DNA of 42,883 nucleotides from Gammaproteobacteria bacterium (lineage in GTDB: Bacteria; Pseudomonadota; Gammaproteobacteria; SZUA-140): assembly GCA_026982565.1 (NCBI GenBank), contig JALSGV010000183.1, positions 1 to 42,883 on the forward strand. The letters are read 5' to 3'. Of this stretch, positions 1-42,883 are shown piece after piece. The translations under genes were made by a program, and so were the position numbers. The notes under the pieces were generated by a model. The model saw nothing but the letters and a program-made list of their open reading frames with translations. It ran no database searches and was not told the DNA's origin. How positions within the stretch are numbered: position 1 is the stretch's first letter; each line of letters begins with the position of its first letter.

Positions 1-307
1 AGCGCCGCAACGCCGTACCAGTGCAGGCCTGAAGTCCCTAACAGATTGAAATCAAAGGACAGGCCATTGCGTGCCGTCCCGCTGACTGCGTTGGCGAAAC
101 TTGCTGTAGAATGACTACAGCGGCATTTCGCCGCCTTGCAGCGAACCGGCACGCAATGGCTGAATACGATATATATTATTGCCGGGTTAATAGAATACGG
201 GGCGCATTGTGATGCTGCCGTGGCATGGGTTGCAGTGACCGCAGAGGCCATCTTAAATTATTTATATTTCAATAAGATATGGATTTTGGGTGGGGATTGT
301 ATGACAA
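1..307. other. Gene-free flank left of tRNA-Leu
   Basis: No convincing gene lies here. The only open frame (136-354, TTG start, 72 codons) runs antisense through the tRNA and has no recognisable domain. The first 160 bases are dominated by inverted repeats: a 5+4-bp hairpin (GGCCT and GTCC at 26-37 with GGAC and AGGCC at 57-65) overlaps the left arm of the larger palindrome at 63-160, so the two cannot fully form together. Bases 161-305 are visibly AT-richer than the genes around them. This is the sequence downstream of the tRNA 3' end, a place where integrated elements often begin, but no integrase or repeat of the tRNA end is visible inside the window. Confidence 0.5.
63..160. repeat. 98-bp nested inverted repeat (MITE- or RNA-like palindrome)
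   Basis: The outer arms are a perfect 14-bp inverted repeat, GCCATTGCGTGCCG at 63-76 and its complement at 147-160. Inside lie a second pair, GGCGAAA at 93-99 with TTTCGCC at 126-132, and a central 7-bp hairpin, GCTGTAG at 103-109 with CTACAGC at 115-121 around the loop AATGA. The three pairs are concentric, so the whole segment folds as one long interrupted hairpin. This could be a small non-autonomous transposable element with 14-bp terminal repeats, or a structured RNA or terminator of a gene left of the window. No clear target duplication flanks it. Confidence 0.6.
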
Positions 308-394
308 TGGTGCCGAGGAGAGGACTTGAACCTCCACGGGGTTACCCCCACTAGCACCTGAAGCTAGCGCGTCTACCAATTCCGCCACCTCGGC
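308..394 (-). tRNA. tRNA-Leu (anticodon CAG)
   Basis: Read on the minus strand this is an 87-nt class II tRNA including an encoded CCA. The acceptor stem is GCCGAGG with CCTCGGC followed by discriminator A. The D arm contains GGCGGAATTGGTAGACGC, the anticodon stem CTAGC/GCTAG encloses the loop TTCAGGT with anticodon CAG, the long variable arm folds on GGGG/CCCC, and the T loop is TTCAAGT. The anticodon reads CUG leucine codons. It is divergent from rnr, with a good promoter at 434-462. Confidence 0.97.
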
Positions 395-433
395 ATGGTG
401 TGTGAAAGATGATGGCATGACTTTAAGCGCGGC

Positions 434-462
434 ACTTTACCGAGAGTCTCCTATAATGTCAA
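434..462 (-). promoter_or_regulatory. Promoter of tRNA-Leu
   Basis: On the minus strand a perfect -35 box TTGACA (457-462) is followed after exactly 17 bp by TAAAGT (434-439) as the -10 box. The next bases, GCCGCGC, form a GC-rich discriminator of the kind found in stringently controlled stable-RNA promoters. The expected start near 427 gives a leader of about 33 nt before the mature tRNA. Confidence 0.75.
452..457 (+). promoter_or_regulatory. Possible -10 box for rnr
   Basis: A perfect TATAAT lies 40 bp before the rnr start codon and shares its last base with the TTGACA of the divergent tRNA promoter. No convincing -35 hexamer is found at 16-18 bp (the 17-bp position reads GCGGCA), so this is a weak promoter call. 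If real, polymerase binding at the two divergent promoters would be mutually exclusive. Confidence 0.35.
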
Positions 463-496
463 ATGATGATAGGCAGCTCGATCTAACAGGACAGAT

Positions 497-2794
497 ATGA
501 CCAAGACCAAGACAGAGCAAGATCCCTGGGCGGTGCGTGAAGCGCAGAAATACGACCATCCCATCAAGAGCCGGGAATACATTCTTCAATACCTGGCCGA
601 CCGCAAGCAGTTATGCACCCTGGAGCAGTTGGCCAGCGCATTCGGGTTGGAGAGTGAACGTGACCGTGAGGCCTTGTCGCGACGTCTCTCCGCCATGGTG
701 CGGGACGGGCAGCTGGTGCGCAATCGCCGTGGCGCCTATGGTGTCACGGAGAAAATGGACCTGGTGCGGGGACGCATCATCGGGCATCCCGATGGTTTCG
801 GTTTCCTGGTGCCGGACGATGGCGAGCCCGATGTCTATCTCTCCCACAAGCAGATGCGCCCCGTCATGCATGGTGACCGGGTTATCGCCAGGATCGTGGG
901 GTTGGACCGCAAGGGGCGCCGCGAGGGCGCCATTGTCGAGGTGCTGGAGCACAATACCCGAGAGTTGGTAGGGCGATATCATCAGGAAAGCGGTTTGGGT
1001 TTCGTGACTCCCAGCAATAAGTCCTTTTCACAGGATGTCATCATACCGCCAGGCCAGGAGGTGGTGGCCAAATCAGGACAGATCGTGGTCGTGGCCATCG
1101 TGGAGCAGCCCAGCCGTCGCTCCCAAGCCGTGGGGCGTATTGTCGAAGTGCTTGGCGACCATATGGCGCCAGGCATGGAGGTGGAGATCGCAATCCGCTC
1201 CCATGGCCTGCCGCGTGAGTGGCCTGAAGAGGTGGAAAGGGAAATGGAAGTCTTTCCCACGGAGGTCAACGAGGAAGACAAGGCTGGTCGTGAAGATATT
1301 CGCGCCTTGCCGCTGGTGACAATCGACGGAGCGGACGCCCGTGATTTCGACGATGCCGTCTATTGCGAACCCCATGGCAAGGGCTGGCGGCTGATCGTTG
1401 CCATCGCCGATGTTTCCGCCTATGTCATGCCGGACCAGGCCCTCGATGCCGAAGCCCTTACCCGCGGCAATTCGGTCTACTTCCCGCAGCAGGTGATTCC
1501 CATGCTGCCGGAGCTGCTGTCCAATCACCTCTGTTCCCTGCGTCCCGGCGTGGACCGCCTGTGCATGGCGTGCGAGCTGCTCATCACGCCGGCTGGCAGG
1601 ATCAGGAAACACCGTTTTTTCGAGGGGGTGATGCATTCCCACGCGCGGCTCACTTATGACGAGGTGGCCGCCATGCTGGAAGGAGATGAACCGCTGCGTG
1701 AGCAACACTGCTCATTGCTTCCCCACCTCGAGGAGCTGAATGCGCTCTACCAGGCCTTGCGCGGTGCCCGTGAGAAACGTGGCGCCATCGACTTTGAGCG
1801 CATGGAGACCCGCATCGTTTTCGGCGAGCAGCGCAAGATCGACAAAATCGTCCCCGTGGCGCGCAACGACGCCCACCGCATGATCGAGGAGTTCATGATC
1901 GCGGCCAATATCGCTGCCGCTGAGTTTCTTCTCTCCCGGGATATCCCGGCCGTCTATCGTATCCATCCCGAGCCCTCGCCGGACAAGATCAACGACCTGC
2001 GCAGCTTTCTCCGCGAGTTGGGGTTGAGCCTGGGGGGCAGGGGGATGCCCGGCGCCAAGCAATTTGCGCGCCTGCTGAATTCCCTGCAGGGGCGGCCGGA
2101 CAAGCATCTGGTCGAGACGGTGATGTTGCGCAGTATGAGCCAGGCCATCTACAGCGCGGAAAATACGGGCCATTTCGGCCTGGCTTTGGAGGCCTATACC
2201 CATTTCACTTCGCCCATCCGCCGTTACCCCGATCTCATCATCCACCGCGCCATCCGGCACCTGCTCAAGGGTGGTTCCGCCCAGGATTTCCAGTACACCA
2301 CCGCGGATATGGAGTCGCTGGGTGATCATTGCTCCATGACCGACCGGCGCGCCGACGAGGCGACGCGCGACGCCATCTCCTGGCTCAAGTGTGAGTACAT
2401 GATGGACAAGGTAGGGCAGGAATTGCCGGGTATCATCACGGCCGTTACCAGCTTTGGCCTGTTCGTGGAATTGGATGATATCTATGTGGAAGGCCTGGTG
2501 CATATCACGGCCCTGGAGAACGACTATTATCATTTCGACGCCATCAAGCACCAACTGTGCGGTGAACGCAGTGGAATTACCTACCGCCTGGCGGATCAGG
2601 TATGTGTGCGGGTGGCGCGCGTGGATCTCGACGAGCGCAAAATCGACTTTGCCCTGTGTGGTGTGGCGTCCCGCGGGGCGGCCAAGAAATCCGCCAAAAG
2701 CAAAAGCATCCGCCCAGGCGCCACCGCCAGGAAAGCCACGGGCCGCGGCAGGCGGGGCCGCAGAAAAAGCAAGTCTATGCGGCGCCGCACATGA
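497..2794 (+). CDS. rnr: Ribonuclease R
   Basis: This is a 3'-5' processive exoribonuclease of the RNB family that degrades structured RNA and takes part in rRNA and tmRNA-linked quality control in the cytoplasm. The 765-residue product shows the full RNase R order: an N-terminal winged-helix segment (about 20-85), two cold-shock domains (about 88-235), the RNB catalytic domain with its acidic signature DGADARDFDDA at 277-287, an S1 domain (about 640-725) and a lysine/arginine-rich tail. That tail and the N-terminal helix domain separate it from RNase II. The start at 497 follows AGGA at 488-491. The stop overlaps the rlmB start as ATGA, so the two are probably translationally coupled. Confidence 0.97.
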   Translation: MTKTKTEQDPWAVREAQKYDHPIKSREYILQYLADRKQLCTLEQLASAFGLESERDREALSRRLSAMVRDGQLVRNRRGAYGVTEKMDLVRGRIIGHPDGFGFLVPDDGEPDVYLSHKQMRPVMHGDRVIARIVGLDRKGRREGAIVEVLEHNTRELVGRYHQESGLGFVTPSNKSFSQDVIIPPGQEVVAKSGQIVVVAIVEQPSRRSQAVGRIVEVLGDHMAPGMEVEIAIRSHGLPREWPEEVEREMEVFPTEVNEEDKAGREDIRALPLVTIDGADARDFDDAVYCEPHGKGWRLIVAIADVSAYVMPDQALDAEALTRGNSVYFPQQVIPMLPELLSNHLCSLRPGVDRLCMACELLITPAGRIRKHRFFEGVMHSHARLTYDEVAAMLEGDEPLREQHCSLLPHLEELNALYQALRGAREKRGAIDFERMETRIVFGEQRKIDKIVPVARNDAHRMIEEFMIAANIAAAEFLLSRDIPAVYRIHPEPSPDKINDLRSFLRELGLSLGGRGMPGAKQFARLLNSLQGRPDKHLVETVMLRSMSQAIYSAENTGHFGLALEAYTHFTSPIRRYPDLIIHRAIRHLLKGGSAQDFQYTTADMESLGDHCSMTDRRADEATRDAISWLKCEYMMDKVGQELPGIITAVTSFGLFVELDDIYVEGLVHITALENDYYHFDAIKHQLCGERSGITYRLADQVCVRVARVDLDERKIDFALCGVASRGAAKKSAKSKSIRPGATARKATGRGRRGRRKSKSMRRRT

Positions 2795-3558
2795 ATGGCA
2801 AAGGCCCGTCGACGACGACGGTGTTCGGGCTCCATGCGGTTGCGGCCGCCCTCGAGGGGGGCGCCCGGGCGGTCGTCGAGATACATATCAGTGAACGGTC
2901 GGGGAGCAGGCGCTTGGAGGAAATCAGCTCGCGCGCCGCAGCATTGGGCATCCCCGTCCTGACAATAACGGGCAAGGCGCTGGATGAGCAGGCCACGGGT
3001 GTTCGCCACCAGGGGGTCATGGCGGTGATGAGGCAGGCGCGGCCGTTGCGCGAGACAGCCCTCGAAAATATTCTCGACGGGTTGGAAACGCCGCCATTAC
3101 TGTTGGTCTTGGACGGCGTGCAGGATCCCCACAATCTGGGCGCTTGCCTGCGCACCGCCGATGCCGCCGGTGTCCATGCCGTGATCGTTCCGCGGGACAG
3201 GGCCGTGGGCATCACGCCCGTGGTGCGCAAGGTGGCCAGTGGCGCCGCCGAGCATGTACCGTTCATTCAGGTGACCAACCTGGCGCGCACCCTGCGCGGC
3301 CTGAAGGCGCGTGGCATCTGGGTGATCGGTAGCGATGGCGAAGCGAATGTCTCCTTGTTCGAGGCGGATCTCACCGGCCCCCTGGCGCTGGTGATGGGTG
3401 CGGAAGGCAAGGGTTTGCGCCGCTTGACACGGGAGTCTTGTGATTGGCTGATGGCCATTCCCATGGCTGGATGGGTGGAAAGCCTCAATGTCTCGGTGGC
3501 GGCGGGGGTGAGTTTATTCGAGATAGTGAGGCAAAGAATGGGGCAGAGGAGAGTGTGA
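2791..3558 (+). CDS. rlmB: 23S rRNA (guanosine-2'-O)-methyltransferase RlmB
   Basis: A SPOUT-class (TrmH/SpoU) methyltransferase that 2'-O-methylates G2251 in the peptidyl-transferase region of 23S rRNA, using S-adenosylmethionine. The open frame extends upstream into rnr, but the ATG at 2791 is chosen because it gives 255 residues, close to the family length, starting just before the substrate-binding domain (VFGLHAV), and forms an ATGA overlap with rnr. Conserved motifs are NLGACLRTADAAGV (N115 onward), a GAEGKGL loop and SLNVS (231-235), which build the trefoil knot. The rnr-rlmB pair is a common gammaproteobacterial arrangement. Confidence 0.96.
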   Translation: MNGKGPSTTTVFGLHAVAAALEGGARAVVEIHISERSGSRRLEEISSRAAALGIPVLTITGKALDEQATGVRHQGVMAVMRQARPLRETALENILDGLETPPLLLVLDGVQDPHNLGACLRTADAAGVHAVIVPRDRAVGITPVVRKVASGAAEHVPFIQVTNLARTLRGLKARGIWVIGSDGEANVSLFEADLTGPLALVMGAEGKGLRRLTRESCDWLMAIPMAGWVESLNVSVAAGVSLFEIVRQRMGQRRV

Positions 3559-3576
3559 GAGGAAAGGCGTCGTTTT

Positions 3577-3605
3577 TTGCTTTTCCCCGGGGGATCCCTT
3601 ACAAT
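3577..3605 (+). promoter_or_regulatory. Promoter of the rpsF ribosomal operon
   Basis: TTGCTT (3577-3582) and TACAAT (3600-3605) are separated by 17 bp; the -10 matches the consensus at five of six positions. Transcription would start near 3612, giving a leader of about 75 nt that contains the hairpin at 3641-3663. Confidence 0.6.
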
Positions 3606-3640
3606 TCCGCCTTTTGCGAAAAAATCTGTTCAATCTCCTT

Positions 3641-3663
3641 GCCTCACCGCGCCGACGGGAGGC
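3641..3663 (+). promoter_or_regulatory. Candidate S6:S18 leader hairpin
   Basis: GCCTC (3641-3645) pairs with GAGGC (3659-3663); after a bulged A, CCG (3647-3649) pairs with CGG (3656-3658) around the loop CGCCGA. A hairpin with an asymmetric bulge and CCG trinucleotides just before rpsF is the kind of site described for autogenous control by the S6:S18 complex in many bacteria. The fold and position are seen directly; binding is inferred. It lies 10 nt before the AGAGGGG ribosome-binding site. Confidence 0.5.
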
Positions 3664-3685
3664 TAAATAGCCAAGAGGGGTTATA

Positions 3686-4114
3686 ATGAGACATTATGAA
3701 ATCGTGTTTCTGGTCCACCCTGACCAGAGCGATCAGGTGCCTGCCATGATCGAGCGTTACCAGTCCACCATCGAGTCCCGTGGGGGGGCGATTCACCGCC
3801 TGGAGGACTGGGGCCGCAGGCAACTGGCCTATCCCATCAACAAGATCCACAAGGCCCACTACGTTTTGATGAATATCGAGGCCGACAAGGAAACGGTAGA
3901 GGAACTGGAAACGGCTTTCCGTTTCAACGATGCCGTGATCCGCAATATGATTCTGCGTTGTAAACGCGCCATCACCGAGCCTTCACCCATGGCCAAGACC
4001 CGGGAAGAGGGCGCCAGCCGTCCAGCGGAGCAGGGCAGCACCCCCGCGCCCTCCCCGGCAGAGAAGGAAACTGCCCCTGCTGAAGCGCCTGCGGAGGCAT
4101 CAGCGCAGGAATAA
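3686..4114 (+). CDS. rpsF: Ribosomal protein S6
   Basis: A 30S subunit protein that pairs with S18 on helices 22-23 of 16S rRNA. The first 95 or so residues are a standard S6 ferredoxin-like fold, with the opening [12 protein letters not shown] and the motif [10 protein letters not shown]. After residue 100 there is a low-complexity tail of about 40 residues rich in Ala, Glu and Pro, a different composition from the glutamate tail of E. coli S6. The start follows AGAGGGG at 3674-3680. priB, which sits between rpsF and rpsR in enterics, is absent; the 106-bp gap is AT-rich and shows no gene. Confidence 0.97.
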
Positions 4115-4220
4115 CATTGCTACCTCAAGGCCTTTTTAGGTCATTGATGTTTGATGTTTTTCTATAGATTAGATTTGCAATTCATTGAAACAGAGATAAA
4201 TATTTTCTGAGGAGAGTGAT

Positions 4221-4445
4221 ATGGCTCGTTATTTCAGACGCAAAAAATTCTGCCGCTTCACGGCGGAGGGAATTACCGAAATCGACTACAAGGATCTTGG
4301 TATACTCAAGAATTATATAATGGAGACGGGCAAGATCGTGCCCAGTCGCATCACCGGGACCAAGGCCAAGTATCAGCGCCAGTTGGCAACCGCCATCAAG
4401 CGTGCGCGTTACATCGCCTTGCTGCCCTATAGCGACGCCCACTAG
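4221..4445 (+). CDS. rpsR: Ribosomal protein S18
   Basis: A 74-residue 30S protein, essentially full length for S18, opening [13 protein letters not shown] and carrying the conserved core [11 protein letters not shown] and the basic segment [20 protein letters not shown] that contacts 16S rRNA. A strong ribosome-binding site, GAGGAGAG at 4209-4216, precedes the ATG. It is S6's partner on the ribosome and in the proposed leader feedback. No recognisable internal promoter was found in the AT-rich gap before it. Confidence 0.98.
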
Positions 4446-4563
4446 ATCGAAGCTGTATAGGCGCCTGGGTTGTCAGGGACTGGACCGATTGGCCCGGGGA
4501 AACCGCGGGCGGGTTCTGCATCGATGGGGCAGGTGTTTTCAGGAGCCGAGTAGGGATACCATT

Positions 4564-5499
4564 TTGCAAGCATTTGGATCTTTCATCCTGCGGGGCAGAA
4601 CCCAGGCGCTTCTGGTGGCGACGATCGCGGCCGTCCTGGCCTTGCTGATCCCCCTGCTGAGTCACATCAGTGGCGCGGTCATTGCCCTGGTGACCCTGCG
4701 CAAGGGATACAGGGAAGGACTGATCATCCTTGCGGGTTTGGCCCTTATTCTTGGGGTAGTCGGTTATTTTTCAACCGTTTCTCTCCACATAGTGAAGGCA
4801 TTTCTTGTGTCTACGGTACTTATCGTGGGGCTGCCCGTGGTGATTTCCGCCGAGGTATTGCGTGTTCGGCGTTCCATGGGGGAGGCGCTGGCCGTCACAG
4901 CCTTGCTCAGTGTGGCCGTCCTGGTCGGTTTTTACATGATAGTGGGGGATGTGACTGCCTGGTGGCGCGGTGTGTTGGAAGGGATTCTCGCCCCGGTGCT
5001 GGAGAATGCGCCCATGCCCGTGAGTGGCGCCGAACAGGCCGGGATCATAAATTCTGTCGCAACCGTGATGAGTGGATTCATGGTGTCGGCCATTGCCTAC
5101 AGCACTATGATCAATTTGTTCATTGGGCGCTGGTTGCAGGCCATATTGTTCAATCCCGGTGGTTTCCGCGAGGAGTTTCATGCCTTGCGCCTGGGGCGCC
5201 CGGCCGCCATCTTTGCGGCCGTGGCCATTGGGCTGGCTGCAATGGTATCGGGTGGTTTCGCAGGATTTGCGGTCAACCTGCTGATTCTGATGATAGCGGT
5301 TTTTTCCATTCATGGCCTGGCCATGGTCCACGGGATCGTGGGGCTGACAAAGGCGCACAAAGGCTGGTTGTATGCATTATATATTTCCATGCTGTTTATA
5401 CCGCCGCAGATCATGGTCGTGCTGGCGGCTTTGGGGTTTACCGACAGTTGGATAGATTTCCGCTCCCGTATCAGACAGCGCCCAGCCGGTTCAGAGTAA
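4564..5499 (+). CDS. DUF2232 family membrane protein
   Basis: A polytopic inner-membrane protein of unknown function. From TTG at 4564 it has 311 residues and opens MQAFGSFILRGRTQA, then alternates hydrophobic segments (about eight) with short loops; a longer periplasmic or cytoplasmic loop carries GVLEGILAPVLENAPMPVSG. The frame stays open back to 4402 inside rpsR, but that part is arginine-rich and non-hydrophobic and has no function in view; TTG 4564 is preferred because TAGGG lies at 4551-4555 and related proteins begin with a similar (Met)-x-A-x-x-x-F-x-x-RGR stretch. The location between rpsR and rplI occurs in several non-enteric gammaproteobacteria; no role in ribosomes is shown. Confidence 0.75.
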   Translation: MQAFGSFILRGRTQALLVATIAAVLALLIPLLSHISGAVIALVTLRKGYREGLIILAGLALILGVVGYFSTVSLHIVKAFLVSTVLIVGLPVVISAEVLRVRRSMGEALAVTALLSVAVLVGFYMIVGDVTAWWRGVLEGILAPVLENAPMPVSGAEQAGIINSVATVMSGFMVSAIAYSTMINLFIGRWLQAILFNPGGFREEFHALRLGRPAAIFAAVAIGLAAMVSGGFAGFAVNLLILMIAVFSIHGLAMVHGIVGLTKAHKGWLYALYISMLFIPPQIMVVLAALGFTDSWIDFRSRIRQRPAGSE

Positions 5500-5555
5500 G
5501 ACCATAGAGCCGGGGAAGGTTTGTGTTTTTAAATATTTTACAATGAGGTGGATCG

Positions 5556-6005
5556 ATGGATGTCATTTTATTAAACAAGGTTGAAAATCTCGGTAATCTG
5601 GGAGACATGGTTTCCGTCAAGCCCGGCTATGGCAGAAACTTCCTCATACCCAGCGGGAAGGCCGTACTCGCCACGCCAGAGAACCGCAAGGCCTTCGAGG
5701 AACGCCGCGCGGAACTGGAGAAGGCCATGGCGGAATCCCTGGCCAAAGCCGAAGCGAGACGTGATGCGCTCAGCGAATTGAGCGTGACCATCACCCACAA
5801 GGCCGGGGAAGAGGGCAAGTTGTTTGGATCCGTGGGCACCGCGGAGATTGCCGCGGCGGTGACGGCTGCGGGTGTGGAGATCCAGAAGCAGGAAGTGCGC
5901 CTGCCTGCCGGCGCCATTCGCCAGGTGGGTGAGTTTGACATTGAACTGCACCTCCATCCTGAAGTAAACGTCACTATCAAGCTCGAGGTCCAACCAGAAG
6001 AGTAA
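5556..6005 (+). CDS. rplI: Ribosomal protein L9
   Basis: A 50S protein that binds 23S rRNA domain V and helps keep reading frame. The 149-residue product has the usual two domains joined by a long helix: the N-terminal rRNA-binding domain with [17 protein letters not shown] and the motif [16 protein letters not shown], a charged connecting helix (about 45-75), and a C-terminal domain with GKLFGSVG. The start follows GAGGTG at 5545-5550. It ends the ribosomal-protein part of the operon; dnaB follows after 26 bp. Confidence 0.98.
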
Positions 6006-6031
6006 GAGGACTTGCGCCGAACAGCCAGCCA

Positions 6032-7441
6032 ATGCCGACGCCCATGCAAGACATTTCAGAAGTAAGGGAAGGGCTGCAGCGCGCGGCGGAGCAATTCAGG
6101 GTGCCGCCTCACTCCATCGAGGCGGAGCAGGCCATACTCGGCGGCCTGTTGCTGGACAACAAATCCTGGGATACGGTGGCCGACCTCATCGGCGAGGAGG
6201 ATTTCTACCGCCGTGACCACCGCCTCATCTATCGGGTGTTGCACGAACTTTCGGAGGCCTCCCAGCCTATGGACGTGGTGACAGTGTCCGAGGCCCTGCA
6301 GAAGACCAATCAACTGGACAGTGTGGGCGGGCTTCCCTATCTGGGCATGTTGGCAAACAATGTGCCCAGCGCCGCCAATATCAAGTCCTACGCCACCATC
6401 GTCCGCGAGCGCTCCATCCTTCGCCAACTCATCCATATCAGCACCACCCTGGGCGAGTCGGTATTCAGCGCCGATGGGCGCAGCTCCGCCGAGATTCTCG
6501 ATGAGGCCGAGCAGGCCATTTTCAAGATTGCCGAACAGGGCGCGCGCAACCAGCGCAGCTTCGTGGCGGTCAAGGACCTGCTCAGCGATGTGGTCGACCG
6601 TATCGATCAGTTGTATCAGAGCGGCAATACCATCACGGGCGTACCGACAGGTTTCAAGGATTTCGACAACAAGACCAGCGGGTTGCAGGCCTCGGAACTG
6701 GTCATCATTGCCGGGCGGCCCTCCATGGGCAAGACCAGCTTTGCCATGAATATCGCCGAGGACGCCGCCATCAACAGCAGCGTGCCGGTGGCCATCTTCA
6801 GTATGGAGATGCCGGCGGAGGCGCTGGTGATGAGAATGCTGTCCTCCCTGGGACGTATCGACCAGCAGAAGATCCGCACGGGGACCCTTGGCGACGACGA
6901 CTGGCCGCGCCTGACTTCCACCATGAACATCCTCAGCAATGCGCCTATTTTCATCGACGATACCCCGGCGCTGACGCCCACGGAGCTGCGCGCCCGCGCC
7001 AGACGCCTCAAGCGCGAGCACAATCTGGGCATGATCGTCATCGATTACCTGCAGCTCATGCAGGTGCCGGGCAGCAAGGAGAACCGCGCCACGGAGATTT
7101 CAGAGATCTCCCGCAGCCTCAAGGCCCTGGCCAAGGAACTCAAGGTGCCGGTGCTGGCCCTTTCCCAGCTCAACCGCAGCCTGGAGCAACGTCCCGACAA
7201 GCGTCCGGTGATGTCCGACCTGCGCGAATCGGGCGCCATCGAACAGGACGCCGATCTCATTGTCTTCATCTATCGTGATGAAGTGTATAACCAGGATACT
7301 CCCGACAAGGGGATGGCGGAGATCATCATCGGCAAGCAGCGTAACGGCCCCATCGGCATGGTGCCGGTGACCTTCCACGGCAGCTATACCCGCTTCGATA
7401 ATTTCATCTCCGATCACTACGCGCCGGAAGGCTATGCATGA
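6032..7441 (+). CDS. dnaB: Replicative DNA helicase DnaB
   Basis: The hexameric 5'-3' helicase that unwinds the replication fork and recruits primase. The 469-residue product has the N-terminal DnaG-interacting domain (about 20-125, beginning PPHSIEAEQAILGGLLL), a linker, and the RecA-like motor with Walker A GRPSMGKT at 228-235, Walker B in MIVIDYLQLM and the C-terminal arginine-rich DLRESGAIEQDAD segment. A second ATG at 6044 is a possible start and would remove only four residues. There is no sign of an intein or frameshift. It overlaps alr by 8 bp. Confidence 0.97.
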   Translation: MPTPMQDISEVREGLQRAAEQFRVPPHSIEAEQAILGGLLLDNKSWDTVADLIGEEDFYRRDHRLIYRVLHELSEASQPMDVVTVSEALQKTNQLDSVGGLPYLGMLANNVPSAANIKSYATIVRERSILRQLIHISTTLGESVFSADGRSSAEILDEAEQAIFKIAEQGARNQRSFVAVKDLLSDVVDRIDQLYQSGNTITGVPTGFKDFDNKTSGLQASELVIIAGRPSMGKTSFAMNIAEDAAINSSVPVAIFSMEMPAEALVMRMLSSLGRIDQQKIRTGTLGDDDWPRLTSTMNILSNAPIFIDDTPALTPTELRARARRLKREHNLGMIVIDYLQLMQVPGSKENRATEISEISRSLKALAKELKVPVLALSQLNRSLEQRPDKRPVMSDLRESGAIEQDADLIVFIYRDEVYNQDTPDKGMAEIIIGKQRNGPIGMVPVTFHGSYTRFDNFISDHYAPEGYA

Positions 7442-8546
7442 ACAGCGCCCCGAAGGGCGGCCGATAAGGTCGGTAATAAACCTGACGGCCTTGCGGGAGA
7501 ACCTGCGGGCCGTTCGCCGTCATGCGCCCCATGCGCGCATCATGGCCGTCATCAAGGCCAATGGCTATGGACACGGCATACGGCGTGTGGCCGAGGCCTT
7601 GCGGGAGGCGGATGCCTTTGGCGTTGCCGGTATCGATGAGGCTCTGGACCTGCGCGAGGGGGGGATCGACCACTCCATCGTGCTCCTGGAGGGTTTCTTT
7701 GCCGCGGACGAACTGCCGGCCATTGCTCATCATGGGTTCTCCGTCGTCGTACACCATGAAACACAGATCGAACAGCTGGTATCTGCGCTGCAGCAGCCTC
7801 TGACCGCCTGGCTGAAAATAGATACGGGCATGCACCGCCTGGGCTTCAGGCCACGGCAGTTTGAAACGGCGTATCGCCGCCTCAAGGCGTGCGGCAGTAT
7901 CGCCGCCATCCACTTCATGACCCACTTCGCCTGCGCCGATGAGCGGGACAATCTTCAGACCTGTCAGCAGATAGATGTATTCCACGCCCTGACACAGAAC
8001 CTGCAGGGTGACGTCAGCCTGGCGAATTCCGCGGCCATACTCAACCAGCCTGCATCCCATTCACGGCGGGGAACGGGAAAACAGTGGGTGCGTCCCGGCA
8101 TCATGTTGTTCGGCGTCTCGCCTTTTCCCGATGAAGATGGAGAGCGTCTGGGTCTGCATCCGGTCATGACCCTGAAGTCACGCCTTATCGCTGTCAATGC
8201 CTGCCAGCGTGGGGATGCCATCGGCTATGGCGCCACCTGGCGTTGTCCCGAGGATATGCGCGTGGGGGTGGTGGCGGCTGGTTATGGTGATGGTTATCCG
8301 CGCAGCGCCGCCAGTGGCACGCCGGTATTGGTGAAAGGGCGGCGCGTGCCCCTGGTGGGAAGGGTTTCCATGGATATGTTGTGCGTGGACCTGCGCGCCT
8401 GCCCCGATGCCGCCGTCGGTGATGAGGTGGTGCTGTGGGGCGGAGGGCTGCCCGTGGAAGAGGTGGCGCGCCACGCCGGCGCCATTGCCTATGAACTGCT
8501 GTGCGGCGTGACGCCGCGGGTCAGGATCGTGGAGGAGGGCGGGTGA
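7434..8546 (+). CDS. alr: Alanine racemase
   Basis: A pyridoxal-phosphate enzyme interconverting L- and D-alanine for peptidoglycan. The 370-residue product has the fold-type III barrel with the PLP lysine K41 in AVIKANGYGHG, the second catalytic base Y265 in IGYGATW, and the C-terminal beta domain with GRVSMDM. Motif spacing matches the biosynthetic Alr family. The ATG at 7434 overlaps the end of dnaB. The dnaB-alr-radA order is widespread in gammaproteobacteria, so the neighbourhood supports the call. Confidence 0.96.
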   Translation: MHEQRPEGRPIRSVINLTALRENLRAVRRHAPHARIMAVIKANGYGHGIRRVAEALREADAFGVAGIDEALDLREGGIDHSIVLLEGFFAADELPAIAHHGFSVVVHHETQIEQLVSALQQPLTAWLKIDTGMHRLGFRPRQFETAYRRLKACGSIAAIHFMTHFACADERDNLQTCQQIDVFHALTQNLQGDVSLANSAAILNQPASHSRRGTGKQWVRPGIMLFGVSPFPDEDGERLGLHPVMTLKSRLIAVNACQRGDAIGYGATWRCPEDMRVGVVAAGYGDGYPRSAASGTPVLVKGRRVPLVGRVSMDMLCVDLRACPDAAVGDEVVLWGGGLPVEEVARHAGAIAYELLCGVTPRVRIVEEGG

Positions 8547-9946
8547 ATTCCAAGGCGCGGGCAAAGGGCGCCAAGTTGCTGTTCAACTGCACGGAGTGCG
8601 GCGCCCAGAGCAGCAAGTGGTCTGGACAGTGCGGTGCCTGTGGGGCTTGGAATACCCTGGTGGAAGACGTGGCGCGCCCCGCTGGAAATCGCAGCGGGCT
8701 GAATCTCGAAGCCTTCACCATGGCTTCCGAGGTGCGTTCCATCAGCGAGATCGGCGCCGACGATGAAGTGCGCATCGGCACCGGTTTCTCGGAGCTCGAC
8801 CGCGTCCTTGGCGGCGGGCTGGTGCAGGGGTCCGTGGTGCTCATCGGCGGCGACCCCGGCATCGGTAAGTCCACCCTGCTCACCCAGACCATGGGCGCCC
8901 TGAGCAACACTGTAAGCACCCTGTATGTGAGTGGCGAGGAGTCGCCGCAGCAGGTAAGTCTGCGCGCCCGGCGCCTGGGCATGCCCGTGGACAGGTTGCG
9001 CCTGCTGGCGGAGACCGAGGTCGAGCGTATCCTGGTGCTGGCAGACAGGGAAAAGCCCCGCGTCATGGTCATCGACTCCATCCAGACCATTTTCACCTCG
9101 CAGGTGCAGTCCGCCCCCGGTTCCGTCAGCCAGGTGCGGGAGAGCGCCGCCCTGCTGGTGCAGTATGCCAAGCGCACCGGCGCCGCCCTGTTCCTGGTGG
9201 GGCACGTCACCAAGGAAGGCATGCTGGCCGGTCCTCGCATACTCGAACACATGGTGGACACGGTGCTGTATTTCGAGGGTGATGTGGACAGCCGCTTCCG
9301 CGTACTGCGGGCGGTGAAGAACCGCTTTGGCGCCGTCAACGAGATGGGCGTCTTCGCCATGGTGGACAACGGCCTGCGCGAGGTGAGCAATCCATCGGCG
9401 ATCTTTCTGTCCCGTCACGAGGAAGCAGTGTCCGGCAGCGTGGTCATGGTGACGCGGGAGGGCAGCCGTCCCGTGCTGGTGGAGATCCAGTCACTGGTGA
9501 GCGAGAGTCATGCGCCCAACCCGCGCCGCCTGGCGGTGGGACTGGACCAGAACCGCCTTGCCATCCTGCTGGCGGTGCTACAACGTCATTGCGGCATTGC
9601 CATGTACGACCAGGATGTGTTCGTCAACGTGGTTGGTGGAATGCGGGTCAGTGAGACGGCCGCCGATCTCGCCGTGGTCATGGCGGCCCTGTCCAGCCTG
9701 CGCAATCAGCCCCTGCCGGGGGATTTGGTGGTGTTTGGTGAAATTGGCCTGGCGGGGGAGGTGCGCCCGGTCCAAAATGGCCAGGAAAGATTGCGTGAGG
9801 CTGCGCAACATGGTTTCACCCAGGCCATGGTGCCCAAGGCCAACGCCGCCAGGAAATCGATCAAGGGACTGACGGTAATACCCGTTCAATCCGTCGGCGA
9901 GGCTGCAGCTTATTTTCAGGATTGTTTCGCATCCAGAGGCCCTTAA
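8543..9946 (+). CDS. radA: DNA repair protein RadA (Sms)
   Basis: A RecA-like ATPase with helicase activity that processes branched recombination intermediates. The GTG at 8543 is chosen over the upstream ATG at 8501 because it overlaps the alr stop as GTGA, follows GGAGGAGGG at 8531-8539 and gives 467 residues, close to E. coli RadA (460). The product shows the N-terminal zinc finger (C16, C19, C30, C33), Walker A GGDPGIGKS (K109), the diagnostic KNRFG motif at 259-263 and the C-terminal Lon-protease-like domain. The next gene in this strand is the NRPS, 30 bp downstream. Confidence 0.97.
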   Translation: MNSKARAKGAKLLFNCTECGAQSSKWSGQCGACGAWNTLVEDVARPAGNRSGLNLEAFTMASEVRSISEIGADDEVRIGTGFSELDRVLGGGLVQGSVVLIGGDPGIGKSTLLTQTMGALSNTVSTLYVSGEESPQQVSLRARRLGMPVDRLRLLAETEVERILVLADREKPRVMVIDSIQTIFTSQVQSAPGSVSQVRESAALLVQYAKRTGAALFLVGHVTKEGMLAGPRILEHMVDTVLYFEGDVDSRFRVLRAVKNRFGAVNEMGVFAMVDNGLREVSNPSAIFLSRHEEAVSGSVVMVTREGSRPVLVEIQSLVSESHAPNPRRLAVGLDQNRLAILLAVLQRHCGIAMYDQDVFVNVVGGMRVSETAADLAVVMAALSSLRNQPLPGDLVVFGEIGLAGEVRPVQNGQERLREAAQHGFTQAMVPKANAARKSIKGLTVIPVQSVGEAAAYFQDCFASRGP

Positions 9947-9976
9947 AGGGGTTAATTGTGATCATGGGTTCCGACA

Positions 9977-12900
9977 ATGAGTGACATAGAAAAACGTCTC
10001 CAATCACTCTCCGCTGAAAAACTTGCGCTTCTTAAGAGGAAGTTACGGACGAGCCAGGAGTTTTCAGGTGGGTGTGACATTATTTCGAGAAGAGAGAATG
10101 CTGGCAATGCCCCATTGTCCTTCTTTCAGAGATCGATATGGTTCTTCGATCAATTTGAGCCAGGCAGCGCGGTCTATAATCGCTGCGCAAATTACAGGCT
10201 GCAGGGGCCGCTCAATATAGAGGCGTTACAAAAAGCGCTGGACACACTGGTGGCCCGGCATGAAAGCCTGCGCACTATTTTCAAGATGGAAGGGAACGAA
10301 CCGGTGCAGGTTGTCCTCCCGGAATGTCAGGTAGAACTGCCAATATTGGATTTGAGTGCTCAAGGAGGCGACGATAGCACGGGACGATTACAACGCTTGG
10401 TTAGCGAAGAGGCTCAACGACCCTTCAATCTAACGCAAGGGCCTCTGCTGCGTGTCACGCTCATAAAACTTGCCAGGCACGATCATGTGCTGATGACCAC
10501 AATACATCACATCATTTCGGATGGTTGGTCATCGGCTATTTTCAATCGTGAGCTGGGCAGTTTGTATAACAGCATCACTCAGGGATGCACAGCCGATTTG
10601 CCGGATCTGCCGGTTCAGTATGTTGACTACGCCCAGTGGCAGCGGGAGCGGATGCAGGGCGAGGTTCTGGAGAAGCTGCTTGACTATTGGAGAAATCAGC
10701 TTGAAGGTGCTCCCCCGCTGCTGGAATTGCCAACCGACCGGCCTCGCCCCGCGATTCAGACATTTCGTGGAGGACGGCGGTCTGCCATTTTGCCGCATGC
10801 CCTATGCGATGAACTGACGAAACTGAGTCAGGGGGAAGGGGGGACGCTTTTTATGATCCTGCTGGCGGCTTTCCAAGTGCTGCTCTATCGTTACACAGGT
10901 CAGGAAGACATAGTGGTAGGCACACCCATCGCCAATCGCAGGCGTGGTGAGATTGAAGGATTAATCGGCCTTTTCATCAACGTGCTGGCATTGCGCTGCG
11001 ATTTGTCCGGTAACCCATCATTTCGCGATCTGGCTAAACGTGTTCGCGAAGTGGCGCTCGGCGCCTACGATCACCAGGATATGCCATTTGGAAAACTTGT
11101 GGAGGAACTTCATCCGGGGCGCAATCTAGCTTATTCGCCTTTGTTTCAGGTCATGTTTGCCTATCAGAATATCTTGGTCGCTGATCTTTGCATGAATGGT
11201 TTGGATGTGGAGAATTTAGAGGCAGAAGAAGGAATTACGCATTTCTATCTGACCCTCATCATAGAGAATCACGACCAGGGTCTCAAGGCCACGTTGGAGT
11301 ACAGCGCTGATCTTTTCAATGCAAGCACAATGACCAGGATGCTGGGGCATTACCAATCACTGCTGGAAGGCATAGCTGCCGATGCCGGACAAGGCGTTGC
11401 CGAGCTGCCATTACTGAGTGAGGCAGAACGTTATCAGTTATTGAAGCAGTGGAATGCCACGGAGGCGGACTACCCGCGTGACAAATGCCTGCATGAACTG
11501 TTCGAAGAACAGGTGGAAAGGCGTCCGGATGCGGTGGCTGTGGTATATGAATCGCGGTCTCTTACTTACGATGAGCTTAACTGTCGCGCCAACCAGGTGG
11601 CGCGGGCGTTGCGCAAGGAAGGTGTAGGTCCGGGTGCATTGGTGGCGATCTGCCTTGAGCGCAGTATAGAGATGGTCGTGGGGATATTGGGAATTCTCAA
11701 GGCGGGGGGTGGCTATGTTCCCCTGGATCCTGATTATCCTGAAGGGCGTCTCGCTTTTATGCTGGAAGACACTCAGGTCCCGGTAATACTCGTCCAACAA
11801 TCGCTTATGGGGCGGCTGCCTGAACATGATGCCCGCGTTATTTGTCTCGATGCCGGCTGGGATGGTCTGGATCAGTACGGCCAGGATAATGTGGTCAATT
11901 ATGCCGGACCCGATGACCTTGCGTATGTTATCTATACCTCCGGATCAACTGGGAAGCCAAAGGGCGTCTCGGTGCCGCATCGCGCGGTGAACCGTTTAAC
12001 TGTCAATACGAATTATATCAGCCTTGCCGAGACGGACAGGATTGCCCAGGTTTCAAGCATCTCTTTCGACGCGGCAACATTTGAAATCTGGGGGGCGCTG
12101 CTAAACGGAGCCACTCTGGTTGGCATCAATAAAAGAACCATACTGTCGGCGGATCAATTTTCTCACAGGCTGGAGGAAGATCAAATATCAGTGTTATTTC
12201 TGACGACAGCGGTTTTCAACCACTTGGTTGGAGAAAATCCAGCAATGTTCGCATGCCTTGATTATTTGCTGTTTGGTGGAGATTCGGCCGATCCGGAAAA
12301 GGTCAGAGATGTGCTGAAAACAGCTCCTCCCCGGCATTTGATCAATGTCTATGGCCCAACGGAAAATACAACCTTTTCTACGTGGCATGAGATCAGGGAT
12401 TTGCCTGATGACGCAATATCCGTACCCATAGGGCGGCCAATATCCAATACACAGGTATATATTCTTGATGGGGAAATGAATCCCGTGCCCATAGGCGTAT
12501 ACGGCGAGTTATACCTGGGTGGAGAGGGCTTGGCGCTTGGCTATCTCAACAATCACTCATTAAGCTCAGAGCGATTCGTGCCAGATCCTTTCAACAATTT
12601 ACCCGGCTCACGGCTCTACAAGACGGGTGATGTGGCGCGATACCGGGAGGACGGCGTGATAGAGTTTCGCGGCCGGATGGATAATCAGGTCAAGATTCGT
12701 GGTTTTAGGATAGAGCCTGGAGAAATCGAGGCGGAAATAAGGCAGCACCCTGCGGTAGAAGAAGCCATTGCTGTGGTTTTTGAGGAAACCGGCGGCGAAA
12801 AACGCCTGATCTCCTATGTAACGCTCAAGAAACCGGCCCGGATCACTGAAGAAGACCTCAGGTCTTTTCTTTCTGAAAGGCTTCCGGATTACATGAGGCC

Positions 12901-14074
12901 TGCCGGCTATGTGATTCTGGAAAGATTTCCTTTAACAGAAAACGGCAAGATAGATCGCCAGGCATTGCCAGCTCCGGACATGTCGATGCCTCTGTCCACC
13001 GAGACTTATGCGGCTCCCCGGACAAAAGTAGAAAAGGACTTGGTGGAAATATGGGAGTCTCTGTTTGATAGGAAAAAGATTGGCATTCATGATGATTTTT
13101 TCCACCTGGGTGGACATTCTCTCCTGGCGGCCAGACTGTTTTCCATTTTAAGGAACAGATACAAGCGGGATCTTCCCCTGATTACTATATATGAGTCTGG
13201 GACAATTGAGCAGATAGCCAGGCTTCTGACGGGGGATTCATGTCAGGCGTTGTCATTGTCCTCTTTGGCCGCCGTTCAGTCCAGCGGGGAAAAACCACCC
13301 TTTTTCTGGGGGCTGGGTACCAGGGCCAGCGATCAGGCCAGGCGGTTCCTTGGAGGTGAGCAACCCTTTTATGTTTTGCAACACCAGGCCCAGGATGGCT
13401 ATCGCGCCCGCTATACACAGATCGAGGCTCTTGCCAGATGGTACTTGGAGGATATCCGCGCAGTTCAACCTCATGGACCCTATTTCCTGGGAGGGTTTTC
13501 CTTTGGCGGCATGGTAGCCTATGAGATAGCCCGTCAGATCGAACAATCCGGCGACAGCGTGGCCTTGTTGTTTTTACTTGATGCAACACAGCCGGGTCAG
13601 AAGGTGATAAAAAAGGAGGCCGTTACTCAGGGTTGTACCCGTAAGCTGACAATATCAGGCCGCCCGGGGCTTGTGAAAGGGGCGTGGCGCAGAATCAGGA
13701 GAGTGTTTCTGAGCAACGGAATAAAGGAGTGGGCCAAGCTCGCTGTGTGTCATATCTGTTTTGCCATGAACATACCCATGCCTGTGCCGTTGAGAAGCTT
13801 TTATATCATCAGGATTTATAAGAAAGCAGCCCTTGGATACAGACTTGTGCCCCTCAAGGGGCAGGTGGTGTTTTTTCAGTTTGAGAAGCCATCAGGTCAA
13901 CCGGCGTCCAACCGGTATATCGAATGCAATCATCACGCTGAATTGTATTCCATGGAAGGCAGGCATAGGGATGTGGTTACGCCACAGCACGCAAGCACGT
14001 GGGCAAATCAATTGAAGAAAAGCCTTGCAGCGGCACAAGCCCGGGTGGGGTATGGTGGCTTGAAAACAAATTGA
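9977..14074 (+). CDS. Single-module non-ribosomal peptide synthetase (C-A-T-TE)
   Basis: This 1365-residue enzyme carries one complete elongation-and-release module. The condensation domain (about 45-480) has HHIISDG at 177-183 and the LCL-like opening FFDQFEPGSAVYN. The adenylation domain (about 500-1000) has YTSGSTGKPKG at 653-663, YGPTE and NGK with K991. The carrier domain has LGGHS with the phosphopantetheine serine S1048. The thioesterase (about 1090-1350) has GFSFGG with S1175, a plausible Asp in FLLDATQ and His in CNHHAEL. Aligned by hand to GrsA, the ten specificity positions read D-A-F-F-L-G-V-T-F-K, closest in memory to isoleucine-type codes. No partner module, MbtH protein, phosphopantetheinyl transferase or exporter is seen, so the donor for condensation must come from elsewhere. 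Sampled 60-bp rows show 40-53% GC against 68% in radA, and no clear ribosome-binding site precedes the ATG. Product unknown. Confidence 0.93.
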   Translation: MSDIEKRLQSLSAEKLALLKRKLRTSQEFSGGCDIISRRENAGNAPLSFFQRSIWFFDQFEPGSAVYNRCANYRLQGPLNIEALQKALDTLVARHESLRTIFKMEGNEPVQVVLPECQVELPILDLSAQGGDDSTGRLQRLVSEEAQRPFNLTQGPLLRVTLIKLARHDHVLMTTIHHIISDGWSSAIFNRELGSLYNSITQGCTADLPDLPVQYVDYAQWQRERMQGEVLEKLLDYWRNQLEGAPPLLELPTDRPRPAIQTFRGGRRSAILPHALCDELTKLSQGEGGTLFMILLAAFQVLLYRYTGQEDIVVGTPIANRRRGEIEGLIGLFINVLALRCDLSGNPSFRDLAKRVREVALGAYDHQDMPFGKLVEELHPGRNLAYSPLFQVMFAYQNILVADLCMNGLDVENLEAEEGITHFYLTLIIENHDQGLKATLEYSADLFNASTMTRMLGHYQSLLEGIAADAGQGVAELPLLSEAERYQLLKQWNATEADYPRDKCLHELFEEQVERRPDAVAVVYESRSLTYDELNCRANQVARALRKEGVGPGALVAICLERSIEMVVGILGILKAGGGYVPLDPDYPEGRLAFMLEDTQVPVILVQQSLMGRLPEHDARVICLDAGWDGLDQYGQDNVVNYAGPDDLAYVIYTSGSTGKPKGVSVPHRAVNRLTVNTNYISLAETDRIAQVSSISFDAATFEIWGALLNGATLVGINKRTILSADQFSHRLEEDQISVLFLTTAVFNHLVGENPAMFACLDYLLFGGDSADPEKVRDVLKTAPPRHLINVYGPTENTTFSTWHEIRDLPDDAISVPIGRPISNTQVYILDGEMNPVPIGVYGELYLGGEGLALGYLNNHSLSSERFVPDPFNNLPGSRLYKTGDVARYREDGVIEFRGRMDNQVKIRGFRIEPGEIEAEIRQHPAVEEAIAVVFEETGGEKRLISYVTLKKPARITEEDLRSFLSERLPDYMRPAGYVILERFPLTENGKIDRQALPAPDMSMPLSTETYAAPRTKVEKDLVEIWESLFDRKKIGIHDDFFHLGGHSLLAARLFSILRNRYKRDLPLITIYESGTIEQIARLLTGDSCQALSLSSLAAVQSSGEKPPFFWGLGTRASDQARRFLGGEQPFYVLQHQAQDGYRARYTQIEALARWYLEDIRAVQPHGPYFLGGFSFGGMVAYEIARQIEQSGDSVALLFLLDATQPGQKVIKKEAVTQGCTRKLTISGRPGLVKGAWRRIRRVFLSNGIKEWAKLAVCHICFAMNIPMPVPLRSFYIIRIYKKAALGYRLVPLKGQVVFFQFEKPSGQPASNRYIECNHHAELYSMEGRHRDVVTPQHASTWANQLKKSLAAAQARVGYGGLKTN

Positions 14075-14086
14075 ACAGTGTTGTCG

Positions 14087-14479
14087 TCAATGCACGGGCC
14101 AGGAGAGTTTTCCCAGTGCGTACAGTTCCCGGTGAATCAGGTCGGCGTCTCCCAGGTTCAGCTCCATGAGGCGCTTGAGATGAGCGATGCTGTTGACGTC
14201 GATATCCAGGCATTCGAAACCGATGCTATCCTCTTCCGCATGGGCGACGGCCGCCCCTTCCATGCGGATGACGATGTCCGCATAATCGCCCAGTTCGATC
14301 TCGAGCATGAACTTGTCTCCCTGTTTTGCCCGCCAGTCTTCAGGCTTGACGACCAGTGCTCCCTTGAGGGAAATGTCGATCAGCTGGCTGTGCCAGGTTT
14401 TCTCGTTATTGCTGATGCTGACGCGGGAATCGTGCAAAATGCGGGTGAAGCGGCGTTTGTCTCCGGTTTTCTCGGTCAT
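14087..14479 (-). CDS. PilZ domain protein, PA4608 type
   Basis: A 130-residue single-domain c-di-GMP receptor. It has the two PilZ binding motifs, RRFTR at 9-13 and DISLKG at 35-40, and closely resembles what I recall of P. aeruginosa PA4608 (which binds a chemotaxis methyltransferase), including the C-terminal HLKRLMELNLGDADLIHREL. A matching partner cannot be confirmed here. It follows dapE on the minus strand with a 27-bp gap and converges on the NRPS gene with only 12 bp between stops. In P. aeruginosa the homologue is next to radA, so the NRPS appears to separate a normally adjacent pair. Confidence 0.88.
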   Translation of the reverse strand: MTEKTGDKRRFTRILHDSRVSISNNEKTWHSQLIDISLKGALVVKPEDWRAKQGDKFMLEIELGDYADIVIRMEGAAVAHAEEDSIGFECLDIDVNSIAHLKRLMELNLGDADLIHRELYALGKLSWPVH

Positions 14480-14506
14480 GGCATGCCTCCCTTGGGCCTG
14501 TGCTGG

Positions 14507-15646
<1,140 letters not shown>

Positions 15647-15663
15647 TTACTCTTCTCTTTCAT

Positions 15664-15712
15664 CTTTACCCTTTACCCTTTGCCCTTTACCCTTTACCCT
15701 TTACCCTTTACC
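15664..15712. repeat. Heptamer tandem repeat (CTTTACC)x7
   Basis: Seven direct 7-bp units, CTTTACC, fill 49 bp between dapD and dapE; the third unit differs by one base (CTTTGCC). On the transcribed minus strand the unit is GGTAAAG. Flanking sequence on the dapE side is also purine/pyrimidine-skewed and may hold decayed units. The array is purely intergenic and would sit in the dapD-dapE mRNA, about 25-75 nt before the dapE start codon. Confidence 0.93.
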
Positions 15713-15718
15713 CTGTGA

Positions 15719-16540
15719 TCAAATATCCCTGAGCAACTCGTTGATGCCCACCTTGCTGCGGGTCTTTTCGTCCACCTGCTTGATGATGACGGCGCAGTAC
15801 AGGCTGTGGCTGCCGTCCTTGGATGGCAGGCTGCCAGGAACCACCACGGCGCCGGCGGGCACCTCGCCATAGGTGATCTCGCCTGTGGTGCGGTTGTAGA
15901 TCTTGGTGCTCTGCCCGATGTAGACGCCCATGGAAATGACGGCGCCTTCACCCACGATGACGCCCTCCACGATCTCGGAGCGCGCGCCGATGAAACAGTT
16001 GTCCTCGATGATGGTGGGGTTGGCCTGCAGGGGCTCCAGGACACCGCCGATGCCCACCCCGCCGGAGAGGTGCACGTTCTTGCCGATCTGGGCACAGGAA
16101 CCCACCGTGGCCCATGTGTCCACCATGGTGCCGCTGTCCACGTAGGCGCCGATGTTGACATAGGAGGGCATGAGCACCACGCCGGAGGCGATATAGGCGC
16201 CCCGGCGCGCGGCGGCGGGGGGGACGACCCGAATGCCGCTCTCCCGGAAGTCGCGCGAGTTGTGATCGCTGAACTTGGAGGGGACCTTGTCGTAATAGTT
16301 GGTGAAGCCGCCTTTCATGAAGGTGTTGTCTTCGATGCGGAAAGAGAGCAGCACGGCCTTCTTGAGCCACTGGTTGACGACCCAGGCGCCATCCTTTTTC
16401 TCGGCAACCCGCAGTTCACCACTGTCCAGCAGCCCCATTACGGTGCTGACGGCCTCCTTGACGTGGGTATCCACGTGGCGCGGGGTGATCTCGGCGCGAT
16501 GTTCAAAGGCTTCCTCGATAATGGCTTGCAGATTGCTCAT
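15719..16540 (-). CDS. dapD: Tetrahydrodipicolinate N-succinyltransferase
   Basis: Transfers succinate from succinyl-CoA to tetrahydrodipicolinate in DAP/lysine synthesis. The 273-residue product opens [15 protein letters not shown] and contains the left-handed beta-helix of hexapeptide repeats (about 110-230; for example [20 protein letters not shown]) typical of DapD trimers. The frame stays open to 16621, but the ATG at 16540 is preferred: it gives the family length, and GGAGAA lies just upstream (16547-16552). It is transcribed after dapC with a 20-bp gap. Confidence 0.96.
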
Positions 16541-16560
16541 TGGATGTTCTCCATTAAAAT

Positions 16561-17769
16561 TCAGGTTAAAGAAGGGTTGTTTTCCAAAAAGTCCCGTATC
16601 CGGCTGGCGGCCTGGGTGCATTCCTCCAGGGTGGCCACCATGGCGATGCGCACATGGCGATGGCCGGGATTGAGATCCTGATGCGTCCGTGACAGGAAAC
16701 TGCCCGGAAGCACGGTGACGTTTTTCTGTGCGTACAATGCCTGGGTGAACAGGGTATCATCCATGCCCACATCCGGCCACAGGTAGAATCCCCCCCCCGG
16801 CTGCTCGACGCCCAGCACCGGCCGCAGGATTTCACATACCGCATCGAACTTGTTCTGATACAATGCGCGATTGTCACGCACGTGGGCCTCGTCGTTCCAG
16901 GCCACGATGCTTGCGGCCTGGACATGGGGCGGCATGGCGCAGCCATGATAGGTGCGGTAGCGGAAAAAGGCGTCGATGAGCGCAGCGTCGCCGGCTACGA
17001 AGCCGGAGCGCATGCCGGGGACATTGGAACGCTTCGACAGGCTGTGGAACACCAGGCAGCGTTTGAATTCGCTGTTGCCGGTTTCGGCGGCCACTTCGAG
17101 CAGCCCGGGCGGTGGCGCGTTTCCCTCGGGATAGATCTCGGAATAACACTCATCCGAGGCAATGATGAAATCATATTGCTCGGACAGCGCGATCAGCCTG
17201 GTCAATATTTCCTTATCCATAACCTGGCCGGAAGGGTTGCCCGGGGTGCAGATATAGAGCAGGCGGCAACGGCTCCACTGTGCGGCCGGTACGGCGTCGA
17301 AATCGGGCAGCCAGCCGGTTTCCGCCGTTGAGTTGAGATAACAGGGTTGAGCGCCTGCCAGCAAGGCGGCCCCTTCGTAAATCTGGTAGAAGGGGTTGGG
17401 CATCATGACCAGGGCATCACCGCCAGGATCGGTCAGGCACTGGGCAATGGCGAACAGGGCCTCCCGGGTGCCGTTGACGGGCAGGACGTGGCGTTCGGGG
17501 TCGAGGCCGTTCTCGGGCAGGGAGAAGCGCCGTGACAGCCAGTTTGTAATTGCCTCGCGCAGGGCCAGCGAGCCGCGCGTCACGGGATATTGTCCCAGGC
17601 CGTGGAGATGGGAGATAACCTCTTCTGTAATGAAGGCGGGCGGCGCATGTTTGGGTTCGCCGATGGCGAGACTGATGGCCGGCAGATCCGGGCGGGGTTC
17701 CACGCCCGCTTTCAGGGCGGTAAGCTTCTGGAAGGGGTAGGGGTGCAGCTTGTCCAGGCCAGGGTTCAT
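16561..17769 (-). CDS. dapC: Succinyldiaminopimelate transaminase DapC
   Basis: A fold-type I PLP aminotransferase forming N-succinyl-LL-diaminopimelate from the keto precursor with glutamate as donor. The 402-residue product begins [16 protein letters not shown], has the substrate-loop CTPGNPSGQ, the Asp of [10 protein letters not shown] and the PLP lysine K246 in [16 protein letters not shown]. The upstream frame to 17805 adds 12 residues without support. Assignment as DapC rather than a general class I/II aminotransferase rests on the characteristic N-terminus and on dapD and dapE lying directly downstream. It is divergent from the EamA transporter with 61 bp between starts. Confidence 0.92.
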
Positions 17770-17830
17770 CGGTGGCGATTGAGAGCAGGATTCAAATAAA
17801 AACAAGCGAAACAGTATAAGTCATTCGACC

Positions 17831-18745
17831 ATGCCTTCCAAACCGCATATGGCATTCTATCCCGTCGCCTGCCTGTTGTTCAGCGCCACCTTGTGGGGCG
17901 TTTTCTGGTATCCCCTGCGGGTGCTGGAAGAGCATGGCCTGCCGGGCTTGTGGTCCACCCTCGTCATCTACGGGGCCGCACTTGCCGTCACCCTGCCCAT
18001 GTTGTGGATATACCGCCGCGCATTCCATCAACCCCATCTGTTGTTCTATCTTGCCCTGGCCAGCGGCTGGACCAATGTCGCCTTTATCCTTGCCATTATT
18101 GAGGGCAACGTGGTGCGCATTCTTCTGCTGTTCTATCTCTCCCCCATCTGGACCGTCCTGCTGGGCCGGCTTTTCCTTGGCGAGACCCTGACGCTCCTGG
18201 CTCGCATCACCCTCGGACTGGCCATGCTCGGCGCCTTGGTGATGTTGTGGGATCCGTCCACGGGACTGCCCTGGCCGCGGGACCACGCCGACTGGCTGGC
18301 TATTTCCTCCGGCCTGGCCTTTGCGGTAGCCAACGTCGTGGTGCGCAAGACGCAGGAAGTCTCGGTATGGGTCAAGGCGCTTGTCGGCTGGTGGGGCGTG
18401 ATAGTGGTCGCCGGCCTGTTTATTGTGTTATTGGGGCTGCCATTGCCCCGGGTGGAGCCGAATATCATTGGCGCCGCCGCAGGTATCGGGGCCATTGGCA
18501 TCGTTGCCATGACCCTGGCCGTCATTTATGGCGTGACCCATATGCCCGTGCACCGTTCCGCCACCATCCTGTTGTTCGAGCTGGTGGCCGGCGCCGTCTC
18601 CGCGGAATGGCTGACGGACGAGGTGGTGCAGCCCAATGAATGGGTGGGAGGCGCCTTGATCATCATTGCCGCGGCGATCGCCGCGCGCGCATCAGTGACG
18701 ACAGGTCCGGATCGCGGGCGACCAGGGGGGGAGCAGAACACCTGA
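17831..18745 (+). CDS. EamA-type (DMT) transporter
   Basis: A 304-residue integral membrane protein with about ten hydrophobic segments in two five-helix halves, the EamA repeat layout of the drug/metabolite transporter superfamily. The halves end with SPIWTVLLGRLFLGETLT and LLFELVAGAVSAEWLTDE, the usual E-rich ends of helix 4 in each repeat. The substrate cannot be told from sequence. The ATG at 17831 is taken; another at 17849 is possible and neither has a clear ribosome-binding site. Its 3' end converges on the rhombosortase gene, with a REP-like palindrome between them. Confidence 0.85.
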   Translation: MPSKPHMAFYPVACLLFSATLWGVFWYPLRVLEEHGLPGLWSTLVIYGAALAVTLPMLWIYRRAFHQPHLLFYLALASGWTNVAFILAIIEGNVVRILLLFYLSPIWTVLLGRLFLGETLTLLARITLGLAMLGALVMLWDPSTGLPWPRDHADWLAISSGLAFAVANVVVRKTQEVSVWVKALVGWWGVIVVAGLFIVLLGLPLPRVEPNIIGAAAGIGAIGIVAMTLAVIYGVTHMPVHRSATILLFELVAGAVSAEWLTDEVVQPNEWVGGALIIIAAAIAARASVTTGPDRGRPGGEQNT

Positions 18746-18751
18746 AAAACG

Positions 18752-18794
18752 GAGCAAGATCAGGATCCAGGGTTCTGACCCCTTGATTTTGCTC
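18752..18794. repeat. REP-like palindrome between convergent genes
   Basis: GAGCAAGATCA (18752-18762) pairs with TGATTTTGCTC (18784-18794) over 11 bp with one G-T wobble, and the loop contains a second small hairpin, GGGT-TCTG-ACCC (18770-18781). The core wording, GGTTCTGACCCC next to TTTTGCTC, resembles the dispersed palindromes often mobilised by REP-associated tyrosine transposases. It can act as a two-way barrier between the EamA gene and the rhombosortase gene and contains the latter's stop codon. Confidence 0.65.
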
Positions 18795-19392
18795 TGAGGC
18801 CTTTTCTGGCGATGAAATACATCGCTGCCAGCACCCCGGCGATGGCGCCGTACAGGTGGGCATCCACCAGGACGTTGCCGCCGGCCATGGCGGCGGAGCC
18901 CGGCAGGGGGCCGTTATGCTGCTCCCAGGCCAGTTTTCCGATAATGAATACCAATAGCAGGATCTCGGCCCGATAGCCCGCGTAGATGGCGAGCAGGGCG
19001 CCTGTGAGGAACAGGCCATGCAGCACCCCGGACAGGCCCACGTACCAGCGGATATGGATATTGAAAAACATCAGGCCGAGGGTGATGGCGATGGCGCTGA
19101 GCAGGAGCACCATGATCCAGGCGCGGTTGCCCAGCATGCGCCCAAACAATGCCCAGATGAGAAACAGGCCGGCCAGATTCATGAGGAGGTGTTGCCATCC
19201 CAGGTGGACGATATGGGCAGTGAAGACGCGCCAGATTTCGCCGTGCAGAATGCCTTCTCGATCATAACGCAGCCAGATCGTTACCCTCTCCCCCCCCAGC
19301 GCCGCCAGGGTGGCAATGAGCGCAATGATGATAGGCAGCATGAAGAAGGCCAATATGGTCCTTGTTTTTTCCTGTTGGTTCTCGTTGTTCAT
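18760..19392 (-). CDS. rrtA: Rhombosortase-type rhomboid protease
   Basis: A 210-residue inner-membrane serine protease of the rhomboid fold, six or so hydrophobic helices. The active site reads YVGLSGVLHGLF, with S121 as nucleophile, and VDAHLYGAIAG with H179 as base. The GLSGVLHG wording rather than the usual GLSG-x-x-(Y/F/A) is typical of rhombosortases, which trim GlyGly-CTERM tails from secreted proteins; that substrate role is inferred, and no GlyGly-CTERM protein is seen in the window. The start overlaps the glnD stop as ATGA, so it is the last gene of map-glnD-rrtA. Its last dozen codons (RAKSRGQNPGS) come from the palindrome at 18752-18794. Confidence 0.85.
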   Translation of the reverse strand: MNNENQQEKTRTILAFFMLPIIIALIATLAALGGERVTIWLRYDREGILHGEIWRVFTAHIVHLGWQHLLMNLAGLFLIWALFGRMLGNRAWIMVLLLSAIAITLGLMFFNIHIRWYVGLSGVLHGLFLTGALLAIYAGYRAEILLLVFIIGKLAWEQHNGPLPGSAAMAGGNVLVDAHLYGAIAGVLAAMYFIARKGLRAKSRGQNPGS

Positions 19393-22022
19393 GTCTCTTC
19401 AAGATATTTCTGGATGGTTACGCGCAATTGTTCGAGTTGTGCGTTTTCCTTCAATGGTCGATTGTCCTGGTCGGTAATAAAGAATATGTCCTCCACCTTT
19501 TCTCCAAAGGTGACGATTTTTGCGTTGTGCAGCCTGACGTTGCACTCCACGAAGGCCCTGCCTACACGGGCCAGCAGGCCAGGGCGGTCCGTGGTGATGA
19601 GTTCAGCGATGGTATAGCGGTTTTTGCGGTCGCAACTAAACAGCACCTGGGTGTCGATGGTGAAATGCTTGAGTTGACGCGGGGCGCGGCGCGTGATTTT
19701 CATGGCGTCCAGCCGGGTGCCGATCAGGTGCTGCCTGAGGTTGAGGATGATCTCGTGGATACGCTCGGGGTTGTGTATGGAATTTCCCATGCTGTCGAGC
19801 ACGATGAAGGTATCCAGGGTATAGCTGCTGCGCGTGGTGATGATGCGGGCATCGACGATATTGAGTCCCATCTGGTCCAGGGCCATGGCGGTGATGGCGA
19901 AAAGGTGTTTCTGATCCCGGGCGTAGATGAAGATCTCAGTGCCCCCGCGCAGGGTTTCCTCCCGGACGACGATGCGCGGCAGATCCTCGTCGCGGGTATT
20001 GAGAATGGCGCGCGTATGCCAGGCGATCTCGTCGGGTGAGTGACGCAGGAAATAGTCGTCCTCCAGATTGTCCCACAAGGTTTTTACCTGGCTGCCGGGT
20101 GTGTCGTAGAGGAGTTGCAGCGCCTCTTTCTGATTTTCCCTGACGTACAGGGTCTTTTCCACGGGTTCCCCCAAGCCACGCTTCATCAGGGCGCGGGTGG
20201 AATTATAGAGATTTCTCAGCAGGGAGTCCTTCCAGCTGTTCCAGATGGCAGGGTTGGTGCCGCGGATATCCGCCACGGTGAGCAGGTACAGATAATCGAG
20301 ATGGAGTTGATCAATGACGGTTTCCGCAAATTCGGCGACCACCTCCGGATCACTGATGTCCTTGCGTTGCGCCGTGGTGGACATGACGAGGTGGTTCCTC
20401 ACCAGCCATGCCACCAGGCGCGTGTCGAATTCTCCCAGTCCATGGTGGCGGCAGAATTCGATGGCATCCTCCTCGCCCAGCCGGGAGTGGTCGCCGCCAC
20501 GCCCCTTGGCGATGTCATGCAGCATGGCGGCGAGGTAGAGTATTTCCAGTTTGGGAATAGTGCTGATGAGCTTGCTGCAGAAGGGAAGTTCCTTGGCGAA
20601 TTCCGGAACCGTGAAGCGTCTGACGTTTCTCAGCACCATGAGAATATGGTCATCCACCGTGTAGACGTGGAAAAGGTCGAACTGCATCTGCCCCACAATT
20701 CGGCCGAAGGCGGGAAAATAGGCCGCCAGGATGCCATAACGGTTCATGCGCCGCAGTTCGTGGGTAATGCCCCGCGGCTGGCGCAGGATCTCCATGAACA
20801 GGCTGCGACAGCGCAGGTCGTTGCGGAATTTCTCATCGACGAGATAGCGGTGATCGCGAATCAGGCGTATGGTGGCAGCCCTTACACCTTTGATTTGCGG
20901 ACGCTGTTCCAGATGGAGAAAAATCTCCAGCAGGGCGAAGGGGTAGTACTTGAAAACCCCATCATGAGTGACTTCGATGAAGTCGTTGCAGATCCTGAAG
21001 CGTTTGTTGATGGGCTTCGTCTCCACAGGCCTGTCGCGGTACAGGATGGCCTCCTGGAAATGCTGCAGCAGCATTTCATTGAGACGGCTGAGTTCTGTGA
21101 TGGTGCGGTAGTAGTCCTTCATGAAATGCTCGACGGCGCGATGGCGCTCGTCGTCCCGGTAGCCGAACATTTCCGCCAGGACGGTCTGGTGATCGAACAG
21201 CAGGCGGTTTTCGTTGCGCCTGGTATGAATGTGCAGGGCAAAGCGGACTTTCCACAAAAAACTCTGGCCACTGCTCAGGTCCTGGAATTCCTGCTCCGTG
21301 AGGAACTGGTGACGCACCAGATCCCGCAGGTTGGTGGCGCCGAAATGGCGCATGGCCACCCAGGCGATGTTCTGTATGTCGCGCAGGCCGCCGGGCCCTT
21401 CTTTGACATTGGGTTCCAGGTTGTAGGCCGTGTCATAGTATTTGCTGTGACGCTTTTCCTGTTCCGCCACCTTGGCCGAGAAGAATTCGTCCACGGGCCA
21501 GATGCGGTCGGGTGCGGTGCCGCCGCGCATGGCCTCGTAGAGTCCGGCATCCCCGATGAGGAGGCGGGACTCCATCAGGTTGGTGATGACCGTGATGTCC
21601 TGGGCGGCATTCTCGGCACATTCCTCTACTGTGCGCACACTGTGGCCGATCTCCAGGCCCAGGTCCCACATGAAGGTAAGGAATTTTTCGATGCCATCCT
21701 GATAGTAGTCATGGCTGTCCGGGGCGATGAGTATGAGCAGATCGATATCGGAGGCGGGGTGTAATTCACCGCGGCCGTAACCGCCCACAGCCACCAGGGC
21801 GCTGCCCGGCTCCTGCGCATGAAAGAACCGCCGCCAGGCCCGGGTAAGGAGCGCGTCGATGACATGGGCACGCTCCCGCACCAGTTTGTCGACGTGCATG
21901 CCATTCAGAAAGTGTTCGCGCAGACTCTCGTTTGTCGTCTTCAGGGCTTGGCGGTACACGGCTAGAGGGGACTCGGCCTGGTCCAGGGCCTGTTCAAAGG
22001 TTTCGGGGGAAAATAGTTGCAT
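19389..22022 (-). CDS. glnD: PII uridylyltransferase / uridylyl-removing enzyme GlnD
   Basis: The bifunctional nitrogen sensor that adds UMP to PII proteins when glutamine is low and removes it when glutamine is high. The 877-residue protein has the nucleotidyltransferase motif GGYGRGELHPASDIDLL (catalytic D92 and D94), a GlnD-specific helical segment with EGPGGLRDIQ, the HD hydrolase domain with LHDIAKGRGGDHS (HD near 502-503) and two C-terminal ACT domains (about 695-780 and 805-877) for glutamine sensing. All parts are present. It starts one base after the map stop, so the two are very likely co-transcribed. Confidence 0.97.
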   Translation of the reverse strand: MQLFSPETFEQALDQAESPLAVYRQALKTTNESLREHFLNGMHVDKLVRERAHVIDALLTRAWRRFFHAQEPGSALVAVGGYGRGELHPASDIDLLILIAPDSHDYYQDGIEKFLTFMWDLGLEIGHSVRTVEECAENAAQDITVITNLMESRLLIGDAGLYEAMRGGTAPDRIWPVDEFFSAKVAEQEKRHSKYYDTAYNLEPNVKEGPGGLRDIQNIAWVAMRHFGATNLRDLVRHQFLTEQEFQDLSSGQSFLWKVRFALHIHTRRNENRLLFDHQTVLAEMFGYRDDERHRAVEHFMKDYYRTITELSRLNEMLLQHFQEAILYRDRPVETKPINKRFRICNDFIEVTHDGVFKYYPFALLEIFLHLEQRPQIKGVRAATIRLIRDHRYLVDEKFRNDLRCRSLFMEILRQPRGITHELRRMNRYGILAAYFPAFGRIVGQMQFDLFHVYTVDDHILMVLRNVRRFTVPEFAKELPFCSKLISTIPKLEILYLAAMLHDIAKGRGGDHSRLGEEDAIEFCRHHGLGEFDTRLVAWLVRNHLVMSTTAQRKDISDPEVVAEFAETVIDQLHLDYLYLLTVADIRGTNPAIWNSWKDSLLRNLYNSTRALMKRGLGEPVEKTLYVRENQKEALQLLYDTPGSQVKTLWDNLEDDYFLRHSPDEIAWHTRAILNTRDEDLPRIVVREETLRGGTEIFIYARDQKHLFAITAMALDQMGLNIVDARIITTRSSYTLDTFIVLDSMGNSIHNPERIHEIILNLRQHLIGTRLDAMKITRRAPRQLKHFTIDTQVLFSCDRKNRYTIAELITTDRPGLLARVGRAFVECNVRLHNAKIVTFGEKVEDIFFITDQDNRPLKENAQLEQLRVTIQKYLEET

Positions 22023-22023
22023 G

Positions 22024-22791
22024 TCAGAGTGTCTGGCCGGGGAGCAGGGTGAGTACCTCGAAACCAGTGGGGGTGACGAGCACGGTATGTTCCCATTGGG
22101 CGGACAGGCTGCGGTCCTTGGTGATTACCGTCCATTGGTCCGGCAGCAGCTTGACGTGGCGTTTTCCCACATTGACCATGGGCTCGATGGTGAAGGTCAT
22201 GCCCGCTTCCAAAACAATGCCCGTGCCTGGTCTGCCGTAGTGCAGCACCTGGGGCTCCTCGTGAAAGGCGCGCCCGATGCCATGGCCGCAGTATTCCCGC
22301 ACGATGGAGGTGTTGTTGGATTCGGCATGGCGCTGGATGGCGTAACCGATATCACCCAGATGGACGCCGGGTTTGACCATCTCGATGCCGATGCGCATGC
22401 ATTCATAGCTGATGCGGGTGATGCGTTTGGCCATGACCGAGGCTTCACCCACCAGGAACATCCTGCTGGTGTCGCCGTGAAACTCGTCCTTGATGACGGT
22501 GATATCGATATTGATGATATCCCCGGATTTGAGTGCGCGTTTTCCAGGGATGCCGTGGCACACCTGGTGGTTGACTGAAGTGCAGATGGACTTGGGGAAA
22601 CCATGGTAATTGAGTGGGGCGGGGATGGCCGCTTGCTCGTTGACGATGTAATCGTGACAGATCCGGTCCAGTTCCTCCGTGGTGATGCCGGGTTTGACAT
22701 GGGGCGCAATCATTTCCAGGACCTCCGCTGCAAGACGCCCGGCGGTGCGCATTTTCTCGATTTCTTCCGCTGTTTTGATGTGTATGGCCAT
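22024..22791 (-). CDS. map: Methionine aminopeptidase, type I
   Basis: Removes the initiator methionine from nascent proteins. The 255-residue product begins MAIHIKTAEEIEKMR and carries the five metal ligands of the pita-bread fold in their usual places: Asp in INIDITV, Asp in HGDTSRMF, His in GHGIGRAFHEEP, Glu in FTIEPM and Glu in WEHTVLV. The open frame runs far upstream to 23880, across the antisense of rpsB, which is a shadow; the ATG at 22791 is chosen by family length and start. It is the first gene of map-glnD-rrtA and is divergent from rpsB, a typical gammaproteobacterial pairing. Confidence 0.96.
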   Translation of the reverse strand: MAIHIKTAEEIEKMRTAGRLAAEVLEMIAPHVKPGITTEELDRICHDYIVNEQAAIPAPLNYHGFPKSICTSVNHQVCHGIPGKRALKSGDIINIDITVIKDEFHGDTSRMFLVGEASVMAKRITRISYECMRIGIEMVKPGVHLGDIGYAIQRHAESNNTSIVREYCGHGIGRAFHEEPQVLHYGRPGTGIVLEAGMTFTIEPMVNVGKRHVKLLPDQWTVITKDRSLSAQWEHTVLVTPTGFEVLTLLPGQTL

Positions 22792-22897
22792 TGACCTTGC
22801 CAGTTGTTTTGTAATGCCTTTTGCCGCTTCTCCCCGCTGCGCCGGCCCGGATCGGACGCCCTGCCGGTGGCGGAAAGAAACCTTATGCTTTCCTGGG

Positions 22898-22925
22898 TTT
22901 ATGCCTGTCTCACGACAAAGCGCAA
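22898..22925 (-). promoter_or_regulatory. Weak promoter candidate for map
   Basis: On the minus strand TTGCGC (22920-22925) is followed after 16 bp by CATAAA (22898-22903). Both boxes match consensus only partly. It would give a map leader of about 100 nt. Confidence 0.3.
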
Positions 22926-23000
22926 CCATAGCACAGCGTACTTCCCCAAGTCTGCAGTGAACAGTGGGAATCCCCACAGCGGCACGCAGCGGTGGCTGTA

Positions 23001-23029
23001 TTGTGATGAAATACAGTTTATGGTATAAA
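23001..23029 (+). promoter_or_regulatory. rpsB promoter with extended -10
   Basis: TTGTGA (23001-23006), a 17-bp spacer, and TATAAA (23024-23029) preceded by TGG at 23021-23023, which forms an extended -10 element. The expected start near 23036 places the first leader hairpin at the very 5' end of the mRNA. Confidence 0.7.
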
Positions 23030-23036
23030 CGCGCCT

Positions 23037-23159
23037 GGCCACTAAATTGTGGCCGCAAGAGCGCCTGAACGCCATCATACGGCGGATCCAGGTAAAAATC
23101 GCACACACACCGGCACATGTGTCTGGGTGCCCGACAGGGTGGACGCATGGGGTGTGTGG
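23037..23159 (+). promoter_or_regulatory. Structured rpsB leader (candidate S2 autoregulatory RNA)
   Basis: Three helices can be drawn. GGCCAC (23037-23042) pairs with GTGGCC (23049-23054). CCTG and CGCC pair with GGCG and CAGG around ATCATAC, within 23064-23093. CACACACC (23104-23111) pairs with GGTGTGTG (23151-23158), enclosing GGCAC/GTGCC. The last helix ends 15 nt before the ribosome-binding site. In E. coli and relatives the rpsB leader binds S2 to repress rpsB-tsf; the analogy here is inferred from position and structure. Confidence 0.5.
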
Positions 23160-23190
23160 AGGCCCAACCCGCAAAAGGAGAAGTAAATAG

Positions 23191-24114
23191 ATGTCTAACG
23201 TAACCATGCGTCAGATGCTGGAAGCTGGCGTGCACTTCGGACACCAGACCCGTTTCTGGAACCCCAAAATGGCCCCCTACATCTTCGGGGAGCGCAGCAA
23301 GATTCACATCATCAATCTCGAGCAGACCCTGCCCCTGTTCAATGAAGCCATGAATTTTCTCGGCAGCCTGGCCGCCAACAAGGGCCAGATCCTGTTCGTG
23401 GGCACCAAGCGCGCCGCCCGCGAAACCGTCAAGGAAGAGGCCATCCGTTGTGGCATGCCCTATGTGGACCAGCGCTGGATGGGTGGCATGCTCACCAACT
23501 ACAAGACCCTGAAGCTCTCCATCCGCCGCCTCAAGGAACTGGAAAACATGTTTGCCGATGGCACTGTGGAACGCCTGAGCAAGAAGGAGACGCTGGGCCT
23601 GCGGCGCGAACTGGACAAGCTGGAGCGCAGCTTGGGCGGCATCAAGGACATGAATGGTCTGCCCGACGCCCTGTTCGTGATCGACGTGGGTCACGAGAAG
23701 ATCGCCGTCAACGAAGCGGTCAAGATTGGCATCCCCGTGATCGGCGTTGTGGATACCAACAACAGCCCCGCCAACATCGACTACATCATTCCCGGCAATG
23801 ACGACGCCATCCGTTCCATCAAGCTGTATGTGAGCGCCGCCGCCGATGCTATCCTGGAAGGACGCGCAAGCCTGGCGCAATTGGCCGGGCAGGAAGACGA
23901 CTTCGTCGAAATCGGGGAGGAGACACCAGCTGTCGAGGAGACGAAATCGAAGCTCACTGGCAAGAAGGTCGACGTGAAGAGCAAGGGCAAGAGTGCATCC
24001 GGCAAGAAGGCCGATGGTGAAGATAAGGCGCCTGAGGTCGAGGAAGCAGCGGCCGAGTCTGCACCACCTGCCCAGGCGGAAGTCGCCGAAGTTGCCGCCA
24101 GCAAGGCGGAGTGA
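23191..24114 (+). CDS. rpsB: Ribosomal protein S2
   Basis: A 30S protein needed for late subunit assembly and S1 binding. The core (residues 1 to about 235) is a normal S2, opening with [24 protein letters not shown] and including [14 protein letters not shown] further 70 or so residues form a low-complexity tail, first lysine/serine-rich ([17 protein letters not shown]), then Ala/Glu-rich, making the protein 307 residues against 241 in E. coli. The AAAAGGAG at 23174-23181 sets the start. tsf follows after 75 bp, and both are probably governed by the leader described above. Confidence 0.97.
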
Positions 24115-24189
24115 GGCGCTGACCGGCGTGGCCCGGCCCGCTCAGGCATGAAGATGTTCATTTAAGGAATTTGTGACGAGGTTACAGCA

Positions 24190-25077
24190 ATGAGTATTAC
24201 AGCAGCACAGGTTAAGGAACTCCGTGAGCGTACCGGCTCAGGCATGATGGAGTGTAAGAAGGCTTTGGTGGAGACCAATGGGGACATCGAGGCGGCCATT
24301 GAACTGATGCGCAAGTCGGGTTTGGCCAAGGCAGGCAAGAAGTCCGGACGCACCGCCGCGGAGGGTGGCATTTTCATGCAGATGTCGGATGACGGCAAGC
24401 TGGGCGCCATGCTCGAGGTCAACTGTGAAACGGACTTCGTGGCCAAGGGCGACGATTTTCAGGATTTCGCCAAGGCGCTGATGCAGAAACTGCTCGACGA
24501 GCAGCCTGGAGATATCCAGTCGCTGCTGGCCCTGGCCTTTTCCGGGGACATGGATGTGGAAACAGCGCGCAAGGCGCTGATTGCCAAGATCGGCGAGAAT
24601 ATCAACGTACGCCGCTTCGCCATCTATGCCGCGCGGGAGGAAGGCAGCCGCATCGGTGGCTATCTGCACGGCAGCAAGATCGGCGTCATGCTCGAAATGA
24701 AAGGTGGTGACGAGACCGTGGCCAAGGATATCGCCATGCATATCGCCGCCAGCCGTCCCGAGGCCATCAGCGAGGACGATGTCCCTGCCGAACTGCTCGA
24801 CAAGGAAAAGGAGATCATCACCGCTCAGGCTGCGGAATCTGGCAAGCCACCGGAGATCATCGAAAAAATGGTGGGTGGACGCCTGCGTAAATACCTGGCC
24901 GAGATCACCTTGCTGGGTCAGCCCTTCGTCAAGGATCCCGATATCAGTGTAGGCAAGCTGCTGGACGGCGCCTCTGCCACCGTATTGAGGTTCGAACGCT
25001 TTGAGGTGGGCGAGGGCATCGAAAAGGCCGAAGAGGATTTTGCTGCAGAGGTCATGGCGCAGGTGCAAGGGGCCTAG
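24190..25077 (+). CDS. tsf: Elongation factor Ts
   Basis: The guanine-nucleotide exchange factor for EF-Tu. The 295-residue product has the N-terminal UBA-like domain with [19 protein letters not shown], the core with [13 protein letters not shown] that inserts into EF-Tu to displace magnesium, and the C-terminal module. Length and order match the proteobacterial family. GAGG at 24178-24181 precedes the ATG by 8 bases. It follows rpsB as in nearly all bacteria, and pyrH starts 2 bp after its stop. Confidence 0.98.
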
Positions 25078-25079
25078 GC

Positions 25080-25814
25080 ATGCAGGACAGCGCCGCTTCT
25101 CCGATTGGGCCGGTGTACCGGCGCATACTGCTCAAGTTGAGTGGCGAGGCGTTGATGGGCGACGACGAGAGCGGTGTGAATCCCGCCGTCATCGAGCGCA
25201 TTGCCGGAGAGATCGGCGAACTCATCAAGATCGGGGTCCAGGTCGCCTTGGTAGTGGGTGGCGGCAATATCTTCCGCGGCGCGCAACTGGCGGAGGCCGG
25301 CGTGGAGCGTGTCACCGCCGATCACATGGGTATGCTGGCCACCATCATCAATGCCCTGGCCATGCAGGATGCCTTGGAAAAACTGGGCATGCACGCGCGC
25401 GTCATGTCGGCGGTCAAGGTCAATCAGATCTGTGAGGACTACATCCGCCGCCGCGCCATCCGCCATCTGGAAAAGGGGCGGGTGGTGGTCTTTGCCGCTG
25501 GCACCGGCAATCCATTTTTTACCACGGATTCCGCGGCCAGTCTGCGTGGCATCGAGATTTCCGCCGATGCCGTTTTCAAGGCCACCAAGGTGGACGGTGT
25601 CTACTCCAGTGATCCCAACAAGGATCCGGAGGCAGAATTCTACCGGCTCCTGAGCTATGACAGGGTGCTTGCGGAGAAGCTCAATGTGATGGATGCCACG
25701 GCCATCGTACTGTGCCGCGACAATCACATGCCTCTACGGGTCTTCAATATCACACGCCCTGGCGTGTTGAAGCAGGTGGTCATGGGTGAAGATGTGGGAA
25801 CGCTGGTCGAGTAG
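25080..25814 (+). CDS. pyrH: Uridylate kinase PyrH
   Basis: The bacterial hexameric UMP kinase of the amino-acid-kinase fold, making UDP from UMP for nucleic acids and sugar nucleotides. The 244-residue product has the nucleotide-binding beginning [15 protein letters not shown], the [10 protein letters not shown] loop, the UMP-binding ADHMGM segment and the [13 protein letters not shown] loop. All are the usual PyrH sites. It begins immediately after tsf and is followed by frr 12 bp later, within the conserved rpsB-tsf-pyrH-frr order. Confidence 0.97.
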
Positions 25815-25826
25815 GGAGAAAACAAT

Positions 25827-26384
25827 ATGATCGAAGACATCACGCAGGATGCCAGGGAGCGCATGAGCAAGAGTATAACGGCCCTCAAGCACGATTTTGC
25901 CAAGATTCGCACCGGGCGCGCCCATACCAGCCTGCTGGATCACATCAAGGTGCCCTATTACGGTGACGAAGTGCCTCTCAATCAAGTGGCCAACGTGGCA
26001 GTGGGCGATTCCCGCATGCTTACGGTTACACCCTGGGAGAAGCACATGGTGCCGGTGGTGGAAAAGGCCATTGCCACCTCCGACCTGGGGCTCAACCCCT
26101 CTACATCGGGCAATGTGATTCGCGTCAACCTGCCACCGCTGACGGAGGAGCGGCGCAAGGAAATGACGCGCATCGTCAAGGCGGAGGCGGAATCCGCCCG
26201 CGTGGCCGTCCGTAATATCCGCCGCGACGCCAACAGCGATTTCAAGGCCCTGCTCAAGGAAAAAGAGATTTCAGAGGACGAGGAGCGCCGCGCAGCGGAA
26301 GCCATCCAGAAAATGACGGACCAATTTATCGCCGAGGTCGACAAACTGCTTGCGGAAAAAGAAGCCGAGTTGATGGAAATCTGA
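25827..26384 (+). CDS. frr: Ribosome recycling factor
   Basis: With EF-G this factor splits post-termination ribosomes. The 185-residue product is the standard RRF length and begins [17 protein letters not shown], with the tRNA-mimic three-helix bundle and the conserved [15 protein letters not shown] and [11 protein letters not shown] segments. GGAG lies just before the start (25815-25818). A 136-bp gap follows before uppS, which holds no gene and only weak TACAAT-like promoter wording at 26497-26502. Confidence 0.98.
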
Positions 26385-26520
26385 TTGCTTCATGCAGGCG
26401 GGGGAGACGCGACAGCCCTGCGGGAAATTAGAAGAACCCGGGCTGCAAAAGAAACAGCGGCCTGAACAATTGGCGGGAAATGAATCGGGTTCCACTTACA
26501 ATAATCACCGTTGCAGAACC

Positions 26521-27291
26521 ATGTCTATCAATGAGACCCAGATTGATGTTGCCAGGGCGTCACTGAAGCTCCCTCGCCACGTCGCCATCATCATGGATGG
26601 TAATGGCCGCTGGGCCAAGAAGCGCTACATGCCGCGTTTTGCCGGGCACAAGGCCGGTGTCGAGGCGGTGCGCAGCATCGTGCGGTATTGCGCCAACAAG
26701 GGTATCGAGGTGCTCACGCTGTTTGCCTTCAGCAGCGAGAACTGGCGCCGGCCCGAGGAAGAGGTCAGCCTGCTCATGGACCTGCTGCTGACCTCCTTGC
26801 AGCGCCAAGTGAGTAAGCTCCACGACAACAATGTAAAGTTACGCTTTATCGGCGATCACCACGCCTTTTCGCCCAAATTGTCGGAAAAGATCAAGGAGGC
26901 GGAGAAGCTCACCTGTAACAATACTGGACTGGTGCTGGTGGTTGCCATCAACTATGGCGGGCGTTGGGATATTACCCAGGCGGCGAAGGAGGTGGCAAGG
27001 CGGGTAAGAGACGGTGAGGTGGACTGCGAACAGATCGATGTAGCGCTGATGCATTCCTGCATGGCCCTCCATGACCTGCCCGAGCCTGATCTCTTCATCC
27101 GCACTGGCGGCGAGCAGCGGGTGAGTAATTTCCTGTTGTGGCAACTGGCCTACACGGAACTGTATTTCACCGATACCCTGTGGCCAGATTTCAAGGAACA
27201 GGCCTTCGAGCTGGCGTTGGATTCCTTTGCCAAGCGCCAGCGCCGCTTCGGTCATACCGGAGAGCAAGTGGAGCACATGCAGGGTGCTTAA
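26521..27291 (+). CDS. uppS: Undecaprenyl diphosphate synthase
   Basis: A cis-prenyltransferase that extends farnesyl diphosphate with isopentenyl units to the C55 lipid carrier for peptidoglycan and O-antigen. The 256-residue product has the catalytic PRHVAIIMDGNGRWA (D26), FAFSSENWRRP and the C-terminal LFIRTGGEQRVSNFLLWQ motif. The frame is open from 26392, but the ATG at 26521 is chosen as it gives the family length and start. Its end overlaps cdsA by 8 bp. It uses products of the dxr pathway, encoded two genes downstream. Confidence 0.96.
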   Translation: MSINETQIDVARASLKLPRHVAIIMDGNGRWAKKRYMPRFAGHKAGVEAVRSIVRYCANKGIEVLTLFAFSSENWRRPEEEVSLLMDLLLTSLQRQVSKLHDNNVKLRFIGDHHAFSPKLSEKIKEAEKLTCNNTGLVLVVAINYGGRWDITQAAKEVARRVRDGEVDCEQIDVALMHSCMALHDLPEPDLFIRTGGEQRVSNFLLWQLAYTELYFTDTLWPDFKEQAFELALDSFAKRQRRFGHTGEQVEHMQGA

Positions 27292-28126
27292 GCAACGCCT
27301 GATGACGGCAGCCGTCCTGGCGCCACTGTTCCTGTGGGCCGTATTTGCCTTGCCCACCCATCTGCTGGCCCTGGTGTTCCTTTTCGTCGTGGCCATCGGT
27401 GCATGGGAATGGTCGGCCCTGGCGGGCCTGCAAAACTGCTCCTTACGCACGGCCTATGTGGCTGCCGTCGCCACCGTCATCGTGTTGCTCTATCCCCTCA
27501 TGCAGATCCCCATGCTGGTCTATGGCGTGCTGGCGCTGGCCCTGACATGGTGGATGGGCGCCCTCATGTGGATCAACCATGCCGAAGCACAGGCTGAGCC
27601 CCCTGGCGGCGGGGAGGTGGACAGCCCCGACAGGCGGTTGTTGTTCATAGGCTTCTTGGTGCTGGTCCCAACCTGGATGGCCCTGGTGCTGTTGCATCGT
27701 AACGGCACGCCCGGTCTCTATCTGATGCTGTCCCTGTTCGTCATCGTGTGGGGGGCCGACAGCGGCGCCTATTTCGCGGGGCGGCGCTGGGGGCGGCGCA
27801 AACTGGCGCCTCATATCAGCCCGGGGAAGACCTGGGAGGGAGCGAGTGGTGGGCTGGCCGTAGTGGTGGTGACCATGGCAGTGGCCGCCTGGCTGATGGA
27901 TTATGATTGGGGCAACCTGCTGTCTTTCGTATTGCTGGGGGTTGTCACTGCCATGTTCTCAATCGTGGGCGACTTGTTGGAGAGCCTGATGAAGCGGCGC
28001 CGGGGCGTCAAGGACAGCGGCCGCATTCTGCCCGGTCATGGCGGCGTGCTGGACCGCATCGACAGCCTCACCGCTGCCGCCCCCGTGTTCGTTCTGGGAC
28101 TGTTGTTGTTGGGGGTCAGTCTGTGA
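27284..28126 (+). CDS. cdsA: Phosphatidate cytidylyltransferase
   Basis: Makes CDP-diacylglycerol, the branch point of phospholipid synthesis, in the inner membrane. From GTG at 27284 the product has 280 residues with about eight hydrophobic segments, and the family signature KDSGRILPGHGGVLDRID begins near residue 243. The frame is open to 27227; GTG is chosen because it overlaps the uppS stop, has GGAG 10 bp upstream and leads straight into the first membrane helix (MLKQRLMTAAVLAP). It ends in a GTGA overlap with dxr. Confidence 0.94.
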   Translation: MLKQRLMTAAVLAPLFLWAVFALPTHLLALVFLFVVAIGAWEWSALAGLQNCSLRTAYVAAVATVIVLLYPLMQIPMLVYGVLALALTWWMGALMWINHAEAQAEPPGGGEVDSPDRRLLFIGFLVLVPTWMALVLLHRNGTPGLYLMLSLFVIVWGADSGAYFAGRRWGRRKLAPHISPGKTWEGASGGLAVVVVTMAVAAWLMDYDWGNLLSFVLLGVVTAMFSIVGDLLESLMKRRRGVKDSGRILPGHGGVLDRIDSLTAAAPVFVLGLLLLGVSL

Positions 28127-29316
28127 AGGGCGTGACTATCCTGGGCGCGACGGGCTCAATCGGCATCAACACCCTGGATGTGATGTCCCGCTATCCCGGG
28201 GAATACCGCATCGTGGCCCTGACGGCCAATTCCGAGGTGGAGCGCCTTTATCGCCAGTGCCAGGCCTTTCAGCCGCAATATGCCGTGATGGCCAATGAGA
28301 TCGCCGCTGAGCAGCTTGCCGGGCGCCTGCGTGACGACATGCCCGATGTGCAGGTATTGTCCGGTGTGGCGGGCCTGGAACAGGTTGCGGCGCTGGAGCA
28401 AGTGGATATCGTCATGGCGGCCATCGTGGGGGCGGCGGGCCTGCTGCCCACACTGGCGGCGGCGCGCAGCGGCAAACGCATCCTGCTGGCCAACAAGGAG
28501 GCCCTGGTGGTGGCGGGGCATATCTTCATGGAGGAGGTGCGCGGTAACGGGGCGGAGCTGCTGCCTATCGACAGCGAGCACAATGCCATCTTCCAGTGCA
28601 TGCCGGCGGGGTTCGAGGACGGTCTGGCCGAAGTGGGCGTGCAACGCATCATGCTGACTTCGTCGGGCGGGCCGTTTCTTCAGGTTCCCGCAGAGGAATT
28701 TCCCTCCATTACCCCCGACCAGGCCTGCGCCCACCCCAACTGGGCCATGGGGCGCAAGATCTCCGTGGATTCGGCCACCATGATGAACAAGGGACTGGAA
28801 GTGATCGAGGCCTGCCTGCTGTTCAGCACCACCCCGGACAAGGTGCAGGTGGTGATTCATCCCCAGAGCGTCATTCACTCCATGGTAGAATACCTGGATG
28901 GTTCCGTATTGGCGCAACTGGGGGCGCCTGATATGCGCATTCCCATTGCCCATGCCCTGGCGTGGCCCAAGCGCATCGAATCCGGGGCAGAGCGCCTGGA
29001 TCTGTTTGAGATCGCACGCCTGGATTTCGAGGCGCCGGACCTGGAACGGTTCCCGTGCCTGGCCTATGCTTTCGAGGCGGCCAGCAGGGACGACACGGCA
29101 GCGGTAATCATGAATGCCGCCAATGAGGAAGCGGTGTCCGCATTCCTCGATAACGCCATCCTGTTTCCGGACATACCCCGGGTCATACGCAGGGCGCTGG
29201 ATGAGCTTTCTCCCCGGCAGGCGGCCTCAATTGAGGAAGTGCTTCATGATGACCAGCGCGCCAGGGAGCATGCCAGGGAGATCATCAAGGGAATCAAGAG
29301 CGACTATTGCAAATGA
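28123..29316 (+). CDS. dxr: 1-deoxy-D-xylulose-5-phosphate reductoisomerase
   Basis: The NADPH-dependent committed enzyme of the MEP isoprenoid pathway. From GTG at 28123 the product has 397 residues: the NADPH loop GATGSIG at 8-14, the metal-binding IDSEHNAIFQ (D150, E152), SSGGPF and VDSATMMNKGLE. These are the catalytic and fosmidomycin-contacting sites of Dxr. The open frame reaches back to 27907 inside cdsA; the GTG gives the family length and a GTGA overlap. Its stop overlaps the rseP start as ATGA. Confidence 0.96.
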   Translation: MKGVTILGATGSIGINTLDVMSRYPGEYRIVALTANSEVERLYRQCQAFQPQYAVMANEIAAEQLAGRLRDDMPDVQVLSGVAGLEQVAALEQVDIVMAAIVGAAGLLPTLAAARSGKRILLANKEALVVAGHIFMEEVRGNGAELLPIDSEHNAIFQCMPAGFEDGLAEVGVQRIMLTSSGGPFLQVPAEEFPSITPDQACAHPNWAMGRKISVDSATMMNKGLEVIEACLLFSTTPDKVQVVIHPQSVIHSMVEYLDGSVLAQLGAPDMRIPIAHALAWPKRIESGAERLDLFEIARLDFEAPDLERFPCLAYAFEAASRDDTAAVIMNAANEEAVSAFLDNAILFPDIPRVIRRALDELSPRQAASIEEVLHDDQRAREHAREIIKGIKSDYCK

Positions 29317-30680
29317 GTACATTTTTTTCGTCTGCCTTCTTTTTTATCGTGGCCCTCGGGGTTCTCATTACCGTTCATGAATTCGGGCACTTCTGGGTGG
29401 CTCGGCGCCTGGGCGTCAAGGTGCTGCGCTTCTCTGTCGGCTTTGGCAGGCCCCTGTGGACATGGCGCCGCAAGGGTGATGAAACGGAATATGTCATTGC
29501 GGCGCTGCCTCTGGGGGGGTATGTGCAGATGCTCGATGAGCGCGAGGGGCCTGTGGAGGAAAATGAACTCCACCGCGCATTCAACCGCAAGCCCTTGGGC
29601 AGCCGCTTCGCCATTGTTGCCGCCGGTCCCCTGTTCAATTTCCTGCTGGCCTTTATCCTCTACTGGCTCATGTTCGTTGTGGGAATTCCCGGCGTCAAGC
29701 CCATTATCGGCGAGGTCGATCCCGGCAGCATCGCGGAACAGGGAGGCTTTCGCCACGGGGACACGATACTGCGCATCGATGGCAAGGAAGTGTTCACATG
29801 GAGTAGCGCCTTCATGTTATTGATCGAAAAGAGCCTCGATGGCGGGGTCGTCAAGGTGAATGTGCGTGATGAGCTTGGCAATGAGCGCCTGCGTATTCTC
29901 GATCTCAATCTCATGCCGGAGGGGGTGGATAAATCCAATGTGATCGAGAATCTGGGGTTTCAGCGTTATACACCCCATATACCGCCCGTTATCGGGGGGC
30001 TGGAGACGGGCGGGCCAGCCGAACAGGCCGGTCTGCAAAAGGGTGATCGCATCGTTTCCGTGGAAGGCGAGCCCGTCGCTGGGTGGCGGGAATGGGTGGA
30101 ATTGGTTAGGCAGCATCCGGGGCAGGTCATGCAGGTGGAGGTTGAGCGCCAAGGGCGCACCCTGCATATGGAATTGCAACCCGCGGTCGTTCAGTCCGAG
30201 GCAGGTGAATTCGGGCGTATTGGAGCGGCGGTCGAATATCCCGAGGAGATCGTGCGCGAGATGGAGGCCGTCGAGCGCCATTCAATCGGGGGTAGTATGG
30301 TCATGGCGGGGCACAGGACGTGGGATATGACCATTCTCACCGGGCGCATGCTGTGGGAGATGATCGCGGGCAACGTATCCGTCACCAACATCGGTGGCCC
30401 TATCAGCATTGCCCAGTATGCCGGGTATTCCGCCAGTGTCGGTTTTATTTCCTTTCTCGGTTTTCTGGCCCTCATCAGTATCAGCCTGGGAGTGCTGAAC
30501 CTGCTTCCCATTCCCATCCTCGATGGGGGGCATCTGCTGTACTACATCATCGAATTCTTCAAGGGCAGTCCGGTGTCAGAGGCTGCGCAGGCCATGGGAC
30601 AGCGGATCGGTATCGTTATATTGCTGGGCGTGATGGTGCTCGCCTTCTATAACGATCTCGTGCAAGTCTTCAATTCATGA
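29313..30680 (+). CDS. rseP: Site-2 protease RseP
   Basis: The inner-membrane zinc metalloprotease that cleaves RseA to release sigma E and also trims signal peptides. From ATG 29313 the 455-residue product has HEFGH at 22-26 in the first helix, two periplasmic PDZ domains (about 115-215 and 220-310) and the second metal-site helix with NLLPIPILDGGH. The residue numbers match E. coli RseP. An in-frame TTG two codons earlier is rejected in favour of the ATGA overlap with dxr. bamA follows, a sigma-E-linked gene in many relatives. Confidence 0.97.
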   Translation: MSTFFSSAFFFIVALGVLITVHEFGHFWVARRLGVKVLRFSVGFGRPLWTWRRKGDETEYVIAALPLGGYVQMLDEREGPVEENELHRAFNRKPLGSRFAIVAAGPLFNFLLAFILYWLMFVVGIPGVKPIIGEVDPGSIAEQGGFRHGDTILRIDGKEVFTWSSAFMLLIEKSLDGGVVKVNVRDELGNERLRILDLNLMPEGVDKSNVIENLGFQRYTPHIPPVIGGLETGGPAEQAGLQKGDRIVSVEGEPVAGWREWVELVRQHPGQVMQVEVERQGRTLHMELQPAVVQSEAGEFGRIGAAVEYPEEIVREMEAVERHSIGGSMVMAGHRTWDMTILTGRMLWEMIAGNVSVTNIGGPISIAQYAGYSASVGFISFLGFLALISISLGVLNLLPIPILDGGHLLYYIIEFFKGSPVSEAAQAMGQRIGIVILLGVMVLAFYNDLVQVFNS

Positions 30681-30703
30681 CCGGGCGGCAGCGGTAAGGC
30701 ACG

Positions 30704-32992
30704 ATGGCCGCGATCAGGCGCTTCCTTTTTTTCTGTGTTCTCGTGCTCGTGCTGATGGCGCCGGCATGGGCTTTCGAACCTTTCATCGTCAAGGATTTCA
30801 AGGTAGAAGGCCTGCAGCGTATTACCGTGGGCACGGTGCTGAATTATCTGCCTGTCGAGGTGGGTGATGAACTCGATGAGAAACGTTCAGCCGATACCAT
30901 CAGGGCGCTTTTCAAGACGGGATTCTTTAATGACGTACGCCTGGCGCGCCAGGGCGACACCCTGGTGATCATCGTGCGGGAGCGGCCTGCCATTGCGAAG
31001 ATCGAGATTTCCGGTAACAAGGACATCGAGACGGACCAACTCATGGACGCCCTGAAGAATATCGGCCTGGCTGAGGGGCGGGTCTTCGACCGCTCGTCCC
31101 TGGACAAGGTGGAGAAGGAGCTGGAGCGGCAGTACTTTTCCCAGGGGAAATATGGGGTGAAAATAAAGTCCAAGGTTACGCCCCTGGATGACAACCGCGT
31201 CGATCTGAGCATCGATATCGCAGAAGGCAGTATCGCCAAGATTCGCCGTATCAATATTGTCGGCAACCGCGTTTATAGCGATGCCGAACTGCTCGATGTG
31301 TTTCAATTGGGATCGCCGACCATCCTTTCTTTTCTCACCAACAACGACCAATATTCCCGGCAGCGGCTGTCCGGGGATCTGGAGTCACTGCGTTCCTTTT
31401 ACCTGGATCGCGGGCATATCAAGTTCAGCATCGACTCCACCCAGGTGACCATTTCGCCTGACAAGAAAGATGTCTATGTCACCATCAATGTCAGCGAGGG
31501 CGAAAAATACACCGTCAGCGACGTCAAGCTGGCGGGAGACCTGATTGTCTCCGAGCCGGTGTTGCGCGCCCTGATCCCCATCAAACCGGGTGACTTCTTT
31601 TCACGGCGCGCCATCACCGAGAGCACGGCTGCTCTCACCGAACGCATCGGACGGGAAGGCTATGCCTTTGCCAATGTCAACACATCGCCGGATATCGATG
31701 AGGAAAAGCGTGAGGTGCTGCTGACCTTCTTTATCGACCCCGGGCAGCGTATCTATGTCAACCGCATCAATATCTCGGGCAATATGCGCACCCGTGACAG
31801 CGTAGTAAGGCGTGAGCTGCGGCAGATGGAGGCGGGCTGGATATCCATGGAAAAAATCAACCGCTCCAAGATCAGGCTGCAACGGCTGGGTTATTTCGAC
31901 GAGGTCAATGTGGAGACGCCATCGGTTCCCGGCGTTGCCGATCAGGTGGACGTGAACATTAGTGTCAATGAGCGCTCATCGGGCAGCATCAGCGCGGGTG
32001 TCGGTTATTCCCAGACCCAGGGGTTGCTGATCAATGCCAGCATCAGCCAGAACAATATCTTCGGAACGGGGAATCGTGTAACAGCCACGGTCAATAATGG
32101 TGCTGTCAATAAAATCTACAGTTTTTCCTATACCAATCCCTATTACACTATCGACGGTGTCAGCCGCGGTTTCAGGGTCTTCAGCCGCTCCACCAATGCA
32201 CGCAACGCCAACGTGGGGCGTTATACATCCGATGTCTACGGCGCCAGCGTCAATTACGGTATACCATTGAGCGAATTCAACCGCATAACGACTTCCGTAG
32301 GCTATGAAAACACCAGGCTGGATACCTCCGAGTTCACGCCTGATTCCTTCCTGGATTTCATCGCGGAGAACGGTGATGATTTTGACGCCTATAAGCTGAA
32401 TCTGACCTGGTCCTATGATACGCGTAACCGGGCGATTTTCCCGGATCGTGGCACTTACCGAGCAGTCTCCTCGGATATCTCACTGCCTGTAGGCAATCTG
32501 GAGTTCTACAAGATCCGCCTGCGCGAGACCCACTATTTCTCGCTCATTGAGGATTACACCTTCCAGCTGAGAGCGGATATCGGCCTTGGAGACGGTTATG
32601 GTGAAACCAGCGAGCTGCCTTTCTGGGAACGCTACTATGCGGGAGGTGTTTCCTCAGTGCGGGGTTTCAGGAGCAATACCCTGGGACCTAATGAAGACGG
32701 TTCTCCCGTGGGTGGTTCCTTCAAGGTTGTGGGAAGTGCGGAGTTTATCTTTCCGGCGCCTTTTGCCGAGGACAATAAATCATTGCGTCTGAGCGCATTC
32801 TTTGATATTGGTAGTGTCTTTGAGCGTGTTGATAGTTTCAATGGCGACGAACTGCGTTATTCTGCGGGGTTGTCGGTCAAGTGGCTGACGCCGATGGCGC
32901 CGCTGACTTTCAGCTACGGTATTCCACTGAATGACCAGGATGGTGACAGGGTGGAGAAATTCCAGTTTACATTGGGTACACCAGGTTTCTAG
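30704..32992 (+). CDS. bamA: Outer-membrane assembly factor BamA
   Basis: The core of the BAM complex that folds and inserts beta-barrel proteins. The 762-residue precursor has a signal peptide (basic start, hydrophobic stretch, cleavage after PAWA near residue 23), five POTRA domains from about 25 to 420, and a C-terminal 16-strand barrel ending in phenylalanine. The barrel contains the VRGFRSNTLGP loop motif of Omp85 proteins. It is followed 17 bp later by skp, the periplasmic chaperone it works with. Confidence 0.97.
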   Translation: MAAIRRFLFFCVLVLVLMAPAWAFEPFIVKDFKVEGLQRITVGTVLNYLPVEVGDELDEKRSADTIRALFKTGFFNDVRLARQGDTLVIIVRERPAIAKIEISGNKDIETDQLMDALKNIGLAEGRVFDRSSLDKVEKELERQYFSQGKYGVKIKSKVTPLDDNRVDLSIDIAEGSIAKIRRINIVGNRVYSDAELLDVFQLGSPTILSFLTNNDQYSRQRLSGDLESLRSFYLDRGHIKFSIDSTQVTISPDKKDVYVTINVSEGEKYTVSDVKLAGDLIVSEPVLRALIPIKPGDFFSRRAITESTAALTERIGREGYAFANVNTSPDIDEEKREVLLTFFIDPGQRIYVNRINISGNMRTRDSVVRRELRQMEAGWISMEKINRSKIRLQRLGYFDEVNVETPSVPGVADQVDVNISVNERSSGSISAGVGYSQTQGLLINASISQNNIFGTGNRVTATVNNGAVNKIYSFSYTNPYYTIDGVSRGFRVFSRSTNARNANVGRYTSDVYGASVNYGIPLSEFNRITTSVGYENTRLDTSEFTPDSFLDFIAENGDDFDAYKLNLTWSYDTRNRAIFPDRGTYRAVSSDISLPVGNLEFYKIRLRETHYFSLIEDYTFQLRADIGLGDGYGETSELPFWERYYAGGVSSVRGFRSNTLGPNEDGSPVGGSFKVVGSAEFIFPAPFAEDNKSLRLSAFFDIGSVFERVDSFNGDELRYSAGLSVKWLTPMAPLTFSYGIPLNDQDGDRVEKFQFTLGTPGF

Positions 32993-33009
32993 CAATTTGG
33001 AGTAATGAG

Positions 33010-33546
33010 TTGAATAGACAATTTCAGGTTATGAATATTCTTGCTGCAGGTGTCCTGATCCTGGCAAGCTCAGTATCGGTGGCGGCAGGTCTCAAGATCG
33101 GCTACGTGGATACGGGCCGTTTATTGGAAGAGGCGCCGCAGGCGCGCGCCGCCACTGAGCAGCTGAAGAGGGAGTTTGCGCCCCGTGAAGAGGAGATGAT
33201 CGTTATTCAAAACGAGCTGAAGGCGTTGGAAGATCGTCTGGCGCGAGACGGCGCCGTCATGAGTGAGTCAGAACGCAAGCGTATGAGCGTGGATATCCTG
33301 GCCAAGAAAAGGGAATTCAGGCGCAAGCAGGAGGAGTTCCGTGAGGATATCAATTTGCGCCGTAACGACGCCATAGGCACCCTGCAGGATCAGATCAAGC
33401 AGGCCATCGAGAAAGTGGGCCGTGATGGCAACTATGACCTTATTCTATACGAGGGTATTGCGTTCGCCAATCCCGCGCTCGATATCACGGATATCGTACT
33501 GAAAGGCCTGGGCGAAATCAGCAAGACTTCAGCAGGGGAACCTTGA
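33010..33546 (+). CDS. skp: Periplasmic chaperone Skp (OmpH)
   Basis: Carries unfolded outer-membrane proteins across the periplasm. The 178-residue precursor has a signal peptide ending near VSVAA, then the Skp core with LKIGYVDTGRLLEEAPQA, long charged helices (about 45-125) forming the tentacles, and a C-terminal part with YDLILYEGIAFANPALDIT. TTG at 33010 is used because GGAG lies 7 bp upstream; ATG at 33031 would shorten the signal sequence but remain workable. lpxD, which usually comes next, is missing. Confidence 0.92.
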   Translation: MNRQFQVMNILAAGVLILASSVSVAAGLKIGYVDTGRLLEEAPQARAATEQLKREFAPREEEMIVIQNELKALEDRLARDGAVMSESERKRMSVDILAKKREFRRKQEEFREDINLRRNDAIGTLQDQIKQAIEKVGRDGNYDLILYEGIAFANPALDITDIVLKGLGEISKTSAGEP

Positions 33547-33700
33547 GTTACCGCTTCCAGCCGGGGGGCATGAATAGACCGCAATTGCGTGACTTTGCCG
33601 CCGGTTTGTAGGGCAGGTAAATCCATCCCATCACGTTTTGCGCAGATTCCATGTGTCCGGCAGGCGCCCGGGGAAAACGACAATAAACGGAAAGCATTTT
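33547..33700 (+). other. Residual gap where lpxD is expected
   Basis: This 154-bp interval between skp and fabZ has no full gene. It holds one tiny open frame, 33570-33611 (13 codons, [13 protein letters not shown]). Its L-x-D-hydrophobic-A-x-x-L spacing faintly recalls the N-terminus of LpxD, so it might be a relic, but this is too short to prove. Confidence 0.3.
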
Positions 33701-34177
33701 ATGACGCGGGAAAAAATCAATACCACGCCGATGGAATCGGCTATCGATATCAACAAGATCCTGAAGCTGCTGCCACACCGCTATCCCTTTTTGATGGTCG
33801 ATCGGGTTATCGAGTACACGTCAGGAGAATCTCTGACCGCGCTCAAGAATGTGTCCTATAACGAGCCTTATTTTACCGGACACTTTCCTGTCCGGCCGGT
33901 CATGCCGGGGGTATTGATCCTGGAGGCCCTGGCCCAGGCCACTGGAATACTGGCTTTTATCAGTACGGAATCCACTCCCGACGATGAGACGCTGTACTAT
34001 TTTGTCGGCATCGATAACGCCCGTTTCAGGCGTCCCGTCGAGCCTGGGGATCAGTTGATCCTGGATGTGTCTGTAACGCGCAACATGCGCAATGTGTGGC
34101 GTTTCGAGAGCGAGGCGCGCGTGGATGGCCAGGTCGTGGCGACGGCTGCGATCATGTGCGCGGCCAAGCCCGTCTGA
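33701..34177 (+). CDS. fabZ: 3-hydroxyacyl-ACP dehydratase FabZ
   Basis: Dehydrates beta-hydroxyacyl-ACP in fatty-acid elongation. From ATG 33701 the product has 158 residues with the hot-dog fold, the active-site His in [13 protein letters not shown] and the catalytic Glu in [22 protein letters not shown] just upstream (33689-33694) supports this start; ATG 33731, which opens [19 protein letters not shown], is an alternative. In most relatives fabZ is flanked by lpxD and lpxA-lpxB; here skp and rnhB are its neighbours. Confidence 0.95.
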
Positions 34178-34257
34178 TTGCTTGTCTTGATGGTTCTGTA
34201 AAATCAATAAGTTACAAATCTGTTTTATTGACTCTGCATTAATTTTCCTGGGGGCGG

Positions 34258-34854
34258 GTGATATTGTTGATGGCAGGTGTGGACGAGGCGGGACGAGGCC
34301 CCCTGGCCGGCCCGGTGATTGCGGCGGCGGTGATACTCGATCCAGAACAGCCGGTCGAAGGCATCAGGGATTCCAAACAATTGTCTGCCTCGCGTCGTGA
34401 ACTGCTGGCTGACAGGATTCGCCATCAGGCTCTCGCCTGGTCCATAGGACGGGCCGATGTGGCCGAGATCGACCGCCTCAATATTCTGCAGGCGACCTTG
34501 CGTGCCATGCAGCGCGCCGTCATGGGGCTTTCTGTCAATCCGCAACGGGTGCTGGTGGATGGGAACCGCTGCCCGGAATTCCATTGTCCCGCCGAGGCCA
34601 TCGTCAAGGGCGACCAGAAGGTCGAGGCCATTGCCGCCGCGTCCATCCTGGCCAAAGTGGCGCGTGACAGGGAAATGGCTGAACTGGATGCCAGATACCC
34701 GGGCTACGGACTGGCCCAGCACAAGGGATATCCCACCAAGGCCCACATAACGGCCTTGTATGAAAAAGGCGTGACTCCCCACCACCGCCGTTCCTATGGG
34801 CCGGTGAAAGCGTGTCTGGCCGCTCGCGGACTGTGTGTGGAACCGTTAGAATAG
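34258..34854 (+). CDS. rnhB: Ribonuclease HII
   Basis: Removes RNA, including single ribonucleotides, from DNA-RNA hybrids. The product has 198 residues from GTG 34258 and contains the metal-binding [32 protein letters not shown] and [22 protein letters not shown] segments. GTG is preferred to ATG 34270 because the latter would cut into the first beta strand, though the ribosome-binding site is poorly spaced for either. The 80 bp before it are AT-rich and contain nothing resembling lpxA or lpxB. dnaE starts 6 bp later. Confidence 0.94.
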
Positions 34855-34860
34855 TTCTTC

Positions 34861-37800
34861 ATGGCCAATACGTTTGTTCATCTGCATCTCCATTCCGAGT
34901 ACTCCCTGATCGACGGCCTGGTGCGCGTCAAGCCCCTGGTGAGCCGGGTGGCCGACGCGGGCATGCCTGCCGTGGCCGTTACGGATCAGTGTAATCTGTT
35001 TGCCCTGGTCAAGTTCTACCGCGCGGCCATCGCCGCTGGCGTCAAGCCCATCGTCGGTGTCGATCTCAGATTGCAGGATATAACATTGGCCAGGCCGGCG
35101 CGTCTGGTTCTGCTGTGCCAGGATCACCAGGGCTACCTCAATCTGACCCGTCTCATTTCCATGGCCTATCTCAGGGGGCAGTCTCAGGGGGCGCCCTATA
35201 TTCAGCGGGAATGGCTGCACGGTCACAGCGGGGGTCTGATCGCCCTGTCGGGTGGCCACGAAGGTGATGTGGGGCAGGCCCTGCTGGCTGGCAAAGGGGA
35301 GCTGGCGGCGCGATACCTGAGTGAGTGGGAGCAGCTGTTTCCGGGGCGCTACTATCTCCAACTCCAGCGTACCGGCCGCGTCCCCGAGGAGGACTATCTG
35401 CACGCCGTTGTGGAATTGGCCATGAAGAGCGGCGCGCCCGTGGTGGCCAGCAACGATGTGCGTTTTTTGCGGCGTGAGGATTTCGAGGCCCACGAGGCCC
35501 GGGTGTGCATTCACGACGGTCGTACGCTGCACGATCCACGCCGCCCACGCCTCTACAGCGACCAGCAGTACCTGCGCACGCCTGAGGAAATGTCCGCGCT
35601 ATTCGAGGATATCCCGGAGGCTCTGGAAAACACGGTGGAGATCGCGCGCCGCTGCAATCTGGAGCTGACGCTGGGCGAGAATGTCTTGCCTGAGTTTCCC
35701 GTTCCCGAGGGGATGACCACCACCCGTTATTTCACCCAGCAGGTGCGGGAGGGGCTGGAGCAGCGTTTGACCGTGATTCTGGGAAGTGACGATGAGGATC
35801 AAGAGGAGAAGCGACGTAGCTATCATGAGCGCCTCGATCACGAACTGGAAGTCATCAACAACATGGGTTTTCCCGGCTATTTTCTCATCGTCGCCGATTT
35901 TATCCGCTGGGCGCGGGAGAATGATGTGCCGGTAGGGCCTGGCAGGGGCTCGGGCGCCGGTTCGCTGGTGGCCTATGCTCTGGGAATTACCAACCTGGAT
36001 CCATTGGCTTACGATCTGCTATTCGAGCGTTTTCTCAATCCTGAGCGCGTCTCCCTGCCGGATTTCGACGTGGATTTCTGCATGGACGGGCGCGACCGGG
36101 TCATCGAGTACGTGGCGGAACGCTATGGCCGCGAGCGCGTGGCGCAGATCATCACCTACGGCACCATGGCCGCCAAGGCGGTGGTGCGCGACGTGGGGCG
36201 GGTGCTGGGCAACCCCTACGGCTTCGTGGACCAGATCGCCAAGCTGATTCCCTTCGATCTGGGGATCACCCTGGATAAGGCCCTGGAACAGGAAGAGCAG
36301 CTGCGCCGCCGCTACGAAGAGGAAGAGGATGTCCATGCCCTCATCGAGCTGGCCCGTTCCCTGGAAGGCTTGGCGCGCAACGCGGGAAAACATGCCGGTG
36401 GCGTGGTGATCGCCCCCTCGGCCCTGACGGATTTCACGCCGCTGTACTGTGAACAGGGCTCCACGGCGCCGGTCACCCAACTGGACAAGGACGATATCGA
36501 GGCAGTGGGGCTGGTGAAGTTCGATTTCCTGGGCCTGCGCACCCTGACCATCATCGACTGGGCCGTCAAGACCATCAACCGCCAGCTTGCCGACAGGGGC
36601 GGGCCGCCGGTCGATATCGACGCCATACCCCTCGACGACGAGGCGACCTACGAATTACTCAAAAGCAGCCAGACCACGGCCGTCTTCCAGCTCGAGTCGC
36701 GCGGCATGAAAGATCTCATCAAGCGCCAGCAGCCCGATTGTTTCGAGGACATCATCGCCCTGGTGGCCCTTTTCCGGCCCGGCCCCCTGCAGTCCGGCAT
36801 GGTGGACGACTTCATCGACCGCAAGCATGGCCGAGCGCGCGTCAACTATCCCCATCCCGAGCTGGAGCCCATCCTGAAGCCCACCTACGGCGTGATCCTT
36901 TACCAGGAACAGGTCATGCAGATCGCCCAGGTGCTGGCGGGCTATACCCTGGGGCAGGCCGACCTGCTCAGGCGCGCCATGGGCAAGAAGAAGCCAGAGG
37001 AGATGGCCAAGCAGCGCAGTATCTTTCTGGAAGGCGCGGAAGGGCGTGGGGTGGAGCGCGAGCAGGCGGCCTACATCTTCGATCTCATGGAGAAGTTCGC
37101 CGGTTATGGTTTCAACAAGTCGCATTCCGCAGCCTACGCCCTCATCGCCTACCAGACCGCATGGCTCAAGGCCCATTATCCCGCCGCCTTCATGGCCGCC
37201 GTGTTGTCCTCGGACATGGACAATACGGACAAGATCGTCATGTTCATGGACGAATGCCGCTGCATGGGCCTGGCGGTGGAGCCTCCCAATATCAACCGCT
37301 GCGACTACGTCTTCACCGTCAGTGACGACGACACGATTCTCTATGGCCTGGGCGCCATCAAGGGCGTGGGGGCCGCGGCCCTCGACGGCATCCTGGAAGA
37401 GCGCCGCCGGCATGGCGAGTTCCGCGACCTGCTGGACCTGTGCAAGCGCATCGACCTGCGCAAGGCCAACCGCCGCGTATTGGAGGCCCTCATCCGGTGC
37501 GGCGCCCTGGATGTCTTCGACGACAACCGGGCGCGCACCATGGCGTTGCTGGGCAAGACCCTGCAGATGGCGGAGCGCCACCTGCGTGACCAGGCCGCGG
37601 GACAGAGCGATCTCTTCGGCGCCGCCATGGGGCCTGCGCCGGATGGGGCGGTTCAGTGCCGCGTGGAAATACCGGATATTCAGCCCTGGAGCGAGGAGCA
37701 GCGCCTGCTGGGCGAGAAGGAAACCCTGGGCCTGTACCTCACCGGCCATCCCGTGGCGCGCTATGAGAAGGAGCTGGCGGCATTCATCACGGCGCGCATC

Positions 37801-38331
37801 AAGGACCTCAATCCGCGCCGCGAGCAGAGGGTCGTCATCGCCGGCCTGATCGTCGCCATGCGCGCCATGAACACCAAGCGGGGCGAGCGTTTCGCCTTCG
37901 TGACCCTGGACGACGGCACCGGGCGCCTGGAACTGGCCGTCTTCGCCGAGGCCTACCGCAGCTACCGCGATCATCTCGTCAAGGACCGCCTCATCGTGGT
38001 GGAGGGCACGGCCAGCGCCGACGAATACACCGGGGGCTTCCGCATCGGGGTGGAGAAGATTTTCGATATCAATCAGGCGCGGGAGATCTTTGCCAAGCGC
38101 CTGGAGATCGATCTCGGCCGGCGTCCCGTGGAAAAAAGCGTCAGTCACACCCTGGTCGAGATCCTGGCGCCCTTCCGCGAGGGCGACTGCCCCGTATGGA
38201 TCAATTGCACGAACAACACCGCCCGCGCCTCCCTGGCCCTGGGCAGGGAGTGGCAGGTGCATCCCACCGACGAACTGCTGCACCGTCTGGAGGAGATGGC
38301 CGAGGCGGAGGATGTGCGGGTGGTTTATTGA
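34861..38331 (+). CDS. dnaE: DNA polymerase III alpha subunit
   Basis: The replicative polymerase. At 1156 residues it matches E. coli DnaE (1160). The PHP domain opens with FVHLHLHSEYSLIDG; the palm has the catalytic Asp pair PDFDVDF (D401, D403) and the third Asp D555 in VKFDFLGLRTL, the same numbers as in E. coli. A clamp-binding QSDLF at 915-919, the OB fold and a C-terminal tau-binding region follow. The ribosome-binding site is weak, so coupling to rnhB is likely. Its stop is 10 bp before a heptamer repeat array. Confidence 0.98.
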   Translation: MANTFVHLHLHSEYSLIDGLVRVKPLVSRVADAGMPAVAVTDQCNLFALVKFYRAAIAAGVKPIVGVDLRLQDITLARPARLVLLCQDHQGYLNLTRLISMAYLRGQSQGAPYIQREWLHGHSGGLIALSGGHEGDVGQALLAGKGELAARYLSEWEQLFPGRYYLQLQRTGRVPEEDYLHAVVELAMKSGAPVVASNDVRFLRREDFEAHEARVCIHDGRTLHDPRRPRLYSDQQYLRTPEEMSALFEDIPEALENTVEIARRCNLELTLGENVLPEFPVPEGMTTTRYFTQQVREGLEQRLTVILGSDDEDQEEKRRSYHERLDHELEVINNMGFPGYFLIVADFIRWARENDVPVGPGRGSGAGSLVAYALGITNLDPLAYDLLFERFLNPERVSLPDFDVDFCMDGRDRVIEYVAERYGRERVAQIITYGTMAAKAVVRDVGRVLGNPYGFVDQIAKLIPFDLGITLDKALEQEEQLRRRYEEEEDVHALIELARSLEGLARNAGKHAGGVVIAPSALTDFTPLYCEQGSTAPVTQLDKDDIEAVGLVKFDFLGLRTLTIIDWAVKTINRQLADRGGPPVDIDAIPLDDEATYELLKSSQTTAVFQLESRGMKDLIKRQQPDCFEDIIALVALFRPGPLQSGMVDDFIDRKHGRARVNYPHPELEPILKPTYGVILYQEQVMQIAQVLAGYTLGQADLLRRAMGKKKPEEMAKQRSIFLEGAEGRGVEREQAAYIFDLMEKFAGYGFNKSHSAAYALIAYQTAWLKAHYPAAFMAAVLSSDMDNTDKIVMFMDECRCMGLAVEPPNINRCDYVFTVSDDDTILYGLGAIKGVGAAALDGILEERRRHGEFRDLLDLCKRIDLRKANRRVLEALIRCGALDVFDDNRARTMALLGKTLQMAERHLRDQAAGQSDLFGAAMGPAPDGAVQCRVEIPDIQPWSEEQRLLGEKETLGLYLTGHPVARYEKELAAFITARIKDLNPRREQRVVIAGLIVAMRAMNTKRGERFAFVTLDDGTGRLELAVFAEAYRSYRDHLVKDRLIVVEGTASADEYTGGFRIGVEKIFDINQAREIFAKRLEIDLGRRPVEKSVSHTLVEILAPFREGDCPVWINCTNNTARASLALGREWQVHPTDELLHRLEEMAEAEDVRVVY

Positions 38332-38341
38332 GAAGGGGGTA

Positions 38342-38456
38342 AGATACAAGATACAAGGGACAAGGGACAAGGGACAAGAGAAAGACGCTCGAAGTGTGGC
38401 ATCCCATTGCCCCCTTGTATCTTTCCCCTTGTATCTTGTATCTTGTATCTTTCCTT
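38342..38456. repeat. Inverted heptamer-repeat arrays upstream of accA
   Basis: The left array (38342-38383) is AGATACA twice, AGGGACA three times, then AGAGAAA. The right array (38415-38456) reads TTGTATC, TTTCCCC, TTGTATC three times, TTTCCTT, that is, the same heptamers in inverted order. They enclose about 31 bp. GATACAAGATACAAGGG at 38343-38359 is the exact complement of 38426-38442, so the segment can fold with a perfect 17-bp stem and further pairing after a 7-nt bulge. It takes up most of the accA leader. Confidence 0.93.
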
Positions 38457-38471
38457 TTTACTCAGATCAAA

Positions 38472-39428
38472 ATGAAACTAAGCTTCCTCGAATTCGAACA
38501 ACCCATCGCTGAACTGCAGGCCAAGATCGACGAGTTGCGCAATGTGGGTGATGACAACGAACTCAACATCAGCGAGGAGATTTCCCGCCTCGAGGCCAAG
38601 TGCGCCAAGCTGACGGAGTCGATATTCTCGTCCCTCAATGCCTGGCAGATCTCCCAGATGGCGCGGCATCCCCAGCGTCCTTATACCTACGACTACATCG
38701 AGCGTCTTCTTACCGATTTCGAGGAATTGCATGGCGACCGCTGCTATGCCGACGATTATGCCATCGTGGGTGGGATCGGCAGGCTGGACGGGCGTCCGGT
38801 GATGGTCATCGGGCACCAGAAGGGCCGAGACACCAAGGAAAAAGTCAAGCGTAATTTCGGCATGCCCCGTCCCGAGGGCTACCGCAAGGCCCTGCGGCTC
38901 ATGGAAACAGCGGAGCGCTTTCGTCTGCCCATTCTCACATTTATCGATACGCCCGGCGCCTATCCCGGCGTGGGCGCGGAGGAGCGGGGGCAGAGCGAGG
39001 CCATTGCACGCAACCTGCGCGTCATGGCAACACTGCGCACGCCCATTATCTGCACGGTGATCGGTGAGGGCGGTTCAGGTGGGGCCCTGGCCATCGGCGT
39101 AGGAGATCACCTGGGCATGCTGGAATACAGCACCTATTCCGTCATCTCCCCCGAGGGTTGCGCCTCCATTCTGTGGAAGAGCGCGGACAAGGCCTCTGAC
39201 GCGGCGGAGGCCATGGGCATCACATCCAAGCGCCTCAGCGAAATCGGCCTCATCGACGAGATCATTGCCGAGCCCATGGGCGGCGCGCATCGTGACTATG
39301 ACCAGATGGCCGAGTCCGTCAAACAATCCATTACCAACACCCTGTTACGCCTGGACAGCCAGACCCTCGACGAGCTGGTGGAGGCGCGCTACCAGAAACT
39401 GATGGGTTATGGCGTCTTCAACGCCTGA
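38472..39428 (+). CDS. accA: Acetyl-CoA carboxylase carboxyltransferase alpha subunit
   Basis: With AccD, moves the carboxyl group from biotin to acetyl-CoA to make malonyl-CoA. The 318-residue product matches E. coli AccA (319), opening [19 protein letters not shown], with the carboxyltransferase core [18 protein letters not shown] and [16 protein letters not shown]. The open frame extends to 38394 through the repeats but that is not coding. The ATG at 38472 has no clear ribosome-binding site; the repeat array sits 15 bp before it. tilS follows after 32 bp. Confidence 0.97.
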
Positions 39429-39460
39429 CCGCTTTTTCAGCGGCGGGAGCGCGCAGGACA

Positions 39461-40879
39461 ATGCCTCAGCCGTTTTTAACCTGCCTGCAAGACAATCTTG
39501 AGCGGCTTCCAGCGGCGCCGCGTTATTTTGTGGCCTACAGCGGTGGCAGGGACTCTCACGTTCTGCTCCATGCCATGGCGTCCCTGAGAGGAAGTCTGCC
39601 CGGCGGCCTGCATGCCATCCATGTGAACCATGGCCTGTCTCTCCAGGCCGCCCATTGGGCCGGGCACTGCCGGTCTGTGTGCGATGCCTTGTCGGTGCCC
39701 CTGCGCGTCGTGACAGTGGATGCCGGGCCGGAGAGGGGAGAGAGTCCCGAGGCCGCGGCGCGCCACGCGCGATACAAGGCTTTCTCCCGTCTCATGGCGA
39801 CGGGAGATTGTCTCCTGACGGCGCATCATCAGGATGACCAGGCGGAAACGCTGTTGTTGCAACTCCTGCGCGGCAGCGGTCCTCACGGCCTGGCGGGTAT
39901 GCCTTTCCAGACGCCGTTTTCTCGGGGTTTGCATGCGCGCCCCTTGCTGGATTTCACCCGCGAGCAGTTGGGCGATTATGCTGCCGCCCAGGGCCTGCGC
40001 TGGGTCGAGGACCCGAGCAACCGGGATACGGGCCTGCGGCGCAATTTCATTCGTCATGAGATTTTCCCGCTGCTGGCTTCGCAATGGCCCGCCGCGGCGG
40101 AAACCCTGTCGCGCAGCGCCGCCCACTGCGCTGACGCAGCACGGTTGTTGGACAGCCTGGCGGACGACGATCTGCGCCAGGTGAGAGGCGCTCAATCGCA
40201 GCAACTGGATATCGAGGCGCTCAGTAAACTGGATGAGATCCGTCAACGCAACGTGATTCGTTACTGGATCAGATCCCAGGGTTTTCCCCTTCCGCAACAA
40301 TCCCATCTTGAGCGCCTGCGGCATGATGTTCTGCAGGCCGCGCCGGACCGCATGCCTCTGGTATGCTGGGCGGACGCCGAAATCAGGCGCTACCGAGACA
40401 CCTTGTACCTCATGCGTCCCCTGAAAGATTTTGATCCCAAGGCGGTGCTGCCTTGGGATTTGCGCGCTCCTCTGCAATTGCCTGGCGGTCTGGGCATGCT
40501 GGAAAGCGCGGTGGAGGAGGGGGGCGGCCTGGCTTTGGAAGCCATGAGGCAGGACGGAGTTTCCGTGCGTTTCAGACAGGGGGGGGAGACCTGCCGCCCG
40601 CCAGGGCGGGGCCATGCCGTGGCCTTGAAAAAGTTGTTTCAGGAGCAGGGCATACCCCCCTGGCAGCGTAATCGGATCCCACTGCTTTATGTTGGGGAAC
40701 AGTTGGCGGCTGTTGTCGGGGTGTGTAACTGCGAGCCTTTCGTCGTAGCAGACGGTGTTTCCGGTGTGGTCGTGCGCCTGAGGCCCTCGCTCATTTCCCC
40801 TTTCCCAGGGGACGGCATCGCTAAACTGAAGTTCTTTCAGTTTTTCCCATGTAATCCTGCGAAAAGTCGTTTTGAATAA
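39461..40879 (+). CDS. tilS: tRNA(Ile)-lysidine synthase TilS, 3' end altered by an insertion sequence
   Basis: Converts the wobble cytidine of tRNA-Ile(CAU) to lysidine, giving AUA decoding; essential in most bacteria. The ATP-pyrophosphatase loop is YSGGRDS (S27-S32), followed by ARHARYKAF, HHQDDQAETLLLQLLRGSG and a C-terminal substrate-binding domain (about 230-450). The left terminal repeat of the insertion sequence begins at 40822, in codon 454. The last 18 residues (KLKFFQFFPCNPAKSRFE) are therefore read from the element and replace whatever end the gene had. The catalytic part is intact and the native-type length (about 453) exceeds that of E. coli (432), so the protein is probably active. 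Confidence 0.9.
   Translation: MPQPFLTCLQDNLERLPAAPRYFVAYSGGRDSHVLLHAMASLRGSLPGGLHAIHVNHGLSLQAAHWAGHCRSVCDALSVPLRVVTVDAGPERGESPEAAARHARYKAFSRLMATGDCLLTAHHQDDQAETLLLQLLRGSGPHGLAGMPFQTPFSRGLHARPLLDFTREQLGDYAAAQGLRWVEDPSNRDTGLRRNFIRHEIFPLLASQWPAAAETLSRSAAHCADAARLLDSLADDDLRQVRGAQSQQLDIEALSKLDEIRQRNVIRYWIRSQGFPLPQQSHLERLRHDVLQAAPDRMPLVCWADAEIRRYRDTLYLMRPLKDFDPKAVLPWDLRAPLQLPGGLGMLESAVEEGGGLALEAMRQDGVSVRFRQGGETCRPPGRGHAVALKKLFQEQGIPPWQRNRIPLLYVGEQLAAVVGVCNCEPFVVADGVSGVVVRLRPSLISPFPGDGIAKLKFFQFFPCNPAKSRFE
40822..40844 (+). repeat. Left terminal inverted repeat of the IS
   Basis: TAAACTGAAGTTC (first 13 bases) is identical to the complement of the right end; the 23-bp arm matches at 20 positions. 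Confidence 0.8.
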
Positions 40880-40886
40880 ACGACTT
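40864..40886 (+). terminator. 9-bp hairpin at the tilS stop, inside the IS
   Basis: AAGTCGTTT (40864-40872) and AAACGACTT (40878-40886) form a perfect 9-bp stem around TGAAT; the TAA of tilS lies at 40877-40879. There is no T-run after it, so a terminator role is uncertain. It may shield the transposase from host-gene transcription or translation, as many insertion sequences do near the left end. Confidence 0.4.
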
Positions 40887-40971
40887 GAGCAGTTATTGGG
40901 TGCTATTTTCACATTATTGTGTACCCATGTAATTAGCTTGCTATTTGCCAAAAATGGTGTATGCTAAGGGT

Positions 40972-42678
40972 ATGCACATCGACGTGGTCCCCAATCGTAA
41001 TTCGCGCCCGGCTTACCTGCTTCGGGAATCGTATCGTGACGGAAAGAAAGTCAGAAAGCGCACCATTGCCAACCTTTCCTCCCTTTCGGATGAACAAATC
41101 AGGGCCTTTCGGGCCATTCTTGCGGGGCAGAAGCTGGCGCCTGTTAAGGCCCTGTTCGAGATCGAGAAGTCCCGCGCCCATGGCCATGTCGATGCCGTAC
41201 GTGTAGCCATGTTGCGCCTGAAGGTGCCGGCCTTGTTATCCTTCCGGCCTTGCCGCGAACGGGATCTGGTCTGCGCCATGGTCGCAGCGCGGGTCGTGGC
41301 ACCCCATACCAAGCTGGCCACCACCCGTTGGTGGCACACCACCACGCTGGCGGAGGACTTTGGCGTCATGGATGCGACCGAGGACGACTTATATGCGGCG
41401 ATGGACTGGCTGCTGGCGCGCCAGGACAGGATCCAGAAGAAACTCGCGGCCCGGCATCTGCGGGAGGGCTGCCGGGTGCTGTACGATCTCTCGTCGAGTT
41501 ACTTCGAGGGCAAGACCTGTCCCCTGGCCCGAATTGGCTACAGCCGCGATGGCAAAAGGGGCAAGCCACAGGTCAACTACGGCTTGTTGGCCGATACGCG
41601 GGGCTGTCCGGTGGCGGTGTCGGTATACGAGGGCAATACCGCGGATCCAAAAACGCTGATGCCGGAGATTGAGCGGCTGCGGCACGATTTCGGCATCACC
41701 CAGCTGGTGATGGTTGGGGACCGAGGGATGATCTCGCAGAAGGCGATCGAGGCTTTGCGTGAGCAGGAGGGTATCGGCTGGATCACCGCGCTCAAGAGCG
41801 GCGCCATCCGCGCCTTGATCGATCAGGGGCAACTCCAGATGGGACTGTTCGATGAGCGCAACCTGTTTGAGTTCACCCACCCCGACTATCCGCGCGAACG
41901 CCTGATTGCCTGCCGCAATCCGGCGTTGGCCGCCTTACGTGCGCGCAAGCGTGAAGACCTGCTGCAGGCCACCGAGAAGCAGCTGGAGAAGATACGCACC
42001 CTGGTGCAAAGTGGCCGGTTGCGCGGTCAGGACAAGATCGGCTTGCGCGTCGGCAAGGTGATCAACCAGTACAAGGTGGCCAAGCACTTCATGCTGGATA
42101 TCCAGGATCAGTCGTTTGCGTTCCAGCGTTCTGATACGCGCATCGCCGCCGAAGCGGCGCTGGACGGGCTCTACGTCATTCGCACCTCGGTGCCCGCCAT
42201 GCGCATGGACAGTGCCGAGTGCGTACGGCACTACAAATCCCTGGCCCAGGTCGAACGGGCATTCCGCACGCTGAAATCCGTCGACCTGCGGATCCGCCCG
42301 ATCCATCATCGCTTGGCCGATCGGGTGCGCGCGCATATCTTTTTGTGCATGCTCGCCTATTACGTCGAGTGGCATATGCGCGAAGCGTGGCGCGAATTGT
42401 TGTTTGCCGACACCGATCAAGAGGCCAAAGCCACATGCGATCCAGTGGCGCCCGCGCGGCGTTCCGCCGCCGCCGAGCGCAAAGCCAGCACCCACACGCT
42501 CGACGACGGCACGCCAGCCCATTCCTTCGCCACCTTGATGGACGAACTCTCGACAATCGTGCGCAATACCTGCCGCTCACCCCAGGCGGGTGATAACGCC
42601 CCCACCTTCCACGTCACCACTCAACCTAATCCCAAACAAAGGCGCGCCATCGAACTGATACAACAAATAACCCTGTAG
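40972..42678 (+). CDS. IS1634-family DDE transposase
   Basis: An RNase H-fold transposase of the IS4 superfamily, 568 residues from ATG 40972 (TTG 40945 and ATG 40954 are alternatives; none has a well-placed ribosome-binding site). It starts MHIDVVPNRNSRPAYLLRESY as in related elements. The catalytic residues are likely the Asp of YDLSSSYFEG, the Asp of MVGDRGMIS and the Glu of SLAQVERAFRTLKS, in the order and spacing of IS4-type DDE enzymes with a beta-strand insertion before the Glu. The frame is intact, so the element may still be active. Confidence 0.9.
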   Translation: MHIDVVPNRNSRPAYLLRESYRDGKKVRKRTIANLSSLSDEQIRAFRAILAGQKLAPVKALFEIEKSRAHGHVDAVRVAMLRLKVPALLSFRPCRERDLVCAMVAARVVAPHTKLATTRWWHTTTLAEDFGVMDATEDDLYAAMDWLLARQDRIQKKLAARHLREGCRVLYDLSSSYFEGKTCPLARIGYSRDGKRGKPQVNYGLLADTRGCPVAVSVYEGNTADPKTLMPEIERLRHDFGITQLVMVGDRGMISQKAIEALREQEGIGWITALKSGAIRALIDQGQLQMGLFDERNLFEFTHPDYPRERLIACRNPALAALRARKREDLLQATEKQLEKIRTLVQSGRLRGQDKIGLRVGKVINQYKVAKHFMLDIQDQSFAFQRSDTRIAAEAALDGLYVIRTSVPAMRMDSAECVRHYKSLAQVERAFRTLKSVDLRIRPIHHRLADRVRAHIFLCMLAYYVEWHMREAWRELLFADTDQEAKATCDPVAPARRSAAAERKASTHTLDDGTPAHSFATLMDELSTIVRNTCRSPQAGDNAPTFHVTTQPNPKQRRAIELIQQITL

Positions 42679-42737
42679 CCAGTACCACGCACCACGGATC
42701 CAAGTTAACTCTTTGAACCGGCAAACAAAACTGCATG

Positions 42738-42760
42738 AAAACTACAGGAACTTCAGTTTA
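42738..42760 (-). repeat. Right terminal inverted repeat of the IS
   Basis: AAAACTACAGGAACTTCAGT and the next three bases (TTA) are the complement of the left arm with three mismatches. It ends 82 bp after the transposase stop. Confidence 0.8.
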
Positions 42761-42883
42761 ATCCCTACCTCAACTTCCATCGCCCCTGCTTCTTTCCCGT
42801 CCCGCACATCGACAGCAAGGGCAAGGTGAAAAAACGCTACCCCTTTGAGGAGATGAAGACCCCCTATGAAAAGCTCAAATCAC
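42760..42883 (+). pseudogene. C-terminal fragment of an integrase-core transposase (runs off the window)
   Basis: In frame from 42760, the translation begins NPYLNFHRPCFFPV and continues with KGKVKKRYPFEEMKTPYEKL before the window ends. This wording is typical of the end of rve-type transposases of IS481/ISNCY kind. The frame opens only at 42739 inside the terminal repeat, with a TGA at 42736, so the catalytic N-terminal part is gone. It is unrelated to the IS1634-like enzyme. Confidence 0.75.

Follow-up and report, generated by a model that had tools for sequence, protein, structure and literature searches.

Two described NRPS proteins carry, on a single polypeptide, the condensation (C), adenylation (A), thiolation (T) and thioesterase (TE) domains that concern us here. 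Enterobactin synthase component F, EntF (PDB 5ja1), is a C-A-T-TE termination module that is specific for serine and accepts its acyl donor from a separate, carrier-bearing protein. As the title of its structure entry states, EntF works with an MbtH-like protein, whereas no match to PF03621 was found in the genome described below or in its sister genome, both of which are incomplete; the C domain of EntF has also been grouped with starter domains (PMC1894796), unlike the LCL-like domain reported here. The second protein, AB3403 of Acinetobacter baumannii (C-A-PCP-TE, PDB 4zxh), has the same four-domain, one-protein architecture and has been called an uncharacterized NRPS (PMC6668435). A third relative is known from annotation, the NRPS BAY66694.1 (1396 aa) encoded on a plasmid of Calothrix brevissima NIES-22, which covers the C-A-T-TE span at 42% identity. 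In the stretch around it there is no other full-length NRPS, the ORF that comes next (158 aa) bearing the annotation adenylation domain protein, and lone modules are therefore not unique to the genome considered here.

The window, the whole stretch of 42,883 nucleotides that was analysed, belongs to a gammaproteobacterial genome (G000) of 2.64 Mb in 214 contigs that is 90.8% complete. Translation of the ORF at 9977-14074 of the forward strand gives a 1365-aa product with the domain order C-A-T-TE, all domain matches being above the Pfam gathering cut-offs. The start codon is uncertain, with an in-frame ATG at 9965 lying four codons upstream of that at 9977. The protein begins with a basic helix, MSDIEKRLQSLSAEKLALLKRKL (9977-10066), followed by the C domain (10100-11443; aa 42-489, E 7e-116), whose active-site motif HHIISDG, of the HHxxxDG type, lies at aa 177-183 (10505-10525). 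The A domain (11501-12949) comprises AMP-binding (aa 509-857) and AMP-binding_C (aa 916-991) matches, is also above the cut-off for NCBIfam TIGR01733 and contains the core motifs YTSGSTGKPKG (653-663) and YGPTE (792-796) and the A10 lysine, Lys991. The T domain (13037-13228; PP-binding at aa 1021-1084) has its phosphopantetheine serine, Ser1048 (13118-13120), within LGGHSLL.

The TE domain (13247-14071; match from aa 1131, E 3e-18) is divergent, with 35% identity to those of its relatives in the genus, and yet alignment shows that its triad of Ser1175 (13499), Asp1202 (13580) and His1330 (13964) is intact. Across the six TEs aligned the Asp and His are invariant and the nucleophile is Ser in five and Cys in one. 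An AF2 model of the TE, which is of moderate confidence (pLDDT 66), has TE domains as its best Foldseek matches with AB3403 at the top; by sequence AB3403 matches over C-A-T and part of the TE. The protein is thus a type I NRPS termination module, and the complete module described in the initial annotation is borne out by its four domains and their intact catalytic motifs.

In a ranking against solved structures the closest C domains are those of Txo1 and Txo2, at 366 bits, compared with 142 bits for AB3403 and only 70-82 bits for RzmA (7c1h and kin) and CDA-C1, which we take to be starter C domains; a starter-type domain was rejected on these scores. In the tree, whose reference rows were labelled from domain context and not from experiment, the C domain groups with elongation domains and outside the post-epimerisation (DCL-type) group with a support of 95. 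On placement it is an LCL-type elongation domain, as had been proposed from the letters of the sequence. The ten-residue code extracted from the A domain, DAFFLGVTFK, is an Ile code in oscillapeptin and aeruginosin-type synthetases (PMC2533009, PMC13122637), and the domain is predicted to activate L-Ile, with Val or Leu as possible side substrates.

An elongation domain that opens a protein would require a donor, and the suggestion that this is supplied by a carrier encoded elsewhere gains support from the rest of the genome, which holds in total two C domains, five carrier domains and two PPTases. The carriers are the T domain of the window NRPS, a protein on contig C164 that from its size is taken to be AcpP, an ACP on contig C24, and two on contig C44. 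The latter contig has an operon encoding an acyl-AMP-ligase/carrier protein (A-T), a TPP enzyme, an isocitrate-lyase-superfamily enzyme, a C-A-T-TE NRPS and a PPTase of the Sfp type. Conservation of this operon extends to the sister genome (G001), and a genome from another family (G376) again has the A-T, lyase, TPP and C parts. The C44 NRPS (L006:15720-19892) is a paralogue of the window NRPS, sharing its layout, 42% identity, an N-terminal helix and membership of the same C-domain clade of the genus; it differs in being encoded in an operon with the A-T, lyase, TPP enzyme and PPTase and in its code, DSALIAEVWK, which has been assigned to His (PMC12283262). The window NRPS is therefore an orphan at its locus, as was first noted, but not genome-wide, with an Sfp-type PPTase and an acyl-AMP-ligase/carrier protein beside its paralogue.

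The lone NRPS is probably one half of a split, otherwise ordinary assembly line. Our main reading, to which we give a probability of roughly 0.55, is that it is an intact, acquired termination module forming the second half of such a line, with the C44 A-T as donor and an N-acyl-isoleucine as product. The Sfp-type PPTase of C44 would prime the carriers, and the C44 A-T would activate a small acyl acid and keep it as a thioester. The acidic C-terminal tail of the A-T would then dock on the basic helix at the N terminus of the window NRPS, the A domain of which would charge its own T domain with L-isoleucine. The C domain would couple the acyl group to the amino group of the Ile, and the TE would free N-acyl-isoleucine through hydrolysis, which is assumed in preference to cyclisation since a product of one residue offers no evident nucleophile. 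An N-acyl amino acid would still be the likeliest product. With regard to the acyl group, stand-alone A homologues in two genomes lie, as read by eye, near a tricarboxylate-transporter-like set or a ketopantoate-reductase-like gene, and these neighbours hint at a small carboxylic acid. Against the proposed pairing, the C44 A-T shares its operon, on another contig, with a His-coded C-A-T-TE and so already has a dedicated partner, and the missing ~9% of the genome may hold another loader. The domain anatomy and the phylogeny have thus far been shown, and the identity of the partner, its docking, the A-T substrate and the product are inferred. The case illustrates how an apparently orphan NRPS module can gain a concrete partner from whole-genome evidence.

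Single NRPS modules that make N-acyl amino acids as stand-alone enzymes are a known logic, and on these grounds AcpP or the C24 ACP, which beside the A-T are the sole free carriers of the genome, could pass a fatty acyl group straight to the C domain, to give an N-fatty-acyl isoleucine with no part played by the C44 A-T. We consider this unlikely, as the starter C domains, which are those that take fatty acyl donors (PMC1894796), are far from the domain in the window NRPS, and an acidic tail is found on the A-T but on neither of these carriers. The C24 ACP furthermore adjoins an acyl-AMP ligase and an alpha-oxoamine-synthase-like enzyme, an arrangement that resembles the set of ACP, acyl-CoA synthetase and serine palmitoyltransferase described in PMC9386255 and can be read as an apparent sphingolipid locus; this context led to the rejection of the C24 carrier as the main donor.

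The pairing of the C44 A-T with the window NRPS draws on both the phylogeny of the C domains and the ends of the proteins. A single clade (99/97) takes in every C domain of the genus, including those encoded next to the A-T in two of the genomes. Beyond the genus, the C domain most similar to that of the window NRPS (L026, 51%) directly follows, within one fused protein, an A-T with 55% identity to the C44 A-T. An acidic C-terminal tail with a net charge of -9 to -13 is found on the separate A-T proteins of G000, G001 and G376, and occurs once in the G000 genome, while a basic helix with a net charge of +3 to +8 starts the NRPS and TPP proteins. A helix profile matched exactly three G000 proteins, the window NRPS, the C44 NRPS and the C44 TPP enzyme, the next match having an E of 0.28; since these three were among the eight sequences from which the profile was built, the point of the search is the absence of further ones. 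In a Blastocatellia locus (L010) and a Burkholderiales locus (L018) a tail-bearing NRPS is followed by a helix-bearing NRPS within one cluster, and no helix separates T from C in the fused A-T-C forms (L026 and L109). A strict helix pattern was found in 6 of 22 N-terminal C domains, with further N-terminal cases visible by eye, and in none of 25 internal ones.

Other observations fit less well, as one separate A-T (L030) has no clear acidic tail, which counts against the pairing. Between single NRPS and TPP helices the similarity varies from clear down to what chance would give, and for the window helix and one of the three TPP helices it is at the level of shuffled sequences. The motif concerned is short, and a literature search with the helix string LSPEKRALL gave no match. 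The COM docking domains of TycA/TycB and SrfA, as treated in the part of a 2021 review that bears on them (PMC9113145), are short segments at protein ends through which one protein is matched to the C domain that follows. COM domains were identified at E/C junctions, however, with the donor at the end of an E domain and a helix-hand acceptor on the C domain, whereas here the tail comes after a T domain, the junction is from T to C and an acidic tail and basic helix are recognised from sequence alone. The docking classes given in that part of the review are COM, PAX and beta-hairpin, with an acidic-tail/basic-helix pair not among them (PMC9113145).

A wider proposal, which is possible but which we make only tentatively, is that one acidic-tail loader serves three basic-helix acceptors, namely the Ile-coded window NRPS, the His-coded C44 NRPS at its unlinked locus and the TPP enzyme, the last of which would remodel the carrier-bound acyl group. 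If true, this would be a branch point at which one starter leads to two N-acyl amino acids, and the tail and helix would constitute an uncharacterised and widespread class of NRPS docking that also recruits a tailoring enzyme. A docking class of this kind, if real, would provide a simple sequence rule for linking unlinked NRPS genes in draft genomes, as well as a new part for engineering.

The history of the gene appears mosaic when it is compared with the sister genome, which encodes a bimodular NRPS of 2463 aa (C-A-T-C-A-T-TE; L045:3217-10608, contig G001:C15). The bimodular protein has the same Ile code, in module 2, and the same N-terminal helix as the window NRPS, but it differs in having a second module, in its divergent TE (35%) and in the genes that flank it. 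The possibility that the two genes occupy the same locus was rejected, the bimodular gene having other neighbours and the sister pilZ lying at a contig end. The C domain of the window NRPS is 74% identical to that of sister module 1 and 60% to that of module 2, whereas its large A subdomain is closer to module 2 (61% identity) than to module 1 (49%). Neither module is a close match for its small A subdomain, T or TE. The trees agree with these values, as the C domain pairs with the sister module-1 C (100/99) and the A domain with module 2 (97), and AU tests reject both a pairing of the two sister C domains and a pairing of the window C with sister C2 (p 0.0007 in each case). The split between C1 and C2 is older than that between the window C and C1, which, given vertical descent, makes the loss of A1-T1-C2 in the window lineage the simpler explanation. 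A two-module synthetase of the genus that underwent this internal loss is thus the probable ancestor of the gene, although such a reading calls for one more exchange, in the T-TE part. With its switch near the C-A linker, the gene is a naturally occurring example of what looks like module loss.

A gene that equals C1 joined to A2 could also be produced by an assembler that collapsed the two C domains of a truly bimodular gene like that of the sister, and the genome is in 214 contigs. At the DNA level the sister C1 and C2 are 75% identical along most of their length, and an exact 32-base word is common to both, but a collapse requires near-identical repeats. The switch moreover lies near the C-A linker and not inside C, and the downstream part, from the small A subdomain to the TE, resembles neither sister module closely; we therefore regard an assembly artefact as very improbable.

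The genes on both sides of the NRPS are housekeeping genes, comprising alr, radA, pilZ, dapE, dapD and those for an aminotransferase, an EamA transporter, a rhomboid protease and glnD. The statement in the initial annotation that biosynthetic neighbours are absent holds, in that no loading module, MbtH, PPTase or tailoring enzyme is encoded among them, and the sole transporter gene nearby, the EamA gene at 17831, showed no link to the NRPS. The forward-strand radA (8501-9946) ends 30 bp upstream of the NRPS, with which it is possibly co-transcribed, and the convergent pilZ (14087-14479, reverse strand) ends 12 bp past the end of the NRPS. The number of promoter-like sites found in a scan was within what shuffled sequences account for, leaving evidence for a promoter of its own at chance, and a terminator scan gave terminator-like sites somewhat above shuffles but none at the ends of the NRPS gene.

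A genome of the same family (G007) has the order alr-radA followed by convergent pilZ-dapE-dapD with no NRPS between them, and one of another family (G027) keeps alr-radA and convergent pilZ, again with no NRPS; by synteny the radA/pilZ junction is ancestral. The GC3 of the NRPS is 54.7%, compared with 68.7-81.4% in the window genes measured. As relatives have the same junction with no NRPS and the GC3 is low, we take the gene to have been acquired and inserted into a junction of older date, and a repeat search around it found no clear flanking duplication that would mark transposition.

These features could also belong to a recent arrival or remnant that has lost its upstream partner and makes no product, its intact frame reflecting only its youth. 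There is no linked partner, the GC3 is atypical, the TE is divergent from those of its relatives and the distribution is patchy, with the closest full-length relatives among 55 related genomes found in the sister genome only. We nonetheless judge this to be quite unlikely, as none of the four domains, over 4.1 kb, has lost a catalytic residue, the N-terminal helix has been kept and orthologous domains are present in two members of the genus. In other collections, outside the 55 genomes, relatives of the NRPS reach an identity of at most about 51%, and the GC3 of the C44 NRPS operon is likewise low, at 59-65%.

The cargo between radA and pilZ (window 9947-14086) varies among relatives, being the NRPS in the window, an ORF other than an NRPS in G007 of the same family (L102:3205-4284) and yet another ORF in G027 of a different family (stretch L080), and the junction may therefore be an insertion-tolerant site. 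A DDE transposase ORF lies close to the contig end (window 40945-42678).

On contig C44 of the source genome, G000, a conserved gene set (L006:10958-19892 and L007:11-718) comprises a FadD7-like A-T protein, a TPP enzyme, a lyase of the isocitrate-lyase superfamily, a His-coded C-A-T-TE NRPS and a PPTase; exopolysaccharide export genes adjoin the set, most of which is found again in the sister genome G001 and in G376. The TPP enzyme is of the oxalyl-CoA-decarboxylase/acetolactate-synthase type (L006:12959-14701 on C44; also L046:4178-5929 and L110:1907-3649), and because its N-terminal LSPxKRALL helix is that of the adjoining NRPSs, the sequence suggests that its substrate would be a carrier-bound compound.

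Another G000 contig, C24, carries an apparent bacterial sphingolipid locus (L067:6462-10928), in which a transporter-like ORF comes after genes for an acyl-AMP ligase and an ACP and an alpha-oxoamine-synthase-like gene. Finally, a Chloroflexi NRPS (C-C-A-T-TE; L030:9914-15451) has two condensation domains in tandem and is adjoined by a separate A-T protein.

Follow-up and report, generated by a model that had tools for sequence, protein, structure and literature searches.

Two arrays of heptamers face each other in the gap between dnaE and accA, and the question raised by this locus is whether the long hairpin that they can form serves one of these genes, ending dnaE transcription or setting accA expression, or belongs to a process that acts on the whole genome. 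The stretch of DNA analysed (the window, 42,883 nucleotides) is contig C183 of the gammaproteobacterial draft genome G000, which comprises 2.64 Mb in 214 contigs. We put a probability of roughly one half on the reading that the locus is one of dozens of convergent heptamer pairs evolving as DNA through slippage and template switching, and not an accA switch. The features concerned, including the second array of the window, are the following.

15657 to 15714, + strand: unpaired heptad array of the CTTTACC type between dapD and dapE
34861 to 38331, + strand: dnaE, the upstream gene (profile match NF004226, 1572 bits)
38332 to 38459, + strand: the whole predicted hairpin, with inner hairpins in addition to helices of 8, 18, 7 and 7 bp
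38341 to 38378, − strand: left arm, composed of five to six heptads at a 7-bp phase and reading AAGATACAAGATACAAGGGACAAGGGACAAGGGACAAG on the + strand
38379 to 38413, no strand: loop of 35 bp, locus-specific, with no 12-mer in common with the loops of the other mirrored loci of this genome
38414 to 38454, + strand: right arm, CTT-phased, composed of CTTGTAT, CTTTCCC, three further CTTGTAT and CTTTCC
38472 to 39428, + strand: accA, the downstream gene (profile match TIGR00513, 531 bits)

The two arms occupy the 140-bp gap between dnaE and accA. The left arm is purine-rich on the coding strand, has its first base 9 bp past the dnaE stop codon and contains, on the + strand, two GATACAA units (38343-38356) followed by three GGGACAA units (38357-38377). 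The right arm, pyrimidine-rich on the coding strand and ending about 20 bp upstream of accA, reads on the minus strand as four GATACAA and one GGGGAAA word (38414-38451). The original prediction had named GATACAA and GGGACAA as the units of the two arrays; GATACAA is the unit common to the two arms, and GGGACAA is confined to the left one. It had also described a 17-bp stem, and a long helix is present, although the longest unbroken one measures 18 bp (38341-38358 paired with 38434-38451), with the helices of 8, 7 and 7 bp flanking it. Complementarity within the inverted repeat amounts to 83% when 41 nt are considered and to 88% when 33 nt are considered. The predicted RNA fold of 38332-38471 on the + strand reached −60.7 kcal/mol with a z of −7.4, and none of 200 shuffled sequences folded as well, in agreement with the expected facing arrays and hairpin; the − strand of the same segment gave a z of −6.2.

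The right arm is followed by the T-rich stretch TTTCCTTTTT, with 6 T in 8 positions. Promoter and terminator scans of 38000-38800 found none, and Rfam at permissive E-values returned just eukaryotic miRNA-precursor models far under their gathering scores, matches that are those of generic long hairpins. The observation that accA has no normal ribosome-binding site held, as no Shine-Dalgarno-like sequence precedes it; judged by eye, array-free accA orthologues have none either. The lack of such a motif was not significantly linked to arrays (6/27 genes versus 266/732, p 0.16), and the idea that the arrays caused its loss at accA was dropped on these two grounds. Several relatives (L062, L071, L086, L098) carry in the dnaE-accA gap a TAGAAT box which, from its sequence, looks like the −10 element of an accA promoter; the matching position in the window is the loop, where TAGAAT is absent.

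The suspicion that a genome-wide process makes heptamers was borne out by the search for arrays outside the dnaE-accA gap, which had been set beforehand as the test and found enrichment. With four CTT triplets spaced at 7-bp phase as the pattern and its reversed form as the control, we counted 111 matches versus 2 in G000; the arrays examined in detail are among the matches listed, 100 of the 111, covering the contigs up to C183. Arrays of at least four units numbered 41 versus 2 for the control (among the matches listed). The same-genus genome G001 gave 58 matches versus 0, and in it period 7, together with its multiple 14, stands out. Several genomes of the same family also have an excess, with other words, and in the class as a whole a five-unit pattern was present in 41 of 185 genomes, with counts of 168, 82 and 43 versus 0 in genomes with zero control matches. 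In other genomes of the class the reversed control equals or exceeds the CTT pattern (in G102, G140 and G190 it is the commoner of the two), which points to other heptamer cores or dialects there. Different words were found at gatA-gatB in G006 (GTGAGGC), at metF in G011 (ATCTGAY) and at accA in an Ectothiorhodospiraceae contig (AAGTGGC), and at these sites the array is absent in many family members.

The arrays consist of tandem 7-nt units that are heterogeneous at some positions, and they are mosaics of several words rather than simple repeats of one. In G000, among the matches listed, 25 distinct words of 256 possible, the CTT core being fixed by the search pattern itself, account for the whole set of 187 internal words, 111 of which are CTTGTAT, CTTGTAC or CTTTCCC. 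The other array that had been predicted in the window is present between dapD and dapE, the identities of both genes being confirmed; they lie on the minus strand, and the array starts 10 bp from the dapD stop codon. Apart from this array and the dnaE-accA pair, the window contains no strong 7-bp array; a weaker TTGATGT doublet lies at 4144. In 290,764 bp of G000 sampled without bias there were zero arrays of at least four units, and the 13-kb contig C111 (1-13347, L022) alone has eight heptad arrays of at least three units, which shows that arrays are clustered along the genome.

As anticipated, adjacent arrays favour inverted pairs: 31 of 34 in G000 and G001 taken together (among the matches listed) are convergent, the purine-rich AAG arm coming first and the CTT arm after it. 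They are over-represented in non-coding regions, since 28/29 clusters in G000 (among the matches listed) and 26/28 in G001 fall outside genes called with a home-made hexamer model (792 genes, 87% coding). When 66 arrays were read in the coding-strand sense, 26 were of the AAG type near a stop codon and 24 of the CTT type near a start codon, with 16 exceptions; 50 of the 66 thus obey a rule by which the coding strand bears the purine unit near stop codons and the opposite strand bears it near start codons. Clusters of G000 lie between co-directional genes in 23/25 scored cases versus 158/223 background gaps (p 0.017), an enrichment missing in G001 (16/22 versus 97/139). The gene pairs flanking mirrored arrays include dnaE-accA, gatA-gatB, pheS-pheT, proA-nadD and ahcY-metF, where metF and pheT are putative names based on sequence. 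Inspection by eye of the outer ends in G000 showed that the CTT arm often runs on in phase as CTG and that CAG often precedes the AAG arm. Two genes of G000 which we take from their sequence to be tuf copies, on contigs C89 and C99 (98-155; L215, L216), each have a near-identical mirrored array downstream of the stop codon, which in one copy precedes a tRNA-Trp-like gene and in the other rpsJ; the array thus seems to travel with tuf in gene conversion.

Arms and loops were compared for 18 of the 19 mirrored loci of G000, C99 being dropped as the tuf duplicate of C89, and for 12 of 12 loci of G001. The arms of one locus matched each other better than shuffled partners in both genomes (292 versus 226 ± 16 in G000, with 0 of 10,000 shuffles as good; 194 versus 134 ± 12 in G001, with 1 of 10,000 as good). 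Right arms of different loci share a 12-mer in 79/153 pairs in G000 and in 29/66 in G001, and loops do so in 0/153 and 0/66, respectively. This suggests that arms are rewritten around native DNA and that the hairpin has not moved as a unit.

The comparison of G000 with G001 (114 reciprocal best hits, median 83% protein identity) showed that orthologous gaps keep the inverted layout with words altered in both arms. At proA-nadD, where the loop is homologous between the two genomes, G001 has a perfect 37-bp inverted repeat in words unlike those of G000. Both arms are not kept at every common gap, as ftsY-ftsE has a single array in G000 and a pair in G001. The proA-nadD gap was picked by orthology and is hence free of the CTT search bias. 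Across ten genomes, 3 of 20,000 re-pairings at this gap were as good as the own arms, although the own arm was the single best partner in 5/10 genomes only. Permutations in smaller sets gave 1/24 at pheS and 1/6 at both metF and gatB, the latter two being too small to weigh alone. At dnaE-accA itself, with relatives' spacers taken from loci L062, L063, L066 and L068, own arms were not the best in five genomes (47/120 permutations as good). Six proA-nadD gaps from one genus differ at the AAG/CTT columns in 0.05 and 0.056 of pairwise comparisons versus 0.30 and 0.40 at the other four heptad positions (p 1e-5), and the gap length is identical, 84 bp, in 5/7 genomes of genus g3 (G003, G009, G013, G016, G019), most words being different.

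Whether such arms are maintained as RNA or as DNA can be read from their mismatches, since upkeep of an RNA helix would leave more G.U than A.C mismatches in the transcript sense and matching as DNA would leave both equal. Among 1013 aligned arm positions, 888 were matched and 29 were G.U, 33 A.C and 63 other mismatches (p 0.70), so that pairing looks maintained as DNA; with 62 informative mismatches a weak bias would escape detection. This result favours matching of the arms at the DNA level and is compatible with weak RNA selection. A canonical G4 motif occurred in just 2/41 arrays of G000 (among the matches listed) and 0/38 of G001, which rules out quadruplexes as the common cause.

These data allow us to weigh the other ways in which such a hairpin could have come about. 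It could be kept by selection as an intercistronic RNA element, that is an mRNA stabiliser or processing site, a REP-like element or an element attenuating the gene that follows, and the very stable predicted folds, the position of the arms next to stop and start codons, the matching of arms worded differently across genera and the co-directional preference in G000 all speak for it. The similar numbers of G.U and A.C mismatches stand against this possibility, as do the missing preference in G001, the lack of a common function among flanking genes and the many family members in which pheS-pheT and gatA-gatB have no array or nearly no gap, and we consider it rather doubtful. A rho-independent terminator for dnaE, in line with the original suggestion that the hairpin could end dnaE transcription, would fit the T-rich tail after the right arm; such a tail, however, follows only 3/22 co-directional mirrored loci, accA among the three. 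Unlike terminators of this kind, which have a compact GC-rich stem and a T-run, stem and loop here far exceed the canonical length and the scan detected none, while arrays are also found within pheS-pheT and gatA-gatB, pairs that are usually cotranscribed, making a terminator very unlikely. The proposed role in setting accA expression fared no better, given the absence of an RNA-type bias and of a significant link between arrays and the missing Shine-Dalgarno motif, and the data lend no support to a switch or terminator dedicated to accA.

Two further alternatives concern the DNA itself. REP and BIME palindromes are dispersed intercistronic hairpins associated with RAYT transposases, and insertion of a mobile palindrome of REP or MITE type at dnaE-accA would fit the 12-mers common to the arms of many loci and the frequent CAG...CTG outer ends. 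In REP and BIME elements the sequence of the element is common, whereas here there is a heptad phase and the loops differ from locus to locus, with homology at orthologous ones such as proA-nadD; zero Y1_Tnp (RAYT) matches in this genome, which is 90.8% complete, also make an insertion highly improbable. The AAG/CTT heptads could instead be bound, in phase, by a DNA- or RNA-binding protein that keeps both the core and the 7-bp spacing constant, which agrees with the conserved columns and the constant 84-bp gap of proA-nadD; we regard this as quite unlikely in view of the very different cores, GTGAGGC and ATCTGAY, in genomes of the same family.

According to the preferred reading, replication slippage of 7 nt would generate and copy the heptads, words would be swapped between arrays at different loci, and template switching between arms (quasi-palindrome correction) would copy one arm into the other and keep the mirror layout. 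The hairpin would be tolerated in intergenic gaps, its effect on the dnaE-accA transcript being at most modest. Word exchange between loci would be needed because the 84-bp constancy, the AAG/CTT core and the common vocabulary are unexplained by slippage alone, and it is the weakest step of the account. Template switching may likewise be proposed from the matched arms. As described in part of a study (PMC8794818), this process can both give rise to hairpin stems and preserve them, through compensatory changes of several bases at once. Parts of two papers (PMC4692102, PMC4679880) cite Mrazek for the finding that, among long simple repeats, heptamers are the most abundant class in many bacteria, and for a suggested tie to the length of DNA held by the polymerase. 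The failure of own arms as best partners at dnaE-accA, and in half of the ten genomes at proA-nadD, speaks against slippage and template switching, as does the clustering of arrays, for which this model does not account.

Short tandem heptamers are scattered in the non-coding DNA of heterocystous cyanobacteria (STRR), and by description alone the present arrays resemble them, although STRR are not known to form inverted pairs. Calothrix heptanucleotides are cited in part of the study by Rehm et al. (2015, PMC4692102), excerpts of which describe heptameric repeats lying between the genes of Xanthomonas and Nostoc, with the units GGGAATC and GGGGA(C/T)T and with 70 and 75 convergent inverted pairs in Xanthomonas; quadruplexes were proposed and, in these excerpts, a function was not found. 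As far as the excerpts go, our arrays share with them the heptad period, the heterogeneous units, the intergenic location, the frequent convergent pairs, the placement of the repeat on the coding strand close to stop codons but on the non-coding strand close to start codons, and a position kept among close relatives with varying length and sequence; the location mostly between aligned ORFs is seen here in G000, with no enrichment in G001. Unlike the repeats in those excerpts, ours have AAG-cored units almost never capable of forming G4, words mixed within each array, arms matched locus by locus, native loops and no G.U bias. They are a variant of the Xanthomonas/Nostoc kind in which most words cannot form quadruplexes, the arrays are mosaic and the arms are matched. 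In part of MacGregor (2015, PMC4679880), 169 sets of TAACTGA direct repeats, with one indirect repeat, are described from Beggiatoaceae, sulfur-oxidizing Gammaproteobacteria, which like ours are intergenic heptamers beside start codons and in some sets are broken by related 7-mers, as in the word mixing seen here; as described there, the unit is fixed and the repeats are direct and unmirrored, in contrast to our mixed units and inverted pairs. In the open-access papers searched we found no description of AAG/CTT-cored mosaic arrays.

The published cases of intergenic heptamers were ascribed to G-quadruplexes or left unexplained, and the same layout built from mostly quadruplex-incapable units implies that the common cause lies elsewhere, in the 7-nt period and the pairing of arms. 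A dedicated process may write and rewrite 7-nt words with a fixed three-base core in intergenic gaps, words from a genome-wide pool replacing each other at constant array length and being copied into the opposite arm. We consider this unlikely; if true, it would give lineage-specific dialects, and ordinary slippage would not suffice for it without a further activity, templated or recombination-based. Mirrored arms with native loops and no excess of G.U mismatches make it possible to ask, in nature and across a whole genome, whether hairpins arise and persist through replication template switching or through selection on RNA.
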